The notes under the pieces were generated by a model, which saw only the letters and a list, made by a program, of their open reading frames with translations, was not told the origin of the DNA and searched no databases. From a virus: a stretch of DNA of 64,000 nt. The stretch is taken from positions 1 through 64,000 of the IMG/VR virus record IMGVR_UViG_3300042293_000555; one strand, given 5' to 3'. Position numbers and translations under genes: made by a program. Shown piece by piece: positions 1 through 64,000 of this stretch (position 1 is its first letter; each line of letters begins with the position of its first letter).

Positions 1-134
1 TTTTCGATTTGATCTAAAGGAAGTATCCAATTATTCTCATCATCCTGCAAAGGTGTGAAGAATCTGTTATGGGCATATTGCTGCCCCTCCAGTGCTTCTT
101 TTTCATCATTGTCTAAGATTCCTACCTTTCTCAT
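1..134 (-). CDS. Partial tail-region protein (C-terminus beyond window)
   Basis: The first 44 codons are in the window and the frame is open to the left edge. It begins MRKVGILDNDEKEALEGQQY and contains NRFFTPLQDDENNW, a short pattern of the kind found in Bacteroidota phage tail-region proteins. The ATG overlaps the TGA of the gene before it (ATGA), so the two are translationally coupled in the leftward tail operon. The frame is too short to be listed by a length filter but its codon use matches its neighbours. Function is unknown; a tail or fibre-associated protein is an inference from position. Confidence 0.6.
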   Translation of the reverse strand, partial: MRKVGILDNDEKEALEGQQYAHNRFFTPLQDDENNWILPLDQIE

Positions 135-433
135 GCTAAGATTTCAGCATAATAGCCTAATTCTGAAAATGCAATATACATATACTGCAAAGCAACTTCC
201 AAAGACTGTGTTTCTGTTTCAAGAATCACAAAGTTGTAGGTCATATTTTGTATGTCGGTTGCAATTTCTTTGCCTGCCAAAAACGAATCAAAGTTAAGAT
301 AAGTTTTGTACGTGATAGTAAGGGAACCATCCAATTGGCAAGTGAAAACAATACGAACATAGACAGAGCTGAGCTCAATATCTGTACCTTGTACGTTTAT
401 TTGTGTTGTGTTTTTTGAGAGTAGTAGTGCCAT
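131..433 (-). CDS. Small tail-fibre-associated protein
   Basis: A 100-residue protein rich in beta-strand pattern, with no signal peptide or membrane segment. It follows the putative tail fibre gene by one base and overlaps the next gene by four bases, so it is part of the leftward tail operon. I do not recognise a family. A small protein directly after a fibre gene is often a fibre chaperone or a second adhesin subunit, but nothing in the sequence proves that here. Confidence 0.6.
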   Translation of the reverse strand: MALLLSKNTTQINVQGTDIELSSVYVRIVFTCQLDGSLTITYKTYLNFDSFLAGKEIATDIQNMTYNFVILETETQSLEVALQYMYIAFSELGYYAEILA

Positions 434-434
434 T

Positions 435-1979
435 TTAGTTTATCTTTTTATATTTTAGAATTGAACCTTTGAGAGTGCGGGCCGTTGTTGCTGCTATGGC
501 AACATTCTGAGCAAATTGATATTTGAATATTGCGTTTGCTGATGCAGTAAAAGAGTATATAATTTTGATGCTTAGTAAAGAATCTAAATCTGCTGAAGGG
601 CAGCCCATTGATATTTGATTAGTATTAGCAACTCCTGCAGCGCTTGCAATAGTAACAACTGCTAAACCTGTAAGTCCTGTTGCAGTATATATTCCGTTAC
701 CTTTCATATTCCCAGCAGATACAGCAAGTCTACTTAAATAATCTGATGAAGTATTGTTACAAGAAATAACGATATCCATCTCAATCATGTATTGCCCACC
801 AGCCACAACAGAAAACTGCATATCAGTATCATCAACTAAAGTTATGCTATTTGTCACGTCTTGATTTTGTGGTTTTACAATGTAATTCCAGCCGCCTATT
901 GTTTTGTTTTTCCAAAGTGATGTTGCACTTTCATAAACTAAAGCATCATTATTTGCTGCACCTGCAATACTTACATTGTGCAATTCCTCAAGCTCATAGC
1001 CGTTATCAACTTTGACGTAGATTGAACCTTGTGTAATATGAGCATGAACAACATAACCAATTACAATTAAATGATTTGGTGCAACAGGTTTTACATTTGT
1101 AATATTACCCGCTGTTGTTGGGCTGAGATAAAGAATATCACCATCTGCCCAAGTTTCTGTCTGCAAAGAACCTGTTGTGTTTATACCCCTTACTAATCCG
1201 CTTACAGTAACAAAGCCTTCTTGATTGTTATTTATTGTTTCAGTAACTAAGCCAATTGTTTCAGCACTTAAAGCATTAGTTGTTGCAAGTGCCAAATCTA
1301 TTTTTAGCCTCTGCCCTTGTGCGCCTGTTATTCGCACTGCCTGATAGTTAGCTTCTAACAAATTTACGTTTGTAGCTGTTTTATTAACTACTCTCACAAT
1401 CTGCTCTTGCCCGATTTGTAGCGTTACATTTCCACCCTTTAGGCCTAAGTCCAGCGTTCCGTCTGTATTATTCCACGCAAGTTCGCCAGCTACAACAGAA
1501 TGTGCTGCTGCTGTATCAAAATTTATAAAATCATATTCTTGAATTGCCCAAACAGCTGCACCTGCAGTTGCATCAGAGCAAACATAAGTAGTGCCATTAT
1601 CTAATGTCCAAAGAGAACCAATTTGATAACCTGTTAAATCATCATCATTTACTGTAGGAACATTACTAAAATTATACAAAGATTGTCTAATATAAAGACC
1701 GCTTTGGTCCATCACATACAATCTGCCAGCTTCCCATTTTAATTGATAATCAAGCGAACAAATCATAGCAATACCTTTAGCACCACCAAGGTATTGATCT
1801 CTTCTTCCTGTTTTTAATCTTGAAGTGTTAGCAAAATAAAGACCTTGATTTATATCAAAGTTAATATCATTAGCACCTGATGCATTACCATTAGCTAAAA
1901 CACTTGCAAGATCTGCTGAAGCACTACCTGCTTCATAGTAGTCAAATTTACCAGTTAAAGGATTTAATTTATATGGCAT
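435..1979 (-). CDS. Putative tail fibre / receptor-binding protein
   Basis: A 514-residue protein, rich in Ala, Thr, Asn and Gly. It opens MPYKLNPLTGKFDYYE, the kind of short N-terminal segment seen in phage fibre and baseplate proteins. About two thirds of the way along it has a NNDALVYESATSLWKNKTI segment, a fibre-type pattern in which a declared value is followed by a Trp-Lys turn. The C-terminal 150 residues have the alternating pattern of a beta-rich, probably trimeric adhesin head. The end of the tail operon is the usual place for host-recognition proteins. Receptor binding is inferred from composition and position, not from a named domain. Confidence 0.6.
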   Translation of the reverse strand: MPYKLNPLTGKFDYYEAGSASADLASVLANGNASGANDINFDINQGLYFANTSRLKTGRRDQYLGGAKGIAMICSLDYQLKWEAGRLYVMDQSGLYIRQSLYNFSNVPTVNDDDLTGYQIGSLWTLDNGTTYVCSDATAGAAVWAIQEYDFINFDTAAAHSVVAGELAWNNTDGTLDLGLKGGNVTLQIGQEQIVRVVNKTATNVNLLEANYQAVRITGAQGQRLKIDLALATTNALSAETIGLVTETINNNQEGFVTVSGLVRGINTTGSLQTETWADGDILYLSPTTAGNITNVKPVAPNHLIVIGYVVHAHITQGSIYVKVDNGYELEELHNVSIAGAANNDALVYESATSLWKNKTIGGWNYIVKPQNQDVTNSITLVDDTDMQFSVVAGGQYMIEMDIVISCNNTSSDYLSRLAVSAGNMKGNGIYTATGLTGLAVVTIASAAGVANTNQISMGCPSADLDSLLSIKIIYSFTASANAIFKYQFAQNVAIAATTARTLKGSILKYKKIN

Positions 1980-1980
1980 A

Positions 1981-2271
1981 TTAAGTAGTTGTTATATTTG
2001 TACAATTGTTATTTGCATCATAAGTAAATGCTTGAGTAAACATTAAAGTAGCACCTTCATAGTGTTCAGCAAGAGTTACATTATTATTAACATCATAAGT
2101 ATAATTAATTGAATTACCTGGAGTAGTATTCCAATTAGCATATAATGTATTTATGTATAATAATTGTATTCCACCTGAAAGTTTATTTATTTCAAAAATA
2201 ATAGCTGCACTACTTTCACAAGCACATTGCAATGCTCTATTCATTTGTTTGATTTCATCCCTGGTTTGCAT
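1981..2271 (-). CDS. Small tail-region protein with NNNxT segments
   Basis: A 96-residue protein starting MQTRDEIKQMNRALQ. A longer frame exists upstream but would run deep into the preceding gene. The ATG at 2271 gives a 17-base overlap with that gene, which is normal in this operon. The N-terminal third is helical; the rest carries two YDxNNN segments (YTYDVNNNVT and FTYDANNNCT), which look like a short internal repeat. It lies between a two-helix membrane protein and the fibre gene. Function unknown, probably virion-associated. Confidence 0.55.
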   Translation of the reverse strand: MQTRDEIKQMNRALQCACESSAAIIFEINKLSGGIQLLYINTLYANWNTTPGNSINYTYDVNNNVTLAEHYEGATLMFTQAFTYDANNNCTNITTT

Positions 2272-2488
2272 CTGTATCTTTATTTTTAAGTTTTTCAATA
2301 GTTCTTGAAATAGTGTAAACACCCATATCAGCAAACATTGCAAATAAAATTGCTTCAGTTATAAATCCTTCATTACAAGGTTTTGAACTAAACAGACAAA
2401 CAAGAAATGCTATCATAATAAGTATAGTCCAAATAACAGTCCTTAAAGGTCTTTGATATTTTTTAATTAACTCTAATGTCTTTTCCAT
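2255..2488 (-). CDS. Two-helix membrane protein, holin-like candidate
   Basis: A 77-residue protein with a charged N-terminus (MEKTLELIKKYQRPLR), a hydrophobic segment at about 18-35 and a weaker one at about 43-60. It ends in a highly charged tail (KLKNKDTDANQG). The size and two-helix topology fit small phage holins, and lytic phages of Bacteroidota often have such a gene in the tail region. There is no diagnostic motif, so it could equally be another small membrane protein. It is three bases downstream of a large virion gene and shares its transcript. Confidence 0.5.
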   Translation of the reverse strand: MEKTLELIKKYQRPLRTVIWTILIMIAFLVCLFSSKPCNEGFITEAILFAMFADMGVYTISRTIEKLKNKDTDANQG

Positions 2489-2491
2489 AGT

Positions 2492-4081
2492 TTAACAATT
2501 AACATTATCCATAAATTTATTATCTCCAATACTTGTACTACTTTCACATATCCATGATGCATCAATTTCTTTTTCAAAACAAAGTGTACAGACTTCATCT
2601 TCTGTTGTAATAGTTACTTGTAATTTTACAATTGCACTAACAGTAAATGATGATGTTCTACAAGGTTCAGAAAGCATTACAGTATAAGTATCACTTGGGC
2701 CTGATATATAAATAGGTATTAGATTACTTATACAAGAAAAAGGAGTACAAAGATTAGTTGGATAAGGTTGGTAATTACCTAAGTTTCCAGAAGTAGTATT
2801 AAACACAGATGCTTGAACAACAGCAACATTAGCAATAGTCAAACCAAATGAACCTAAATTAGTAAATTGATAATTAAATCTATAATTTACTTTATGTAGT
2901 GTAGTAAATGGTATTTGAATAACACTTAATATTTCTAATCCTGCTGAAATATTTAATCCTTCTAAATCTTCACAAGATGGAGTTCCACCACCTGGCTCAG
3001 GTACAGGACAATAAATTTCAATTTCAAAGTTAAAAAAACAACCATTAACATCTGTAATAGTACCTGTTACAATATCACCAGTCATTACTGTTTGACCTGG
3101 CCCCCATACACCTCCACCAATATATTGAAATGGTGCAATAATCCCACCATTAATTGTACCTACTACTGTGTAAGGTGCATTACCACCTGAAGGAGTTACA
3201 GTTACTGTAGCTTCACCTGTATTATTACCTAAATCATCAGTTAAACAAATAACTTCATCGTTATCTTTAATGTCAGCAAACATACAATCAAATGGACAAT
3301 CTATAATACCTTTTTGAACAGCAGTAACTCTACCAATAGCATCAACTACATAAACAGAAAAGTTTGTACCATTAGGTAATATACCACAAAGTATTCCACC
3401 ACTAATTAATATAATACCATTAACTGTACCTACAACTGTATATGGTGGTGTTCCACCTGATACTGTAACACAAAGTTCACCTGAATCATCAGGTTGACAA
3501 GACCAATTAGTAGCAATATCAAGTATACTTAATTGACAAGTACCATTATCAAAAGTAGCATTAGGATCATAGTTTTCAAAATTAGGATCAGTGCATCCAC
3601 CTAAATAAGTTATTTCTATACCATATTCTGCTTGACAACCATTCTCATCTAATACAGTTGTAACAATTCCTGTAGTTACAGATGTATTTGTAAAAGCTGG
3701 AGATACAGTTAAAACATTTCCAACCTCACTTATTAATATCCAATCAGCAGTAATGATATTCCAATTACTTGTGTAAGGTACATTAGTACCTGTAACTGTT
3801 GATGTAAAAATATATTGTACTTGATTTCCTACAGTAACTATTTGGTAAGCAATACTGATTTGAATATTACAAGGAGTTATATTAGGATTAGTGTTAGATT
3901 GTTCTGAACAAGGTAACTCTTCACCTTTCAAACAAGTTAAGTCAATAGGTACACAATCTAATCTATTAAGGTAAGACTTAATAAAATTTATGTTAGATGT
4001 ATCATCTTTACAAAGTAGTCCAAACTTTCTTCGGACTACTCTATCATACATTTCCTTGACTATGTTGCAGTTCCATTTCAT
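2492..4081 (-). CDS. Large repeat-containing virion surface protein (SprB/Ig-like)
   Basis: About 529 residues, counted from the ATG at 4081; a GTG three codons upstream would give a slightly longer form inside the previous gene. The middle has a GGCTDPNFENYDPNATFDNG segment, matching the GCTDPxAxNYDPxAxxDDGSC motif common in secreted Bacteroidota proteins. It is followed by two SprB-like beta repeats, each with a GGxxPYTVVGT core (about residues 210 and 295). Cysteines are frequent throughout. Repeats of this type usually form extended surface structures, so an appendage or adhesin role is likely. It may have been acquired from a Bacteroidota adhesin. Confidence 0.6.
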   Translation of the reverse strand: MKWNCNIVKEMYDRVVRRKFGLLCKDDTSNINFIKSYLNRLDCVPIDLTCLKGEELPCSEQSNTNPNITPCNIQISIAYQIVTVGNQVQYIFTSTVTGTNVPYTSNWNIITADWILISEVGNVLTVSPAFTNTSVTTGIVTTVLDENGCQAEYGIEITYLGGCTDPNFENYDPNATFDNGTCQLSILDIATNWSCQPDDSGELCVTVSGGTPPYTVVGTVNGIILISGGILCGILPNGTNFSVYVVDAIGRVTAVQKGIIDCPFDCMFADIKDNDEVICLTDDLGNNTGEATVTVTPSGGNAPYTVVGTINGGIIAPFQYIGGGVWGPGQTVMTGDIVTGTITDVNGCFFNFEIEIYCPVPEPGGGTPSCEDLEGLNISAGLEILSVIQIPFTTLHKVNYRFNYQFTNLGSFGLTIANVAVVQASVFNTTSGNLGNYQPYPTNLCTPFSCISNLIPIYISGPSDTYTVMLSEPCRTSSFTVSAIVKLQVTITTEDEVCTLCFEKEIDASWICESSTSIGDNKFMDNVNC

Positions 4082-4082
4082 A

Positions 4083-4949
4083 TTAACAGCCACAATTTGA
4101 GCATGAATCAGACCCTCCTAATTCTTGGCACAATTTAGTAAATATTTCACATAACTCATCACAATTACACCCACAATTTGAGCCTTCAGTTAAAGTATAA
4201 TGTAACAGAAAAATATTAGTAGCAACTTTATTACAGTTCATTAGTTCTGTAACACGAGCACTTACTTTACAAGCAGTTTCACAATCAAAAAAGAAACAAG
4301 TAGACTCAGTAATAATATTTCCATTTGATGCATATCTTATTGTAAAAGAATAAACAGCATCTTGAAAATTAGTAAGTCCAAAGAATCTTGGGTCTATATA
4401 AATATCTGTTCCTGAGAAAAATACATTATCTATTGGAAAATGACCAAAATAAACTTCTGTATCAATACCATTAACTGTAACAATCATTTTTACAGGTCTA
4501 ATGTTAACCGGTAAATCTTCAATAGTATAAGTACAAATATCTTCAATAGCATCATAAGTATACCCTTGAGTAACAGTAGTTGCAAAGTTAGTTGTAAACC
4601 AAGCTTGAATAATTGGATACAATAATGTTATATCTCCTGTATTACACATATAATCTACTACATTATATGTAGTAGGGTCAAGTATATTCCAACTTTGTTG
4701 AGTATTAATGTTTTGAAAAATAATCTCTTTAATTACAGCAGTATCATCAACTGGAAAATTTAATGTCCATTGATTTGTATCAAGGTCATTTCCTGTAATT
4801 GATTGTACTTCAGTTTCATCAGTACAACAATTCATTGTACCACTTATTTGAAATTGAGTATAGTTACCAGGATTTAAAATAAAGTCTGAGATTAACTCAG
4901 ACTCTATCTTAATATGACCACAATTGGATGTTTTACTGAGTAAAATCAT
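4083..4949 (-). CDS. Cys-rich virion protein
   Basis: A 288-residue protein whose last 60 residues carry a dense cluster of cysteines (CNCDELC, then CSNCGC at the extreme C-terminus). Two other Cys pairs occur earlier (MNCC near 40 and CFFFDCETAC near 225). Such a C-terminal Cys array suggests metal binding or disulphide cross-links in an external protein. The start shares one base with the stop of the upstream gene. It sits between two presumed virion proteins in the leftward operon. I do not recognise a family. Confidence 0.55.
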   Translation of the reverse strand: MILLSKTSNCGHIKIESELISDFILNPGNYTQFQISGTMNCCTDETEVQSITGNDLDTNQWTLNFPVDDTAVIKEIIFQNINTQQSWNILDPTTYNVVDYMCNTGDITLLYPIIQAWFTTNFATTVTQGYTYDAIEDICTYTIEDLPVNIRPVKMIVTVNGIDTEVYFGHFPIDNVFFSGTDIYIDPRFFGLTNFQDAVYSFTIRYASNGNIITESTCFFFDCETACKVSARVTELMNCNKVATNIFLLHYTLTEGSNCGCNCDELCEIFTKLCQELGGSDSCSNCGC

Positions 4950-5392
4950 TATGGATAAACTCTTATAATTAAACTAATACTTAATGTACTATCTGCTACT
5001 GTTCTTGCTCCTGCATTATCCATTGTAGCAGTAATAAACTTAAGTCTATTTGCAGTATCTCTAACAGCAGATGTTAATGCTATGCTGCCTGCTGGAGCTA
5101 AATCTGAACTTGTAAATGATGGTATAATAACTACCTTAGATGCAGTTGGGAATGCACCTGTAAGTGTAGCTAAATAAGTACCTGTTGCACTTCTTGTCCA
5201 AACTAATGTACCACCTAAAGTATTATTAAGTACAGTTGCAGCTGGAGCAGCAGTACCTGTTTGAGTAACAGTAGCTACATATTCTTTATAAGTACCTACA
5301 ACAGTTTGAAGTGCAGCAATATCAGTTCTTTGAGAAGAAGTAAATTGAAAAATCATTTTCTTAATCTCGTTATACAAATTTTTTGGTAACAT
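4949..5392 (-). CDS. Small virion protein, possibly head fibre or decoration
   Basis: A 147-residue protein. The N-terminal 35 residues are helical (MLPKNLYNEIKKMIFQFTSS), followed by a Thr/Ala/Val-rich beta domain with no cysteines. An internal ATG at codon 13 is an alternative start. It is the first gene after a clear terminator, so it may head its own transcript. Size and position fit a decoration or short fibre protein, but this is inference from context. Confidence 0.5.
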   Translation of the reverse strand: MLPKNLYNEIKKMIFQFTSSQRTDIAALQTVVGTYKEYVATVTQTGTAAPAATVLNNTLGGTLVWTRSATGTYLATLTGAFPTASKVVIIPSFTSSDLAPAGSIALTSAVRDTANRLKFITATMDNAGARTVADSTLSISLIIRVYP

Positions 5393-5418
5393 AATTTTGT
5401 TGATTAAAAGTTACAAAA

Positions 5419-5450
5419 TAAAAAAGGAGAGAGAAAAAATCTCTCTCCTT
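5419..5450 (-). terminator. Intrinsic terminator after the 397-residue virion gene
   Basis: A 10-bp stem (AAGGAGAGAG paired with CTCTCTCCTT) with a 7-base loop. Read on the minus strand it is followed by a run of T. It lies just past the stop codon of the gene ending at 5469, so it should cut or reduce leftward transcription into the tail genes. Confidence 0.8.
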
Positions 5451-5468
5451 ACAATAATAAATTATTGA

Positions 5469-6662
5469 TTATCCTAAACCATCTTCAGTTACATCATTAA
5501 TGTTAGTAGTGTATAACAATGTAGAACAATCACACTGAGCAAGGTCATCATCCAATGGATCAAAGAAACCAGTTACAAAAGCATCCAATATAGGAAGAAT
5601 ACCATTAAATACAAGGTTACTTGCAGTACATGGTACAGCAATAACAGTATTAAGTTGATTTTTATTATCTCCCCAACCTGCTATACTTTCATTAGAATAG
5701 GTTATATTAACTTGGTTGTAAATACCTGCATTAGTAGAGAACCTTTCAAAGTTACCTATTGCAGTACCTACCATTTCACCTACTCTGTAATCACCAGGCT
5801 TACCTTTGTATCCACCTGATTCATACTCCAACCATCCAATGTCCTTACCTTGACCTTCACCAAATGATGGTTCTTGAAACTCATCTGTAGTTGCTTCACA
5901 AGTAAGACCATCAATTAGAGATACTATAATTTTAAACTGCATCATTTTGTAATAACGCAATGGAATATTACAATAAAGATAAAGTTTAGATGCTACAGTT
6001 GTAAGACGTACACCTAAGCAATCACCTGGATTATCTATAATCCATTGAGCTACATCATCAGCATCTACTACAACAGGAGAACCTGGAGTTGTAGTGTAGT
6101 CAAGATAATTAGCAAGAAGGATACCATCAGTATCAGCATTAACTGCATCTACCAACAATTGAGCAAGTTGATTACAATCTCCTGAAGGACAATCACAACC
6201 TGCACCACAACATCCTGTTCTTACAGCAAATGTTTTTGCAAACTGATTAAAGCCATAGTTCATATAAGCTTGAGTGTTACCTCTAAACTCTACTTTGAAA
6301 GCATAATCAGAGTCACACTTAACATCAGTGAAATCAGTAATGTCAACAATGTTAGGTCTTTCAGGACTATAACATCTTAAAGTGTAAGCAGTAACACCTC
6401 TTTTTTGGATGTGTGTACCTGCTGAAAATCTTACATCATCTGCTACACCATCACCATTAGTGTCTACAGCTATAGCAATAAAGATAGATCTTTCATTAAC
6501 TACAGTAGCTGCACTAACAGATAAACCTGTGTCATAAGAAAATACTCCCATAGTACCTATACCAGCTGCAACAAGTTGTGTCAAAGTTTGACCTGCTGTT
6601 GTTACAGGAGCTACATCAGTTGGTGCTACAAGAACTTGAAATACATGATTATTTGCACTCAT
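5469..6662 (-). CDS. Virion structural protein (crAss-like head or auxiliary capsid candidate)
   Basis: A 397-residue protein with no signal peptide. An Asp-rich segment (DTNGDGVADD, about residues 69-78) looks like a calcium-binding loop. A Cys-rich loop follows (GCCGAGCDCPSGDC, about 150-163). The C-terminal half has a FGEGQGKDIGWLEYESGGYK segment that I recall from crAss-like structural proteins. Like the capsid gene it is followed by a strong terminator, which suggests it is made in quantity. The exact virion role is not proven. Confidence 0.6.
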   Translation of the reverse strand: MSANNHVFQVLVAPTDVAPVTTAGQTLTQLVAAGIGTMGVFSYDTGLSVSAATVVNERSIFIAIAVDTNGDGVADDVRFSAGTHIQKRGVTAYTLRCYSPERPNIVDITDFTDVKCDSDYAFKVEFRGNTQAYMNYGFNQFAKTFAVRTGCCGAGCDCPSGDCNQLAQLLVDAVNADTDGILLANYLDYTTTPGSPVVVDADDVAQWIIDNPGDCLGVRLTTVASKLYLYCNIPLRYYKMMQFKIIVSLIDGLTCEATTDEFQEPSFGEGQGKDIGWLEYESGGYKGKPGDYRVGEMVGTAIGNFERFSTNAGIYNQVNITYSNESIAGWGDNKNQLNTVIAVPCTASNLVFNGILPILDAFVTGFFDPLDDDLAQCDCSTLLYTTNINDVTEDGLG

Positions 6663-6675
6663 TTTTTATTGATTT

Positions 6676-7401
6676 TTAATTGTTCAAAAGATTTACTTTT
6701 GCTTGTTTGATTTGAAAATCAGGTATCTGCATTTGTCCTGTCATAATTAAAACAGCTATATCTACAATCTCTCTATGAGTCTGTTCAGGTAATTCACAAT
6801 CCTGACTAAGTGTAAGCACTGTACCATCAGGTAAATTGTAAGTTCCCCCTACATAATCTTGAGCATTTTGAATATAGGCAGGTTTCCTAATGTAATTAAA
6901 TTCACATATAGATTCAACAATAAAGGTTCCATCACTAAATACTCTAAGTCCATCTTCAAAAAATCTTACATTCACTTCTCTCCACTCAAATGAACTTGAA
7001 TCAAAAGGAGATTCTTCATGCATGTCATCATGTTGTTTGATTAAGAGTCTTGCTCTTACACCATCACATTCTCCTTTACTAAGACATGCATAACCTGAAA
7101 CATAAAATAAATAATTTTCAGGTAAATTACACTGATAAGAATTATCAACAACATTATATATTACAGCAGGTAGAGGAGTAAGGTTGTTTATCACTAATGT
7201 TCTAATGTCATCAATACTCCTCTGATTCACTTCAAACCCAAATCCGTTTTTAGTGCGGGGTTCTGCAATTGTCTTAATAAAGATTTCCTGTGCTTCATTC
7301 AAAACCCAATCAATTTCAGGTACTTTTAAATTTCTGTACTGTTGGGAATCTACCTTATTAAGTTTGACTTTTAAATCATAATGCATTGCCCTGATATCCA
7401 T
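6676..7401 (-). CDS. Probable head-tail connector (ring) protein
   Basis: A 241-residue protein starting MDIRAMHYDLKVKLNKVDSQ, with a helical N-terminus that includes WVLNEAQEIFIKTI. This layout is typical of connector or adaptor proteins encoded after the capsid gene. It lies 13 bases past the next upstream gene in the capsid-tail interval, where crAss-like phages encode their neck-ring proteins. No catalytic motif is visible. The assignment rests on position and the N-terminal pattern. Confidence 0.5.
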   Translation of the reverse strand: MDIRAMHYDLKVKLNKVDSQQYRNLKVPEIDWVLNEAQEIFIKTIAEPRTKNGFGFEVNQRSIDDIRTLVINNLTPLPAVIYNVVDNSYQCNLPENYLFYVSGYACLSKGECDGVRARLLIKQHDDMHEESPFDSSSFEWREVNVRFFEDGLRVFSDGTFIVESICEFNYIRKPAYIQNAQDYVGGTYNLPDGTVLTLSQDCELPEQTHREIVDIAVLIMTGQMQIPDFQIKQAKVNLLNN

Positions 7402-7413
7402 ACTGTTTATCTG

Positions 7414-8217
7414 TTAATTTAACTTCTCAAGAATTTTAGCTTTAATTTCCTGATTCTGAGGATTACTAAAGTACTCAACAACATCATCAATACTGTGTCC
7501 AAGAATATCTCCCATATAGAATATACCTGCTCCTTCTTTGGTAAGTACATTTTTATAAAGAGCTTCTACAACCATACCTTTAATGTAAAGATGATTTTTA
7601 TCCATTTTACTAAACTTCAAGAAATCATTTAAATATTCTCCTTCAATGATTTCAGATATCTTAACATCTACAAATTCATTAGATTGCTTTCTTACTGAAA
7701 TGTCTAAGATAATTTGTACAAGAGATACCTTTTGTTCTTTGGTAAGTTTATCAAAAACTTTATATGCTTCTTTCTTCTTATTCAATTTATGAGCTTCAAT
7801 CTCAATGTGTTCTGATTCATCATACAAAATGTGAGTAGCTTGTGGCCATTCTCCATCTTGAAATTCTTTTTCAGAATTAGCTACAAATGGTGAAGCTTTG
7901 TAATTTTTTACCTTAATAAACTCTAATGGTTTTGTTATATCTAACACTAAAGTTCTATTAGGAAATCTTAGTTGTGCAGGTTTAGTTGCCCAAAATGGAT
8001 GTGGTGAGTTAGGATTAAAAGTATCACTTAAATCTATACCCATCAATTTACCATACTTATCTGCTTCTTCTTCTGTAAGTCCTGTATCTAATTTACCTGT
8101 TTTAGAATTATACAGTACTTGTGAACTATGGTCTTGAGTAAATGCATCTTTGCCTTCTTTACCATGCCATTTTTTAGTTTCAATTGGTCTTAACTCTACA
8201 ATATTCGGATTTCTCAT
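7414..8217 (-). CDS. Conserved structural-block protein of unknown function
   Basis: A 267-residue, strongly charged protein. The first 100 residues contain short motifs (DTGLTEEEADKYGKLMGIDL, then HPFWATKPAQLRF). The rest is predominantly helical with Lys/Glu-rich stretches and ends in FSNPQNQEIKAKILEKLN. It sits directly after the terminator that follows the major capsid gene. That position suggests a head-completion or internal virion component. I do not recognise a named family. Confidence 0.5.
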   Translation of the reverse strand: MRNPNIVELRPIETKKWHGKEGKDAFTQDHSSQVLYNSKTGKLDTGLTEEEADKYGKLMGIDLSDTFNPNSPHPFWATKPAQLRFPNRTLVLDITKPLEFIKVKNYKASPFVANSEKEFQDGEWPQATHILYDESEHIEIEAHKLNKKKEAYKVFDKLTKEQKVSLVQIILDISVRKQSNEFVDVKISEIIEGEYLNDFLKFSKMDKNHLYIKGMVVEALYKNVLTKEGAGIFYMGDILGHSIDDVVEYFSNPQNQEIKAKILEKLN

Positions 8218-8240
8218 ACGTATTATTCTGTTTATTAAAT

Positions 8241-8273
8241 ATAAAAATAAAGGGGGAGGGATTAACTCCCCCT
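8241..8273 (-). terminator. Intrinsic terminator after the major capsid gene
   Basis: A GC-rich 8-bp stem (AGGGGGAG with CTCCCCCT) and a 7-base loop. On the minus strand it is followed by TTATTTTTAT. It is 8 bases past the capsid stop codon, which fits a highly expressed gene isolated from downstream genes. Confidence 0.85.
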
Positions 8274-8280
8274 ATTTATT

Positions 8281-9735
8281 CTAAGAACGTGAAAGTATTA
8301 ATTCACCACAACGAGAAACATCTTCCATGTGGATACCACACTGATCTTTAACGTGCATTTCATAATAGTCACCTGAGTGAGAAGCAAGCTTGTTGTTTAC
8401 AGGGCCATAAGGTGTAACCAAACCTGCTGTGTAAATCAATGACATACCACCTTTTTTCTTGATACGTTTTACATTAGATTCACCTTTTTCACCTGAGAAG
8501 TCAAGGAAAGTAAATCTCATTGATTCAGTAGGATAACCAGTAACAGGGTCAATTTCAAAGTTAATCTCTCTGTCATCATATAGTGGGTTGTGAACTAATT
8601 CAAGTTCAGCACCATTTGCCATACGATATTTGACATATTGATAACCTGCAACCAAACCATTTTCATGGTATTCAGAAGTACCTTTTTGGATAAACAACTG
8701 ATCAACAACTTGGATGAAACCTTTTTTCTCCATCCAATCCTGAATAGCACGATGGAAGATAATCATACCATATTCACCTGTAAATGCTTTGATTTTACGT
8801 TGTCCACCTGGCTTTACACGAGAGTAGAAAATGTCCATCAAATACTCTTCAATCAGAGTTGCAGTAAGGTGAGTATAACGATGTACGTGAGAGTCTTCAA
8901 GTTGTTCTTGAATACCAGGGCCTGAATAGATAGGTCTACCATTAGCACCAAGTACAGAATCTGTACTACGAGAATACCAATAACCTCTTTCAAGTTCCTT
9001 GTACCACTGCATCCAATATTCAACTTCAGCATACTTAATCCAAGTATCATGCATCTTACCCTGTGGATCAGGAACTTTAACTGCAAGTACTTGATTATGT
9101 GCATCACCTGTTACCTGATACTTTTTACGGAAACGTGAAAGTCTGTTTTTCAAAGTAATAGGAAGTGAGTACTGAGTAGAACCTGACTGTTCACCTGCTT
9201 CTTCATACTGAGAAAATAGCTTTGCCCATTGAGTACCCGGACTCAAGTAAGTAACAGGAAGAGAATCAGCAGGATTATCTGACATTAAACGTACTACATA
9301 AATCCAACCTTTACCATGTCTGTAAGGTTCTTCTTGAATACGAACCTGATACTTTTTATTAGTAGTACCTGGGTGAATAATATCACCTGGAACAAACCAA
9401 TTTTCATCAAGTTTAATTTTGAAGTTTTGTTTGAATCTACCTGGAGTAGTATTACTTGATGGTTCTACATTTTCAACAATAACCAATGGTCTTGTAGAAC
9501 CTGTTCTCAAACCCCATTCCCATTCATTAGATGTAATCTCTTCTTCCTTTGCAGTAGAAGACAAAATGTAAGTCATAGGATTATCTGAGTAACGAGTAGC
9601 TGTAAACAACTTAGTCATTACTGATTCAAATACGTGTGGCTTTGCAATTAAAGCTGCACCCAAGTGATTGAGGTCAGTCATATTTGCATGCCAAGGCATT
9701 TGCTTTGTAATCAGCTTATTATTTAATTGTGCCAT
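8281..9735 (-). CDS. Major capsid protein
   Basis: A 484-residue protein with the N-terminal pattern MAQLNNKLITKQMPWHANMT and ALIAKPHVFESVMTKLF that I associate with crAss-like HK97-fold major capsid proteins. The length is right for that family. It lies directly after an acidic scaffold-like gene and ends at a GC-rich terminator, the usual capsid arrangement. It builds the icosahedral shell. Codon use is slightly less AT-rich than in the neighbours, as expected for the most expressed virion gene. The call depends on recognition plus gene order. Confidence 0.8.
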   Translation of the reverse strand: MAQLNNKLITKQMPWHANMTDLNHLGAALIAKPHVFESVMTKLFTATRYSDNPMTYILSSTAKEEEITSNEWEWGLRTGSTRPLVIVENVEPSSNTTPGRFKQNFKIKLDENWFVPGDIIHPGTTNKKYQVRIQEEPYRHGKGWIYVVRLMSDNPADSLPVTYLSPGTQWAKLFSQYEEAGEQSGSTQYSLPITLKNRLSRFRKKYQVTGDAHNQVLAVKVPDPQGKMHDTWIKYAEVEYWMQWYKELERGYWYSRSTDSVLGANGRPIYSGPGIQEQLEDSHVHRYTHLTATLIEEYLMDIFYSRVKPGGQRKIKAFTGEYGMIIFHRAIQDWMEKKGFIQVVDQLFIQKGTSEYHENGLVAGYQYVKYRMANGAELELVHNPLYDDREINFEIDPVTGYPTESMRFTFLDFSGEKGESNVKRIKKKGGMSLIYTAGLVTPYGPVNNKLASHSGDYYEMHVKDQCGIHMEDVSRCGELILSRS

Positions 9736-9758
9736 TTTTTAATAATTTGTTTTAAAAT

Positions 9759-10829
9759 CTAAAAGTAATCTACCAAGCCTTTATTGTGAGAACCTTTTAT
9801 GCCATAATTAGAAGACTTAGAACTGTTTAGTCTTTGTTTAGTTTCCTTTATTACTTCAGTTTTAGCTTTAGCCTTAATGTCTTTAACATCAAAATCTGAA
9901 GAAATAATTTTAGCTAACAAAATCATTTTTTCTTTGTCTTTGAAAACATTTTGCAAATCATTTTGAAACTGAGTAAGAAATTGATTGTTACCAACTTTGA
10001 CTGCTGCTTTAGTCATATATGGATGTAAATCTTTCTTATCTTTTGGTGTAAGTGCCCAATCCTTAATTTCAGTATTGTTATCAATCACCTTTTTTAAATC
10101 TGTAATGAGTTGCTTTCTATTATCTTCTTGTTGTTTAGCTGCTACCTTTTGATTTGCTAACAACTTTTCTTTATACCTTTCTCCTTCTTGTTCAAGACTA
10201 TCACTATACTTTTCAGCATACTTACTCATCTTACCTGTTTCTTCTAACCACTGAATTTTATCATCAACCTCATCTTCATCCATTTCTTCATAAGTACGAT
10301 AATAGTACTCTAAAAACTTCTTCTGAGATTTTTCATTAGTAATATCAAGTTCAGGTACTTTAGAAGTTTCACTGTAAAACTTAAAAAACTCCTTAGTGTT
10401 ACCACCTTCTTTTTTGAACTTTAAAAATGCTTTTGCATCTTCATCAAGTTCATCCATAAAAGCCTGAATAGTTTCATCTAATCTTGCTTCTATTTCTTCT
10501 TCCTGTAACTCTAAGAATTTTTCTTCATCAATGTCATCTTCAGTTTCTACACTAATAATTCCTTTTGATTTAAGAGTCTTATATAAATCTGCCCATTGTG
10601 AATCACCACTAAAAGCTGTCTTTACTTCTTCATCCTGTTCAAAGAAATTATCTTGTTCTGTTTCTTTTTCTTCTTTATCGTCTAAGTTTTCTACATCTTC
10701 ATCAACTACTTCTTTTACCTTCTTTTCAGGCAAAACAGTTGGTTCAGATTTAACTTCAAAGAACTCTTCATTATTATCCCAATTAAAGTCTACTAATGAT
10801 GTTCCTGTTTCTTTTACTTCATTAATCAT
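9759..10829 (-). CDS. Scaffold-like acidic protein upstream of capsid
   Basis: A 356-residue, very acidic, predominantly helical protein. Glu/Asp runs fill the first 110 residues (KKVKEVVDEDVENLDDKEEK) and a Lys-rich coiled region follows up to the C-terminus. This charge layout, immediately upstream of the capsid gene and after the portal, is what scaffolding proteins look like. No protease motif is present. A host-type -7 box lies 8-15 bases upstream of the ATG, so it may have its own nearly leaderless promoter. Confidence 0.6.
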   Translation of the reverse strand: MINEVKETGTSLVDFNWDNNEEFFEVKSEPTVLPEKKVKEVVDEDVENLDDKEEKETEQDNFFEQDEEVKTAFSGDSQWADLYKTLKSKGIISVETEDDIDEEKFLELQEEEIEARLDETIQAFMDELDEDAKAFLKFKKEGGNTKEFFKFYSETSKVPELDITNEKSQKKFLEYYYRTYEEMDEDEVDDKIQWLEETGKMSKYAEKYSDSLEQEGERYKEKLLANQKVAAKQQEDNRKQLITDLKKVIDNNTEIKDWALTPKDKKDLHPYMTKAAVKVGNNQFLTQFQNDLQNVFKDKEKMILLAKIISSDFDVKDIKAKAKTEVIKETKQRLNSSKSSNYGIKGSHNKGLVDYF

Positions 10830-10836
10830 AATAACA

Positions 10837-10844
10837 CAAATTTA
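10837..10844 (-). promoter_or_regulatory. Host-type -7 box before the scaffold gene
   Basis: On the minus strand it reads TAAATTTG, a perfect match to the Bacteroidota -7 consensus TAnnTTTG. The predicted start of transcription would be within a few bases of the ATG at 10829, giving a leaderless or nearly leaderless mRNA. A 6-bp hairpin (TTTCAG/CTGAAA, 10864-10882) lies just upstream, between the portal stop and this box. I see no clear -33 TTG. Confidence 0.45.
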
Positions 10845-10897
10845 AGTTTGAAAATTAAATATTTTTCAGTTTGAATCTGAAACTTTTTCTGACTTGT

Positions 10898-13333
10898 TTA
10901 ATTACCTTTTTTATTAATCTTCTTTTTCTCTAACTCTATTTTCTTAGCATCTGTTTCTTTTTGGTGTTCAAATTTCTTTTCATCAAGTGCTTGTTTTCTC
11001 ATTTTAAGATCTGCATTAACACCTTCTCTTGCAACTTCTATTACATCTATCTCTCCATCATTGTCAGCATCTTTATCCATTGCAAAACCTAAAGACATAA
11101 TAGTTTGTTTTTGAACCTCTCTATTTGTCTTCTCTTTTTCCTTCATCATTTCAGTTTCTCTATTGTATGCCATTACTTCTTTTTCATGTGCTAATGTCTG
11201 TTGTTGCATTTCCTGTTGTTTCTCTAACTGTTGCATTTGTGATTTTTCCATCTCTTCTCTTTTCTTAGCTTCAGAAGTTTCAAGCATTTCTTCAGCTTCT
11301 TGAACACCTTCAGCTCTAATAACTTTAACAACATCACTTAAGTCTATTTTCTGTGACTGCATAGCTGCATGAGCAAGTTGAGATACAAGTTCTTTTACTT
11401 CATGTGCTTTAGATGAGTTAGATATAAAAATACCATAACTTGAATTATCTAACAATTCTGCATCAATAGTAAGAAGTTGTCTTGAAAAGTCATCTAAGAT
11501 ATAGTAAAGTTTCTGATTAGGTTTTTCAGTATAGGCTACTTTAGCACATTCTACTAATCTTTGAAGTACATTTCTTTTAACAACATTGTGCAACTCAAAT
11601 ATAGGTTCTAAAATATGAGAACTCTGAACCATTGTTTGCTTAGTATTTGTTACAGCAGCATTAGGTCCAATTTGTCCTTCAGCTTCAGGGGGTAGACCAA
11701 TAGACACCCCAGCTCTCCTTTCAATATATTCAGCTAAGTTAATATATTTTTGAATATCAGAAGCTAAAGACATATCTATTTCTTTAACAGCATTAGTTAT
11801 ACTTCCATCACCTTTATTACCTTCTTCATTAGGATTCATAAATCCTATTTTAGAAGATTCCATAAAGTATAACCATTTCTCAGTATCAATACCTGCACTT
11901 TCAGGAATCATACCAATATTCATTAGCATTATCTTACCTTTATCTGATGCCATTAACAGTTCTATCCTATACATAATAATATTATAATAGTACTGATATG
12001 CTTTAATCCTATCAATAACAGAAGTAGGTAATGAGTTAGTACAATCCATTACTCCACCAATATAAGGCAACTTACAATAGTAAAGATTAGATATATCTTT
12101 AAACTGACCTGGTACAGGTCTAAGGGAAACATAAATACTTTGACCAATTTTATATCCTTCATAAACTTCAGGAATCCATTCCCAAGTTACTGAAATATCT
12201 CCTTGAGTTTTATTAATAGTGTAACCTTCATCTACAATAGACTCTTGTATTTCACCATTCTCATCAGTATATACCAAAAACCCTATCTTTCTTAAAGCCT
12301 TCCAAGTAGCATGCACTACCCTTACTGTCCAACCATCATCTTCTTTATTGATGTTAAAAGAAAAGTTAGCATCAATAACATGATTAACATTCTGAGTATA
12401 GTAAGAGTAAACCTTATCTATATCATCTTCTGAAAGCTCATCACCAAAATAAGATATTACTTGTGATGGTGACATTCTATATACACATACTGCCCATTCA
12501 CCATCTTCAATGTATTCAATATCAGGTGATTTATCATAATCAAAATATAGTGGATTAACTACTGTCATTACAGGTTCATCATTCATTATACCTACCCAAA
12601 AAATTTCTTTAGCAGATATATTAAGATGCTTAAAACCTAAGTTAAACTTAGTAGCTATATTTTCTTTTTGTACTAAATACTCAAGTAGTTGATGTGCAAG
12701 TGCTTCAGCAGGATCCTGATGTTCTCTTTGCATATACTTCCTAACTTCTTCAGGAGTTTTAGCTTCTAACTCCTGTTCTATTTGTTGCTGTATTTGCTGT
12801 TGTTGTTCAGGAGTAAGTTCTTTACCTTGAGCTTCTGCTTGTTTCTTCTGCTCTATCTCAGTTCTAATAGGTTTCATTATTTCTGAAATTACATAATCCC
12901 TAAGCATACCAAATTCAGTTTCCTCTCTTCTTGTAGTAGCTTCTTCATTAACTGCTAACACTTTCCAAGAAAAAGGTCTTTTCATTTCCATACCTAAAAG
13001 CACCTTTATCTTAGGTGATATAATATCCCTATTAACAAAGTTAGCAGGTAACTCACCTGCCTGTGCACCAAATGGTTTAATTACATATTCAAAATCCTTA
13101 ATATTAATAATATTATTAAAGAGATCGTAATTAACTTTCATTCTTTTATAATCTGATACACTGTTAGCATCAAATGTATCAAATCCTGAACCATTAAATC
13201 CTATCTGTGCAAAAGATCTTTTATCTAAAAAATCTAAATTCTGTTTATACCATTGTTTGTCATCTTCATCTTTTTTTGCTCTTGTAAGTCTATGTTTTGG
13301 CATAGCTACATTATAATTGCCTGTATTACTCAT
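10898..13333 (-). CDS. Portal protein
   Basis: An 811-residue protein lying between terminase and scaffold/capsid genes, the standard portal position; crAss-like portals are about this size. The N-terminal two thirds contain the mixed alpha/beta body (FGAQAGELPANFVNRDIISPK and LPPEAEGQIGPNAAVTN segments). The last 150 residues form a long Gln/Glu/Lys-rich coiled coil (SQMQQLEKQQEMQQQTLAHE), the usual portal barrel or crown. It forms the dodecameric DNA channel. The start overlaps the terminase stop by four bases. Confidence 0.8.
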   Translation of the reverse strand: MSNTGNYNVAMPKHRLTRAKKDEDDKQWYKQNLDFLDKRSFAQIGFNGSGFDTFDANSVSDYKRMKVNYDLFNNIINIKDFEYVIKPFGAQAGELPANFVNRDIISPKIKVLLGMEMKRPFSWKVLAVNEEATTRREETEFGMLRDYVISEIMKPIRTEIEQKKQAEAQGKELTPEQQQQIQQQIEQELEAKTPEEVRKYMQREHQDPAEALAHQLLEYLVQKENIATKFNLGFKHLNISAKEIFWVGIMNDEPVMTVVNPLYFDYDKSPDIEYIEDGEWAVCVYRMSPSQVISYFGDELSEDDIDKVYSYYTQNVNHVIDANFSFNINKEDDGWTVRVVHATWKALRKIGFLVYTDENGEIQESIVDEGYTINKTQGDISVTWEWIPEVYEGYKIGQSIYVSLRPVPGQFKDISNLYYCKLPYIGGVMDCTNSLPTSVIDRIKAYQYYYNIIMYRIELLMASDKGKIMLMNIGMIPESAGIDTEKWLYFMESSKIGFMNPNEEGNKGDGSITNAVKEIDMSLASDIQKYINLAEYIERRAGVSIGLPPEAEGQIGPNAAVTNTKQTMVQSSHILEPIFELHNVVKRNVLQRLVECAKVAYTEKPNQKLYYILDDFSRQLLTIDAELLDNSSYGIFISNSSKAHEVKELVSQLAHAAMQSQKIDLSDVVKVIRAEGVQEAEEMLETSEAKKREEMEKSQMQQLEKQQEMQQQTLAHEKEVMAYNRETEMMKEKEKTNREVQKQTIMSLGFAMDKDADNDGEIDVIEVAREGVNADLKMRKQALDEKKFEHQKETDAKKIELEKKKINKKGN

Positions 13334-15402
13334 GATTTTTTATACCAATTTTTAAATGAGTTTAGTAATGATGTTGCAGCTTTATTTTTACCTGTATCTT
13401 CATCCCACTTCTTTTCTCCTTCTTCTTCTAATTGAAACATGATCATCATAAATGCCATTACCCTATCAAAGTTTCCTTTCCTATTAAACAGTATTAATTC
13501 TTCCAAAAGTCCGGGATCTGAAATTGTGTCCAAATTTAATATTTTATTTCCAAATTCATCTACATCTCTCTCTCTTAATAACCATTGTTTTATATATTTT
13601 GCTCCTGCATCTTTTAATTGATCATTCATGTGAATGCCAAACACCCTTGCTACCTTAGAATTTCTAATATTTTTAGATATTACAGCATCAGGTTGTGCAG
13701 CTAATAAATGTAATTTTCTTTTCTTTTCAAAGTAAGATTTAACATCTCTTACCATATTCTCATGCATTATTTCTGCACTATAAAGTTCTGCTAACATCTC
13801 TACAACTCTATGTGTATCATCAGCAGTATTCATTCTTCCTACATAATTAGCCACTATCATATCTCTACTGTAAGAAAATGTAGAGTGACCTTTATAAACA
13901 TATACAGCACCTAATGATGAACCACTACTTTGATCCTGTTGATAAGGGTCATATCCAATCTTATATAAACCTTTAGGTGCATTAGGTATAGGGTATTCAA
14001 ATATTGTTGGTGCACCACTAAGATTAAGTGTTTTTGGTTTATAATGCCAAACAGGTTCTAACTCATTCTTTAAATCAGGTATAGCTCTTACCTTAGTATC
14101 TTCTCCTCTTATAAGACTTACTGCCTGTCCTTTCTTATCATGTAACTTTTCTCTTTCTACAATGTTTAATCTATTACGAAGTTCAGTAATAGGGAAGTCA
14201 TTAGTTGATACTGTAAGAAAAGCTTCACTTGGTTTTAATGGATATTCCTGTACTCTCTTTTGAATAACACCAGTACCATTAGAAGAGTTCTTTAATATCT
14301 TTGCTCTTTCTACCAACTCATATTCAGTAGCTTCTTCTACCTGAGAATTACCTTGTTTATCATAAAAACCATCCATATTCCAAAATATAGGATGAAAGAA
14401 TCCACACTTTGTATTCTCTGCATTGTCATCCCATACATTAGTAAATGGTAATAAGTTATAAGTAGCAGGGTCATAAAACATTTCAGCAAAATCAATAGTA
14501 CCACCTTCCATATCACCACCTGTACCAAATATAATAATCTGTCCTGTTATAAACTTACCTGCTTTTAGTGTAGGTTCAGTAGCCATATATGAACTTTTAA
14601 GATTAGGAAACTTACCTGCTTCTTCTAACAGTACATAAACAGCATCTTTACCACGAGCAGCATCAGGATTATCTGCAAAAGTAACTGCCATTACCTGAGA
14701 ACCATAACCTTTCTCAATGGATACACCATTAACTACTTCTTTAAATGATGCCTTTCTATGATCTTGTTTATCAATAAAATCTCTATTCTTTCTCCACCCG
14801 GTATGTTGATTTAAAAAGTTAATATAGTCACTTGCCATACCCATTGTTCCTTCAGGGTATAAATATTTCTTTTCAAATGCACCAATAATAGACAATGAAT
14901 CTCTTGTATTATTATACTTATTAACTACTTTAGAACCATTCTTATAAGAGTAACCTTTTCTTCTTGATTTACCTACAATAACATGTCTACCACCATCAAG
15001 AAATTCTTCTTCAATAGTAATTTGAAGATTAAGATCTTTATAATCCTGTAGTGTAATACCATTATAAGCTATCTCACTTGCCCAATAATAATTATAATCA
15101 CCATCCCAAAAGTCAGGAAAACCATCTAATTTCTTAGCTTTCCTACCTGCTGCATTTTTCTCTACCCTCATAATAGGACAGAAGTTAAGATAAAAGTAAT
15201 GATCACCTGTTATCTTAACTCCTCCTACATCATATCCTTCAACTGTCCTTCTAAGTTGTTCTTCCCAATATATCTGCCATGATGGTGAACCCCAAGGGTC
15301 AGGACAATAATAACCATATTTCTCAAAATGCCTTGCTTCTTCCCTAAATACTTCTGTATTAACCCAGTGTCCATTAGGATTTCTTACTGATTCTACTTTC
15401 AT
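13330..15402 (-). CDS. terL: Terminase large subunit
   Basis: A 690-residue packaging motor. The ATPase part shows a VGKSRRKGYSYKNGSKV region (about 143-159), the modified Walker A seen in crAss-like terminases, and VYVLLEEAGKF (about 255-265), with Walker B and the catalytic Glu. The C-terminal half contains IGYDPYQQDQSSGS, an Asp-initiated RNase H-like nuclease core segment. It cuts and pumps DNA through the portal encoded next to it. No small terminase subunit is recognisable nearby; the two small genes upstream are candidates only by position. Confidence 0.88.
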   Translation of the reverse strand: MKVESVRNPNGHWVNTEVFREEARHFEKYGYYCPDPWGSPSWQIYWEEQLRRTVEGYDVGGVKITGDHYFYLNFCPIMRVEKNAAGRKAKKLDGFPDFWDGDYNYYWASEIAYNGITLQDYKDLNLQITIEEEFLDGGRHVIVGKSRRKGYSYKNGSKVVNKYNNTRDSLSIIGAFEKKYLYPEGTMGMASDYINFLNQHTGWRKNRDFIDKQDHRKASFKEVVNGVSIEKGYGSQVMAVTFADNPDAARGKDAVYVLLEEAGKFPNLKSSYMATEPTLKAGKFITGQIIIFGTGGDMEGGTIDFAEMFYDPATYNLLPFTNVWDDNAENTKCGFFHPIFWNMDGFYDKQGNSQVEEATEYELVERAKILKNSSNGTGVIQKRVQEYPLKPSEAFLTVSTNDFPITELRNRLNIVEREKLHDKKGQAVSLIRGEDTKVRAIPDLKNELEPVWHYKPKTLNLSGAPTIFEYPIPNAPKGLYKIGYDPYQQDQSSGSSLGAVYVYKGHSTFSYSRDMIVANYVGRMNTADDTHRVVEMLAELYSAEIMHENMVRDVKSYFEKKRKLHLLAAQPDAVISKNIRNSKVARVFGIHMNDQLKDAGAKYIKQWLLRERDVDEFGNKILNLDTISDPGLLEELILFNRKGNFDRVMAFMMIMFQLEEEGEKKWDEDTGKNKAATSLLNSFKNWYKKS

Positions 15403-15407
15403 ACAGT

Positions 15408-15854
15408 TTATTGTGCAGGAGCTGCTGTTACATATTTCAATCTATAAAGAGTGTGAGCTATAAGTTGACTCATTTCATCAACCTGATTTAGAATCCAAGT
15501 TTCCTTAAACATAGATTTAGCAGATTCTACCTGTTTATACAAACCTTCAAAGTAAGATACAAGATTAGATATACCTGATGCCTGAAATGACAGAGTAAGT
15601 TGACCATGTACTGCCATTACTGTTTCAGCAAATGTATCAAGTAAACCATCTAAAGCATCATAAAACATTCCAAGTGCTTCATGTGAAGCTGAAGATTTTA
15701 CTCTTTGCTCTATATGACTAATGTGAGCATCTTCTTTTGCTTTAAAAAGCATAGATATAAACTTAGAACATGACTCATGATGCTTCTGTGAAGAAGACTG
15801 TGAAACTTTGTTTGATGTAGAATCATCAAATGCATCAATAAAATTGTTTTTCAT
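15408..15854 (-). CDS. Small helical protein upstream of terminase
   Basis: A 148-residue, almost entirely helical protein with a Ser-rich N-terminus (DDSTSNKVSQSSSQ). It overlaps the upstream gene by four bases and ends five bases before terminase. Size, helicity and position would allow a small terminase subunit, but no DNA-binding helix-turn-helix is evident. Treat that as a possibility only. Confidence 0.55.
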   Translation of the reverse strand: MKNNFIDAFDDSTSNKVSQSSSQKHHESCSKFISMLFKAKEDAHISHIEQRVKSSASHEALGMFYDALDGLLDTFAETVMAVHGQLTLSFQASGISNLVSYFEGLYKQVESAKSMFKETWILNQVDEMSQLIAHTLYRLKYVTAAPAQ

Positions 15855-16405
15855 CTTTCAAATTGGTTTATCTCTTTACCAGCTTTGGTTTTAGAGGATT
15901 CATAAATTTCCTGCTCAACTCTTTCCTGTAAATCTGACATAGATCTAAGTACTTCATTAGCAGATTTTAATGCAGCAATAACTTCTCCAATCTTATACAC
16001 AGGTAATCCTTTATCATTTCTTTCACTAAAATCAACACTCTGAAAGAAATTAATAGTTTCTTCTATACCTGCTTTAACAGCCTTAAAATACCTCATAGAT
16101 GGTGAAGCATCAGATAACCATTGATTGTAAGTTTCAATAGCATTAAATATGAGTGTATCAGGTTCCCAACTTTCATCTTTCCATAAACCTTTTATCACCT
16201 TACTTTCTCTTTCATCTTCCTTATAACCTGAATAAGGATTATTCTTCTTAGGTGACACCACAAAATAAACATAAGAAAATTCTCTTATTGCATTATCCTT
16301 ATGCTTAGTAGTATCTCTATCCCATATTTCCTTAAAAGGAGATATAAGTAAAAGTTCTTTAACAGGTTTAACAAACGAATTATGTACTTCAAATATCTCT
16401 ACCAT
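15851..16405 (-). CDS. Conserved protein of unknown function before terminase
   Basis: About 185 residues. I take the ATG at 16405, which starts one base after the amidase stop; ten extra upstream codons would run inside the amidase gene. The sequence has VVSPKKNNPYSGYKEDERES near the middle and a helical C-terminus. A DNA-packaging or virion morphogenesis role follows from its place between amidase and terminase. I recognise no family. Confidence 0.55.
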   Translation of the reverse strand: MVEIFEVHNSFVKPVKELLLISPFKEIWDRDTTKHKDNAIREFSYVYFVVSPKKNNPYSGYKEDERESKVIKGLWKDESWEPDTLIFNAIETYNQWLSDASPSMRYFKAVKAGIEETINFFQSVDFSERNDKGLPVYKIGEVIAALKSANEVLRSMSDLQERVEQEIYESSKTKAGKEINQFER

Positions 16406-16406
16406 G

Positions 16407-17189
16407 TTAAAAAATATTTTCTTCAGGAACATCAATATCTCTTAACCATGATGGTACATCAAAACTTGGACAAGCCTTATTTGCTACTTGATGATGCCCT
16501 AAGATTTTGATTTTAGGATGTAATTTTATAGTATCAAATACTTCTTTAATGAGAGTATTAGTCTGTTCAGGAGTACGTGTATCTTTTGGTATTTGCCAAT
16601 TAACTTTTTCAGCTCCACCAACATACACAATATGCCTACAATTATTATTAAACCCAAGTGCACCAAAAGTTACTTCAAATCCTTCTACTACAGCATTCTC
16701 ATTAACAGGATTAATAACAGTAGTAGAGCCATCAAGATGCACCATCTTATAATATCCACATTTAGACCAACCTCTACCTACCATGGTTCTAATAGGCTTA
16801 TTATTAATAAACTCTTGTGGAAGTGCATTCCTATTAGGGTAAGTTTTACCCTTATATCTTACACCACCTATAATATCAGCAGGCCCCATATGTGTTTCTT
16901 CAATAGCACCTTTAGTCCATTCTTGTCCTTCTCTTGAAGCAGTACAATGTATCATCAAATACATCAACTTATTACCCAATACAGAAGTCTTATTATTAAG
17001 TGCTTCCCATGTCATAGGTCCTACTACACCATCTTGTGATAAATTAGCAGCTTTTTGAAATTCTTTTACCGCAATAAGTGTAGAAGAATCAAACAAACTA
17101 TTAATAGGAAACTTGTAAAGTCCTGTTTCTCTAAGAGCTACCTGTAACTGTAATACAAACTCTCCTTTACTACCATATTCTAATCTCAT
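16407..17189 (-). CDS. Endolysin: PG-binding domain plus N-acetylmuramoyl-L-alanine amidase
   Basis: A 260-residue protein with two domains. Residues 1-70 are a peptidoglycan-binding domain (GSKGEFVLQLQVALRETGLY, then SQDGVVGPMTWEALNN). Residues 75-255 are an Amidase_2/PGRP-type zinc amidase. Likely zinc ligands are His in YLMIHCTAS, His in ILGHHQV and Cys in NKACPSF. It should cut the amide bond between MurNAc and the stem peptide. There is no signal peptide, so it needs a holin or acts as a virion lysin. It lies in the late block, next to the packaging genes. Confidence 0.85.
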   Translation of the reverse strand: MRLEYGSKGEFVLQLQVALRETGLYKFPINSLFDSSTLIAVKEFQKAANLSQDGVVGPMTWEALNNKTSVLGNKLMYLMIHCTASREGQEWTKGAIEETHMGPADIIGGVRYKGKTYPNRNALPQEFINNKPIRTMVGRGWSKCGYYKMVHLDGSTTVINPVNENAVVEGFEVTFGALGFNNNCRHIVYVGGAEKVNWQIPKDTRTPEQTNTLIKEVFDTIKLHPKIKILGHHQVANKACPSFDVPSWLRDIDVPEENIF

Positions 17190-17193
17190 AATT

Positions 17194-17490
17194 TTATTTT
17201 TTAATTACACCTTTAATAAACAACACCTGTTTTGAATTATCATTAAAAGTTACAGTAGCAGTCTTTGCAACTTCCATTGTTTTTTGACCAAGTTTTTCTA
17301 AATGCTTAGGAATATCTGTAGTGGTATATTTTAAAATAACCTCATTAGATCCTTTATTATACTTTGAAGTAGTACAACCACAAGCTACAGCTATTTCACT
17401 AATAGTTAATGCACCTGAGTATTTAAAAGTAGCTTCAATAGTAGTTTTAGGTTTAGCATTACCAAAATCATGAACTGTTTTATTCCACAT
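17194..17490 (-). CDS. DUF1573 domain protein
   Basis: A 98-residue protein that is essentially one DUF1573 domain: VHDFGNAKPKTTIEATFKY at the N-terminus, VACGCTTSKYNK in the middle and an Ig-like beta pattern to the end. In Bacteroidota these PapD/Ig-like domains occur in periplasmic and secreted proteins. This one lacks a signal peptide, so a virion component or an intracellular role is possible. It overlaps the preceding gene by 11 bases. Function in phages is not established as far as I know. Confidence 0.7.
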   Translation of the reverse strand: MWNKTVHDFGNAKPKTTIEATFKYSGALTISEIAVACGCTTSKYNKGSNEVILKYTTTDIPKHLEKLGQKTMEVAKTATVTFNDNSKQVLFIKGVIKK

Positions 17491-17800
17491 CTCTAATAGT
17501 TTTTTTAAAGTTTTTCCAATTTGAAGCAGACATCATTACAGGATAACATTTACCATGACATTCCTTGTTACAGAGAGTAAGTGCAGGTATAGAGCACTGA
17601 CAAATCTTACATTGTCCTGCAAGATAACAATCTTTATCCATTACTTTCATCCTATATTCAAACTGTTCCTGAATATGTTTCCTTATTAGAAACTTAAATT
17701 TAGAATAATAGAGCTTTTCTCTTAGATGCCCTTGAAAATAATAGTAAACATCACTTAATGGTATTTCTCCTTTCAGCAACTTTTTTAAATGATTCTTCAT
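17480..17800 (-). CDS. Cys-rich putative zinc-binding protein
   Basis: A 106-residue basic protein. The N-terminal 55 residues are helical and Lys/Arg-rich. A cluster of eight cysteines and one histidine follows at about 57-85 (CYLAGQCKICQCS, then CNKECHGKCY). Spacing suggests one or two zinc sites. It overlaps both neighbours, so it is tightly coupled in the late operon. A nucleic-acid-binding or regulatory role is an inference. Confidence 0.6.
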   Translation of the reverse strand: MKNHLKKLLKGEIPLSDVYYYFQGHLREKLYYSKFKFLIRKHIQEQFEYRMKVMDKDCYLAGQCKICQCSIPALTLCNKECHGKCYPVMMSASNWKNFKKTIRDVE

Positions 17801-18119
17801 ATTTGCTTACATAATTAGTTAATATATTCAATTGCTTTACATACATATCATCTTCCCTAATATTGTAATTTTGAGCTGCTCTAAAATCAACATCACACTT
17901 TACTTCCTTTAACTTAGCAAGTATAGGTGTAGGAAATATTTGAAAACTGCCAAAACCCTTTAACCTTATATTAGGTAAATCTTCACCAATCATCTTTTGT
18001 CTAAAATACTTAAAAGAATCAAGGACAGTAGAATGAAAATCATCTTCAGTCAAATTAGGGTATAATTGTTTTACCTTTTCATAATACTGACTAATCAGCT
18101 GATTTCTCTGTAGTGCCAT
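17751..18119 (-). CDS. IHF/HU-like DNA-binding protein
   Basis: A 122-residue protein with the HU/IHF signature region IRLKGFGSFQIFPTPI, where the family has GFGTFxVRxRxAR. The N-terminal helices (LISQYYEKVKQLYPNLTEDD) fit the family's dimerisation domain. IHF-like subunits are a known feature of crAss-like genomes. It should bend DNA, perhaps for packaging, replication or late transcription. The DNA-binding arm is short and its conserved Arg residues are altered, so sequence specificity may differ. Confidence 0.65.
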   Translation of the reverse strand: MALQRNQLISQYYEKVKQLYPNLTEDDFHSTVLDSFKYFRQKMIGEDLPNIRLKGFGSFQIFPTPILAKLKEVKCDVDFRAAQNYNIREDDMYVKQLNILTNYVSKYEESFKKVAERRNTIK

Positions 18120-18462
18120 AATCCTTATTTATAACCTGTAAATAATAATCCTGACTTACATCATTAGGAATAAGCATCTGCAAAATAGTATTAGAGTTAG
18201 TGACAAATCCTTTAGCCTTTAAACTCTTAATGTAATTAGATAATCCTGCATCAGATAAATTAAGTTCAGACCTTATCTTCTTTTTAGCAGTAGAACCAAA
18301 CCTATCTTCAGCAATATCACCTTGCAACATCATAAAAGAAGCAAGTACTTCAATCTCCTTTGGTGTTAATTTATTACTGGGAATCAGGGCATTAATAATA
18401 GACAAATGTACAATGTAATAATCCTTGTTAGGTAATACTAACTTCTTACTTAGTGCTTTCAT
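18091..18462 (-). CDS. Putative winged-helix regulator, first gene of late block
   Basis: A 123-residue protein with LTPKEIEVLASFMMLQGDI followed by KKIRSELNLSDAGLSNYIKSL, which reads as helix-turn-helix plus wing (MarR/replication-initiator-like). It is the first gene of the leftward block and lies about 30 bases from a host-type -7 box. A transcription regulator controlling the divergent region is plausible. It overlaps the IHF-like gene by 29 bases. Confidence 0.55.
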   Translation of the reverse strand: MKALSKKLVLPNKDYYIVHLSIINALIPSNKLTPKEIEVLASFMMLQGDIAEDRFGSTAKKKIRSELNLSDAGLSNYIKSLKAKGFVTNSNTILQMLIPNDVSQDYYLQVINKDYGTTEKSAD

Positions 18463-18496
18463 ATCTTTCAGTTTTTTCTTTAATATTCTTTAGATA

Positions 18497-18504
18497 CAAA
18501 TGTA
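18497..18504 (-). promoter_or_regulatory. Host-type -7 box for the leftward block
   Basis: The minus strand reads TACATTTG, a perfect TAnnTTTG. It is 35 bases upstream of the ATG at 18462 and about the right distance for a short leader. No convincing -33 element is visible. It is the best candidate for entry of host RNA polymerase into the structural block. Confidence 0.55.
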
Positions 18505-18534
18505 ATTCTTTTTCACTTGTAATTAAAGGGTTCT

Positions 18535-18613
18535 AAAAAATTTTTTATAAAATTTAAAAATAGGTGTGTTTCATTGATGTGTGAAAAAATTTTATAAAAT
18601 TTAAAAATTGGTC
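18535..18613. repeat. AT-rich direct repeat in the divergent control region
   Basis: Two copies of an AT-rich unit, 47 bases apart, share the 19-base core TTTTATAAAATTTAAAAAT (18543-18561 and 18590-18608), and each is followed by TWGGT. The gene-free stretch 18463-18790 holds these repeats, the leftward -7 box, two C-box motifs and a UUCG-capped hairpin. Easily melted DNA with repeats between divergent blocks could be a replication origin or a regulator site. Confidence 0.6.
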
Positions 18614-18633
18614 TGAATAATAAGTGTGTGATT

Positions 18634-18664
18634 CCCCTTAAAAAACACCCCCCTTAATTTTTGG
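18634..18664 (+). promoter_or_regulatory. C-box promoter-like motif, copy 1
   Basis: Reads CCCCTTAAAAAACACCCCCC followed by TTAATTTTTGG. It is one of six plus-strand copies between 18.6 and 24 kb. The consensus is TCCTTAAC, two to four bases, ACACCCCCC, then a T/A-rich box resembling TAnnTTTG. It lies 127 bases upstream of the first rightward gene and directly before a stable hairpin. Confidence 0.55.
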
Positions 18665-18711
18665 TTCAATTCAATACCCCTACCCTTCGGGATAGTGGTC
18701 TAAATTGAGCC
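18663..18711 (+). ncRNA. UUCG-capped leader hairpin
   Basis: GGTTCAATT (18663-18671) pairs with AATTGAGCC (18703-18711), nine pairs with one wobble. Inside, ACC/GGT, CTA/TAG and CCC/GGG stack around a TTCG apex. It sits just after C-box copy 1, so it would be at or near the 5' end of that transcript. It could be a transcript-stabilising leader or a processing site. No T-run follows, so it is not a terminator. Confidence 0.5.
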
Positions 18712-18724
18712 ACAAAATTAAATG

Positions 18725-18755
18725 TCCTTAGCAGGACACTCCCCTTTATGTTTGG
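18725..18755 (+). promoter_or_regulatory. C-box promoter-like motif, copy 2
   Basis: TCCTTAGCAGGACACTCCCC is followed by TTTATGTTTGG, which contains a perfect TAnnTTTG (TATGTTTG, 18747-18754). It is about 36 bases upstream of the ATG at 18791, the ideal distance for a promoter. GTCC and GGAC within it form an inverted repeat that copy 3 shares. Confidence 0.65.
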
Positions 18756-18790
18756 TGATAATGTTGTCACCAATTAAACTTCCACCACAG

Positions 18791-19036
18791 ATGGCACAGT
18801 TTATTAGCATTGCAGAGTTCAAGCAGTTCACAGGTGTGAACTCTTTCAAAAGAGTATTAAACCCAACTACGGGTAAATACTCACTCTTATTGGACAATGG
18901 CAAGTTTGTCAAAGTCCAACAGGATTTGGACACAACCAAAGATATGGTCTTCATCATCGGTGACGATGAAGAAATCATTGATGGTTGCTTGATAAATTGC
19001 ACAAGCAAGTTCGAAGATACGGGTGACGTATTCTAA
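18791..19036 (+). CDS. Small early protein, paralogue A
   Basis: An 81-residue acidic protein starting MAQFISIAEFKQFTGVNSFK. I chose this ATG because a longer frame would run through C-box copy 2. It is a clear paralogue of the 78-residue protein at 19799 (shared FISxxEFKxxxGVxSFKRVL and NTGKYSLL patterns, KVQQDLD, and a GCL.N segment near the end). Each copy is followed by the same three-way-junction RNA. A host-takeover or DNA-binding role is possible, but no family is recognised. Confidence 0.75.
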   Translation: MAQFISIAEFKQFTGVNSFKRVLNPTTGKYSLLLDNGKFVKVQQDLDTTKDMVFIIGDDEEIIDGCLINCTSKFEDTGDVF

Positions 19037-19041
19037 GAACT

Positions 19042-19107
19042 AAATTACCCACATTCAGGCTCTGTTCCCTGTTAACTATCATTGTCATTGATAGGTGTGG
19101 GTATTTT
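19042..19107 (+). ncRNA. Three-way-junction RNA motif, copy 1 (3' of paralogue A)
   Basis: The outer helix is TACCCACA (19046-19053) with TGTGGGTA (19096-19103). Hairpin A is CAGG, loop CTCTGTTC, CCTG (19056-19071). Hairpin B is CTATCA, loop TTGTCAT, TGATAG (19076-19094). A T-run follows. The second copy at 20050 keeps both loops and the junction while all three helices have different sequences, so the pairing is supported by covariation. It may act as a terminator, RNA stabiliser or regulatory element. It matches no family I know. Confidence 0.75.
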
Positions 19108-19142
19108 CAAATTATTATTTAATCTTTTAAATATATATCTCT

Positions 19143-19445
19143 ATGACAAAGTCAGAGATTCATAACCACAATGAGTTGGTTAATTGGGAAATCAGATCCC
19201 TCAATCTTCAATTACAAGCAATTGAAGAACAAATTGAAAAACTGGGAATGCAATTGGTTAGTCCTGAAATAATGGACAAACATTTGCATAATGAACAAGT
19301 CCGTGAAACTATTCACAGATTAAATGCTGAACTTGTTCAGCAAGAGTCTGAAGAAGAGTATGATAGGATAATGGTATTGATTAGTTACCAATATTCTTTG
19401 CTCATAGATGAGCAAAAAGTATGGAATGTAATTGATCTATTGTAA
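19143..19445 (+). CDS. Small coiled-coil early protein
   Basis: A 100-residue Glu/Gln-rich protein, helical throughout, with heptad-like spacing (LVNWEIRSLNLQLQAIEEQI). It is flanked upstream by the three-way-junction RNA and downstream by a terminator, so it is probably a separate unit or the second gene on the early transcript. No membrane segment or signal peptide. Function unknown. Confidence 0.65.
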   Translation: MTKSEIHNHNELVNWEIRSLNLQLQAIEEQIEKLGMQLVSPEIMDKHLHNEQVRETIHRLNAELVQQESEEEYDRIMVLISYQYSLLIDEQKVWNVIDLL

Positions 19446-19450
19446 GTTTC

Positions 19451-19487
19451 AAGTATAAGGTGTTCTCGTAGCACCTTATACTTTTCT
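19451..19487 (+). terminator. Terminator after the coiled-coil early gene
   Basis: A 12-bp perfect stem (AAGTATAAGGTG with CACCTTATACTT) around a 9-base loop, starting six bases past the stop codon and followed by TTCTC. The T-run is weak, so termination may be partial. Confidence 0.7.
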
Positions 19488-19490
19488 CAG

Positions 19491-19516
19491 TCCTTAACTG
19501 GACACTCCCCTACTTA
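19491..19516 (+). promoter_or_regulatory. C-box promoter-like motif, copy 3
   Basis: TCCTTAACTGGACACTCCCC followed by TACTTACAC. It is the most divergent copy in its T/A-rich part. It lies immediately before a perfect 15-bp terminator hairpin, so any transcript it starts would be only a few tens of bases long, or be attenuated. Confidence 0.5.
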
Positions 19517-19520
19517 CACA

Positions 19521-19557
19521 AAAATAAGTGAACTCTAACGAGTTCACTTATTTTTTT
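19521..19557 (+). terminator. Perfect 15-bp hairpin with T-run directly after C-box copy 3
   Basis: The arms at 19521-19535 and 19540-19554 are perfectly complementary (AAAATAAGTGAACTC is the left arm), with a TAAC tetraloop and a T7 tract. As an intrinsic terminator it would stop transcription arriving from copy 3 almost at once and would also block read-through from upstream. It could define a very short RNA. Confidence 0.75.
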
Positions 19558-19699
19558 ACACATTCACGCATACACTTGAAACTTGAAACGTGTACATATA
19601 TACATATATGTATACTTACTTTTAAACACATTCACTTGGAACTGAAAAATTATACATATTCATTTGAAACTTCTAAACACATTCACGTGAAACTGAAAA
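19558..19699 (+). repeat. Iteron-like imperfect repeats
   Basis: The decamer ACACATTCAC occurs at 19558, 19626 and 19677. A degenerate unit (ATACATATTCATTTGAAAC) starts near 19652. Each is followed by a TGAAACT or GGAACTG type tail. Two units 51 bases apart make the matching reading frame look like a 17-residue repeat, but this frame overlaps C-box copy 4 and is unlikely to be a gene. Iterons of this sort occur at replication origins and regulator arrays. The 19446-19798 stretch holds no gene that I can support. Confidence 0.6.
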
Positions 19700-19733
19700 A
19701 CTACACCATTATATATACATACACATTAAACAC

Positions 19734-19764
19734 TTCCATAGCTAAACACCCCCCTTAATTTAGG
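19734..19764 (+). promoter_or_regulatory. C-box promoter-like motif, copy 4
   Basis: TTCCATAGCTAAACACCCCCC followed by TTAATTTAGG, 35 bases upstream of the ATG at 19799. Spacing to the start codon matches copy 2 and copy 5 (30-40 bases), which supports a promoter role. Confidence 0.65.
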
Positions 19765-19798
19765 ATAGTAATTTTCACATTTCAAAAACCACAAGATT

Positions 19799-20035
19799 AT
19801 GAATTTCATTTCAGTTTCCGAGTTCAAAGAAGCAATTGGCGTTACTTCTTTCAAAAGAGTATTAAATTCCAACACAGGCAAATACTCTTTGCTTGCAGGC
19901 AAAGCATTTTACAAAGTCCAGCAGGACTTAGATCCATCTCTTGAGATGGCGTTTATGTTTGAAGATATCCTTGAAGAAGGATGCCTGGTCAACGTAGACA
20001 GAACTTCTCCATTAGAAACTTTAGACATATTCTAA
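19799..20035 (+). CDS. Small early protein, paralogue B
   Basis: A 78-residue acidic protein, MNFISVSEFKEAIGVTSFKR at the N-terminus, paralogous to the 81-residue protein at 18791. Both start 35-45 bases after a C-box motif and both are followed by the same three-way-junction RNA. The whole unit (promoter, gene, 3' RNA) has therefore been duplicated and then diverged. Function unknown. Confidence 0.75.
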   Translation: MNFISVSEFKEAIGVTSFKRVLNSNTGKYSLLAGKAFYKVQQDLDPSLEMAFMFEDILEEGCLVNVDRTSPLETLDIF

Positions 20036-20049
20036 AGCTAAAGTATTAC

Positions 20050-20127
20050 ACTATTTCACATTCTCATATAGGCTCTGTACCCTATACAATTGCATAGTCA
20101 TTGCAAGTGAGATGTGAAATAGTTTTT
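20050..20127 (+). ncRNA. Three-way-junction RNA motif, copy 2 (3' of paralogue B)
   Basis: The outer helix is ACTATTTCACAT (20050-20061) with ATGTGAAATAGT (20112-20123), extended by CTCA/TGAG after a bulged T. Hairpin A is TATAGG, loop CTCTGTAC, CCTATA (20067-20086). Hairpin B is TTGCA, loop TAGTCAT, TGCAA (20090-20106). A T7 tract follows. The loops CTCTGTWC and TWGTCAT match copy 1, while helix sequences differ with pairing kept. Confidence 0.78.
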
Positions 20128-20156
20128 TTAGTACAAGTTTAAAAAACGCTGCAAGT

Positions 20157-20243
20157 ATGGAAACATTAACATTTATACTCATTAGTGGAGTACTTATTAC
20201 ACTATTTGTAATAGGTACACCTTCAAGAATAAACACAAATTAA
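20157..20243 (+). CDS. Single-pass membrane microprotein
   Basis: A 28-residue frame, METLTFILISGVLITLFVIG followed by TPSRINTN. One hydrophobic helix covers most of it and the tail is polar. It lies 30 bases after the three-way-junction RNA. Small one-helix proteins are common in early regions of phages (toxins to the host, superinfection exclusion), but nothing here settles whether it is translated. No strong ribosome site is seen, which is normal for Bacteroidota. Confidence 0.4.
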   Translation: METLTFILISGVLITLFVIGTPSRINTN

Positions 20244-20251
20244 TTTGTGTT
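20232..20251. promoter_or_regulatory. 20-bp perfect palindrome, operator-like
   Basis: AACACAAATTAATTTGTGTT is its own reverse complement and overlaps the stop of the microprotein. Part of it (TTTGTGTTAAC) occurs again at 20308-20318, at the 5' edge of the structured RNA. It could be a repressor site. It is too AT-rich to be a good terminator stem and has no T-run. Confidence 0.45.
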
Positions 20252-20316
20252 AACAATAATCCCTAAATGTTTAGTAATTCGGATAATATAAGCCGTAAAA
20301 TAAACATCTTTGTGTT

Positions 20317-20493
20317 AACATTAACAACATACTATGTTGGATTAAGATAAACCGTAAGGAATATCGTAGTAAGCTAAAAGTACTTATATGTTGTGCACAA
20401 ACATATAACGAAAGGGGTTAGTCCTACTGCTACAGGGAAAATGCATCCTATAAAATCCAAAGGAAATAATGTATGCTCTGTTAATGTTTTTTT
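20317..20493 (+). ncRNA. Candidate structured RNA A
   Basis: AACATTAACA (20317-20326) pairs perfectly with TGTTAATGTT (20479-20488), continued inward by CATAC/GTATG (20328-20332 with 20471-20475), and T's follow to 20493. Inside, TTATATGTT/AACATATAA (20384-20408) is a 9-bp hairpin with the palindromic loop GTGCACA. There is no coding frame. A closing helix, internal stems and a terminal T-run are what a discrete small RNA gene looks like. It ends 13 bases before a tRNA-like gene. Confidence 0.55.
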
Positions 20494-20506
20494 AATTACA
20501 ACAAAA

Positions 20507-20726
20507 GAAACTGTAGCTCATTGGTAGAGCACTGCAAGGGGAGATTAGACTACTTCCACAAAGGCATTGACTGATTTAAGTGAGTTATAATCCTACGGGA
20601 GTTATAACTATATACAGCACTTACTTCCTGAAAAAGGAATCTTATGAAAATAAGATTAAAGAATGCAATAAGTCGCAGGGGCTATGTGTCATCATAGAAT
20701 ACTGAGTTCGATTCTCAGCAGTTTCA
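20507..20726 (+). tRNA. tRNA-like gene with about 145-base insertion before the anticodon arm
   Basis: Acceptor GAAACTG/CAGTTTC (20507-20513 with 20719-20725), D-arm GCTC..GAGC with an ATTGGTA loop, T-arm CTGAG-TTCGATT-CTCAG and discriminator A are all canonical. Between the D-arm and a 5-bp stem CTATG/CATAG (loop TGTCAT, which could carry a GTC anticodon but has only six bases) lies an extra domain. It is closed by CTGC/GCAG and contains GTTATAA/TTATAAC, TAAGTG/CACTTA and an 8-bp AATCTTAT/ATAAGATT hairpin capped by GAAA. I could not fit group I intron P3-P7 elements. It is either an intron of unknown class or a tRNA mimic. Confidence 0.5.
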
Positions 20727-20763
20727 CAAATATTCATTTTTCATCATACTAAAACCTACAAGT

Positions 20764-20922
20764 ATGCTTTACACAACAAGTTTTTCAAATAATGGCAAAT
20801 TCTATGCTAATGTAGTAGTAGAAATTATTGAAACTACAGCAAAGTTTGTAAGAGTTATGTATCAGGAAAACAACCTGAAATTGACTCTCACCAAGAGAAT
20901 TGAAGAAATTCAATCTCTCTAA
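20764..20922 (+). CDS. Small early protein (52 residues)
   Basis: A 52-residue frame starting MLYTTSFSNNGKFYANVVVE and ending IEEIQSL. It has a beta-strand-rich first half and a charged helical tail. It lies between the tRNA-like gene and a strong terminator whose stem starts eight bases after the stop, which is the expected place for a real gene end. No family recognised. Confidence 0.6.
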   Translation: MLYTTSFSNNGKFYANVVVEIIETTAKFVRVMYQENNLKLTLTKRIEEIQSL

Positions 20923-20929
20923 ACATACA

Positions 20930-20960
20930 ATCTCTACTCACAAGAGTAGAGATTTTTTTA
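20930..20960 (+). terminator. Terminator after the 52-residue gene
   Basis: A 10-bp perfect stem ATCTCTACTC/GAGTAGAGAT with loop ACAA, followed by T6 and more T-rich sequence. Confidence 0.9.
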
Positions 20961-20988
20961 TTTATTCATCATTTAAAAACTAAACACA

Positions 20989-21384
20989 ATGAAAACTATA
21001 GCAGCCACAATTCTTATAGTAGGATATATTATTCTATTATGTATTTTTGCAGATTCTATATCTGCACAACAACCAATAGCAGCATTTAGCTTATCAGAAC
21101 TCATTGAGAGTAATGATGAAGTAAAATGCTATTCTCATTATTACAATACTAATCCTGAAATTGTACAACTTAATTTAGAGTTGTATCAGGCAAAGTATAA
21201 AAAGGAATTACAGAAAAAAGGTTACAAGATAACCAAAGATGATTTTAACCTTATTCATATTCTTGTACCATTTACAAAGAATGGACATATTATGAGTTGG
21301 AAACAATTTATCAAATTTACTAACAAACACATAATAGGTGATAGTCCTGAAAAGACTACATTTCACTATGATGTTTTAAATTAA
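20989..21384 (+). CDS. Membrane-anchored or secreted early protein
   Basis: A 131-residue protein. Residues 5-26 are a hydrophobic helix (MKTIAATILIVGYIILLCIF), then ADSISAQQP, which could be a signal-peptidase I site after SISA. The remainder is a small charged domain containing VKCYSHYYNTNPEIVQLNLE. It starts 29 bases past the previous terminator, so it needs a promoter or read-through; I see no C-box directly before it. A role at the host envelope is likely; the exact function is unknown. Confidence 0.6.
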   Translation: MKTIAATILIVGYIILLCIFADSISAQQPIAAFSLSELIESNDEVKCYSHYYNTNPEIVQLNLELYQAKYKKELQKKGYKITKDDFNLIHILVPFTKNGHIMSWKQFIKFTNKHIIGDSPEKTTFHYDVLN

Positions 21385-21390
21385 ACTCAA

Positions 21391-21609
21391 ATGAATAAGC
21401 AAGAAGCATTAGCAGAAACTATCAGAAGATTTACAAATCTTTATGATGGTTGTGTAAGACAAGGAAATTCAGTTATGGCTGTAATTTCTTATTATGAAAA
21501 ACTACAAGCAAATAAACCTGTTCCTAAAGAAACAGGTTTAGGCAACATTGAAAATCGTTTCTTGGATTGTGCCATCCAAGATATTGAAGATGATATGTTT
21601 GATTACTAA
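21391..21609 (+). CDS. Small early protein (72 residues)
   Basis: A 72-residue protein starting MNKQEALAETIRRFTNLYDG, mostly helical, ending IQDIEDDMFDY. It is six bases after the membrane-anchored gene and both end at the terminator at 21613, so they form a two-gene unit. No family recognised. Confidence 0.6.
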   Translation: MNKQEALAETIRRFTNLYDGCVRQGNSVMAVISYYEKLQANKPVPKETGLGNIENRFLDCAIQDIEDDMFDY

Positions 21610-21612
21610 CTA

Positions 21613-21650
21613 AAATAACTCAATCCTATTATGGATTGAGTTATTTTTTT
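21613..21650 (+). terminator. Terminator after the 72-residue gene
   Basis: A stem of about 13 bp (AATAACTCAATCC with GGATTGAGTTATT) around a TATTAT loop, followed by a T7 tract. Confidence 0.9.
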
Positions 21651-21870
21651 CTTTAGTCACTGAAACAGAACACATTACATTAATGATAGTATTACTATTA
21701 TTTTTCTCTAAAAAGGTTAAAAAGTTTTCTCCCCTCACACTCCCCTCTTTCAAAATACCTCATAAACCTCTGAAATTTTCAGGTTTCTTTAGTGAACTAA
21801 AGAAAGTTATTTCAACATTTATTCTGAAAATTAAGTTCCTTTCTTTTTTAAATAGTTATATTTTTAAGAG

Positions 21871-21901
21871 TTCCTTAACTAAACACCCCCCTTTATGTCG
21901 G
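21871..21901 (+). promoter_or_regulatory. C-box promoter-like motif, copy 5
   Basis: TTCCTTAACTAAACACCCCC followed by CTTTATGTCGG, 32 bases upstream of the ATG at 21933. The upstream stretch 21651-21870 is T/A-rich with no gene that I can support. A weaker CACACTCCCC resemblance near 21736 lacks the TCCTTAAC part. Confidence 0.65.
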
Positions 21902-21932
21902 ATATTTACTTTAAACTTTAAACACACACATT

Positions 21933-22700
21933 ATGAAAACTCGTAAAAGCTATAAAATCAACTTAGCAGTATTAGATTTTCTAACAGCAATGTCAGTAGT
22001 AGAATCAAGGTTAAGATTCTTAGACCTTGCTGAAGTTTTATCTGAAGAAGGTAACAGTACTGCAGATTTCATTTCAGCATATCTTTATGCTTTTCAATCA
22101 GGAGAACAACAACATACAATGTTTTTACAAGAACATTATGCAGCTATTAAGAAATTTGCTGAAAGTTTTAACAGGTCATACTTTAATATTGAAGAATATG
22201 TACCTATTATAGTACCAAAGCTATTTGTATTTTGGGAAACTGATGCTATTAACAGAAGAGTTGATAAAAGGTATAATTATGTACCTACAATCTCTCTCAC
22301 AAAATGGCATAAGGCTGAATACAAACTTTCTTTACTTGATGACATCCATTATTTTGGTGTTATTGAGAAAGAATATTGGGAAAGAGTAAATGCAAGAGAT
22401 ATTGAGTTCAATGACAGACACGAAGGTGTACTGTCAATGCTACAACTTACTTACTTACGTAATGTAAGGGGAAATAAGTACAAATTGGAAAGAGAATCCA
22501 ATATTACACCTACATTACATCAAATGTGGAAAGGTGTATTGGAAAATGTTTCTATGATTCCTTTGACAATTGATAGTTCTAAATTATCTTTGTATAACAA
22601 TTTCCTTAGACAAGCTAAGGGATATGAAGATGCAGAGTATGATGTAATGAATTTTCATAATTGGAATACAGAGAAAGAACAACTTGAACAGGCAGTGTAA
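21933..22700 (+). CDS. Early protein of unknown function (255 residues)
   Basis: A 255-residue, mainly helical protein beginning MKTRKSYKINLAVLDFLTAM, rich in aromatic residues in the second half (DDIHYFGVIEKEYWERVNAR). It has its own C-box promoter 32 bases upstream and its own terminator, so it is a one-gene unit. It has no nuclease, NTPase or membrane motif that I can identify. Its position among early genes suggests a host-takeover role. Confidence 0.65.
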   Translation: MKTRKSYKINLAVLDFLTAMSVVESRLRFLDLAEVLSEEGNSTADFISAYLYAFQSGEQQHTMFLQEHYAAIKKFAESFNRSYFNIEEYVPIIVPKLFVFWETDAINRRVDKRYNYVPTISLTKWHKAEYKLSLLDDIHYFGVIEKEYWERVNARDIEFNDRHEGVLSMLQLTYLRNVRGNKYKLERESNITPTLHQMWKGVLENVSMIPLTIDSSKLSLYNNFLRQAKGYEDAEYDVMNFHNWNTEKEQLEQAV

Positions 22701-22705
22701 AATAT

Positions 22706-22740
22706 AGTGTTAGGAGCAATCCTAACACTTTTTATTTTTT
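22706..22740 (+). terminator. Terminator after the 255-residue gene
   Basis: A perfect 10-bp stem AGTGTTAGGA/TCCTAACACT with a GCAA tetraloop, followed by TTTTATTTTTT. Confidence 0.92.
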
Positions 22741-22757
22741 AATTTAAATTCAAAGAA

Positions 22758-23054
22758 ATGAATGCAAGAAAAGAAATTGAAAGAGCATTTGGCTTAGGTG
22801 TAAAATGTGCAGCAATATCTATCTCGAATGAAGATTTGCAAATAGCAGCCAAACTTAAAATTGGTTATACTGAACAGGAAAAGCAAGAGTTTTTAAATAC
22901 AATTGATGTTGAGTATGATGCAGGTTATGGTACTCAAGAATTATTTGGTAGAGTGTGGTTAAATGATGGAACTTGGTTTTCCCGTTGGGAATATGATGGA
23001 AGTGAAGGATGGCAACATCATTTTTGTCCTAAAATACCTATTGAACTACAATGA
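22758..23054 (+). CDS. Small early protein (98 residues)
   Basis: A 98-residue protein with a helical N-terminus (MNARKEIERAFGLGVKCAAI) and a C-terminal segment rich in Trp, Gly and Tyr (VWLNDGTWFSRWEYDGSEGW). That pattern resembles small Trp/Gly-rich phage proteins of unknown function. It overlaps the next gene by four bases and begins a four-gene unit that ends at 23899. Confidence 0.6.
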   Translation: MNARKEIERAFGLGVKCAAISISNEDLQIAAKLKIGYTEQEKQEFLNTIDVEYDAGYGTQELFGRVWLNDGTWFSRWEYDGSEGWQHHFCPKIPIELQ

Positions 23055-23347
23055 AAGTACTGTGTATAAATGATGATTTCAGTAAAGTCTTACAAACATT
23101 ATTGGAAGAATCTAAAGGACTTAATCTGACATTTCCCAAGAAAGGTGAAGAATACACTATAAGGGAAGTGTTGGATAATAATGGATTAGTAGTTTCTTAC
23201 CTATTGGTGGAAATTACTAATCCTACTTTTTTTATTCCTGTTTTAAACATTAGAAGAGAACTTTCATTTGCTGAATGGAGATTTTCTAAATTACATACTC
23301 AGGAATCTGTTGAAGAGTTTGTAGAAAATGCTATTTATTCACTTTAA
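23051..23347 (+). CDS. Small early protein (98 residues, second in unit)
   Basis: A 98-residue protein starting MKVLCINDDFSKVLQTLLEE. The KKGEEYTIREVLDNNGLVVS segment and the later Trp suggest an SH3-like or small beta-barrel fold, but no named family is clear. It is coupled to the previous gene by a four-base overlap. Confidence 0.58.
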   Translation: MKVLCINDDFSKVLQTLLEESKGLNLTFPKKGEEYTIREVLDNNGLVVSYLLVEITNPTFFIPVLNIRRELSFAEWRFSKLHTQESVEEFVENAIYSL

Positions 23348-23358
23348 ATCCATATATT

Positions 23359-23643
23359 ATGAAAAATGTTAAGAGTAAAGAAAACAACATTGTAAGAGTA
23401 CCGGATACTCTTGCTAAAGAATTAACTACATTAGCTGGAAAACAATGGAGTTATACTTCAAGGGGTAAACTTCGTTCACTCAGAAACAAGGCTATTAAAA
23501 AGCATAACAACTTTTTATTTTTACAAGCCTGCATCAACAAAGGTATAAAGGTAATTACAAGTTGGGAAAATAATCCTGATATGGTGATGCCAATGCCTTA
23601 CTTGGGTAAAAGAAATTTATTTGGAATTAAACTTGAAGAATAA
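23359..23643 (+). CDS. Small basic early protein (94 residues)
   Basis: A 94-residue, Lys/Arg-rich protein (KSKENNIVRVPDTLAKELTT, then SRGKLRSLRNKAIKKHNNFL). High positive charge suggests nucleic-acid contact. It shares its last base with the first base of the next gene. No fold is recognised. Confidence 0.58.
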   Translation: MKNVKSKENNIVRVPDTLAKELTTLAGKQWSYTSRGKLRSLRNKAIKKHNNFLFLQACINKGIKVITSWENNPDMVMPMPYLGKRNLFGIKLEE

Positions 23644-23867
23644 TGAACACATATTATGTATTATCAGAAAATGTAACAAGAATGTTTAGTTTCTTGTTCT
23701 TTGAATGTGAAGCATCTATAATCAATGTTTCATTATTTGGAGTAAATACAGAACTGAATCAAACTTATTATAAAATTGAATCTGATGATGAACACATTAA
23801 AGATTCTTATTGGTATAATAAGGTGATTTGGTCAAAAGAACCAATAGTAGACCCAATACCATTTTAA
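23643..23867 (+). CDS. Small acidic early protein (74 residues)
   Basis: A 74-residue protein starting MNTYYVLSENVTRMFSFLFF, with an acidic centre (IESDDEHIKDSYWYNK). It is the last gene of the four-gene unit and is followed after three bases by a terminator. No family recognised. Confidence 0.58.
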   Translation: MNTYYVLSENVTRMFSFLFFECEASIINVSLFGVNTELNQTYYKIESDDEHIKDSYWYNKVIWSKEPIVDPIPF

Positions 23868-23870
23868 CAT

Positions 23871-23899
23871 AGCAAGGGAGAAATCCCTTGTTATTTTTT
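23871..23899 (+). terminator. Terminator of the four-gene early unit
   Basis: Stem AGCAAGGGA/TCCCTTGTT around a GAAA tetraloop, followed by a T-rich tract. Confidence 0.9.
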
Positions 23900-23905
23900 C
23901 TGTAA

Positions 23906-23936
23906 TCCTTAACTAAACACCCCCCCTTATTTTTGC
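23906..23936 (+). promoter_or_regulatory. C-box promoter-like motif, copy 6
   Basis: TCCTTAACTAAACACCCCCC, one more C, then TTATTTTTGC, which contains a TAnnTTTG match (TATTTTTG). It lies upstream of the two tRNA genes and the gene at 24412, after the previous terminator. The gene-free stretch 23937-24411 holds two terminators and two tRNA-type genes. Confidence 0.65.
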
Positions 23937-24066
23937 TATTATTATTTTGCATTTCTTTGTGAATATTCAATAAAGCACTATATTTACAATATTACAGAAA
24001 AAGTTCTTACAAAAACAAATTTTAAACTTGCAGCGTTTAAAGGTTTGGTAAAATGTCAATTTGGAT

Positions 24067-24092
24067 ACCCTTATGAAAGTAAGGGTGTTTTT
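24067..24092 (+). terminator. Hairpin with T-run directly before a tRNA-like gene
   Basis: ACCCTTA/TAAGGGT around TGAAAG, followed by GTTTTT. The next base is the first of the tRNA-like gene at 24093. Confidence 0.7.
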
Positions 24093-24172
24093 GATTCTGT
24101 AGCTTAATGGTAGAGTATCAAATACAGTGCACTTTAGTAGTTGAGATATTGGTTCAAGTCCAATCAGAATCA
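24093..24172 (+). tRNA. tRNA-like gene with expanded anticodon loop
   Basis: Acceptor GATTCTG/CAGAATC, D-arm GCTT..GAGT with AATGGTA loop, T-arm ATTGG-TTCAAGT-CCAAT and discriminator A (24172) are normal. The anticodon stem is TCAA/TTGA (24118-24121 with 24141-24144) with 19 bases between instead of 7-9. Part of that loop can pair (TAC/GTA) and it contains the palindrome GTGCAC. No standard 7-base loop with T33 can be closed by a 5-bp stem, so no anticodon is assigned. It may be degenerate, spliced or a mimic. Confidence 0.5.
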
Positions 24173-24205
24173 CAGGGTTTTAGGTTAATGAATGTTGTTA
24201 TCATT

Positions 24206-24228
24206 GAGAGGAGAAATCCTCTCTTTTT
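24206..24228 (+). terminator. Terminator between the two tRNA-type genes
   Basis: GAGAGGA/TCCTCTC with a GAAA loop and T5. It ends one base before tRNA-Arg. Confidence 0.88.
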
Positions 24229-24229
24229 A

Positions 24230-24303
24230 GATTCTGTAGCTCAACTGAATAGAGCAACTATTTTCTAAGTAGTAGGTTTTAGGTTTGAATCCTAACAGAA
24301 TCA
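24230..24303 (+). tRNA. tRNA-Arg (anticodon TCT)
   Basis: A regular cloverleaf: acceptor GATTCTG/CAGAATC, D-arm GCTC..GAGC, anticodon arm ACTAT-TTTCTAA-GTAGT with T33 and anticodon TCT, variable AGGTT, T-arm TTAGG-TTTGAAT-CCTAA and discriminator A. CCA is not encoded. It reads AGA/AGG, and AGA is the dominant Arg codon in this AT-rich genome, so a codon-supply role is reasonable. Its acceptor stem is identical to that of the odd tRNA-like gene 60 bases upstream, which suggests a shared origin. Confidence 0.9.
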
Positions 24304-24411
24304 CAATTTCCATCTGTGTGTATTTAGTTTTGGCCATTGTAGTAATACAGTGGCTTTTTGTATGTCAACAATTTATTAAACATATTTATTAAACAATTCA
24401 ATCAAAAAATT

Positions 24412-25017
24412 ATGAGCAACGCAAGCAGAGAATCATCAGTAAAGGGAAAAGTTCTTTTCTCAAGACTTCACAAAGCAGCATATCAAAAAGAAGGCAGCTT
24501 GACATTGGAAGTCAAACAAATTATTACCAAAACATCTTATTATGCAGCAAAAAAATTTAATTCTGATCTTCAGGATGGACTTTTTGATGATTCTGCATTT
24601 GGTGCTGAAGAAAAAGAATACAAGAGTAATGAAACTCGTGTAGCTTGGATTCAAGTACCTGAAGGAAAAAATGAAGCAGAAATGAAGAGAATGCTTATTG
24701 CATTACCTAATTCCTGCATTTACAAAATTCTTTCTAATGCTCCAATTCTTGATTCAAATCAGAAAACAGCTATTGATAATGGTCTGAAAGATTTGGAAGA
24801 TTTTGCAAACTCTCAAGTAGCAAGATATCCAAAAGGTTCTGAGTTAGAAGGAGAAGTTATTCTTGATGATGCAGGTAAAGTGCAATATCGTAGAACTTTC
24901 TTCTCTAAGATTGCTAAAGAAGATATTGACCTTCGTGGAAACGGAGATGAATATGTAACTGATGCAATTTTAGAAGAATTACAAGGAGCAGGTATCTCTT
25001 ACGAACAAACAATTTAA
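24412..25017 (+). CDS. Conserved early/replication-region protein of unknown function
   Basis: About 201 residues from the ATG at 24412; 18 extra upstream codons would be hydrophobic and lie in the leader. It begins MSNASRESSVKGKVLFSRLH and has acidic segments (DDSAFGAEEKEYKSNETRVA). The C-terminus contains RNGDEYVTDAILEELQ-like helices. It is the last gene before the DNA polymerase, with a 133-base gap in which I see nothing certain. A DNA-binding accessory role in replication is possible. Confidence 0.6.
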   Translation: MSNASRESSVKGKVLFSRLHKAAYQKEGSLTLEVKQIITKTSYYAAKKFNSDLQDGLFDDSAFGAEEKEYKSNETRVAWIQVPEGKNEAEMKRMLIALPNSCIYKILSNAPILDSNQKTAIDNGLKDLEDFANSQVARYPKGSELEGEVILDDAGKVQYRRTFFSKIAKEDIDLRGNGDEYVTDAILEELQGAGISYEQTI

Positions 25018-25150
25018 CTAAAAAACTTATCTCAAGTAAACTATTAAATGTAATATTCAAATGGAAATATCCAAATGAAGACTTACATTTATAGTTTGCT
25101 TGCTGATAGGTTTTCTTTTTTATTTAGTCAGCCATTAATTATTACTCTAT

Positions 25151-27076
25151 ATGATAGACTATGTATATGACATTGAGTTATATTCAAATTTCTTTCTTTT
25201 ATGTGCACAAAACACTAAGACTAAAGAGAGAATATCTTTTGAAATATCTCAGAGAAAAGTAGAAACTGTTAAGTTAGTGGATTGGTTATCTACTAACATC
25301 AGGTTATTTGGATTTAACTGCATAGCCTATGATGGTAAAATACTACAAAAGTTATTAGAGCATACTTACTTAAAAGGTAAAGATTTAATAAAAGTACTGA
25401 AGAAGCATTCAGATAGACTGATATTAGATGAAACCTATGCTAAATTTTCTCGTAAGTTTACACAAAAACCTAATGTAGACTTATTTTTACTACATCATTT
25501 TGATAATGATGCAAGAAGAACTTCTCTAAAAGATTTAGAGTTTGTATTCAATATGCCTAATATTCAAGAGTTACCTTTTGATTATACTAAACCTGTTACT
25601 CTTGCACAAATGTCTATTCTTGTAGACTATTGTTGGAATGATATTGATGCTACTCAAATATTGTATGACAGATCTCAAGAAGCTTTATCATTAAGAGAAA
25701 GTTTATCTAATACTTATGGTGTAGATATGCTTTCTTGGAACTCACCTAAAATAGGTGAACAAAGTTTTGCATTTAAGTTAGCAGAAAGAATTGGTCCTGC
25801 AAAATTACAGAAGAAAAGTCCTCGTAAATCTATAGCTATTGGTGACATTATCTTCCCTTATATACAGTTTGAAACAGTAGGATTTCAAAAATTACTATCC
25901 TATTTGAAAAAAAAGGTAATCACTGATACTTACAAAGTTTTTAGTGAGTTACCATTTGAAGAACTAACAGAAATAGAAGGTCATTACAATGTATATAAAA
26001 CTAAAGGTGTACAAAAGAATCTCAATATTGTACACGATGGATTTGAGTTTGTATTTGGTACAGGTGGAGTACATGGTTGTATTGATCCAGGAGTATATCT
26101 TGTAGATGATGAACACACTATTGATGATATTGATGTATCTTCTTATTATCCTAACTTAGGTATCAAGAACAAATTATATCCTGAACATTTGGGTATAGAG
26201 TTTTGTGATGTTTATGGTGAGAGATATGAAGAACGTGGTATATATCCTAAAGGTAGTGTTACAAATACTTCTATCAAGCTTGAACTCAATGGAGTATATG
26301 GTAAGAGTAATTCTAAATTCTCACCATTCTATGACCCCAAGTATACTATGGCCATTACCATTAATGGACAGCTTTTACTTACAATGCTTGCTGAACAACT
26401 TATGAAAATTAGTCAGATACTTCAGATAAATACTGATGGTGTAACTATTAGAGTTCATAAATCACAAAAGGAAAATGTAAATGCTATCATTGAATGGTGG
26501 CAAAAACTTACTCAGCTTACTTTGGAAAGTGCAAGTTATTCTAAGATGGTTATCAAAGATGTATCTAATTACTTAGCTGTTTATACTAATAACAAGGTAA
26601 AGAGAAAGGGTGCTGCATTTAAAACTTTAACAGAACTTGAAATGCATGAGAATTTATCTTGTGTAGTAGTTCAGGAAGCTATATCAGCATATTACATTTC
26701 CAATACACCACCAATACAATATCTTATGCAAGAGTTAGAGAATGGTTTATCTAAATTTTACTCAAAAGTAAAAATACAGAGAGATCACAAACTTGTAGCA
26801 AGGTATGAAGATGAAGATATACCACAACAAAGAGTTACAAGATATCTTATTACAAATACAGGATGCTCTCTTATTAAAATTATGCCACCAATAAAGGTGA
26901 AAGAGAGAGAATCTGAAGTTGAAGCAGGTTGGAAGTGTACACCATGTAATAATTTGACTACAATGAATTTAGAAGAATTAAAACAGAATCTAAACTTAGA
27001 ATATTATCTCTTACAAATAAACAAAATCATAGATGGAATCTCTAACGGCAGGAAAAAGAAAAAAGCTGCAAAGTGA
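25151..27076 (+). CDS. Family B DNA polymerase
   Basis: A 641-residue replicative polymerase. The N-terminal 3'-5' exonuclease shows Exo I (D7-I-E9), Exo II (FNCIAYDGK, about 56-64) and Exo III (YCWNDIDATQILY, about 164-176). The polymerase palm shows motif A DVSSYYP (328-334), motif B KLELNGVYGKSNS (376-388) and motif C NTDG (427-430), with Asp328 and Asp429 as metal ligands. At about 640 residues it is compact for family B. Some crAss-like lineages encode this family instead of family A. It leads the replication block and overlaps the helicase gene by 44 bases. Confidence 0.92.
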   Translation: MIDYVYDIELYSNFFLLCAQNTKTKERISFEISQRKVETVKLVDWLSTNIRLFGFNCIAYDGKILQKLLEHTYLKGKDLIKVLKKHSDRLILDETYAKFSRKFTQKPNVDLFLLHHFDNDARRTSLKDLEFVFNMPNIQELPFDYTKPVTLAQMSILVDYCWNDIDATQILYDRSQEALSLRESLSNTYGVDMLSWNSPKIGEQSFAFKLAERIGPAKLQKKSPRKSIAIGDIIFPYIQFETVGFQKLLSYLKKKVITDTYKVFSELPFEELTEIEGHYNVYKTKGVQKNLNIVHDGFEFVFGTGGVHGCIDPGVYLVDDEHTIDDIDVSSYYPNLGIKNKLYPEHLGIEFCDVYGERYEERGIYPKGSVTNTSIKLELNGVYGKSNSKFSPFYDPKYTMAITINGQLLLTMLAEQLMKISQILQINTDGVTIRVHKSQKENVNAIIEWWQKLTQLTLESASYSKMVIKDVSNYLAVYTNNKVKRKGAAFKTLTELEMHENLSCVVVQEAISAYYISNTPPIQYLMQELENGLSKFYSKVKIQRDHKLVARYEDEDIPQQRVTRYLITNTGCSLIKIMPPIKVKERESEVEAGWKCTPCNNLTTMNLEELKQNLNLEYYLLQINKIIDGISNGRKKKKAAK

Positions 27077-28130
27077 TGCTACACTTGCAATCTTAGACAA
27101 TTCCTTTACTGGAATTATTTGTATAGCACCAAGAGTAGGTAAAAGTAAGATTATATGTGATGCAATCAAACCTATGAAAACTAAAAAGTTTCTTATTACA
27201 GCACCATATAATACAATTTTAGAATCTTGGAAAAAAGAATTTGAAAAATGGAGAATGAATCCAAAAAATATTACACTTATTAATCAGAGAAGTTTAAGTA
27301 AAGAAGACTTATCTAAGTATGATGTAATAATATGTGATGAAGTACATACTCTTAGTGATGCACAAATGTTATTGTTAAAAGATTTTAAAGGAAGACTATT
27401 AGGTGCTTCAGGTTCTATTTCAAAAGAAACTGAAAAAACTTTAAAGTTAGAATTAGGTCTTCAGAAAATATTTGAATTTACTATAGAACAAGCTATAGAG
27501 ATGGGCATTGTTGCTGATTATGAAATTATCTTAGTACCTGTTACATTAGATGCTACTAACAAGTATATTGAAGCAGGCTCTAAAGATGCAAAGTTTCTTA
27601 CTACAGAATATGCTAATTATCAGTATCATACAGCACAATTTGAGAAGTTTAAGAAAATGGCTTGGAACAATAAGAAATTTGAATTTGTAAAAATGGCAGA
27701 AGCTTCAAGAAGAGCTGAACTTATTTACAAGTCAAGAACTAAAATTGAAAGAGTTAAAAAACTTATCAAAGACCAAGAGAGATGTCTTATATTTACTGCA
27801 AGAACAGAAGTTGCTGATGAGTTTGCTACAGGTTATCACTCTAAAGTAAATCCCAACATTCTTACTCAGTTTATGGATGGAGAACTCAATAAACTTGCTG
27901 TATGTGAGATGACTAATATGGGTGTAACTTTTCCTAATCTTAAGACAGGTATATTTCATCAGATGAGAAGTGGAGAAGAATCTGCTATTCAAAAGGTAAT
28001 GAGAATGTGTAATGTTGAAGAAGATGAAAAAGCTACTATTTATATAGTGTATTATGCAAATACTGTAGATGAAGAATGGACTAAGAAAGCTCTTATTGGT
28101 TTAAATCCTGATAAAATTAAGATAATCTAA
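27033..28130 (+). CDS. SF2 helicase
   Basis: A 365-residue superfamily 2 helicase. Walker A is APRVGKS (32-38), motif II is DEVH (102-105), and LLGASGSISKETEK matches motif III. The C-terminal RecA-like half has ERCLIFTARTEVADEF and motif VI-type QMRSGEESAIQKVMRM, where the usual Q..GR..R is modified. The start overlaps the polymerase gene, so translation is coupled. It probably unwinds DNA at forks or recombination intermediates. It is followed by a tRNA-like gene and a structured RNA. Confidence 0.88.
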   Translation: MESLTAGKRKKLQSDATLAILDNSFTGIICIAPRVGKSKIICDAIKPMKTKKFLITAPYNTILESWKKEFEKWRMNPKNITLINQRSLSKEDLSKYDVIICDEVHTLSDAQMLLLKDFKGRLLGASGSISKETEKTLKLELGLQKIFEFTIEQAIEMGIVADYEIILVPVTLDATNKYIEAGSKDAKFLTTEYANYQYHTAQFEKFKKMAWNNKKFEFVKMAEASRRAELIYKSRTKIERVKKLIKDQERCLIFTARTEVADEFATGYHSKVNPNILTQFMDGELNKLAVCEMTNMGVTFPNLKTGIFHQMRSGEESAIQKVMRMCNVEEDEKATIYIVYYANTVDEEWTKKALIGLNPDKIKII

Positions 28131-28181
28131 CTTAATGACAGATGAAAATCGTTGTATTAGGGCATAATTAAGTTAGTAAAT

Positions 28182-28299
28182 TTCGGTGTAATTCAAATGG
28201 TTAAGAATAGGTGGTGCGGGAAATGTATTGATACCCAATCTATCAGACACAACTAATACAAGTAAAGTGTAAATACAGGTTCGAGTCCTGTCACCGAAA
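28182..28299 (+). tRNA. tRNA-like gene with about 45 extra bases in the anticodon domain
   Basis: Acceptor TTCGGTG/CACCGAA (28182-28188 with 28292-28298; one more pair is possible outside), D-arm ATTC..GAAT with AAATGGTTAA loop, T-arm ACAGG-TTCGAGT-CCTGT and discriminator A are canonical. The 65 bases between D and T arms should be about 22. They contain a 5-bp/7-base hairpin TGATA-CCCAATC-TATCA lacking T33, and a stem ACAC/GTGT with a 16-base loop next to the variable region. No anticodon can be assigned. It abuts the structured RNA at 28302. Confidence 0.5.
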
Positions 28300-28301
28300 C
28301 T

Positions 28302-28473
28302 ATAAACAACTAATGATTAACACTAATAAATACACGAGTGCTTTTAGTCAGTTGTATCTCACAGTTCTCAAATGTTAGTGATTAGGTTAATGTATCTGTC
28401 GGCAGACATGGAGTGTATGGGTTTGGGCATACATAGATACCCTATTGAGAAGGCATTAGTTGTTTATTTTTTA
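28302..28473 (+). ncRNA. Candidate structured RNA B (14-bp closing helix, multibranched)
   Basis: ATAAACAACTAATG (28302-28315) pairs perfectly with 28454-28467, followed by T's to 28472. Inside are CACTAAT/GTTAGTG (28321-28327 with 28374-28380, one wobble) and GTATCT/AGATAC (28392-28397 with 28435-28440). Within the latter two hairpins can form: GTC-GGCA-GAC (28398-28407) and TGTATG/CATACA with loop GGTTTGGG (28414-28433). No coding frame covers it. It is a discrete RNA gene candidate, about 166 bases plus tail, two bases after the tRNA-like gene. Confidence 0.6.
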
Positions 28474-28494
28474 ACATTTTAAAACAATAATATT

Positions 28495-28719
28495 ATGGAA
28501 AAGATACCAACAGCAGAAGAATTTATAAAAGAAGCTCAGTCTAATCCAAGTAAAGGATGGACTGCACGTAAACTAATGATTGAATTTGCTAAACTTCATG
28601 TAGAAGCTGCATTAAAAGCTGCTGCTGAGAATGTACAAACAAATTATTTCTATACTGAAGATGATCCTATAGATAAAGACTCAATCCTCAATTCTTATCC
28701 ACCAAATTTAATCAAGTAA
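28495..28719 (+). CDS. Small protein (74 residues)
   Basis: A 74-residue protein starting MEKIPTAEEFIKEAQSNPSK. The pattern TAEEFIxEA...LMIEFAKLHVEAAL...AAENV resembles a short protein common in Bacteroidota phages, of unknown role. It sits two bases before the lipoprotein gene and about 20 bases after structured RNA B. Confidence 0.65.
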   Translation: MEKIPTAEEFIKEAQSNPSKGWTARKLMIEFAKLHVEAALKAAAENVQTNYFYTEDDPIDKDSILNSYPPNLIK

Positions 28720-28720
28720 T

Positions 28721-28954
28721 ATGAAATACTTATTTATCCTAATATTATTAGTATTTACAAGCTGTGTAGATCAACAAGAGAGATTTAATAATCTCAAGAA
28801 AATGTATCCTAATTGTAAAGTAGAACCTTCTACAGGATTACTACAACAAGGTGGATATGACTTTTTAGTTATTGATAGTAATGAGCAAATGATTGCTGTC
28901 AAATTTCGTGAGCTTAGTACTACAAAGATTTCTTCACTTAGAAATGTAAGATAA
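28721..28954 (+). CDS. Small lipoprotein, apparently truncated by an in-frame stop
   Basis: A 77-residue protein with a lipoprotein signal (MKYLFILILLVFTSC, lipobox FTSC at 12-15). After the TAA at 28952 the same frame stays open for 35 codons to 29062 (YDEGYKRGQIDCQNDSLLWK and on), with coding-like composition. This looks like a longer lipoprotein cut by a stop mutation, or rarely read through. The mature part would be attached to the host envelope. No family is recognised. Confidence 0.65.
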   Translation: MKYLFILILLVFTSCVDQQERFNNLKKMYPNCKVEPSTGLLQQGGYDFLVIDSNEQMIAVKFRELSTTKISSLRNVR

Positions 28955-29062
28955 TATGATGAAGGATATAAACGTGGTCAAATAGATTGTCAAAATGATT
29001 CATTACTTTGGAAAAAGATTATGAATAATGATGGTGAGATTATATTTCAAAAGATTAAATAA
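28955..29062 (+). pseudogene. Downstream remnant of the lipoprotein frame
   Basis: Thirty-five codons in the same frame as the preceding lipoprotein, separated only by one TAA. There is no start codon at its beginning, so it cannot be an independent gene of this length. The residues (KRGQIDCQNDSLLWKKIMNN) are typical of phage proteins here. It is either a decayed tail or a read-through extension. Confidence 0.4.
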
Positions 29063-29080
29063 CCCTTAAATACTGTAAAG

Positions 29081-29620
29081 ATGACAATTAACCAAGAGTT
29101 AGTTAAGTTTCTGCATAACTCAAATGTAGAGTGTGATTTAGCATTATTATACTTACTGTCCTTATATCATGGACTTACTACTGATGACCTTATACCTGAA
29201 GCTACTGTTAGAGCAGTAAATACTATAGGGATTGTTGAGAGAGATTACAAAACTAATACTCTCAATTGGCATATAGCATTATATGATGGACAAAGTACAG
29301 ATGGTGTATGGGAATGGGTAAATGAGTTTAGAAAACTCTTTGCTTCTAAGAACAAAGAAAGAGAAGGTAACAAGAAAGCTTGTGTTCAGAGAATGAAAAT
29401 GTTCTTTACTCAAAATCCTGACATTAGAAAACAGGATGTATTGGAAGCAACAATGATGTATCTTAGGTCAACAGATCCTAAATATGTCAAGATGGCAGAG
29501 AGATTTATCTTTGATGGACAAGGTAATTATAAAACTTCTCTACTTACTGATTGGGTAGATAGATTAAGAGAAATCAGAATGAAACAAATTGTTGACCCAA
29601 CTACTAAAATTATGAAGTAA
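29081..29620 (+). CDS. Replication-block protein, possible helicase loader
   Basis: A 179-residue helical protein starting MTINQELVKFLHNSNVECDL, with a charged centre (FRKLFASKNKEREGNKKACV) and a C-terminal DWVDRLREIRMKQ. It ends exactly where the DnaB-type helicase gene starts. Small helical proteins directly before a phage DnaB helicase are often loaders, but there is no ATPase motif, so this is position-based. Confidence 0.6.
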   Translation: MTINQELVKFLHNSNVECDLALLYLLSLYHGLTTDDLIPEATVRAVNTIGIVERDYKTNTLNWHIALYDGQSTDGVWEWVNEFRKLFASKNKEREGNKKACVQRMKMFFTQNPDIRKQDVLEATMMYLRSTDPKYVKMAERFIFDGQGNYKTSLLTDWVDRLREIRMKQIVDPTTKIMK

Positions 29621-30714
29621 TGAATTTTATTGAAGCTCTTAAATTAGGACAAGAAGGACAGAATAAAGGATTACCTACAGGATTAGCACCATTAGATAGA
29701 GCTTGTGATGGAATACAAAAGAAAGCTATTTATGGTGTAGCAGCAGGTCCAAAGGTTGGTAAAAGTACTTTAGTAGATTTTGCTTTTGTAATACACCCAA
29801 TATTACATTGTTTGGAACATAACATACCACTAACTGTAATTTATTTTTCTTATGAAATTGATAGAGTGAAAAAGGAATTTGACTTTGCTTCTTTTTTCTT
29901 TTTTAAAGATTATGGTATCTCTGAAATTACACATAATGGAGAAACTTATCTTTTATCAAGCAGATACTTACTTGGTAAGTTACAAGATAGAGAAGGAGAA
30001 GTCATTCCATTAACTGAAGAACATAAAACTATACTTGAAGATATTTATACCAATAGGATTATTCCATTATTTGGAGAATATAATTCTAAAGGTATAAAGT
30101 TAAAAGAAGGTGTAATTCAGTTTATGGAAGACAGAGATAATCCTACAGGTATGAGAAATACTATTCTTGAATATGCAAGAAAGAATGGTGAGTTTACTTT
30201 TCAAGAGTATGAAGCTACTGAAGATGGTAAAAAGGTAAAGAAAAATAGACTTTTAGGTTATGTCCATAAGGATAAACAAAAGAGAACTATTATCATTACT
30301 GACCACATCAGAAAACTTAAGAGAGAAAGAGGTTATTCAATGAAAGAGAATATGGATAAATGGATAGAATACAGTGTAGAACTGAGAAATTTCTGTCATT
30401 ATACATTTGTCCACATTGTTCACTTGAATAGATCTATCTCTAACATAGAAAGACTTAAGTTTAATGGAGAATATATCTATCCTACAGGTGAGGATGTTAA
30501 GGACTCAGGTAACTTGAGTGAAGAGTGTGATTATCTTTTTACACTTTTTAATCCTACTGATGAAAAATATGGGTTAACCACACACTTTGGACATCAGTTG
30601 CATGAGTATCCAAATTACAGGTCTATTCACTTAGTAGAATCACGAGATACAGAATGTCCACAACATCTTGCAGTACAGATGTATGGTAATATCAAACATT
30701 TTAAAACTTTATAA
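29620..30714 (+). CDS. DnaB-type replicative helicase
   Basis: A 364-residue RecA-fold helicase corresponding to the DnaB C-terminal domain. It has LPTGLAPLDRACDGIQKKAI followed by Walker A GPKVGKST (43-50), YFSYEID (the H1a-type strand) and RTIIITDHIRKL (Walker B, about 225-236). It lacks the DnaB N-terminal domain. An insertion around 95-150 is larger than usual. It should unwind DNA ahead of the family B polymerase with the DnaG-type primase encoded downstream. Confidence 0.85.
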   Translation: MNFIEALKLGQEGQNKGLPTGLAPLDRACDGIQKKAIYGVAAGPKVGKSTLVDFAFVIHPILHCLEHNIPLTVIYFSYEIDRVKKEFDFASFFFFKDYGISEITHNGETYLLSSRYLLGKLQDREGEVIPLTEEHKTILEDIYTNRIIPLFGEYNSKGIKLKEGVIQFMEDRDNPTGMRNTILEYARKNGEFTFQEYEATEDGKKVKKNRLLGYVHKDKQKRTIIITDHIRKLKRERGYSMKENMDKWIEYSVELRNFCHYTFVHIVHLNRSISNIERLKFNGEYIYPTGEDVKDSGNLSEECDYLFTLFNPTDEKYGLTTHFGHQLHEYPNYRSIHLVESRDTECPQHLAVQMYGNIKHFKTL

Positions 30715-30728
30715 ACAATTAGAAAGCA

Positions 30729-31436
30729 ATGGCAAAAATTATGATTATTTCAGAAAGCGGCTTTGGTAAATCTACCTCTATTTGTCCAAGTGAAGAACTT
30801 GGTATTAAGGGTTTAGATCACACCACCACTTTTATTGTAAATGTTAATAACAAAGACTTACCTGCAAGAGGTTGGAAAAAGTTATATAAACACATTCAAG
30901 GTAAAGATCTTAGTACCGGTAATTATGTAGAAACTAATGTAGGTTTAGACATAGCAGGTCTTATTGGTATTTTGAATGAGAAAAAACCTGAAATCACTAC
31001 TCTTGTTATTGATGATTTTCAATACATTATGTCAGATTACTACATGGAGAAAGCTAAAACAAGTGGCTTTGATAAATTTCAGGATATAGGTTACTTTATA
31101 GGTAAAATATTCTCTGCCATTCAAAAGTTTAAAGGTCATGTTATCATTCTTACACACCCTGAAGAAGTACAAGGCACTTATGGTACTACCTATAAAGCTA
31201 AAACAGCAGGTAAGATGGTAGATCAGTACATTACTATGGAAGGTAAGTTTGATATAGTACTCTATGGTGCTCAGGAGTTTGACAACAAAACTAAGAAAGC
31301 ATTAAAACAATTTGTTACTAATTTTGATGGTAGATATCCTGCTAAAAGTCCTGTAGGAATGTTTCCACTTACAATACCAAATGATTTAGGACTTGTTATT
31401 GACCTTGTAAACAAATACTACGATGGAGAAGAATAA
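30729..31436 (+). CDS. Sak4-like RecA-fold ATPase
   Basis: A 235-residue ATPase: Walker A SESGFGKST (8-16), Walker B TLVIDDFQYIM (91-101) and VIILTHPEEVQ (sensor strand). This matches phage Sak4-type single-strand annealing or recombination ATPases. It is 14 bases downstream of the helicase gene and upstream of the presumed single-strand binding protein gene. It probably promotes strand annealing in replication-linked recombination. Confidence 0.82.
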   Translation: MAKIMIISESGFGKSTSICPSEELGIKGLDHTTTFIVNVNNKDLPARGWKKLYKHIQGKDLSTGNYVETNVGLDIAGLIGILNEKKPEITTLVIDDFQYIMSDYYMEKAKTSGFDKFQDIGYFIGKIFSAIQKFKGHVIILTHPEEVQGTYGTTYKAKTAGKMVDQYITMEGKFDIVLYGAQEFDNKTKKALKQFVTNFDGRYPAKSPVGMFPLTIPNDLGLVIDLVNKYYDGEE

Positions 31437-31521
31437 TATTTTTAAAACTATAAGAAAAGGTGTTAAAGTTTACACCTGTTCCCCAGTTACTGATGGAACA
31501 ATTAAAACTTCTAAAAGATAA
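31423..31521 (+). CDS. Possible 32-residue basic microprotein
   Basis: ATG at 31423 overlaps the end of the Sak4-like gene in another frame and encodes MEKNNIFKTIRKGVKVYTCS followed by PVTDGTIKTSKR. The part beyond the overlap is clean coding-like sequence in a gap that otherwise holds nothing. It is basic and too short for family recognition. Confidence 0.35.
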   Translation: MEKNNIFKTIRKGVKVYTCSPVTDGTIKTSKR

Positions 31522-31567
31522 TTTGTATTTTTATAACCCAATTTTTAAATTTTAAACATTTCAAACC

Positions 31568-31861
31568 ATGTCACAAATCAAAGTTTCCGAGATTTTAAAT
31601 GATCTTACCAATGGTCTTACAAGAGAAGACATCAAAAAGAAGTACAACATGTCAACTGCTCAATTGAAAGCAGTATTTGCTCATCCTAAGTTGAAAGGTA
31701 GAAAGACTAAGAAAGCTGAAGAGCCTATTAATCTTATTGATGACCTTGATACTGCTGAAATTGCAACACCTACAGTTGCAGTAACTGTAACTACAATTGA
31801 AGAACCAGTTGAAGAAGTAGAAAGTATTACACCTGCAACTCTTGATGATCAGTTTGTATAA
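31568..31861 (+). CDS. HTH-headed small protein
   Basis: A 97-residue protein. Residues 5-45 form a helix-turn-helix-like unit (VSEILNDLTNGLTREDIKKK, then YNMSTAQLKAVFAH). The rest is an acidic, Thr/Val/Glu-rich disordered tail ending TPATLDDQFV. Acidic tails ending in a hydrophobic/aromatic tip are typical of proteins that recruit partners at forks. It precedes the presumed single-strand binding protein gene and is followed by a terminator. Confidence 0.62.
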   Translation: MSQIKVSEILNDLTNGLTREDIKKKYNMSTAQLKAVFAHPKLKGRKTKKAEEPINLIDDLDTAEIATPTVAVTVTTIEEPVEEVESITPATLDDQFV

Positions 31862-31873
31862 GGTAAAGTTAAT

Positions 31874-31902
31874 GGAGAGGAAGTAATTCCTCTCCTTTGT
31901 TA
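31874..31902 (+). terminator. Terminator-like hairpin after the HTH gene
   Basis: GGAGAGGAA/TTCCTCTCC around GTAA, followed by TTTGTT. The T-run is short, so it may only attenuate. Confidence 0.65.
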
Positions 31903-31932
31903 TTCATTCATTCACTAAATTATATATTAAAA

Positions 31933-32712
31933 ATGAGTTACGGGTATAACAATGATGAAAAAGCATCTTCAAGTTTGAATTTTGGTCTAAATCAAAAAGC
32001 AGTAATGACCAAATTTGAATTTAACCCCAATGGTGGTAAAGAAGGTGCAGCACAGGAATGTCTTGATATTATCTTTGAGTTTCCTAATGGAACTACAAAG
32101 AATTACAGACAATTTCCAATTACAAAAGCTAAATCTAAAGATGGTAATGACATCACAGACCCAAGAGCTAAGGAAATGATTGCAGCATTCAATGAGTTTA
32201 ACTCAAAGATTACTCAGATTATGAAATGTTTTGTAACAGAAGAAGAAGTTAAACAAGGTTTAAGTACTGTATCTAATTTCAAATCTTTTTGTCAAGCATT
32301 GACTAATCTTCTTCCTTCTAATTGGAAAGAAATGTCTATTGATATTTTCTGTCAATATCAGTGGCAACCAAAAGGAGATTATGATGCTAAATTTGTAGAA
32401 ATAGCATCTAATGTCAAACAGGGTAAAGTATTTACAGCAGGTGTTGAAGGTTATTTTGATGCTGTTACTATAGATACTGAAACTAAAATTGCTACTTACA
32501 AAGGACAAGAATATCCTATTGTAGTAGAATTTAAGAAAGCTTCATTTACTATCAATGAAAGAGCTTATTCAGTTGCTGAACAAACAGGTTTAATTTATAT
32601 CGAAGATGAAAGTGGAGATCTCCATCCAATTTCAAGAACTGCATGGTTCATGAAAAGTAATTGGGCAAAGGCAGTAAATGGTGATACACCTATTCAATCA
32701 TCTTGGGAATAA
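31933..32712 (+). CDS. Putative single-strand DNA-binding / replication protein
   Basis: About 259 residues from the ATG at 31933 (MSYGYNNDEKASSSLNFGLN); a longer upstream frame would include the terminator. The segment VMTKFEFNPNGGKEGAAQEC and later beta-strand pattern resemble phage proteins that coat DNA at the fork. It sits between Sak4-like ATPase and primase, where single-strand binding proteins are often encoded. There is no OB-fold signature I can point to with certainty, so the function is inferred. Confidence 0.55.
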   Translation: MSYGYNNDEKASSSLNFGLNQKAVMTKFEFNPNGGKEGAAQECLDIIFEFPNGTTKNYRQFPITKAKSKDGNDITDPRAKEMIAAFNEFNSKITQIMKCFVTEEEVKQGLSTVSNFKSFCQALTNLLPSNWKEMSIDIFCQYQWQPKGDYDAKFVEIASNVKQGKVFTAGVEGYFDAVTIDTETKIATYKGQEYPIVVEFKKASFTINERAYSVAEQTGLIYIEDESGDLHPISRTAWFMKSNWAKAVNGDTPIQSSWE

Positions 32713-32721
32713 ATTAAAACT

Positions 32722-33693
32722 ATGTACGGCTATCATACAGATATAACTAATACTAACATTGATGAGTTCTTTAATAGAATAAATCAAGAAGAAGTCTTCA
32801 AACACTTGTTTGGAGATTTTGAAATTGGTACTTATATTACATCTCCTTTTAGAGATGATGGTAGTCCTGGATGTTGGATACAATGGAGTGGTAAAAAACT
32901 ATATTTTACTGATTTTGCTTCAAATTGTGGCAGAGTTAATTTAGATGCTTTAGGTATAATTCAAAAGAAATATAATCTATCTGTTCGGAAAGCGATGGAC
33001 TTTATATTATCTTTTGACTTTACTAAAGAACCTGAATATCCTAAGTTTTCTCCCACTTCTATTGTATCTTCATCTAATAATTCTATTTTAGAATTTTGTC
33101 CAAAACCATTTGATGAGTATCATAAACTGTATTGGTCACAGTATGAGATAACTTCTACTCAACTTATCTTAGATAACATATTTGCTACTAAATGGTATAA
33201 GGTAAACAATCACACATTTAACCCTTATCCTGTAGAAACTACTTACACTATTAGTTATTCTACCAGCATAAAAATATGTAGACCAAAGGCTACATCTCAC
33301 AAATGGACAACAAATGCTACCAAAGATGTAATAGGTGGCACAAGATCTCTTCCATTCTTAGGTAAAAATCTTATAATTACCAAGTCGTACAAAGATTGGA
33401 GAGTACTTACAAATTTAGGATTTCATACAATGTATTTTCAAAATGAAGGTATGTTTCCTACAATGGAAAATCTTTACATTTACTTAGAAGCATTTGACAA
33501 TGTATACATCTTATTTGATAATGATGCAGCAGGTGTTAATGCTTCTTCTAAATTAAAAACTTACATAAATGATTCATTTACAGGTAAAGTAGAATCACTA
33601 CTATTACCTACAAAATCTAAAGACCCTGCTGATGCAATAAAAGCAGGTGAAAAACAAAAATTAATTTCATTTCTAAATCCGTTATTACAATGA
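32722..33693 (+). CDS. DnaG-type primase
   Basis: A 323-residue primase. The N-terminus has TYITSPFRDDGSPGCWIQWS and KKLYFTDFASNCG, the strand pattern of the DnaG zinc-ribbon region but with most zinc cysteines lost. The Toprim core is VYILFDNDAAGVNASSKL with D266 and D268 as metal ligands. It is shorter than host DnaG and lacks the C-terminal helicase-interaction domain. Its last four bases overlap the start of the beta-grasp-like gene. Confidence 0.85.
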   Translation: MYGYHTDITNTNIDEFFNRINQEEVFKHLFGDFEIGTYITSPFRDDGSPGCWIQWSGKKLYFTDFASNCGRVNLDALGIIQKKYNLSVRKAMDFILSFDFTKEPEYPKFSPTSIVSSSNNSILEFCPKPFDEYHKLYWSQYEITSTQLILDNIFATKWYKVNNHTFNPYPVETTYTISYSTSIKICRPKATSHKWTTNATKDVIGGTRSLPFLGKNLIITKSYKDWRVLTNLGFHTMYFQNEGMFPTMENLYIYLEAFDNVYILFDNDAAGVNASSKLKTYINDSFTGKVESLLLPTKSKDPADAIKAGEKQKLISFLNPLLQ

Positions 33694-34397
33694 GAAAAGT
33701 TAAAGTTTATTCAACAGTATCAGGTTTAAGACAATTTGATTCATCAGCAACTATTTGGGGAGAACTCAAATACGAGTTACAAAATGAAGGTTATTCATTT
33801 TCTAATATGACAGTTACTGAAAACAAAAGAAACAGTACCTTAATGTTAGATGAAGCAGAATTACCTGAAGAAGATTTTGTACTAATGCTTACACCACAGA
33901 AAACTAAAAGTGGTGCAATGAGTTATGGTGAAATCAGAGCACAGATTAAAGAAGCTTTTATGTCTTATGGAACAGCTGCTGCTACACACTTTAATGAAGG
34001 AAAGAACTATACCAATAAATCTAAAGATGAGTTAGAATTTCTTTTAAATTCTTGGTTAAAGAAAATACCTACAAGTAAACAAGTTGTACTACCTAAAGCA
34101 GAAGTATCTCCTGCACCTATTAAGGTAGATACCAGTTATACAGAAGACTTAGAAGATGATGAAGATGACTACGAAGATAATGAAGAAGATGAAGATTCTG
34201 ATGAAGTAGCAGAAGTTATTGAAGCTATTTCTAACCTTAACTGGAATGGAAGATATGATGACTTTAACCTTGCTATTGCTCTAATTAGAGGTGAGAAATC
34301 TGCTAAGAATCTAACTTCATATAATGTAGCATCTGTAAAAATTACTACATCTGAAGAAGATGCTTGGATTGCTAAGATGAGAAATAAAGGGTTATAA
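33690..34397 (+). CDS. Ubiquitin-like (beta-grasp) candidate with acidic linker
   Basis: A 235-residue protein. Residues 1-75 have the beta-grasp order: strand VKVYSTVSG, helix TIWGELKYELQNEG, strands SNMTVTE and STLMLDEAELPEEDFVLMLT, then PQKTKSGA, similar to small Ub-like proteins of bacterial conjugation operons (PRTRC protein C type). A helical part, an Asp/Glu-rich linker (EDLEDDEDDYEDNEEDEDSD) and a C-terminal helical domain ending RNKGL follow. There is no terminal di-glycine. It is followed by E2-like, JAB and E1-like genes, which is the main reason for the call. Confidence 0.5.
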   Translation: MRKVKVYSTVSGLRQFDSSATIWGELKYELQNEGYSFSNMTVTENKRNSTLMLDEAELPEEDFVLMLTPQKTKSGAMSYGEIRAQIKEAFMSYGTAAATHFNEGKNYTNKSKDELEFLLNSWLKKIPTSKQVVLPKAEVSPAPIKVDTSYTEDLEDDEDDYEDNEEDEDSDEVAEVIEAISNLNWNGRYDDFNLAIALIRGEKSAKNLTSYNVASVKITTSEEDAWIAKMRNKGL

Positions 34398-34417
34398 ATT
34401 GTTGCTTGCTCATTTTT

Positions 34418-34455
34418 AGAAGACTGTTATGTAATGTAGCAGTCTTCTTTTTTTA
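34418..34455 (+). terminator. Terminator between beta-grasp and E2-like genes
   Basis: AGAAGACTG/CAGTCTTCT (34418-34426 with 34440-34448) followed by an A-free T7 tract. It implies that the downstream E2/JAB/E1 genes are reached by read-through or by an unseen promoter. Confidence 0.85.
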
Positions 34456-34474
34456 TTTAACTAATTCTAAAATT

Positions 34475-35734
34475 ATGATAAACGTAGGACATCTAATTCT
34501 TAGAGCATTTAAACAAAGAACTTTAGATAACATTTCAAAATTTTATAAACCTGTAGAAAATATTATAACTGAAAGATTTAGAAAAGTAAATTTAACACCT
34601 ATTTTTCCTTTCTATAATCAAGTAAAACAAGGTTTAGATGCTTGGGGTGGTGAATATGAGTTGACTTTAAATTATGAAATAAAGTCAATAGCTATAAATG
34701 ATGTAAATACTTTTCTTCATTATTGTCACAATAAGAAAAAGCATCATTTCAGTTATCCTTTGTATGACATTGTAAATTCAATTAACCTTAATGGTACTTT
34801 TACTAATAGTTTTATATTCTATAATCCAATACTACAAATTACATTACATTATCCTGAAGTAAAAATTGAAAATGAGAATAAGGAATTTCTAAATTTAAGA
34901 AATTTCTTTGTCAGATTTAATATTAGTCTTGATGGTAATGTTAGTGAGTTAACAGGTAATAAAACTACCTATACAACTGCTGAATATGATAAAAGATATA
35001 TTCATTCTCATTTACATACTCTTAGTACAAATTATAAATTAAAATTTGATAATTTTTGTTTGGGTACAGGACAACCTATATCTTTTGCTAAGATAATGCT
35101 TGAAGAAGTAATTAAATCTAAACAAGGTATTAATGATGCTATAAACTATTATTGTCAAAATATAAATGTAGTAGTTAATACTGAAAGTCTTGCTGGAACA
35201 CCTTATATCAGATTAAGTGGAGTATCAAATAATTATGTAGATTTTAATTCAAGTGATGTAAGTGTTTTATGTAGTTCTGTGTTTGATTATCTTAGTAAAA
35301 TGGATTTAAGTAAAATTAAATCTGATCTTTTTAAAATTGGTGCAGTAAGAGTAGTTAATAAAGATGTCAAACTTACTGATAAAGCAGATGTAGTATTGTT
35401 TATAGATCCTGTTTTATATGATTTTGATAAAGTAAAGTCTATACTTAATATTTCAAAATTTATATCTGTTAAATACAATGGTGTAGATGTTAAACTGTAC
35501 GAAGTTTCATCTGCAACATCTATTGTTGAACCTATTTTTATAAGGTTTAATGGTAAAAAGTTTTATTTTACAATAGATAATCCAGCTATTTATTCACCTG
35601 AAAAGTTACAAATAACTTTTTCACAACCATTTAAAAAATATGTTAGACAATTTATCAAAACTCTCTACTTATCAGCAGCAATTGTTGAACGAGAAACCAT
35701 TAAAGAAAGTACAATTGCCTTTCCTGAACCTTAA
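34475..35734 (+). CDS. E2-like protein of the ubiquitin-like cassette
   Basis: About 419 residues from the ATG at 34475, which lies after the terminator; a longer frame would start before it. Residues 175-200 read RYIHSHLHTLS then FDNFCLGTGQPIS: the IHxH...CLG pattern of bacterial E2-like folds (as in PRTRC protein B), with His177/179/181 and Cys195 as the candidate active site. A helix (FAKIMLEEVIKSKQGINDAI) follows as expected. The C-terminal 200 residues are beta-rich and unassigned. It would receive the activated Ub-like protein from the E1-like partner two genes downstream. Confidence 0.55.
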   Translation: MINVGHLILRAFKQRTLDNISKFYKPVENIITERFRKVNLTPIFPFYNQVKQGLDAWGGEYELTLNYEIKSIAINDVNTFLHYCHNKKKHHFSYPLYDIVNSINLNGTFTNSFIFYNPILQITLHYPEVKIENENKEFLNLRNFFVRFNISLDGNVSELTGNKTTYTTAEYDKRYIHSHLHTLSTNYKLKFDNFCLGTGQPISFAKIMLEEVIKSKQGINDAINYYCQNINVVVNTESLAGTPYIRLSGVSNNYVDFNSSDVSVLCSSVFDYLSKMDLSKIKSDLFKIGAVRVVNKDVKLTDKADVVLFIDPVLYDFDKVKSILNISKFISVKYNGVDVKLYEVSSATSIVEPIFIRFNGKKFYFTIDNPAIYSPEKLQITFSQPFKKYVRQFIKTLYLSAAIVERETIKESTIAFPEP

Positions 35735-36788
35735 TGGACAACCAAAAGTTATTTTATCTAATCTTTTATGGGAAAAAATGCAGTTTTTGTGTAACCATAT
35801 TAGTACTGTAGAGTGGAGTGGATGTATATTTTATGAAATTCATGGTGCATTAGATAAACCTGAAGAGTTACAAATCTTTGTACATGATATGATTCCTTTA
35901 GATAAAGGTACAACAGGATTTACAGAGTATAATTTTGATGGAAGAGTTATTGCATATATGACTGAAATGGAATATTTTGAATACAGGATAGGACATTTAC
36001 ATTCTCATCACAGTATGAAAACATTTTTCTCAGGCACTGATTTGGAAGAAGTAAATGAAAACTCTGAACACATTAAACCTTATCTCAGTATTATCATCAA
36101 TAATGCTTATGATTTTTCTTGTAAGTTAGCATTCAGGTTAAAAGTACTTAATCCTACTATCTATGAATATCAGGAGATTGATAATGTACCTAAACAACTT
36201 GTGATACAACAATCTGATGAGTATGTTGCTAATTATGATTGTTTAGTAATCACACCAAAGAAAGAATTTAGTGTAAATCCTTCTTTCTTAGCTCAGTTTA
36301 ATGAGATAATGAAACCAAAACCATCTAAATTTCCTACTTATATAGCTAATACTAAACCTATTGGGTTTAAAAGTGATCAACTTGAATTTGAATTTGATGA
36401 TTTCTTTGGTTCACTTGATTCTCCAACATCAGATAGGAAAGGTATTGATGAAGTGTCTGATAGTGGAATTACATTAGCAGAGTTTGAGAAATTCTATTGT
36501 TATTTACTTAGGTTAGGGTTAGATGTACCAGGAGATACTATGGAAAAAGTATTGGAAGATTTAGATGAATCAGCAAGAGCTGAAGATTTTAATTTAGAAC
36601 AGTTTGCATATAATCTAAAGAAAGATTTTCCTAAGAATTTTAAGAAGTTTTGGAATGTAAAAATATTAACTAAAAGAGAAGAAGCAAGTGAGTGGGAAGA
36701 ATTTACTGATGAACTTATGTTTGCATCAGATGAATTTCCAATCTTAGATTCTCTTTTGGAACTCTTAATGTCACCAAATCATGAGTAG
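35640..36788 (+). CDS. JAB/JAMM metalloprotease of the ubiquitin-like cassette
   Basis: A 382-residue protein with a complete JAMM motif: H121-S-H123, seven residues, S131-G-T-D134 (sequence HSHHSMKTFFSGTD). The N-terminal strand ISTVEWSGCIFYEIHG carries the expected upstream Glu. The fold ends near residue 170; the remaining 200 residues include an acidic segment and helices. JAMM proteases of this kind cut isopeptide or C-terminal bonds of Ub-like proteins. The start overlaps the E2-like gene by 95 bases in another frame and the end overlaps the E1-like gene by eight bases. Confidence 0.8.
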   Translation: MLDNLSKLSTYQQQLLNEKPLKKVQLPFLNLNGQPKVILSNLLWEKMQFLCNHISTVEWSGCIFYEIHGALDKPEELQIFVHDMIPLDKGTTGFTEYNFDGRVIAYMTEMEYFEYRIGHLHSHHSMKTFFSGTDLEEVNENSEHIKPYLSIIINNAYDFSCKLAFRLKVLNPTIYEYQEIDNVPKQLVIQQSDEYVANYDCLVITPKKEFSVNPSFLAQFNEIMKPKPSKFPTYIANTKPIGFKSDQLEFEFDDFFGSLDSPTSDRKGIDEVSDSGITLAEFEKFYCYLLRLGLDVPGDTMEKVLEDLDESARAEDFNLEQFAYNLKKDFPKNFKKFWNVKILTKREEASEWEEFTDELMFASDEFPILDSLLELLMSPNHE

Positions 36789-37515
36789 AGAAAGATATCA
36801 AGATGCATTATGGTATAATAAACCTGTAAGAATATTAATTTTTGGAGCAGGTGGAATTGGCTCTTGGAGTTCATTCTTTCTAACAAGAGCAGGTTTTGAT
36901 GTTAGAATTTTTGACTTTGATAGAGTTGAAGAACATAATCTTGGTGGACAAATGTTTCTACATCAAGATATTGGAAAGTTAAAAATTGATGCTGTAAATA
37001 ATGTTGCCAGGTTATTTAACAATGATGATTATATGTTTAGGGGAATGAACTTTAAAGTAGGTTCTAATTTCTCTTTTAATGATAGAGGTGGATTCTATGA
37101 ATACAATCCAAGAATAGCCACTATTGTCATCAGTGCTTTTGATAATATGGAAGCAAGAAAAAATCTATTTACAGCATTTACAGCAGCAAATAATACTACA
37201 CCAATGTGGTTTATTGATGGTAGATTATTGATGGAGCAAATGAGAATTTACTGTATCAACAAATCTCATCAAAAATCTATCATAGATTACATTGATGCTC
37301 ACTTGTTTGATGATTCTGAAGTTGAAGAATTACCTTGTACAATGAAACAGGTTGGACATGGTGCAGCTATGATTGCTACTCACATTACAGGATTTGTTAC
37401 TAACATTGTTTCCAATGAATTTGTATGGAGAGAAGAAGTGTTTCAAGTACCTTATATGTGGGATTACATTATTCCAACTAATTCTGTCACTCAAAAATTA
37501 GCAAGTGAATTATGA
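36781..37515 (+). CDS. E1-like ThiF-family adenylating enzyme
   Basis: A 244-residue ThiF/E1 domain. The nucleotide-binding loop is FGAGGIGS (21-28), followed by RIFDFDRVEEHNLGGQ (42-57), the E1 D-x-D-x-V-E-x-x-N-L segment that binds ATP and Mg. IVISAFDNMEARK (about 115) is the classic S-x-D-N-x-x-x-R strand. Cys186 in ELPCTMKQVG is the candidate thioester site. No zinc CxxC pairs are present. It should adenylate the C-terminus of a Ub-like protein. Overlaps with both neighbours show that it belongs to the same operon as the JAB gene. Confidence 0.85.
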   Translation: MSRERYQDALWYNKPVRILIFGAGGIGSWSSFFLTRAGFDVRIFDFDRVEEHNLGGQMFLHQDIGKLKIDAVNNVARLFNNDDYMFRGMNFKVGSNFSFNDRGGFYEYNPRIATIVISAFDNMEARKNLFTAFTAANNTTPMWFIDGRLLMEQMRIYCINKSHQKSIIDYIDAHLFDDSEVEELPCTMKQVGHGAAMIATHITGFVTNIVSNEFVWREEVFQVPYMWDYIIPTNSVTQKLASEL

Positions 37516-37994
37516 TAGCAGATTTGCATCCTATCTTTAAAACAGATACTAATTATCCAAGATTAAAAGGTAGAAATTCACATTCTACAACAATGTATTC
37601 TCTTCATTTTGCAAAGTTTAATTTTCATAGTAAGACATCACTGGTATTTGTAAATAAACCTATAGCAAATTTGACTAACTTAAATGAACACTTTACAAAC
37701 AATAATTACTTTTATTATTTTAGTAAAAGTAACATAATAGTTTCTAAAGGATTAATCTTGGATAGTAATACATTAGAAGTACTTGTATTTGTACACATTA
37801 AACAAAGATATAGATGTTTTGGAGAAAACTGGTCAGCAATAACATATTACAGAAATTCAAGTCTTGTAATATATGTTGCAACAGAGTTAAATGTTAAAGT
37901 TGTTGAAAAATTACTACCTTTAAGTCAATTTATAAAAATAATTTTCTTACCAAAAGAAGACTTACAAAGGTTAGTATATGAAGAACACGAATAG
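37512..37994 (+). CDS. Unknown protein at the end of the ubiquitin-like cassette
   Basis: A 160-residue protein starting MIADLHPIFKTDTNYPRLKG, four bases overlapping the E1-like gene. It is beta-rich in the middle (VHIKQRYRCFGENWSAITYY) and ends in a charged helix (IIFLPKEDLQRLVYEEHE). It contains one Cys and one Asn/Trp-rich loop but no recognised motif. Tight coupling suggests that it is a partner or substrate adaptor of the cassette. Confidence 0.55.
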   Translation: MIADLHPIFKTDTNYPRLKGRNSHSTTMYSLHFAKFNFHSKTSLVFVNKPIANLTNLNEHFTNNNYFYYFSKSNIIVSKGLILDSNTLEVLVFVHIKQRYRCFGENWSAITYYRNSSLVIYVATELNVKVVEKLLPLSQFIKIIFLPKEDLQRLVYEEHE

Positions 37995-38039
37995 AACTAA
38001 GGGGCATAATGTAAATTAGGATATTTAATATAAAATAAT

Positions 38040-38047
38040 TATATTTG
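38040..38047 (+). promoter_or_regulatory. Host-type -7 box before the homing endonuclease
   Basis: TATATTTG, a perfect TAnnTTTG followed by TAAAAA, 16 bases before the ATG at 38064. With the TATATTTG at 43906 it is one of two such boxes placed directly before a single gene in the rightward block. Confidence 0.6.
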
Positions 38048-38063
38048 TAAAAATATATTAATT

Positions 38064-38651
38064 ATGGCAAAAACTCCTAAAAACATTAAAGTTAAAACAT
38101 TTATTTATGTTTTGGCTGACCCTGACACTCTTGAAATAAAATATGTTGGTAAAACTGTTAAACCATTAAAAATTAGATTAACAGGTCATATTTATTCTTG
38201 TAAAAAAGAAAAAAATCATAGGACAAATTGGATAAAATCTATTCTTAAAAAAGGTAAAAAACCTATAATAAAAATGATAGATTATTGTACATGGGATGAA
38301 AGTCAAAAATTAGAATATGATTGGATTATTAAATTCAAGGACAAAGGATATGACCTTGTTAATTTAACAAATGGTGGTGAAGGCAATTTAGGATTAAAAC
38401 TTAGTAAAGAACGAAGAGATAATCTTATAATAGCTGTTTCTAAAAAAATTTATCAATATACTTTAAATGGAGTATTTATAAAAGAATTTAAAAATGCAGT
38501 AGATGCTGCTAAAGAATTAAATTTAAAACACTCTTCTAAAATTAATGCTGCTGCAAGAGGGGTTAGAGGTAAAGCTGCAAACTTTTTATGGTCTTATGAA
38601 AAACTTAATTTTTTAAAAAAATATAAAAATAGATATGATAAAAACAGGTAA
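38064..38651 (+). CDS. GIY-YIG homing endonuclease with NUMOD-type C-terminus
   Basis: A 195-residue protein. The GIY-YIG core appears as TFIYVLADPDTLEIKYVGKT (about 12-31), with the conserved Arg in PLKIRLTGHI and catalytic Glu in SQKLEYDWIIKF. Then comes an NxTNGGEGNLG segment, and a NUMOD1/IENR1-like repeat (IYQYTLNGVFIKEFKNAVDA) with a helix-turn-helix. It is a free-standing selfish gene inserted between the ubiquitin-like cassette and the resolvase-like gene, with its own -7 box. It overlaps the next gene by 17 bases. Confidence 0.88.
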   Translation: MAKTPKNIKVKTFIYVLADPDTLEIKYVGKTVKPLKIRLTGHIYSCKKEKNHRTNWIKSILKKGKKPIIKMIDYCTWDESQKLEYDWIIKFKDKGYDLVNLTNGGEGNLGLKLSKERRDNLIIAVSKKIYQYTLNGVFIKEFKNAVDAAKELNLKHSSKINAAARGVRGKAANFLWSYEKLNFLKKYKNRYDKNR

Positions 38652-39018
38652 TACAAACAGAACTAAAGGAAACAATGCTGAACGTCATTATGCCTCTAAA
38701 TTAAAAGAAGTATTTCCTGATTGTCTTACAAGTAGATATGCATCTAAAGCATTAGATGATGCAGGGGTTGATTTAGCAAATATTCCAATACTTGTACAGA
38801 TTAAAGCAGGAATACAAAAAGGAATGAAACCTGATGAAATCTTAAAGAATATTGAAAACAAGATTCCTAAGATGATGAGTGATTTTCCTAAAGTACTTAT
38901 ACATCATAAGCAGGGTAAACCAGGCAAGAAAAGAGATGAGTATTCTTCATTGGTAACTATGACTTTTGATGATTTTTTCACAATTATTAAATTAGCTTAT
39001 GATAATCAGAACAAGTAA
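38635..39018 (+). CDS. PD-(D/E)XK resolvase-like nuclease
   Basis: A 127-residue nuclease with an N-terminal KGNNAERHYASKL helix (Glu) and the core DDAGVDLANIPILVQIKAG, in which Asp and Q-x-K form the PD-(D/E)XK active site. Holliday junction resolvases of archaeal and phage type have this size and layout. It probably resolves branched DNA before packaging. It is followed, with a 20-base overlap, by a second nuclease of the same fold. Confidence 0.72.
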   Translation: MIKTGNTNRTKGNNAERHYASKLKEVFPDCLTSRYASKALDDAGVDLANIPILVQIKAGIQKGMKPDEILKNIENKIPKMMSDFPKVLIHHKQGKPGKKRDEYSSLVTMTFDDFFTIIKLAYDNQNK

Positions 39019-40063
39019 AGAAGAAATAGAACACTACATTGCTTCATCAGCAGTAAATCAAAGTAAGTTAAAATTATTGACAGTAAGTGCTCAAGCATTT
39101 CAAGAAGTTAAAGAACCTGAAATGTTCTTTGAAGAAAAAGAACACTTTGTTATAGGTAGAGCAGTAGATGATTGGATTACTCAAGGTGATGAGTATTTTA
39201 TTACACATTATCATTTAGGTGCTACAAGTAAACCATCAGATGTAATAATGTCTATTATTCAACAAACTTTTGCTACAAGAACTGTAGATGATTGGTTTGA
39301 ACAAAACTTATTACCTGCTATTGAAGCACATAATTATCAACCTAATTGGAAACCTGATACTAAGATTGCTAAAGTCAGTACTGAAGGTGAAAGATATTGG
39401 AAAGAATTATTGTATAGTCAAGGTAAAACTGTATTGAGTGTTGAGCAGTATACTAAGGTACAAAATATAGTATCTGAACTTTTTAATAACAGGTTTACTG
39501 AATCTTATTTTAGAAGTTCTGCTCAAAAACACATTTACTATCAACTACCTATTTATTTTGAACTCAATAATGTTCAATGTAAAGCTCTATTAGATATGGT
39601 TATTGTAAATCATGTTGAAAAAGAAATTACATTAATTGACATTAAAACTATTGGTGACTATACTAAAAACTTTGATTATCAATGTCTTAGAAGAAGATAT
39701 GATATTCAAATAGCTTGGTATATGAAAGCAATTCTACATTGGGCAAAAATAAATCACTTTGGTGATTACAATCTTAATTTTCCAAAATTCATTGTTGCAT
39801 CTTCTACTAAAGTTTGTGATTCTATAGTATTTAATTGTACACCATCTTTCTTAAATGTTGGAGCATTTGGTACTCTTAAATATCAGGATTATAAGGTTAA
39901 TGCTGAAGAAGAAGAAATGCAGTTTGTAGAATCTACAATGTATGGTTATACCCAATTACTTGAAATGTACAAGTGGCATGAAGAAAATGGTTGGAACTAT
40001 GATTATGAAATTGAAATGAAGAAAGGTGAATTTACAATTGACTCAAGTTTTAAAAGACAGTAA
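38999..40063 (+). CDS. PD-(D/E)XK exonuclease (Cas4/RecB/YqaJ type)
   Basis: A 354-residue nuclease. FVIGRAVDDWITQGDE (about 49-64) carries the GxxxD entry motif, CKALLDMVIVNHVEKEITLI then DIKTI is the D-x-n-D-x-K core (about 199-226), and YDIQIAWYMKAI is the QxxxY motif of RecB-family exonucleases. It likely produces single strands for the Sak4-like annealing protein. It overlaps the resolvase-like gene and is two bases from the next gene. Confidence 0.82.
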   Translation: MIIRTSKEEIEHYIASSAVNQSKLKLLTVSAQAFQEVKEPEMFFEEKEHFVIGRAVDDWITQGDEYFITHYHLGATSKPSDVIMSIIQQTFATRTVDDWFEQNLLPAIEAHNYQPNWKPDTKIAKVSTEGERYWKELLYSQGKTVLSVEQYTKVQNIVSELFNNRFTESYFRSSAQKHIYYQLPIYFELNNVQCKALLDMVIVNHVEKEITLIDIKTIGDYTKNFDYQCLRRRYDIQIAWYMKAILHWAKINHFGDYNLNFPKFIVASSTKVCDSIVFNCTPSFLNVGAFGTLKYQDYKVNAEEEEMQFVESTMYGYTQLLEMYKWHEENGWNYDYEIEMKKGEFTIDSSFKRQ

Positions 40064-40064
40064 T

Positions 40065-40634
40065 ATGGATGGTGTGAAAATACAGCTTGGACAACTCACC
40101 ATGAATAAAACTGCAAGATTTATTAAACCTTGTTTAAAATTGTATGGTGAAGAGTTTAGGAAAAGAATAAGTTCTGTATTTAAGTTAGCTTATGGTATAG
40201 GAGATATGTATATAGATAAAAAGTATGAAAAACATATCTTTATTCTTATAGATACTTTTAAATGTTCTAAGCATTTCTTAAGTACTTTGGAATGGTTACA
40301 GGAACAAGATTGTTATGAAGATGATTATGCTTATGATAACTTAGTACATGGCAGATTGCATATGATAGTTATTAAGTTACCTGAAGGTATTGATTTACAG
40401 TTATTTCTAAAAGGTAAATACAGTAAAATGTATACTGATACAGAAATAATTTCAATGCTTGATGATGAAACTAAAAGCATTGTTATTAAAGATAAGAATT
40501 ATAAAGTTACTTTTGTAGAGAAAGTTAATGCTTTATTTAAATCTAATCTTAAAGTGTCTGATTTAACTGCTGAAACTGAACTTGATACTCCACCTAACAT
40601 TCCTTTTTCAGAAGAACAAGAAATTTTTATTTAA
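40065..40634 (+). CDS. Unknown protein downstream of the exonuclease
   Basis: About 189 residues from the ATG at 40065, one base after the exonuclease stop. It begins MDGVKIQLGQLTMNKTARFI and has an acidic centre (EWLQEQDCYEDDYAYDNLVH). No catalytic motif is visible. It is the last gene before a strong terminator, so it closes the replication/recombination operon. Confidence 0.6.
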   Translation: MDGVKIQLGQLTMNKTARFIKPCLKLYGEEFRKRISSVFKLAYGIGDMYIDKKYEKHIFILIDTFKCSKHFLSTLEWLQEQDCYEDDYAYDNLVHGRLHMIVIKLPEGIDLQLFLKGKYSKMYTDTEIISMLDDETKSIVIKDKNYKVTFVEKVNALFKSNLKVSDLTAETELDTPPNIPFSEEQEIFI

Positions 40635-40639
40635 CTATG

Positions 40640-40662
40640 GGGGAAGGCAACTTCCCCTTTTT
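40640..40662 (+). terminator. Terminator of the replication/recombination operon
   Basis: GGGGAAG/CTTCCCC around a GCAA tetraloop and T5. It begins five bases after the stop at 40634. Confidence 0.92.
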
Positions 40663-40675
40663 CAACTACTTACTT

Positions 40676-40930
40676 ATGTTTAAATTAGTAAAAACAAATT
40701 ATCAAAATCAAAATCATTATCTTTTACTTAATGGTACACCTATTGAAACTGGTCAAAATGGTTTTACATTAGAAGTATTAGGTGCAACATTTACTCCACC
40801 TAATGCACAAATACCTATTATTAATATAGATCAGATTGATTCAATGATTTTAGAAGATACTGATTTACAAGATTGGGAAGTAGAAGTAGACAGTGATTTA
40901 AACATTTATTTAAAATCTCAACAATTATGA
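40676..40930 (+). CDS. Small acidic protein (84 residues)
   Basis: From the ATG at 40676 (MFKLVKTNYQNQNHYLLLNG); an upstream ATG would lie inside the terminator. The C-terminal part is acidic (MILEDTDLQDWEVEVDSDLN). It overlaps the lipoprotein gene by four bases. Similar short proteins occur in Bacteroidota phages; function unknown. Confidence 0.6.
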   Translation: MFKLVKTNYQNQNHYLLLNGTPIETGQNGFTLEVLGATFTPPNAQIPIINIDQIDSMILEDTDLQDWEVEVDSDLNIYLKSQQL

Positions 40931-41559
40931 AACAGATACTAAAAGTTATCTTTGCACTTATGTTATTAGTAACATTTGAAAGTTGCACACAACAAAAACA
41001 ACCTATCATTCCTGTTATTCCTCAAACAGATGACACTATTAAGGATGATATTGAAGAAGTAAGAGCTATGGTTATAGGACATAAGACTGAATCTAAAGTC
41101 AATAAAAAACCTAAACAAAAACTTTCTTCAAGGGAAAAATATATTAAAAGATTTTTACCTACAGCTATTGCAGAATCTAAAAAGTATGGTATTCCTGTAT
41201 CTATTAAACTTGCTCAAGGTATAGTAGAATCTGATGCAGGAAATTCTTCATTAGCTACAAAACACAACATACATTTTTGTATTAAAGACCCTAAAAATGG
41301 TAAAGGAAGTATTAAACATCATGATGATGACCCTAATGATCATTTTTATACTTACAAAAGTGCATGGTATTCATTTAGACATCATTCTAAGTTTCTAAAA
41401 ACTCATAGTAGATATGCATTTTTATTTAAGATTCCTAAAACCAATTATAAAGCTTGGGCCAAAGGTTTAAAGAAAGCTGGATATGCTACTCATCCACACT
41501 ATGCTGAATCATTAATTTCAGTTATTGAAACTCACAAGCTTTATAAGTATGACCAATAA
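40927..41559 (+). CDS. Lipoprotein glucosaminidase (FlgJ-type peptidoglycan hydrolase)
   Basis: A 210-residue protein with a lipoprotein signal (MKQILKVIFALMLLVTFESC, lipobox FESC) and a linker to about 75. The glucosaminidase domain contains SIKLAQGIVESDAGNSSLAT with the catalytic Glu, then YKSAWYSFRHHSKFL and LKKAGYATHPHYAESLI. It should cut glycan strands from the outer-membrane or periplasmic face. A lipid-anchored muralytic enzyme could assist lysis or envelope remodelling. It is separate from the amidase endolysin in the late block. Confidence 0.85.
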   Translation: MKQILKVIFALMLLVTFESCTQQKQPIIPVIPQTDDTIKDDIEEVRAMVIGHKTESKVNKKPKQKLSSREKYIKRFLPTAIAESKKYGIPVSIKLAQGIVESDAGNSSLATKHNIHFCIKDPKNGKGSIKHHDDDPNDHFYTYKSAWYSFRHHSKFLKTHSRYAFLFKIPKTNYKAWAKGLKKAGYATHPHYAESLISVIETHKLYKYDQ

Positions 41560-41587
41560 TTAATTAATCAAATAATCAATATTTACA

Positions 41588-41776
41588 ATGACATTAGCAC
41601 AATTAAAAATTGAAGCACAAAAGTTGATTGCAGATTTTCCTCACCTTGAAAGAGAAGTATCAGAATTTTATCATTTAGCTAAAGATGAAATAGAACAAGG
41701 AGAATCTGAACAACATGAATGTAATCTTGCATATAATGATATGATGAGTTTACTAACTGAAGAACATGATATTTGA
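41588..41776 (+). CDS. Small helical protein (62 residues)
   Basis: A 62-residue acidic, helical protein starting MTLAQLKIEAQKLIADFPHL and ending SLLTEEHDI. It overlaps the next gene by 11 bases. No family recognised; similar short helical proteins are common in phages of Bacteroidota. Confidence 0.6.
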   Translation: MTLAQLKIEAQKLIADFPHLEREVSEFYHLAKDEIEQGESEQHECNLAYNDMMSLLTEEHDI

Positions 41777-41957
41777 GCCACAAAATAGAATAGAGGTAAT
41801 CACTCCTAAAGGTAAAGGGTTTATATGGTTAGTAACAGAATATGGTACTGAAACATCTAAACTCTTTACTGTTATACAAGATAATGGTGAAATATGGGAA
41901 TGGCAAAACAAGGATGTAAAAGTATTAAATAACATTACATTTAATAGAATAACATGA
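41766..41957 (+). CDS. Small beta-rich protein (63 residues)
   Basis: A 63-residue protein starting MIFEPQNRIEVITPKGKGFI and containing VIQDNGEIWEWQNKDVKV, a pattern like small SH3-type barrels. Its four-base overlap with the following gene shows coupling. Function unknown. Confidence 0.6.
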   Translation: MIFEPQNRIEVITPKGKGFIWLVTEYGTETSKLFTVIQDNGEIWEWQNKDVKVLNNITFNRIT

Positions 41958-42646
41958 AAAACTTACACTTAATACCAACAGAGAAAGCAAGTAAGTTGTT
42001 TATACACAATGCTTTTAATGATTTAAGATTTGATATTAGAGAATTAAAACATGATAATAACCAAAACATCTACATCACTTCTGATGAAGAAATTAAAGAA
42101 GGAGATTACTTCTATTCTTTATTTCAAGGGGAAGAAAGAATATTAAAATACAATAAACTTGTAATACCTTTTCCTAAAGATAAAAAAATCATCCTAACAA
42201 CAGACCAAGACTTAGATGGTGTACAATCTATTGATGATGAGTTTTTAGAATGGTTTGTTAAGAATCCAAGTTGTGAGTTTGTTGAGGTTGGAAAATTATA
42301 TAAAAATGGTTATGGAAATTGGTATAGAAACGATAGTCATTTTATATCATCTGAAACTAAGTACAAAATCATCATTCCAAAAGAAGAACCTAAACAAGAA
42401 ACACTTGAAGAAGCTGCTGAAAAATATCATAATAAAATATCTAAAAAAAGAAATACTCAATTAGGTGTACCTTCAGAAGATTTTATTGAAGGTGCTAAAT
42501 GGCAATCTGAAAGAATGTATAGTGTGGAAGATTTAAAAAAAGCAATAGATTTAGCAAGAGTATTCAGTAAAATTACTGAAAATAATGGGTATGACGAGTT
42601 CGAGTATACCCCTATTGAAATTATTCAACAATTTAAAAACAAATAA
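41954..42646 (+). CDS. Bacteroidota-phage protein with C-terminal EGAKWQSERMYS motif
   Basis: A 230-residue protein. The N-terminal 130 residues are unassigned. The C-terminus contains LEEAAEKYHNKISKK and FIEGAKWQSERMYSVEDLKK, a module I recognise from many small proteins of flavobacterial and other Bacteroidota phages, with no known function. This is useful mainly as a host-range hint. Confidence 0.65.
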   Translation: MKNLHLIPTEKASKLFIHNAFNDLRFDIRELKHDNNQNIYITSDEEIKEGDYFYSLFQGEERILKYNKLVIPFPKDKKIILTTDQDLDGVQSIDDEFLEWFVKNPSCEFVEVGKLYKNGYGNWYRNDSHFISSETKYKIIIPKEEPKQETLEEAAEKYHNKISKKRNTQLGVPSEDFIEGAKWQSERMYSVEDLKKAIDLARVFSKITENNGYDEFEYTPIEIIQQFKNK

Positions 42647-42647
42647 T

Positions 42648-42839
42648 ATGACAGCAGTAGAATGGTTAGCAGAACAAATGATGCATCCACAAATACATCC
42701 ACAAATATTTAATCCATACATTGAACAAGCCCTCGAACTCGAAAAGCAGCAGATAATTGATTTTGGAGTTTGGTATTCAGGAATGGAACAAGAAAAAGTA
42801 AAAAAAGCATTTGAAAGATTTAAAAACGAAACAGAATGA
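42648..42839 (+). CDS. Small protein with MTAVEWL motif (63 residues)
   Basis: From the ATG at 42648: MTAVEWLAEQMMHPQIHPQI, then ALELEKQQIIDFGVWYSGM. This is a short protein family often found beside the EGAKWQSERMYS proteins in Bacteroidota phages. A longer upstream frame would overlap the previous gene out of frame. It overlaps ThyX by four bases. Function unknown. Confidence 0.65.
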   Translation: MTAVEWLAEQMMHPQIHPQIFNPYIEQALELEKQQIIDFGVWYSGMEQEKVKKAFERFKNETE

Positions 42840-43897
42840 TTAATGCAAAAATAGTAGCAGATTCTTTAAGTCCACAAGGACATAGAATTACAACTATGGA
42901 AGTTGTATTTCCAAGATTTATTTTAGCAGAATTGAATACTCACAGAATGTTGTCAAAAAATTCAGCATCAAGTAGAGCTATTCCATTTGAAAAAATGGTT
43001 AAATCAGTTCAAGAAAATCCTTTTATTCCTATTGCTTGGCAAAAGCATCATAAGGGAATGCAGGGTAGTGAGTATAAAACAGGAAGTTCTGAAATACAAT
43101 TATGTATAAATAAATGGTTAGATGCCAGAGATAATGCAGTTCAATCTGCTAAACTATTAAATCAGTCAGAATTAGTAACTAAACAACTTTGTAACAGATT
43201 ACTTGAACCCTTTATGTGGCACAAAGTACTGATTACAGCAACTGAATGGAGTAATTTCTTTGAGTTGAGATGTCCTTTGTACTCATTATATAGTCCTCAT
43301 GGTGAACATTTATTTAAAAGTAAAAAAGATGCTATAGAGTATTTTAAAGGTACAGGATACAATGATGATGAAATTGAAAATTGGACAGATTTAGATTGGT
43401 TACAAATCAACAAAGGTCAATCTGAAATACACATGATGCAATTAGCTGAATGTATGTGGGATGCTATGAATGAATCTACTCCTAAGCAATTGAAAGCAGG
43501 TGAATGGCATATTCCTTATGGTGATACTATTAATGTTTTAGGAGATACTGATTTTAAAGAAGATGTATTAACTAAAATTAAAATAGCAACAGCAAGATGT
43601 GCAAGAGTGAGTTATACAACAGTAGGAGAAGATAGTAAAGAAATACCTTATGAAAAAGATATTGCTTTACATGATTCTTTAATTGCAAGTGGTCACATGA
43701 GTCCAACAGAACACATTGCCAGAGCTATGTCTGATGAAGAGTATTATACTTTCATAAGAGGTAAAGTTGATACTTATGAACCAACAAGATATTCTACTGT
43801 AGCAGACTTAACAATAAATGAAGTTCCAGGTACAGAAAAACTTTTTGGTTGGTGTAATAATTTTAGAGGATTTATTCAATATAGATATATGATTTAA
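42836..43897 (+). CDS. thyX: FAD-dependent thymidylate synthase (ThyX-like)
   Basis: A 353-residue protein. LNTHRMLSKNSASSRAIPFE (about 34-53) corresponds to the ThyX RHR-x-x-S-x-N-x-x-S-x-R motif with the first Arg replaced by Thr. IATARCARVSYTTVG (about 251-265) and HMSPTEHIARAM (about 288-299) are also ThyX-like. It would make dTMP from dUMP using FAD and methylenetetrahydrofolate. It is longer than bacterial ThyX (about 220-250) because of an insertion near 150-200. Together with the dUTPase it supplies dTTP. Confidence 0.8.
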   Translation: MINAKIVADSLSPQGHRITTMEVVFPRFILAELNTHRMLSKNSASSRAIPFEKMVKSVQENPFIPIAWQKHHKGMQGSEYKTGSSEIQLCINKWLDARDNAVQSAKLLNQSELVTKQLCNRLLEPFMWHKVLITATEWSNFFELRCPLYSLYSPHGEHLFKSKKDAIEYFKGTGYNDDEIENWTDLDWLQINKGQSEIHMMQLAECMWDAMNESTPKQLKAGEWHIPYGDTINVLGDTDFKEDVLTKIKIATARCARVSYTTVGEDSKEIPYEKDIALHDSLIASGHMSPTEHIARAMSDEEYYTFIRGKVDTYEPTRYSTVADLTINEVPGTEKLFGWCNNFRGFIQYRYMI

Positions 43898-43905
43898 TTA
43901 TTTCT

Positions 43906-43913
43906 TATATTTG
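43906..43913 (+). promoter_or_regulatory. Host-type -7 box before the aaRS-like gene
   Basis: TATATTTG followed by TAAATT, 31 bases before the ATG at 43945. It is identical to the box before the homing endonuclease, so this gene may be transcribed by host polymerase independently of its neighbours. Confidence 0.6.
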
Positions 43914-43944
43914 TAAATTCAATAACAATTTAAATTAATAAATA

Positions 43945-44790
43945 ATGAAAAAGCATTCTCTTCATTCTTCATTTTATCCACACATTGATTCAGAAAAATT
44001 CACTAAAGTTGTTAAGAAATTACGAGCATTCTTTAGTGATAAAGGATTCTTAGAAACTCACACTCAAAACAGACTCAGTATTTTAGCAGCTTGTGAAGAT
44101 CCTTTTAATATTAGAACTTTTGAGTATGAGAACCAAGTATGGCCTCTTCCTCAAACAGGTCAAATGTGGTTGGAACATGATTTGTTAAATAATCCTGAAT
44201 CAATAGGATATTTTTGTGTAAGTACATCTTACAGAAATGAAAAAGAACCTATTGAAGGAAGACATTGTATGATTTTTCCAATGTTTGAATTTGAATTTCA
44301 TGGTAACTTAAGTGATTTATGGATTGTTGAAGTTGAACTTCTTAATTATTTAGGATTTAAACAACATGAAGTAGCAAACTATGAAGAAGTTTGTAAGAAA
44401 TATAATGTAAGTATTATTGATTCTTTTATTGAAGGAAGAATGAATCAAGAAGGAAAGGATGCTATACTTTTAATGAATTTTCCAGAAAGAACTAACCCAT
44501 TCTGGAATATGAAAAGGTTAAATGATGTTGCAAGAAAAATTGATGTTATCTTACATGGTCAAGAAACTATTGGTTCTGCTGAAAGAAGTACTGATAAAGA
44601 ACAAATGCGTGAAACATTTTTTACTATTGAAGGAGGAAAATATGCTGAAAAGTTATTTGAACTCTTTGGTTACAACAGAGTAATAGCTGAGTTAGATGAG
44701 TTTTTAGAGAACAAATTCTTCCCAAGAGTAGGTGGTGGAATAGGTATCACAAGACTTATCAGAGCTATGGAAATTAGTAAATTACTGTAA
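43945..44790 (+). CDS. Class II aminoacyl-tRNA synthetase core-like protein
   Basis: A 281-residue protein consisting of a class IIb (Asp/Asn/Lys) catalytic core. Motif 2 is VSTSYRNEKEPIEGRHCMIF then PMFEFEFHG (Arg and Glu contacts for ATP), and motif 3 is GGGIGITRLIRAM (about 264-276). LPQTGQMWLEHDLL resembles the region before motif 2 in AspRS/AsnRS. There is no anticodon-binding domain. AsnA-type asparagine synthetase is the main alternative, but motif 2 fits a synthetase better. It could charge or modify the unusual tRNA-like RNAs, or act on an amino acid. Confidence 0.72.
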   Translation: MKKHSLHSSFYPHIDSEKFTKVVKKLRAFFSDKGFLETHTQNRLSILAACEDPFNIRTFEYENQVWPLPQTGQMWLEHDLLNNPESIGYFCVSTSYRNEKEPIEGRHCMIFPMFEFEFHGNLSDLWIVEVELLNYLGFKQHEVANYEEVCKKYNVSIIDSFIEGRMNQEGKDAILLMNFPERTNPFWNMKRLNDVARKIDVILHGQETIGSAERSTDKEQMRETFFTIEGGKYAEKLFELFGYNRVIAELDEFLENKFFPRVGGGIGITRLIRAMEISKLL

Positions 44791-44791
44791 T

Positions 44792-45175
44792 ATGATAAAA
44801 TTCACTAAGAAGTTCAGTAAATATGAATTAATTGTAGGCACTAATAGTGTTGACATATTTAATCATTTTAATGTAAGTAAATTACATGGACTTACTAAAG
44901 AAGCAGCATTAGCTTATAAAGAAACTCCCAATGATGCTTACATTATGGGTATGTGTAATTATAGTCCTGCAAATAAGTTTCCCTATGTATTTATTAATAC
45001 TAATAGATTAAAAGGTGGATACAAAGATGCTACAGCAATTATGCATGAAACTGTACATTTAAGTTTACTTTTACACAATTGGAATGTTGAAAATAAAGAA
45101 GAAGAGATAGTAACTGATGCTGAAAAATATGCAAATCAAATACTATCTCTCATTAAGCTGAGTAACCTAATTTGA
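44792..45175 (+). CDS. Small HExxH protein
   Basis: A 127-residue protein. IMHETVHLSLLLHNWN (about 87-102) holds an HExxH zinc motif, with a later Glu-rich segment (NKEEEIVTDAEKYA) that could give the third ligand. It has no signal peptide. Small cytoplasmic zincins of this kind are seen in Bacteroidota phages; the substrate is unknown. It starts two bases after the aaRS-like gene. Confidence 0.65.
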   Translation: MIKFTKKFSKYELIVGTNSVDIFNHFNVSKLHGLTKEAALAYKETPNDAYIMGMCNYSPANKFPYVFINTNRLKGGYKDATAIMHETVHLSLLLHNWNVENKEEEIVTDAEKYANQILSLIKLSNLI

Positions 45176-45192
45176 TCACTAAATTAATTTTT

Positions 45193-45720
45193 ATGAAATA
45201 TGTATTGGCAGTTTGGTTTACGTTCTCCACTGTTTATTGTAACACCTACACAAAAGAAGTGGAAATGGTGTTGGAAAAAAAAGAATTTGTAAATTGGTTA
45301 ATTAATTCTAAACCTAAACATACTTGGAATGATGTTGATTGGTTAGCTAAAATGATGATGTCAGAAGTTGCTGATTCTACTGATAAAGAATCTATTTATC
45401 TTGTTGGTGCAGTAGCAGTTAATCACACAACATTATTTGGTTATACTTTATTTGAAGCATTACACAGAAAACAAGCATTTTCAGGTTTAAATAATGAAGC
45501 ATACCATTGGTGGAGAGCTGAACCTACAACAGTACATAAACAAATAGCTATTGACTTAATAACCAATGGTGTACAAGAAAGAGCTTGTAATGTTTTTGCA
45601 TTTTGTAATATGTCACTTATATCTAAGCATGCACATAATTGGTTTAGTTCTTTTAAACTTTATAAAAAAATAGGTCAAGTTTCTTTTTTCTCTTATGAAA
45701 AAGCTGTAAGTTTGCCTTAA
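45193..45720 (+). CDS. SleB/CwlJ-type cell wall hydrolase, secreted
   Basis: About 175 residues from the ATG at 45193 (a TTG seven codons earlier is less likely). Residues 1-17 form a signal-like hydrophobic segment ending in Cys (MKYVLAVWFTFSTVYC). The Hydrolase_2 domain follows: DWLAKMMMSEVADSTDKESI with the catalytic Glu, LVGAVAVNH and FCNMSLISKHAHNWFS. It should cleave peptidoglycan glycan strands. It is the third peptidoglycan hydrolase of this phage. Confidence 0.78.
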   Translation: MKYVLAVWFTFSTVYCNTYTKEVEMVLEKKEFVNWLINSKPKHTWNDVDWLAKMMMSEVADSTDKESIYLVGAVAVNHTTLFGYTLFEALHRKQAFSGLNNEAYHWWRAEPTTVHKQIAIDLITNGVQERACNVFAFCNMSLISKHAHNWFSSFKLYKKIGQVSFFSYEKAVSLP

Positions 45721-45731
45721 ATCAACTTATT

Positions 45732-46238
45732 ATGTACGTAGAAATTAAGAAGAAACACGAAGATGTAAAAATACCTACCTATGCTACAGCAGGTAGTGCA
45801 GGATTTGACCTATATGCAGATTCCTTTTTAAAGTTATATTCAGGTAATACAGAAGTTCTTTTAAAAGATGTAATGAGATTTAGCATCAGCAAAGGATATA
45901 TTGTTCTAAGACCATTTGAAAGAATCTTAATTGGAACAGGGTTGTATATGGCTATTCCTGAAGGATATGAATTACAAATTAGAGATAAAAGTGGAATTGC
46001 TTTAAAACAAGGTTTAAAAGTAATGAACTCACCGGGTACTGTAGATTCAGATTATAGAGATGAAATTGGTGTAATTATAGGTAATCTTAGCAATGCTTTA
46101 ATGAGAATTAACCTTAATGAAAAAATTGCACAAGCTGTACTTGCTAAACATGAAACTGCTGATTGGATTGAAACAGTAGATTTAACTCCTACTAATACTG
46201 AAAGAGTAGGTGGTTTTGGAAGTACAGGGTTAAAATAA
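45732..46238 (+). CDS. dut: dUTPase, trimeric type
   Basis: A 168-residue dUTP diphosphatase with the five motifs in order: AGSAGFDLYAD (I), QIRDKSGIALK (II), MNSPGTVDSDYRDEIGVII (III), EKIAQAVLA (IV) and RVGGFGSTG (V). About 20 residues are inserted between motifs I and II (KLYSGNTEVLLKDVMRFS). It converts dUTP to dUMP, the substrate of the ThyX encoded upstream, and keeps uracil out of phage DNA. Confidence 0.93.
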   Translation: MYVEIKKKHEDVKIPTYATAGSAGFDLYADSFLKLYSGNTEVLLKDVMRFSISKGYIVLRPFERILIGTGLYMAIPEGYELQIRDKSGIALKQGLKVMNSPGTVDSDYRDEIGVIIGNLSNALMRINLNEKIAQAVLAKHETADWIETVDLTPTNTERVGGFGSTGLK

Positions 46239-46270
46239 ATAATAAATTGTCCTGCGTCTTATAATTGTGA

Positions 46271-46298
46271 AAGGTTGGTAGAAATATCAACCTTTTTT
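46271..46298 (+). terminator. Terminator after dUTPase
   Basis: AAGGTTGGTA/TATCAACCTT around GAAA (one G-T pair), followed by T's. It is 33 bases past the stop. Confidence 0.9.
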
Positions 46299-46311
46299 AA
46301 ACCTTACTTCA

Positions 46312-47004
46312 ATGACATACAAAAATGTACTTATAGTTGTATTGATTTTTATTATTGCATTTATCAACAGATGTAAACAAGATACTTCATTAAAAACTAT
46401 ACAAGAATTAAAATTACAAAATCAATTATTGACTGATACTGTAGTTCATTTTAAAGATGCCAATGGAAAACAGTCTTCTAAAATTAGAGTATTAGAAGTA
46501 ACTAATATGAATCAGATTAAAAATCTTGATTCTCAGAAAAACTTAGTTACATTATTACAAAGTGAAGTTGCATTATATAAGAAAAAGTTACAAAGCAGTG
46601 TTGGTATTACAACTATTACAGAATTTGATACTATATTTAAGACTGATAGTTTTCACTTGGTTACTAACAGTAAGGATACAATTTCTATTCAATCTTTCCA
46701 TTTTAAACACTCTGACAGTTGGATAAAAATAAATATTAAGGGGGATTCCTTGAATACTCAATTCTCAGTAAAGGTTGATAATCAATACTCTGTATCAATT
46801 GTTAAAGCTAAAAAAGGATTTGATGCAATTGTTAAAAATTCTAATCCTTATTCTACCACTACTGAAATCTTAGCTACAAAACTTAGTTTACCTAAACCTA
46901 AGAAATTTGGTATAGGACTTGTAGTAGGATATGGTATAACCTTTCCTTTAAAACCTTCACCATTTATAGGTGTAGGTTTGTCCTATAACATCATAAGATT
47001 TTAG
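46312..47004 (+). CDS. Envelope-spanning protein, spanin-like candidate
   Basis: A 230-residue protein. Residues 5-20 are a hydrophobic helix (NVLIVVLIFIIAFI), 28-85 are coiled coil, then a beta-rich domain. The C-terminus FGIGLVVGYGITFPL, then SPFIGVGLSYNIIRF reads as an amphipathic beta-hairpin ending in Phe, the signature of outer-membrane proteins. An inner-membrane anchor plus an outer-membrane-like end suggests a one-piece spanin-like or envelope-bridging protein. It is the last gene of the rightward block. Confidence 0.6.
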   Translation: MTYKNVLIVVLIFIIAFINRCKQDTSLKTIQELKLQNQLLTDTVVHFKDANGKQSSKIRVLEVTNMNQIKNLDSQKNLVTLLQSEVALYKKKLQSSVGITTITEFDTIFKTDSFHLVTNSKDTISIQSFHFKHSDSWIKINIKGDSLNTQFSVKVDNQYSVSIVKAKKGFDAIVKNSNPYSTTTEILATKLSLPKPKKFGIGLVVGYGITFPLKPSPFIGVGLSYNIIRF

Positions 47005-47026
47005 TAACTTTCCTCTCTATATATTT

Positions 47027-47058
47027 AAAGGTCTTCCCTACAAAGGAAGACCTTTTTT
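47027..47058 (+). terminator. Strong terminator between converging blocks
   Basis: AAAGGTCTTCC/GGAAGACCTTT around CTACAAA, followed by T's to 47056. Stops of the converging genes are at 47004 and 47061. It is best for rightward transcripts; leftward the T-run is weaker (CTTTAAATAT). Confidence 0.93.
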
Positions 47059-47060
47059 AT

Positions 47061-50000
47061 TTACTTAGTCAAGTCATCATCTTGTGATTGTTCTTTTTCC
47101 AATGCTTCCATCTTTTTCTTCTTTTCTAAAAGAATTTTTTGAGATTGTTCTTTAAAACTTGATCTTCTTTCCATCCTTTCTTTAGGTGTTACTTTTTCAG
47201 GTTTTACAGATTTCTTAGCATTTTTACTGGTAGTATCTTTAATATCTTTAGGTAGTGGATGTCTACGATTAACTAAAGCATCAATTTGTTTCTTTGAAAG
47301 TTCTTTACCTTCAGGAAGATTTTCAAGTTCTTTTCTATAATCTTCTCTTTGTGCACTAACTACTTTTCTTTCAATTCTTTCTTCATCCCAAGCTACCTGA
47401 TCAAAAATTGGTTCAGTAAATACTCTTTCTGATTCTTTACCAAATCCCATATATGAATCTCTAAACAAACTTGGAAGTATAATTTTACGAAATTTTTCTC
47501 CTTGATCTGAATTTGATACCTGACCATCAAACCATTTTCCTGCAGATTTTAAAAATTTATTTACATCAGTAATATAAGTCATTACTCCATTATTAGAAAC
47601 CATGTTTTTATATAAATCTATAGGATTAGTATACATTGTTGCTGATTGAGATAATTGTAATCCCCTATTTACTAATAAATTATGCCATTTTCTTTTATTA
47701 GAATCTTCTTCATCGTCATCATCCCACAGTGTTGCATGAGCAAGAATTGTAAATGATATCCAAGCTAAGGTCATAGACAAATCTGCCATAAGAGATTTCA
47801 TATTTCTTAAATCTCTTTCAGTAAACTTACCATCACTAAGTAATTTTTCATATCCTGAATTTTCATTTATAAGTTCTCTACCTGAAAGTAGGTTAATAGG
47901 TGTAGCTATAAATTTTCTCATTAGTAACTTAAGAGTAAGTATTGATGATTGTGCTATATTAAGATTTGATCTTACACCAAATATTGATGCTAAACCTAAC
48001 CCTGCTACTGCTCCTATACCTATACCCCATCCACCACCAATCATCATTACCCCTGTAAGTGCTCCATGTATTGCACCTGATGCTTTAGTGTGTGACCACA
48101 ATCTACCTTTTTTACCTTTCTGTCCTGTTACAAGGTCATCATGTTCAAAAGCAATTCTACCATAAATTTGCATAGAAAGCCAAGTTTTAAACATAATTAA
48201 TGCTTTACCTACAACATTGGATTTTAACATCATACCACGTAATTGATCATAGTTACCATGTGCAGTTACAATAGCATCAGTTACCTTAGTTCTAAATAAA
48301 GTATAAGTTTCACCTTTATTCTGTTCCCAAGCAAGTATATTTTCTTCAGTTCTAAAATCAGGTTTTAATTTACCATCAACATTTAATGCATCCCATACAT
48401 TACTTTCTTTACCACTAATACCTTTAATAGGTGTATCTAACATAATTGCAACCATCAAGGGAGTCTGATTCATATACTCAGTCCTTTTAGTTAATTGCAT
48501 TGGTGTAATTGCATTGACTTTTGAAAAAGGTGTTTTTGTACTTGCTTTCTGTAACTCATTAGTAGCATCCTGAAGAATATCAAATTTGTTAATTAACAAA
48601 CTTGCTTTCTTTGCACCATTAGGTGTTACCCTTGATTTATTACCAAGTATACCTTTTATAAAACTACCTGATACAATATGTGCTGCTCTATAAAAATGTT
48701 TAGATTGAAAATGATCACCTGTTGATGCAATTATTAAGTTAGCAATTTGTCCTTCTATAAAGTTAGTAATTGCTGATTTAATACTAAAACCTAAGTTGAT
48801 AAATGTAATATGACTTAATAAGTTAGTAAAAACTGCTTCGAAAGATGCTCTTTTACCTAATGATTCTCTTATATCTTCTAACTCTTTTTTCAATACCGGA
48901 TTTGATTCTTCATTAATCATTTTATCAAGCTCTTTCTTGAGTTTCTGATCTTTAAAAGTAAGTAATCTTCCTGAAACTATACCCATAAGTTTACCAGTAA
49001 GTCCTTTTCTCTCATTTAAAGGTAGAGTACTTGCAGTAAGATGTATATCACCTTGATTACCTAACACTACTCTATTATACCAATCTTCAAATTGAGAAAT
49101 TGCCTTATTTCTAAGACCTTTTATTTCTGTTTTACCATTTATTTTAAGAGTTTCTGACATAGAAGTTTTTACACTTTTACCTGTTTTACCATAATGATTT
49201 TTTAAAATATTAATGTAAGGCAACATTTCTTGTCTTGCATTATATTCATGAGCCATCTTAGAATAGTATTTGATAATTTTAGGTAAATTAACTGAATGTT
49301 CTTCTACAATGTTTGCCATTATAGCTTTTTCAATAATTTGTCCTACAGGAATACTTTCACCATATTTCTTTTTTAATTCTACACCATCACTAAGCTCTAA
49401 TAAATCAGTAAGGTATTTAACAGCTTTAGATGACAGTTCTGAATAAGCAATAGATGATTTATGATTAACTGGTTTACCATGCAATTTAGCAAACTTAATC
49501 ATTTCAACTCTTGATCTTTTATCAACTTCTTGTTTGTTGTCACTGATAAATGCAGAATTTACTTTTGGTTCACGTTGATTGGTAATTATATCAACATTGT
49601 CATAAGTGTTTGATTCTTGTGCATTTATACCAAATCCCATTTTTAATTCCTGATAATATGCTGCTGCCATTTTTATCAACTTCTTAAAGAAACTGATATT
49701 AGGGTCAGCATAAATTTCAGTAATTGCTTTTTTTACCATAGGTAATGAGTTGGAGAACAACCTTGATCTAATTTCTTCAGGAAATTGTTTCATGATGTTG
49801 TCCATCTCTTCAGAAATCAAATCATAGTATTCCTTTAACTCAGAATGAGCTTCAATTACTTTAAATGATTCATCATAATACCCAGTAGGGGTAGTAGTTT
49901 CTTCCATTACATAAGTATCAGAATCTGCACTAAGTTTTCTATTGGTTACAGCTTTAAATTTTCTTGGTATAGAGTAGTTATATTTATAAGTAGGGTTAAC

Positions 50001-51614
50001 TACTAAACCTTTATAGGTTATAAAACTTGTACTGTTAATATTAGCAGAAGAAATAAATGGATTGTGAGCCATTATATCCATTTGTAATTGATCAAAATCT
50101 TTCATTTCCAATTCACTCTCAAGACCTACACCCCTTTGTTCTAAAAATGTTTCAGTATAAAGTTGTTTCCATTTTAAGAAATTTCTAATACTCTTCTTTT
50201 GCCCTTCCAATTCTTCTTTATAACCTATAGCACTGATGTTAGATTTTACATTATCAGTATAACCATCATCATCTTTAAAAAACTCAGCAAATTCAGGAAA
50301 CTCATCCTGTATTTCCTGCATTCTTCCTAAGTCAAAAGTTATTGTATTTTCTCTAAACCAAGTTTTCTTTTTATCAAAAGCTCTTAGTAACCTTTTACTT
50401 CTTGCACCTATCTCTTCAGTGTTAAATGCTATATTGACTTCCTGATTATATTGAGCCATAAATGAATCTTTAAAGTCAGAAAAATCACTTGTATATCTTT
50501 GAGTCAACTTACCACTTCTCTTACCTGTTTTAGATCTTTGAAAAAATAAATCAAAAGATACCTGTTTACCTAAAAATAAACCTGAGAGAGTTTGCTTTAA
50601 TTGTTTCAATACTTTCTCTGCTTTAACTAATGCTGCATTGTGTCTTTCTTCAAATGACTTATATTCACCAATGTGTTCTGCCCAGTTAGCTTGAAAAGCA
50701 TCCATAATTACCTGTGGCAGAGTACCATTATTACTAAATATACCTTTAGATATATCCATTAACAACATATCTATCATATTTGCATCAGGTAATGCTTTTA
50801 CAATTTCATCATAAGTCATAGTATCATACATCTTCTTAACTCTTGGATTAGAGTTTACAACAGTTGTTACTATTTCCTTATATGTTCCATTTAACTGAAC
50901 CTCATGTTTTTTAAAATCAGCTGCAATTTGATTAAGTATTTGTTGTACTTCATCAGGTAATACTGTAGCTCTTTTAGTAACAGGGTCATATATCTCATGA
51001 TCAAAAAATAAAGGATGAGAATCAATGTTAATACCATCAATAGTTTGATTTGTTTGGGTAATCTCCATTGCCTTATAGAAGTTAATAATTCTTTTAGCTT
51101 CTTCAGCATTCTCAAATATCTCTTTATTTGCTACAGGGTCATCACCCAACTTACCTGAGTTTAACAGCTCATACACTCTTTGAAAATCTTCAAGTGCCTG
51201 ATACCTTAATTCAGCTAAAGTAAGTGGATTCTCTTTACTTAACTTACTTATTTCAGCTTCTAATTCAACAATCCTATTTTGCAGTTTTACCTGTAACTTA
51301 CCATATCTCTTAGCAGTATTAGGATCACTATCTTTAATTTGTTCAATAGTTGTATTAAGATTTGAAATTCTATTTTTATACAGAGTTACTAAAGACTTTT
51401 TAAAATCTTTAGTTTTTTCAAAGTTTGTTTTGAAATCCATATCTTCATCTGCATCTTCTTCAAAACTAAAATCATCATCTTCTACACTAAAAGGACTAAA
51501 AGATTCTCTTGCCATAAGAATCTTAATTTTATTCTGAACACCTTTATCTTTCAGTAATAGTTTAAACTGTTTTTCAGTATAAACTTTTCCCATAAATTCA
51601 TAAGTACAGCCCAT
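47061..51614 (-). CDS. Giant virion/ejection protein (about 1517 residues)
   Basis: I take the ATG at 51614, one base after the stop of the upstream gene; a GTG three codons earlier is less likely. The N-terminal 600 residues are charged and coiled-coil rich. Hydrophobic segments lie near the C-terminal third (ALTGVMMIGGGWGIGIGAVA, then MTLAWISFTILAHATLW). The C-terminus is Lys/Glu/Gln-rich. Giant proteins here in crAss-like phages are packaged cargo or RNA polymerase partners. The hydrophobic segments could help form a channel on DNA entry. No enzymatic motif is recognised. Confidence 0.65.
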   Translation of the reverse strand: MGCTYEFMGKVYTEKQFKLLLKDKGVQNKIKILMARESFSPFSVEDDDFSFEEDADEDMDFKTNFEKTKDFKKSLVTLYKNRISNLNTTIEQIKDSDPNTAKRYGKLQVKLQNRIVELEAEISKLSKENPLTLAELRYQALEDFQRVYELLNSGKLGDDPVANKEIFENAEEAKRIINFYKAMEITQTNQTIDGINIDSHPLFFDHEIYDPVTKRATVLPDEVQQILNQIAADFKKHEVQLNGTYKEIVTTVVNSNPRVKKMYDTMTYDEIVKALPDANMIDMLLMDISKGIFSNNGTLPQVIMDAFQANWAEHIGEYKSFEERHNAALVKAEKVLKQLKQTLSGLFLGKQVSFDLFFQRSKTGKRSGKLTQRYTSDFSDFKDSFMAQYNQEVNIAFNTEEIGARSKRLLRAFDKKKTWFRENTITFDLGRMQEIQDEFPEFAEFFKDDDGYTDNVKSNISAIGYKEELEGQKKSIRNFLKWKQLYTETFLEQRGVGLESELEMKDFDQLQMDIMAHNPFISSANINSTSFITYKGLVVNPTYKYNYSIPRKFKAVTNRKLSADSDTYVMEETTTPTGYYDESFKVIEAHSELKEYYDLISEEMDNIMKQFPEEIRSRLFSNSLPMVKKAITEIYADPNISFFKKLIKMAAAYYQELKMGFGINAQESNTYDNVDIITNQREPKVNSAFISDNKQEVDKRSRVEMIKFAKLHGKPVNHKSSIAYSELSSKAVKYLTDLLELSDGVELKKKYGESIPVGQIIEKAIMANIVEEHSVNLPKIIKYYSKMAHEYNARQEMLPYINILKNHYGKTGKSVKTSMSETLKINGKTEIKGLRNKAISQFEDWYNRVVLGNQGDIHLTASTLPLNERKGLTGKLMGIVSGRLLTFKDQKLKKELDKMINEESNPVLKKELEDIRESLGKRASFEAVFTNLLSHITFINLGFSIKSAITNFIEGQIANLIIASTGDHFQSKHFYRAAHIVSGSFIKGILGNKSRVTPNGAKKASLLINKFDILQDATNELQKASTKTPFSKVNAITPMQLTKRTEYMNQTPLMVAIMLDTPIKGISGKESNVWDALNVDGKLKPDFRTEENILAWEQNKGETYTLFRTKVTDAIVTAHGNYDQLRGMMLKSNVVGKALIMFKTWLSMQIYGRIAFEHDDLVTGQKGKKGRLWSHTKASGAIHGALTGVMMIGGGWGIGIGAVAGLGLASIFGVRSNLNIAQSSILTLKLLMRKFIATPINLLSGRELINENSGYEKLLSDGKFTERDLRNMKSLMADLSMTLAWISFTILAHATLWDDDDEEDSNKRKWHNLLVNRGLQLSQSATMYTNPIDLYKNMVSNNGVMTYITDVNKFLKSAGKWFDGQVSNSDQGEKFRKIILPSLFRDSYMGFGKESERVFTEPIFDQVAWDEERIERKVVSAQREDYRKELENLPEGKELSKKQIDALVNRRHPLPKDIKDTTSKNAKKSVKPEKVTPKERMERRSSFKEQSQKILLEKKKKMEALEKEQSQDDDLTK

Positions 51615-51615
51615 G

Positions 51616-54600
51616 TTAATCACATTTAGTTTTTATAATTCCTTTTTGAATAAGTTCCTGTATTTGTTCTTCTATTTCCTGTTCTTCAGTAAGTTGAGTT
51701 TCTTCACTAACCATTGCTTTAACTATCTCTACATTATCAGGAGTATTAGACATCAGCAATTTAAATAAATTTTCATTCACATCCTTATTATCACTGTAAT
51801 TATTAATTAAATCCAATAACTTTTTAATCTCTGTAAGTCCTTTTTCATCTGCTTCATATTCAGTATCATTCTGTATTGTTTCTATAGCATCTATTAAGGC
51901 TTCCTGTTCCTGATCACTTAAATCTTCTTTACTACTAAGTTTATCTATTGTTAATCTTGCATTTGAAATATTCTTTAAAATCCCATCAACTTTATTCATC
52001 AACTTATCTAAAGAATTTGCTGCATCACCTGTAAAAAAGTAATATGTAAGTGACTTATATAAATTATCAAATTCTTCAGGACTTACTTTAGTTGGTAATG
52101 GAGTAACAAACTTTTTAAATCCTTCTACATCTTGATTAGAACCTAATATATGTATTTGTTCAGGTTCAAATACTATTATAAATTTTTCATCAGTATATAT
52201 GTCACCTAATGGATTTTGTATTAACAATCCATCTACATCAATGTCATCATTAGCTAAATTATTAAAAATATTTATACTTTGATAGTTTACTGGTTTAGGT
52301 TCAAAATCATTTATTAGTTCAATGGCTTCATTTATTTCACTTTTAGGTGCATTGTTATTTCTTAATTCATTTATATTATTTTGTAATTTTGATAACTGAT
52401 TTTTATTATAATAAAAATTTTCTTTATCAGTTGATGTTTTAAAAAGTTTAGAACTTTCTCCATACTTTACATCTTTAATATTTACAATAGCAGTAGTTCT
52501 ACTTTCTTCAGATTTATTTGTTACATTATTAGGGTAAAATACATATTTGCCATTTATATCTGTTGTAAAATAAATACCTTTTCCACGATTAGTTTTTCTA
52601 AATTCAGATAAAGGTTTTCCTCCAAAATGATAAACAATATCTTTTACTTTACTATTAGGAAATATAGTATCTAAATATTGAGAATATTGTTCAGCAGTAC
52701 CAATAGAAGATAATTCAGAATTAGTATCAAATAATTCTTGTACTCCTGGTTTAACTTCATTTCCAAACTTACTATACTTAACTGATGCACCTTTATATGG
52801 TTTAACAGTAGTAGGTTGATAAACTACTTTGCTACCTTCTACAATGGGTGCTCCTGTTAAATCAGATAATTCTTTTAGTTTTTCAAAATCTTCGTTAGAA
52901 AGAGTCAGATTATTATTACCTTCATTATAATAATCATAATTATCAAGTAACTCAATTTTATCAATGTTGTGTTGAGTAGCATTAATAAATAATTCATCAT
53001 AAGAATATCTTAACTCATCATCTAAGGTTAATCTAATAGCATACTGACCTTGATTTGTATATCTTTTCTTTTTACCTTTATAATCAATTAATGCACTACC
53101 TATATCTTGTAAGTAACTTTCCATTATAGGTGAATCTCCTTTAAAAGAAAGCTTGATAGCACCATGTGGAACACTTTTTGATTTACTTGAATAAGTAGCT
53201 AATTCCATTGGAATATTCTTACTCATTAAATCAATAAATAATTGTATTGCATCTGAAAGAGTTTTTGCTCCTGCATTATTCATATATGCACCAATATGAT
53301 GATGCACCCCACCAAAATCAGATACTTTCCATTGATTTTTTAATTGTTGAAATACTTTGGTTTCATTAGTTTTAAATTTAGTTATTACTGATAAATAGTT
53401 TTGAGCTGAATTATTAATGAATAAATCTGCATCAATATTTTTTATTAATTCATCAAAAACTAAAACTTTTTCTTGAATAAGTTTATCATCACTTGAATCA
53501 TCTCTTCTTGTACGAGTTTTAACTAATGTATTTTTTTCTTCTTCATTAAAAAAAATATTAATAATGGTATTTATTGATGCAATATCTTTTTCTTGAAACA
53601 ATTGAGGATATAATTGCCTAAACTCACTATGTTTTTTATCTGTAAATACATTATGTAATAATAGTAATTTTTCTAAAAAATTAGCTCTTCCCTTATTTGT
53701 TAATTTGTGTAATGAAGGCATTGTTTTAAAAACATGAAGTACATTTTCTACTCTACCTAAAAATGTAATATGTTCATAATGCATATTGATGTATTCTTCA
53801 GATTGAGGTCTATTTTCATATTTTAAAGGAGAATATTCCAATAAATTTATCCTATGACCATATTGCATCATTTGTGCAAAATGTTTTAATCTAAAATCCT
53901 TATCTAAAGCAGCAATGTTTATATCAGTATAATTAATAGATTTTTCTTCAAGTTTAAAATCATGAATTTTATTATACTCTTTACTGATTAAAGAAGCTAA
54001 AAACTTTCTGATGTTATTTATAAACTCTAAAGCCTTTTGAAATAATGTCTTGTTTTCAGTTATTGTTTTTAAATCAATTTTACCTGTAACAAGTCTTGCA
54101 ATAGTTTCTACTATTGCTTCTTCTATTTGTCCTTTTTCATCTAACTCAGGATATAACTCTTTAACTTCTGCAAGTACTTGTTTACCATAAGTAGAAGTCT
54201 GAATTTCATTTGATAAACTTTTATACAGCTTAGAGTTATCTTCTTTAACCTGTTCAATAAATGGGTGTGCAAATTCATGCCAAGCAGTTTCAGGAGTAAC
54301 CTTAGCTAAGTTAATATAAACTCTACCATCTTCAAACTTACCTGAATATGGTAAAGAATTATCATTTACAGTTTCATAAGGAATACTAAACTTATCACTT
54401 AATGTTTTTAAAATATCTTCTACATTATTAGGGTCAATACTACCTTTATCAAACTTAGAATATTTAACACCATTGATGTTATCTATCTGTTTGAATACTA
54501 ATTTATTAGGTACTATTTTATTACCATCTTCAAAGAATAATTTCTCATTCCATTGAGGGTCATTGGCAAAGTACTTTGACTTTGCCTGACCTTTCAATTC

Positions 54601-54720
54601 TGTATGTAGTTTTCTAAATTGTTTTAAATCTTTTACATTTAGAAACTCATCAATAACTCCTTTAGTTCTAAGGAATGATTTAGCATTTGCTTCTGATGTT
54701 TTAAATGGTTTACAACTCAT
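51616..54720 (-). CDS. Giant polyvalent protein: zincin motif plus ADP-ribosyltransferase-like domain
   Basis: A 1034-residue protein. Residues 120-230 carry PETAWHEFAHPFIEQVKEDN with HEFAH (148-152), an HExxH zincin motif, and later GQIEEAIVETIARLV as the helix with a possible third ligand. Residues about 690-900 resemble the ADP-ribosyltransferase domains of phage polyvalent proteins: VKDIVYHFGG (His698), RGKGIYFTTDINGKYVFY, DVDGLLIQNPLGDIYTDE and FIIVFEPEQIHILGS. The rest is helical. It is probably injected with the DNA to modify host proteins. Activity is inferred. Confidence 0.65.
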   Translation of the reverse strand: MSCKPFKTSEANAKSFLRTKGVIDEFLNVKDLKQFRKLHTELKGQAKSKYFANDPQWNEKLFFEDGNKIVPNKLVFKQIDNINGVKYSKFDKGSIDPNNVEDILKTLSDKFSIPYETVNDNSLPYSGKFEDGRVYINLAKVTPETAWHEFAHPFIEQVKEDNSKLYKSLSNEIQTSTYGKQVLAEVKELYPELDEKGQIEEAIVETIARLVTGKIDLKTITENKTLFQKALEFINNIRKFLASLISKEYNKIHDFKLEEKSINYTDINIAALDKDFRLKHFAQMMQYGHRINLLEYSPLKYENRPQSEEYINMHYEHITFLGRVENVLHVFKTMPSLHKLTNKGRANFLEKLLLLHNVFTDKKHSEFRQLYPQLFQEKDIASINTIINIFFNEEEKNTLVKTRTRRDDSSDDKLIQEKVLVFDELIKNIDADLFINNSAQNYLSVITKFKTNETKVFQQLKNQWKVSDFGGVHHHIGAYMNNAGAKTLSDAIQLFIDLMSKNIPMELATYSSKSKSVPHGAIKLSFKGDSPIMESYLQDIGSALIDYKGKKKRYTNQGQYAIRLTLDDELRYSYDELFINATQHNIDKIELLDNYDYYNEGNNNLTLSNEDFEKLKELSDLTGAPIVEGSKVVYQPTTVKPYKGASVKYSKFGNEVKPGVQELFDTNSELSSIGTAEQYSQYLDTIFPNSKVKDIVYHFGGKPLSEFRKTNRGKGIYFTTDINGKYVFYPNNVTNKSEESRTTAIVNIKDVKYGESSKLFKTSTDKENFYYNKNQLSKLQNNINELRNNNAPKSEINEAIELINDFEPKPVNYQSINIFNNLANDDIDVDGLLIQNPLGDIYTDEKFIIVFEPEQIHILGSNQDVEGFKKFVTPLPTKVSPEEFDNLYKSLTYYFFTGDAANSLDKLMNKVDGILKNISNARLTIDKLSSKEDLSDQEQEALIDAIETIQNDTEYEADEKGLTEIKKLLDLINNYSDNKDVNENLFKLLMSNTPDNVEIVKAMVSEETQLTEEQEIEEQIQELIQKGIIKTKCD

Positions 54721-54734
54721 AGTTTATTATTATT

Positions 54735-57700
54735 TTAAATACCACATTCATTTGTTTCTAATGTCCAAGGTTCCTCAGACAAAGATAATTCTTTTTCAGT
54801 AGCAGGAGAAAAAGTTTCTAAATCTAAATAGTCATCAGGATTAAATACATCTTTAATGACAGTAAGTTTCTTCTTAGCTCTTGACAATGCTACATATAAT
54901 GCCTGATTCTTAGACTTAGTAGAAGTACCATTTGATAAAATATCATTCTTAAATACATAAACATTATTAAATTCAGAACCTTGAGCTTTGTGTGAAGTCA
55001 ATGCATAACCATATTCAACAGATCTAAATGCTGTTTTATTTTTCTCATACATTGTTTTCTTAACTCTATCAGCTTCTCCTCTTGGTAATTTTGAATAATA
55101 GTTATACAATGATTTTTGAGCTGCTTGAAAAGCTTTAAAATCTAATGATTCATCATTAACTCTAATGTTAAACTCCATTCCATCAGCAGACTTAATAGTA
55201 AGGTCATAAGCCATATATGTACTGTAAGACTCTTTGTTTGTTTTAGTATCATAGTAAGCTATAGCAATACCATTAGGTACTTCATTTACCTTAGTTACTT
55301 CAAAGTGTTGTCCATTATATACACCTATTTCTTCTCCAAACTGATTCTTTAATTTCTCATCAGTAAATTGAGGAGATATCATTTCACCAACATTGAATTT
55401 ACGTTTAGCACCCTGTTCACCAAACAACATTACTCTTGCCTTACCATTCCAATATTTTCTGATTACATTAGAGAATGCTATAACCTTAGTTCCCCACTTA
55501 TCTTTTTTCAAATCAGCCTCTATTGCTGCATCAATTTGATCACTATCTTTAAATTGAACTTCATCACTATGCAACTTAGCTTCTTTACCTTCAAGTACAT
55601 CCTTAACAATTGCATTACTTCTAACATTAGCTGCAACCATATTAGCTACTGTAAGTATCATTGAGTCTTTTTCTTGCCTCATTGATTTACTTAAGTGTGC
55701 AGTATAATTACCTGAATATGCAGTAAATGTAGGAGAATCTTGTCCTTCAAGTTTACTATATTTTTCTCTTATTGGTGGTAACTGTGCATTATCACCCATG
55801 AAGATAATCTTAGCATTAGGTGCAACAAGTTTTTGAACTTTAGATAAATGTGCTAAAAACTCTTCATCAATCATAGAACATTCATCTATGATAATTAATT
55901 GTGCTCCACTCAATGGTGACTTACTTACATCAAAATATTTATCAATCATAAATGTACCTGATGCATCATCTAATTTTAATCCAATCATTGAAGCTATTGT
56001 AGAAATAGTTGCTCTACTACCTATTGATTTCTTAAGAACTTCTTTTGCATTATGTCCAATAGCACCACCTACTACTTTTAATCCTGGATTATTACTCAAT
56101 AACTTTTTCATGATAGTGGTTTTACCTGTACCACCACCACCTGTTAATACATAAGTTTTTGCTGATTTATCTTTAAGAAAATTATTCATTGAATCCAAAG
56201 CATTACTTTGTTCTTCATTGGCAAATACCTTTGGAAATAATTCATAAGCTGTAAATGCACCTGATTCTTCAACTTCATTATTCAAATCAGTATCCTTATC
56301 ATCAGACAAATCAACTTTCTTTTGAGTAAGGATTACAGGTGGAGTATAATCTTTAAGTTTTTCAGCAAGTTCTGTTGGAGATTTTGTATCAAACTTAGCA
56401 AGCATAGCTTCAAACTTATCAATATTTTTATTGATAAAGTCAATTTCTTCAGGCACTGCAACAGCACCTGCTTCTTTAAAGTAGCTCTGAACAAATGGAT
56501 AATTGTTGTAGTCTTCCAAATTAACATCTTTAATTAACTTTGACCATTCTTCATAGTCATTGATAATCATATCATCAATGTTTAATACTAAGTCTTTAGC
56601 TTCAACCATAAAGTTGATTTCTTCTATATCAGCATTCTTCTTAGCTTCATTTGTTTTTTCAAATGACTTAACAATTTCTGCAAATCTAATCTTTGCTTCT
56701 TCCATTGTTGGGGCAACATCAATGAGTGAACCATCATCTGCTAAAATCTCATATTCATTATCTTCATTTAAGAAAATACTAAACTTAGAAGTATCCCATA
56801 CTGTAGTATCAATATCTATTTCTGCTGCTTCAACATCAGCTTTAGCATCCTTCATTACATTGAAAATCTCTTTAATAGCATTAGCAGTAATACTACCTTC
56901 ACCAACTGCAATACCTAAATCACTAAACATTTGTTTAATGAAATCAAAGAACTTATCTACCAAATTCTTATTACCTGCACCATAATCTATTGCTGCCATT
57001 TCTGTCTGAAACTCAGGTTCAGTCATCATCATTTCTACAAACTCCAAGATGTCAGTAACTCCATAAAGTACTTTTGCTTCAAATTGTTTTAATAATATAT
57101 TTTCATCCTTTTTAGCAGCTTCAATTTCAGTAGCTGTTTTTATACTCTTCTGTTTTTTAATTTTCTCCATTACAGTATTGATACCATCAACACCATACTT
57201 TTTTTCTAACCCTAACCTTGCAGCTTTATAGATTTTTAATAAATCTGTAATGTGCTGTGGTATTTCACCAAGAGAATTGTTGAGAGTACCATCAGGATTA
57301 AGATACTTAAGTAGTTGATTATCAGTAATAGAGTGAACAGTTTCTTTAAGGAATACTCTAATCAGTTCATTTTTATCAGCTTGAGCAGTTCTTGGTGGTA
57401 TAGTAATAGTGTTAGTGCCAGGATTATATTTACCCTTAGCAATAGTTTCACTTACTACAATCTTAGTTTCATTATTTACAAATGGTAAAATTGCTTGAGC
57501 AAGTTTCTTTAAGTCAGGACTAATAGATTTATCAGCAATCATATTCTTAATAACAGTACTGATATTGTCTATACCTAACCCAAATCTTTCTTTACTCACC
57601 ATATTAGTAGCTTCTCCTGCTACAGGTAATGGTGTTTTAGGAGCTTTAACCTTTGTTTTCTTACGTGTAGTAATTAAAGATTTAACTGCCCTTGCTGATG

Positions 57701-60700
57701 CATCATATTCACTCATACCATTTATACCTGCAACTATAATCTTATGATACTCTGTACCATGCAATCCCCATAAATGATTTTCACCATTAACCCTTAACAC
57801 TATAAATGGTGGTGTTACTTCAGCAGTAGCTTTAAGGTCAGCAAAAGTAAACTTATCTTTCTTAATCAATTTTAACTTTTGTTCTTCATCAAGATTAACT
57901 AAGTTATCAAGTTTAGGAAGAATATTAGTATTATTTTGTGCAAATTGTACAGCAAATCTACTTGGTACATAGTTTTCACTTCCAACTTCTTCAGATGTAA
58001 TACCAAACTTAGCTGCTGCATCACCATTAAGATCAAGAGAAGCTAATGCATCAGAGAATCCCATTCTTTTTAAATAATCTATAGGAATGAACTTAGCAAA
58101 TTGAATTACTTCCTGTACACCACCTTCAAGAATAGCATAGTTAATCATGTCTTGAGCTAACATCCTTGTATTATAAGTTTCACCATTAAATGATGGCAAG
58201 GATATTTTAGATTCCATTAACTGAAGTAATGCATTAGTCATATAACTTTCATCAAAGTTAGCTGCTGCTGCATTATTAAATTTAATCAATGAAGGTTTAC
58301 CGGGTACAGTAGATGTTTCATATTCCATTACTTGGAACAATTTGTTATTTGCAAAGTAAGGTATTTTCATCAACTTCTGAACATAAGAAGCTAATGATAC
58401 TTTGTTATCTTCTCTTGAATCAAAGAACAACCTATGTCTTTCTCCCTGTGCAGTATTGTTCTCAAACAGTGTTGATTCTGCTGCAACAGTATTCATAAAT
58501 TTCTTTATCTCTTTGAGAATCAATTGTTTTCTTTCAATTTTCTTAGACTCACTTACTTCTCCTAAACTTAGAATTGAGAATATTTCTTTGTTTAATGCTG
58601 CTACTACTTTTGAATTATAAGGAAAATGTTTCTCCCACAATCCATTAGCAAAACTTAAACCTGCAATAGCAATATGTCCACTGATAGTAGTAGGTTTAAC
58701 CCAAACATTGTCACCTAAATTTACAAATTCTTCTTTAGTCAACATCTCAGGTGTACGTGATGTAGTTGGAGATGCAATTTCACCAATCAATGCTCCTGCA
58801 TTTTTAATTGACTTATTCTTGAACAAAGATTTTATAGACTCAAGTTTTTCCTGTACTTCAGGTAAAGATTTACCTAAACCTTTAGAATCTATATTGATAG
58901 ATGTCTGTACTGATCTAAGTTTTAAACCATACTCTTGAAGTAGTTGAAATCTCTGTAATACTTCCTGTTGGAATAATGCTGAATGATTTGTAAGCTGACC
59001 AAGCATTGTTGCATTAGTTAATGCTTCACCATTACCTTCAACAGGTTTAGCAAGAGAGAAACCATACTTTTTAGCAAGAGCATTAAGTACTTTTATTTCT
59101 TTATCAGGATCATATTCTGCAAGATTAGATGAAGCATTATTCATCATCTTTACATAATCTCTAACAATAGGTTGGGATAAGAATAAGAATTGAATAGAGT
59201 TACCATCTGCACCTTTATCAAATCCTAACAATGCCATAACCTTAGATATATCTAATGTTATACCATTAATATTTACCTTACCCATTACCTGTTCTTTCTC
59301 ATTATCTACTGCAATATTTTGAAGTTCCATCAGTACTTCAGCAATAGGTCTTTGTAAACTACTATAATCTTCAAGAATTTTTGCAAAAGCAGGATTAATA
59401 GATGCCTGACCTTCTATAAAATCATCAGCAAAGTTTTCATTATCTTTTATCAAATCAGCAGCATCATCACCTTCTTTAGTATTCAATGCTTTCAACCTTG
59501 CAATAATAAATTCTACTTTACTGACTTTCAATGTTTTAGGTTCACCTAATTTACCATGAGATGTAAGTTCACCAAAAGTAAGTTCTAAAGGTGTTTCTTC
59601 ATCTGCCATCAATATAAGTTGATTACCATTAGCTTTAGCCTGCTCAAATAAAGAATGAGAAGTTACATCTAAAGAATAAGCACCTGTACCTACTTTACCT
59701 GATGCACCTAAAAACATTTTACCTTTCTGATACTCAGAGTTCAGTGGACTAAAATTAGTATCATCTTTTTCTCCTTCCAAAATATCATCAATCATTTGGG
59801 CCTGTTGTTTAGCAAAAGCAATTGACAACACACCATTGATTTTCTTTTGAACTTCTGCATTAGAAGAAGTAAAGATTGATTTATGAATTTTAATCAGTTC
59901 ATTCTGAATAAGTTTTTCTTCTAACCTACTTACATTCTTAGAGTTTTTATTTAATGGAATAATAGTACCACTATCTAATGATGTAGTCCATAAGTTATAA
60001 GCAGTTTCTTTATCTACGTCAAAGTCAAGACCTTTTTGTTCAGTCATGTTTGCAGGTAAAATCATCAAATCACCACTCTCTTCAGGAAGGAATCCAACAA
60101 TTTCAAACTGTGATGCAGATACGTGACCTGAAGTAGGAATCCTAAAAGAAGTTATTGACATTAATTCTTCAGCAATCTTACCTTTCTTAAGTCTGAATCC
60201 TAAATTTGTTTCATCAACATACTTATATCCTTTACCAGATGGATCTTTTTCCATCAGATTAATGAGATTACCTTCACTATCTCTAAACTTAGCAGGCACA
60301 AGTACTTGAGCTGAAATAAAGTTACCTTTGTCATCAAAGGTTGCAGGTTTTAAACTACCACTCCATTTATCAGTCCATACAATTCTATTTTCTTTAACAT
60401 CATCAAGATTGTATTTAAACTTATAACCTTCTTCACTACCTGCTACAAATGAGTTTCCAGGAAACTTCATCTTAACAATTCTACTTTGAACAATAGATAC
60501 TAACAGTGATTCAAATCTATTAGAGTTAGCAGACATCCAAATAGGCATCTCAAATTTAAAGTCAGTAACCTTACCATCTTCATCATAGATATAAGATATT
60601 TGTAAAGCATCAATGTCTTGTTTACCATAACCTTTATCAATAGCTTCCTGTACTAAAAGTTTCTGTACTTTAACAGCAGTTGCTACAACATCAGTAGGTT

Positions 60701-63700
60701 TAAAAGTAACAGGGTCAACTCCCAACTCTTCACAAAGTTGTGTTTGTTTAAGTTTTACCAAATCTGCAAACAGATTAGTAAATTGTTCCTGTAACTGTTT
60801 ACCTGAATAAGTTTGACCATTTAACTTAAATCCTTCAATATCCATAATACCATTACCAAATAATACTTTGGTAAGCTGAGTACCCATACTTACAGTATCT
60901 TCTTTTCTTTTGAAAGATTTAAAAGGTACATCTAACTGAATCTTAAAGTCTTTTCTATTAAGTGTAAGAGATGATTCAAGAATTTTATCTACATCAAATT
61001 CAAGTTCATCTTTCTTACCTTCTTTTGGTTTCTTATGTTCAATAGCAGTGCCATCAGGATTAAATACTTTTAATGCATTGTTGTTTGCACCAACTTTATT
61101 ACCTGATTCATAAGATGCTCTTACATGTTTACCAGTCTTCTTTTCTACTGCTTCCAAAGTTTCTCTGATAACATCCAACTCCATACCTTTAGTAAGTTGT
61201 GGAATAAGTGGATAAGATGATGTCTTAATATACATCATTCTCATTACATCTTGTTCAGCATCATATATTTGACCTGTATATACAGGTTTAATAGGTTGTA
61301 ATACTTTCTTTACTACTGCTCTTTGAGCTTCAGTCATATCTTCTAATGGTGTACCATCAGCAAATAATTTCTTAGCTACCGCTATTTCCTGTGGAGTAAT
61401 ATTGATTGCAGCATCAGCTACCCTACCCATATTTTCTAATATGTGTAAGTGTTCCTGCCAGGTAGTATACTCCTGTGCATTAGTAGCTTCCATATAAAAG
61501 TAATTGTTTGACTTAGGATACTTAGCATTAAAGAACTTAATAGCTGATGCTTTAGCTGCTTTTAACTTTTGAGTTTCTAATTCATCTTTACCTTTTACAG
61601 GCATAGCCATAATCTTGTTATACTCTTCTCTGTCAAATGCTTTATTATCCAACAACTTAGTTAAGAACTCAATGTTGTCAGCTATCTTATATCTGTCATC
61701 TAAGAATATTTGAATATACTGCTCATTCTCAGACTTATTAATTTTAGAACCTGGAGCTATCATTGCAGCTAATCTCTTACCTACATTTACAAAGGTTTCT
61801 TTAACCTGAGTCATTGCAGGATCATTTGGATTAGCTTTATAGTATACAGCAGGGTCACCAATAACTGTCATAAACATATTGGCATTAGCTATAATCTGAT
61901 TAATCTCAAAGTCAAAAGCTGCAATTAGAGTATTGGAAATCTTTGAATCTTTGTCCTTAGCTTTTTTAATCTTCTCTAAATATTCTTTTTCAACAAAATC
62001 CAATTCTCCAAACTCATTCAATATTCCACCTTCTTTCCAATTATCCAATTTCTCATTAACTGATGACTGTACAAATGATTGAATAGCAGGAAGTATTTGA
62101 GATTTATAAGCATCAAGGTCTTTGAGAGTAGTGCTACTGTTATTGATAAATTCTCTAAGGTTTACTTTTTTACCATTAGTAAGAGTAATCTCTAAATCAT
62201 TTAACTTAGGTAAAAAGAATAACATACCAGCACCATTATCATAACTCTTGATATTGGTTTTCTTATTCTTCTCTTTATAAGCAAACATTCTTGTAATTTC
62301 AGGTAGAGCAATTTGCTCATACAACAGTTCCAAGATATCTTCATGTACTCCTACATTTCCTTCACCATCAACATTATAGAAATTAGAATTAGTTAAATCA
62401 AAAGCAGGTGCTTTAACAACAACCATTGTTGACTTATCTGACATTGTTGGGAAAAAGAATCTTGATACTCTTAAAGGAATAGCTAATAACTTTTTACCTG
62501 TACTGTAAGTCTTAGTTGTTGAACCCTGTTTCATATCTTGAAACATAGTAATCTTAGTAGCTTCATGGTCAGTATCACTTAATGTTGTGATATCATTATC
62601 CTTATAACTCTTCTTACCTTTTTCAGTAATAGCTGTCAGACCCAAGTGAGATATACCAAACTTAGAACCTAAACCAAAATCACCATTTGGATCCATCAAA
62701 CTTAACCAAAGAGATTGTTTTGAAAAAGACAATGATTGAAGTTGTGTAAGGATGTCATCAGTTATCTTCTTTCTTTCTTGAGGTGATTTACTGGAAGCAT
62801 CCTTCAACTCATTGAATCTGTCAGTAACATATTTCAATGCAGTAAATCCATAAATAGATTTTTTACCATCTCTAAATGAATTAGTTACAATGTTTTTAGA
62901 ATACTTTGACTGAAGATATGCAAGTGTTGATCTGATTGCACCATCATCTAAAGGATTACCTGTAAGGTTAGTTTCTGATGTAAGGTCAGTTTCAACATTT
63001 CCATTTTTTACTCCCTGACACCAAGCTGCAAGTTTACCAATTGCACCTTTAGTATTATCACTCTTCATAAAGAATCCTGTAGCTGTCAATAACTCACCAT
63101 CACTAAATATTTTATTAGTAAAGATTTGTTCTATTGCTGCATCAGCTAATTCAATACCAAAATAAGATAACCATATTTGTACTTCACTAACAGCTTCTGC
63201 TCTCTCTTCTTTAGTCAACTTCATGTAACCCTTAACTGCTCTTCCTACAACGTGTTCTTGAAATGGTACAATAGTAAGAACACTTTCACCCTTTTCATTC
63301 TTATTAAGGGTTACACTATAAGGTGAACCATTCATTGTCATCTTCTTAGTGGTATCAAGTTTGTTACCTATCTGAGCTAAGAACTTACTGTGAGCAGGAT
63401 TATTAGGATTAAGTGTAACTGTACCTGATTTACCTACACCAAGTTTACTTTTTACAATTTCAACTAATGGTTTATTATCTACATTTGCTAAATCTTTTGG
63501 ACCTGCAAACCAAGAGTCATACTCTTCTAACAAATTATTTGCAACACCTGTATCAACAATGTATTCTCCATCTTCTTCAGTGATAAGTGGATTACTTACT
63601 GCAAATAAATTATTATTCCAAGTAGATGCAATCTTCTTAACAATAGCTGATTGATTGGTATCTGTTACCCTAAGTGTATACTTACCTGTATTAAGGTCAA

Positions 63701-64000
63701 AAGAATACATGGCAAACTCCATCTTCAAAGAGTGAGTGCCCATCTTATTTGCAAATGAATTTTGAATCTGTTTATCAGCAGCTCTTAATTTTACAATAGC
63801 TTCTTTTAACCAAGGATGTGTATCAATGTACAAATCTTCAAGTATCTTCATCTGTATATCAAAGTCTACAGGTTGATCAGCAAGAAATGCTTGTATAGTA
63901 TTGAATACAGTATCAAAGTCTACAAAGGTTGTTACACCAAATGCACCTAATACAGGTAATCCTGTTTTACTATTAATGTTGGTAATCTTTGCTAAGAATA
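54735..64000 (-). CDS. Giant virion RNA polymerase fused to an SF1 helicase (N-terminus beyond window)
   Basis: The frame stays open to the right edge, so the ATG at 63851 is probably internal and more than 3087 residues lie in the window. Counting from that ATG, LDFDVDKE has D1276/D1278/D1280, the DxDxD catalytic loop of crAss-like virion RNA polymerases. A degenerate zincin-like site (LKETVHSITD) lies near 2110. The C-terminal 500 residues are an SF1 helicase: Walker A GGGGTGKTT (Lys2577), IIIDECSMID, ALTSHKAQGSEF and YVALSRAKKKL (motif VI). It should enter the host with the DNA and transcribe early genes. Confidence 0.82.
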   Translation of the reverse strand, partial: FLAKITNINSKTGLPVLGAFGVTTFVDFDTVFNTIQAFLADQPVDFDIQMKILEDLYIDTHPWLKEAIVKLRAADKQIQNSFANKMGTHSLKMEFAMYSFDLNTGKYTLRVTDTNQSAIVKKIASTWNNNLFAVSNPLITEEDGEYIVDTGVANNLLEEYDSWFAGPKDLANVDNKPLVEIVKSKLGVGKSGTVTLNPNNPAHSKFLAQIGNKLDTTKKMTMNGSPYSVTLNKNEKGESVLTIVPFQEHVVGRAVKGYMKLTKEERAEAVSEVQIWLSYFGIELADAAIEQIFTNKIFSDGELLTATGFFMKSDNTKGAIGKLAAWCQGVKNGNVETDLTSETNLTGNPLDDGAIRSTLAYLQSKYSKNIVTNSFRDGKKSIYGFTALKYVTDRFNELKDASSKSPQERKKITDDILTQLQSLSFSKQSLWLSLMDPNGDFGLGSKFGISHLGLTAITEKGKKSYKDNDITTLSDTDHEATKITMFQDMKQGSTTKTYSTGKKLLAIPLRVSRFFFPTMSDKSTMVVVKAPAFDLTNSNFYNVDGEGNVGVHEDILELLYEQIALPEITRMFAYKEKNKKTNIKSYDNGAGMLFFLPKLNDLEITLTNGKKVNLREFINNSSTTLKDLDAYKSQILPAIQSFVQSSVNEKLDNWKEGGILNEFGELDFVEKEYLEKIKKAKDKDSKISNTLIAAFDFEINQIIANANMFMTVIGDPAVYYKANPNDPAMTQVKETFVNVGKRLAAMIAPGSKINKSENEQYIQIFLDDRYKIADNIEFLTKLLDNKAFDREEYNKIMAMPVKGKDELETQKLKAAKASAIKFFNAKYPKSNNYFYMEATNAQEYTTWQEHLHILENMGRVADAAINITPQEIAVAKKLFADGTPLEDMTEAQRAVVKKVLQPIKPVYTGQIYDAEQDVMRMMYIKTSSYPLIPQLTKGMELDVIRETLEAVEKKTGKHVRASYESGNKVGANNNALKVFNPDGTAIEHKKPKEGKKDELEFDVDKILESSLTLNRKDFKIQLDVPFKSFKRKEDTVSMGTQLTKVLFGNGIMDIEGFKLNGQTYSGKQLQEQFTNLFADLVKLKQTQLCEELGVDPVTFKPTDVVATAVKVQKLLVQEAIDKGYGKQDIDALQISYIYDEDGKVTDFKFEMPIWMSANSNRFESLLVSIVQSRIVKMKFPGNSFVAGSEEGYKFKYNLDDVKENRIVWTDKWSGSLKPATFDDKGNFISAQVLVPAKFRDSEGNLINLMEKDPSGKGYKYVDETNLGFRLKKGKIAEELMSITSFRIPTSGHVSASQFEIVGFLPEESGDLMILPANMTEQKGLDFDVDKETAYNLWTTSLDSGTIIPLNKNSKNVSRLEEKLIQNELIKIHKSIFTSSNAEVQKKINGVLSIAFAKQQAQMIDDILEGEKDDTNFSPLNSEYQKGKMFLGASGKVGTGAYSLDVTSHSLFEQAKANGNQLILMADEETPLELTFGELTSHGKLGEPKTLKVSKVEFIIARLKALNTKEGDDAADLIKDNENFADDFIEGQASINPAFAKILEDYSSLQRPIAEVLMELQNIAVDNEKEQVMGKVNINGITLDISKVMALLGFDKGADGNSIQFLFLSQPIVRDYVKMMNNASSNLAEYDPDKEIKVLNALAKKYGFSLAKPVEGNGEALTNATMLGQLTNHSALFQQEVLQRFQLLQEYGLKLRSVQTSINIDSKGLGKSLPEVQEKLESIKSLFKNKSIKNAGALIGEIASPTTSRTPEMLTKEEFVNLGDNVWVKPTTISGHIAIAGLSFANGLWEKHFPYNSKVVAALNKEIFSILSLGEVSESKKIERKQLILKEIKKFMNTVAAESTLFENNTAQGERHRLFFDSREDNKVSLASYVQKLMKIPYFANNKLFQVMEYETSTVPGKPSLIKFNNAAAANFDESYMTNALLQLMESKISLPSFNGETYNTRMLAQDMINYAILEGGVQEVIQFAKFIPIDYLKRMGFSDALASLDLNGDAAAKFGITSEEVGSENYVPSRFAVQFAQNNTNILPKLDNLVNLDEEQKLKLIKKDKFTFADLKATAEVTPPFIVLRVNGENHLWGLHGTEYHKIIVAGINGMSEYDASARAVKSLITTRKKTKVKAPKTPLPVAGEATNMVSKERFGLGIDNISTVIKNMIADKSISPDLKKLAQAILPFVNNETKIVVSETIAKGKYNPGTNTITIPPRTAQADKNELIRVFLKETVHSITDNQLLKYLNPDGTLNNSLGEIPQHITDLLKIYKAARLGLEKKYGVDGINTVMEKIKKQKSIKTATEIEAAKKDENILLKQFEAKVLYGVTDILEFVEMMMTEPEFQTEMAAIDYGAGNKNLVDKFFDFIKQMFSDLGIAVGEGSITANAIKEIFNVMKDAKADVEAAEIDIDTTVWDTSKFSIFLNEDNEYEILADDGSLIDVAPTMEEAKIRFAEIVKSFEKTNEAKKNADIEEINFMVEAKDLVLNIDDMIINDYEEWSKLIKDVNLEDYNNYPFVQSYFKEAGAVAVPEEIDFINKNIDKFEAMLAKFDTKSPTELAEKLKDYTPPVILTQKKVDLSDDKDTDLNNEVEESGAFTAYELFPKVFANEEQSNALDSMNNFLKDKSAKTYVLTGGGGTGKTTIMKKLLSNNPGLKVVGGAIGHNAKEVLKKSIGSRATISTIASMIGLKLDDASGTFMIDKYFDVSKSPLSGAQLIIIDECSMIDEEFLAHLSKVQKLVAPNAKIIFMGDNAQLPPIREKYSKLEGQDSPTFTAYSGNYTAHLSKSMRQEKDSMILTVANMVAANVRSNAIVKDVLEGKEAKLHSDEVQFKDSDQIDAAIEADLKKDKWGTKVIAFSNVIRKYWNGKARVMLFGEQGAKRKFNVGEMISPQFTDEKLKNQFGEEIGVYNGQHFEVTKVNEVPNGIAIAYYDTKTNKESYSTYMAYDLTIKSADGMEFNIRVNDESLDFKAFQAAQKSLYNYYSKLPRGEADRVKKTMYEKNKTAFRSVEYGYALTSHKAQGSEFNNVYVFKNDILSNGTSTKSKNQALYVALSRAKKKLTVIKDVFNPDDYLDLETFSPATEKELSLSEEPWTLETNECGI

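Follow-up and report, generated by a model that had tools for sequence, protein, structure and literature searches.

Background

Early transcripts of HK022 carry the put RNAs, two related two-stem elements of about 70 nt, which lie 3' of early promoters and ahead of the genes and terminators that they control (PMC9378689), and which act via the zinc-binding domain of RNA polymerase. Candidate structured RNAs from microbiomes include some that are terminator-like and some that are phage-associated (PMC8040213). A literature search found no described counterpart of the element reported here, a three-way-junction RNA present in two copies in the genome of a freshwater virus of bacteria. It lies in a window of 64,000 nucleotides, the whole stretch of DNA analysed, which is part of a source record of 85,045 bases (IMG/VR record IMGVR_UViG_3300042293_000555), and it was proposed in an earlier reading made from the sequence without database searches (hereafter, the sequence-only reading). 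Computed here are the location of the element, its predicted fold, the compensating changes in its stems, and its replacement in relatives by plain hairpins or other modules.

Methods

Members of the protein family PHROG 15744, to which the gene upstream of each copy belongs, were surveyed where they lie near a terminase or initiator gene, and the DNA 3' of each stop codon was read. The element of the window (type I) was sought using Rfam 15 at the curated gathering threshold, a covariance model (R1) run on 37 lineage loci and 19 records, and pattern scans, two of IMG/VR and one of genome contigs, the last evaluated on the matches listed. Covariation within type I was scored on a core alignment of two sequences (14 pairs, 28 cells), with slid partners and 500 shuffles as controls.

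Genomic setting

IMG/VR contains 46 loci related to the terminase of the window, most of them at about 80% identity, and an initiator-like gene (18091-18462), which gives a weak DnaD-like match, is related to genes of cultured Flavobacterium psychrophilum phages in the genus Fipvunavirus. Structural genes occupy the minus strand, running leftward, as far as about 18460, and small early genes run rightward from about 18,790. Two of the latter, gene 1 (18791-19036, plus strand, 81 aa) and gene 2 (19799-20035, plus strand, 78 aa), are paralogous and 59% identical, and belong to PHROG 15744, a family without assigned function found in Fipvunavirus-like phages. Other small early genes in the window have T-tailed hairpins at their ends. 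A repeated motif of the form TCCTTAACTAAACACCCCCCTTWATKT (plus strand; 18645, 18736, 19502, 19746, 21883 and 23917) precedes early genes, is commoner than chance and is also present in loci L008 and L044; it is a candidate early promoter or operator.

In Rfam the window yields two tRNAs only. Within a tRNA-like gene (20507-20727, plus strand), a predicted 128-nt insert, for which Rfam gave no intron match, breaks the anticodon arm; for the second tRNA gene (24093-24173, plus strand; 48 bits in Rfam), ARAGORN gives an unusual tRNA that has an 8-nt insert and the anticodon TTA. An ORF of 3038 aa (54735-63851, minus strand) has a PIF1/AAA_30-like helicase domain close to its C-terminus.

Structure and covariation of the type I element

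Both copies lie on the plus strand after the paralogous genes, as the sequence-only reading had placed them, and in both the predicted minimum-energy fold is the three-way junction that it described, with an outer helix around hairpins A and B. In copy 1 (19046-19103; -21.3 kcal/mol, shuffle z -3.8), positions 19046-19054 pair with 19095-19103 (TACCCACAT/GTGTGGGTA) to enclose hairpin A (19056-19071; CAGG, loop CTCTGTTC at 19060-19067, CCTG), the linker TTAA (19072-19075) and hairpin B (19076-19094; CTATCA, loop TTGTCAT at 19082-19088, TGATAG). Copy 2 (20050-20123; -26.3 kcal/mol, shuffle z -5.0) has a longer outer helix, in which 20050-20061 and 20063-20067, separated by a U bulge at 20062, pair with 20107-20111 and 20112-20123 (ACTATTTCACAT plus CTCA versus TGAG plus ATGTGAAATAGT); inside it are hairpin A (20068-20085; ATAGG, loop CTCTGTAC at 20073-20080, CCTAT), the linker ACAA and hairpin B (20090-20106; TTGCA, loop TAGTCAT at 20095-20101, TGCAA). 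Seven T residues (20123-20129), the first of which also closes the outer helix, form a terminator-like run directly 3' of copy 2, whereas copy 1 is followed only by ATTTTC, weak as a U run. The loops are near-identical between copies, as had been claimed. The G after hairpin B, read as single, is likewise kept, but in both copies it can pair as U.G with the U preceding hairpin A.

That the stems compensate in all three helices also held up: the 28 core cells were all paired, and 5 of the 14 pairs had changed on both sides (two outer-helix pairs, one pair of hairpin A and two of hairpin B) with none broken. Slid controls gave 28-52% paired cells and no double change, and the covariation score was reached in 18 of 500 shuffles. 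Since only two sequences are compared, and since the outer stem would be paired anyway if it were a terminator, the type I copies taken alone are suggestive, and not significant, evidence for covariation. The selection on RNA structure claimed from them is suggested by type I and finds its support in relatives at the same site, which the sequence-only reading had not foreseen.

Absence of a known family for the motif was borne out, type I being unmatched in Rfam; nine related loci gave no match either. Model R1 recovered known copies only. Beyond the window phage and near-identical contigs (L002 and, for copy 2, L003 and L044), the pattern scans returned chance matches lacking the full fold, in the genome contigs among the matches listed. 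An Erwinia phage and G001 each gave a weak hit, rejected as type I because neither forms the fold. In these searches the exact motif was found only in the window phage and near-identical contigs, so that its covariation rests on two sequences, and type I appears to be lineage-specific as far as the collections searched reach. Identity of copy 2 in L044 was considered as a sign of purifying selection and set aside, because it runs on over more than 400 downstream bases. According to the sequence-only reading, a lack of further homologues with conserved loops, or probing with unpaired stems, would speak against the motif; half of this came about, in that no type I homologue was found outside the window phage and near-identical contigs.

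The same site in related phages

A hairpin-like structure follows the gene in all 21 members with readable flank. In nine it is a plain stem that a T run usually follows, and in cultured Fpv1 a plain hairpin of 17 bp, T run included, stands just after the gene. Type I accounts for three members (two in the window and one in L044), type II for five (L047, L021, L073, L069 and L025) and type III for four. Type II is a three-way junction in which a first hairpin with a 7-nt loop TAATCRT, a linker TTAAA and a second hairpin with a 9-nt loop ARYYGRAAA are carried on variable stems, with a U.G pair at the junction. In type II, 11 of 16 pairs have changed on both sides, a compensation that comes mainly from L025 versus L047 and L069; 98% of cells are paired, and the score was reached by none of the shuffles. 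Type III consists of a core TTAGTCCTWATGSTGTAGGTTAASCAT, slightly altered in L044, on variable stems. Six of its pairs have changed on both sides and no pair is broken; five of the six belong to the outer stem, and the sixth, where L060 has C-G for G-C, belongs to the inner stem. The first stem, of 3 bp, is invariant and remains unproven, and the tip may form a small pseudoknot (CCT with AGG and ATGGT with ACCAT). A type III-like match in L082 looks like chance.

Types I and II share their site after the same gene family, the three-way junction and the U.G pair at the junction, and type II also shares a UUAA linker with copy 1 of type I, but not with copy 2. Their loops differ, and while a TWRTCRT-like loop is found in both types, it is in swapped hairpins. 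Neither of the two covariance models (R1 and R2) recovers members of the other type, and the two types were not found to be one RNA class. The compensated pairs of type II, the type III modules, and the fact that these occupy the same position in alternation with plain hairpins support selection on RNA structure at this site; the presence of RNA structure itself we regard as well supported.

Other structured sequences were seen in these phages. In L024, L029, L038 and L069, a conserved noncoding core on the minus strand of the early region, CCCAAGTTGTTGAGGGCACCAGTTTCTTTGATA ... TATCAAAGTTTTAGGTGTAAAACAC, surrounds an insert that differs greatly in sequence and length in each phage; it has no Rfam match and may be a further undescribed RNA, one arm of which is hypervariable. 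L071 contains a perfect 16-bp inverted repeat (CAAATGTCAATATGAA, 1496-1602) with a structured interior of 75 nt.

The four site states imply a minimum of eight changes on the gene tree; for type III, a minimum of four follows from well-supported branches. Several long branches and six open forks make the exact number uncertain. Two comparisons are independent of the deep tree. The orthologues of gene 1 in the window and in L044 encode 89% identical proteins and are followed by type I and type III, respectively; and L060, of type III, falls into one group with L029 and L059, which are plain. The same stem base, AGTATAGCGTA, is common to L060 and L024, which bear type III, and to L029 and L059, which bear no module. 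Module types thus appear to have been exchanged at the site, and the modules may be either mobile between phages or old and often lost. Both comparisons argue against a dedicated pairing of the gene product with its own module. The PHROG 15744 protein is modelled confidently (pLDDT 89) as a small, mostly-beta fold with no PDB match better than E 1.2 and one viral match (E 3e-6) to an unnamed protein; lacking convincing structural relatives of known function, it gives no functional clue.

Downstream genes and strand

In most members the next ORF encodes a tiny hydrophobic (membrane) protein and starts about 20-40 nt past the helix, L047 being an exception at about 70 nt. Gene 2 of the window is followed, about 33 nt past copy 2, by an ORF of 28 aa (20157-20243, plus strand) with a predicted membrane stretch METLTFILISGVLITLFVIGTPSRINTN. 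The ORF of 100 aa just 3' of copy 1 (19143-19445, plus strand), which is missing at the corresponding place in L044, is not an obvious membrane protein. The gap between helix and ORF leaves little room for a separate promoter, and the simplest reading is transcription of the two genes with the hairpin between them. Type II elements in L047 and L025 lack a T run, so that type II is not explicable as a terminator alone.

Loop B of copy 1 (TTGTCAT) is fully complementary to the start ATGACAA of the 100-aa ORF (19143-19149). The start region ATGACAAAGTCAGAG (19143-19157) is complementary to this loop over 7 nt and to part of loop A over 5 nt, for which the probability by chance is about 2%. No such complementarity was found in copy 2 or in type II, and pairing of loops with downstream start codons was rejected as a general rule, as it applies to copy 1 only.

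Sense and antisense folding energies are similar, and energy therefore cannot decide between RNA and DNA. The junction U.G pairs that are kept, along with a G.U pair in the stems of L024 and L060, favour an RNA of the gene strand, which we take as modest evidence from base pairing.

Proposed function and alternative explanations

We give an even chance to the element being a hairpin that acts, between two early genes, as a transcript end or attenuator and whose tip is an exchangeable structured module. The structured RNA would be transcribed from the spacer between an early PHROG 15744 gene and the next small gene, with its outer helix at the place of an intrinsic terminator hairpin, a layout that copy 2 retains (a helix of 16 to 17 bp with a U run after it). 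The hairpin would end most transcripts of the upstream gene, and a minority would read through to the next ORF, in many relatives that of a tiny membrane protein. The tip would be a modular position, filled here by a three-way junction with two fixed loops on display; in relatives it would be filled by a three-way junction of another kind or possibly by a small pseudoknot, or left empty. Such a compact tip would most likely stabilise the 3' end or set the level of read-through, perhaps via loops shown to a putative protein or RNA partner.

This attenuator reading is supported by the fold z-scores (-3.8 and -5.0) and the compensated, unbroken pairs of types I, II and III; by the plain hairpins, most of them T-tailed, of nine out of 21 members and by that of Fpv1; by the stem base common to members with and without a module; by the T-tailed hairpins that end other small early genes of the window; by the type changes on the gene tree (at least eight) and the 89%-identical orthologue of different type; and by the short hydrophobic ORF that follows the helix at roughly 20-40 nt in most members. 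It is weakened by the type II elements of L047 and L025, which without a T run are not plain terminators, by the lack of an independent type I homologue beyond the two copies, and by sense and antisense strands folding equally well.

Alternatively, the module could be a 5'-leader regulatory RNA controlling translation or stability of the downstream membrane-protein ORF, e.g. as a translational switch to which a protein binds, the upstream gene being a mere neighbour. The closeness of the helix to the next start codon in many relatives, the missing T run of type II and the complementarity of copy 1 loop B with the start of the 100-aa ORF are consistent with such a leader, but the complementarity does not extend to copy 2 or type II, nine relatives have a plain hairpin at the site, and the 100-aa ORF is not obviously a membrane protein, so that we consider this explanation unlikely. 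Autoregulation, with the PHROG 15744 product binding the module in the mRNA that encodes it, would account for the constant linkage of the element to these genes and would involve a small, confidently modelled protein; given, however, that types I and III accompany 89%-identical orthologues, that members without a module are common, that module type does not track the protein tree and that no known RNA-binding protein matches the model in structure, it was rejected as improbable.

Modules that look swapped between stems, an antisense strand that folds as well as the sense strand and the nearby initiator-like gene would also fit a DNA-level hairpin site, e.g. a folded single-strand recombination or replication site with loops read in DNA. 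We judge this quite unlikely, as the kept junction U.G of types I and II would be an A.C mismatch on the opposite strand, and the element holds a terminator position in constant orientation after the gene. An RNA antiterminator of the HK022 put kind, modifying RNA polymerase for read-through of following terminators, would agree with two similar early copies of roughly 60-75 nt, each with two adjacent hairpins, and with several T-tailed hairpins downstream. The hairpins are, however, inside a long outer helix that is itself terminator-like in copy 2, the element follows genes and is not near a promoter, and many relatives keep the gene with a plain hairpin instead, which makes this explanation very improbable.

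We tentatively entertain, as a doubtful possibility, that in a family of phages the hairpin site after a small early gene is kept as a socket for interchangeable structured RNA modules, two classes of three-way junction and one pseudoknot-like class, swapped independently of the protein, that tune or sense expression across both genes, perhaps with host factors as the trigger. Should the tips have a function, ordinary phage transcript-end hairpins would be decorated with exchangeable RNA folds, which would offer a simple route to the origin of new regulatory RNAs and a place to seek phage RNAs acting on host factors. Natural pairs with and without a given module are available in L060 and L024 versus L029 and L059, and in gene 1 of the window versus L044.

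Comparison with known systems

Like the put RNAs of HK022, the element comes as an early pair of related copies, similar in size, each with two stem-loops side by side; unlike them, it is enclosed by an outer helix, follows a gene and is not kept across relatives. A put-like position, 3' of early promoters and before controlled genes, was not found for either copy, both being after a gene in the position of a hairpin. With the microbiome candidates (PMC8040213) it shares being intergenic and structured with no known function, some of those being terminator-like, a likeness drawn by description only; no Rfam model matches the element. Together with the site in relatives, it points to an exchangeable RNA element that is undescribed and whose function is unproven. 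It resembles an intrinsic (Rho-independent) terminator in its place after a gene, its strong outer helix and, in copy 2, the run of seven T, and differs in that the apex, a simple loop in a terminator, is here a three-way junction whose loops are conserved and whose stems compensate, and in that type II members lack a T run. Among these systems, the element would work most like an intrinsic terminator, with an apex unlike that of ordinary ones and a U run that not all copies carry.
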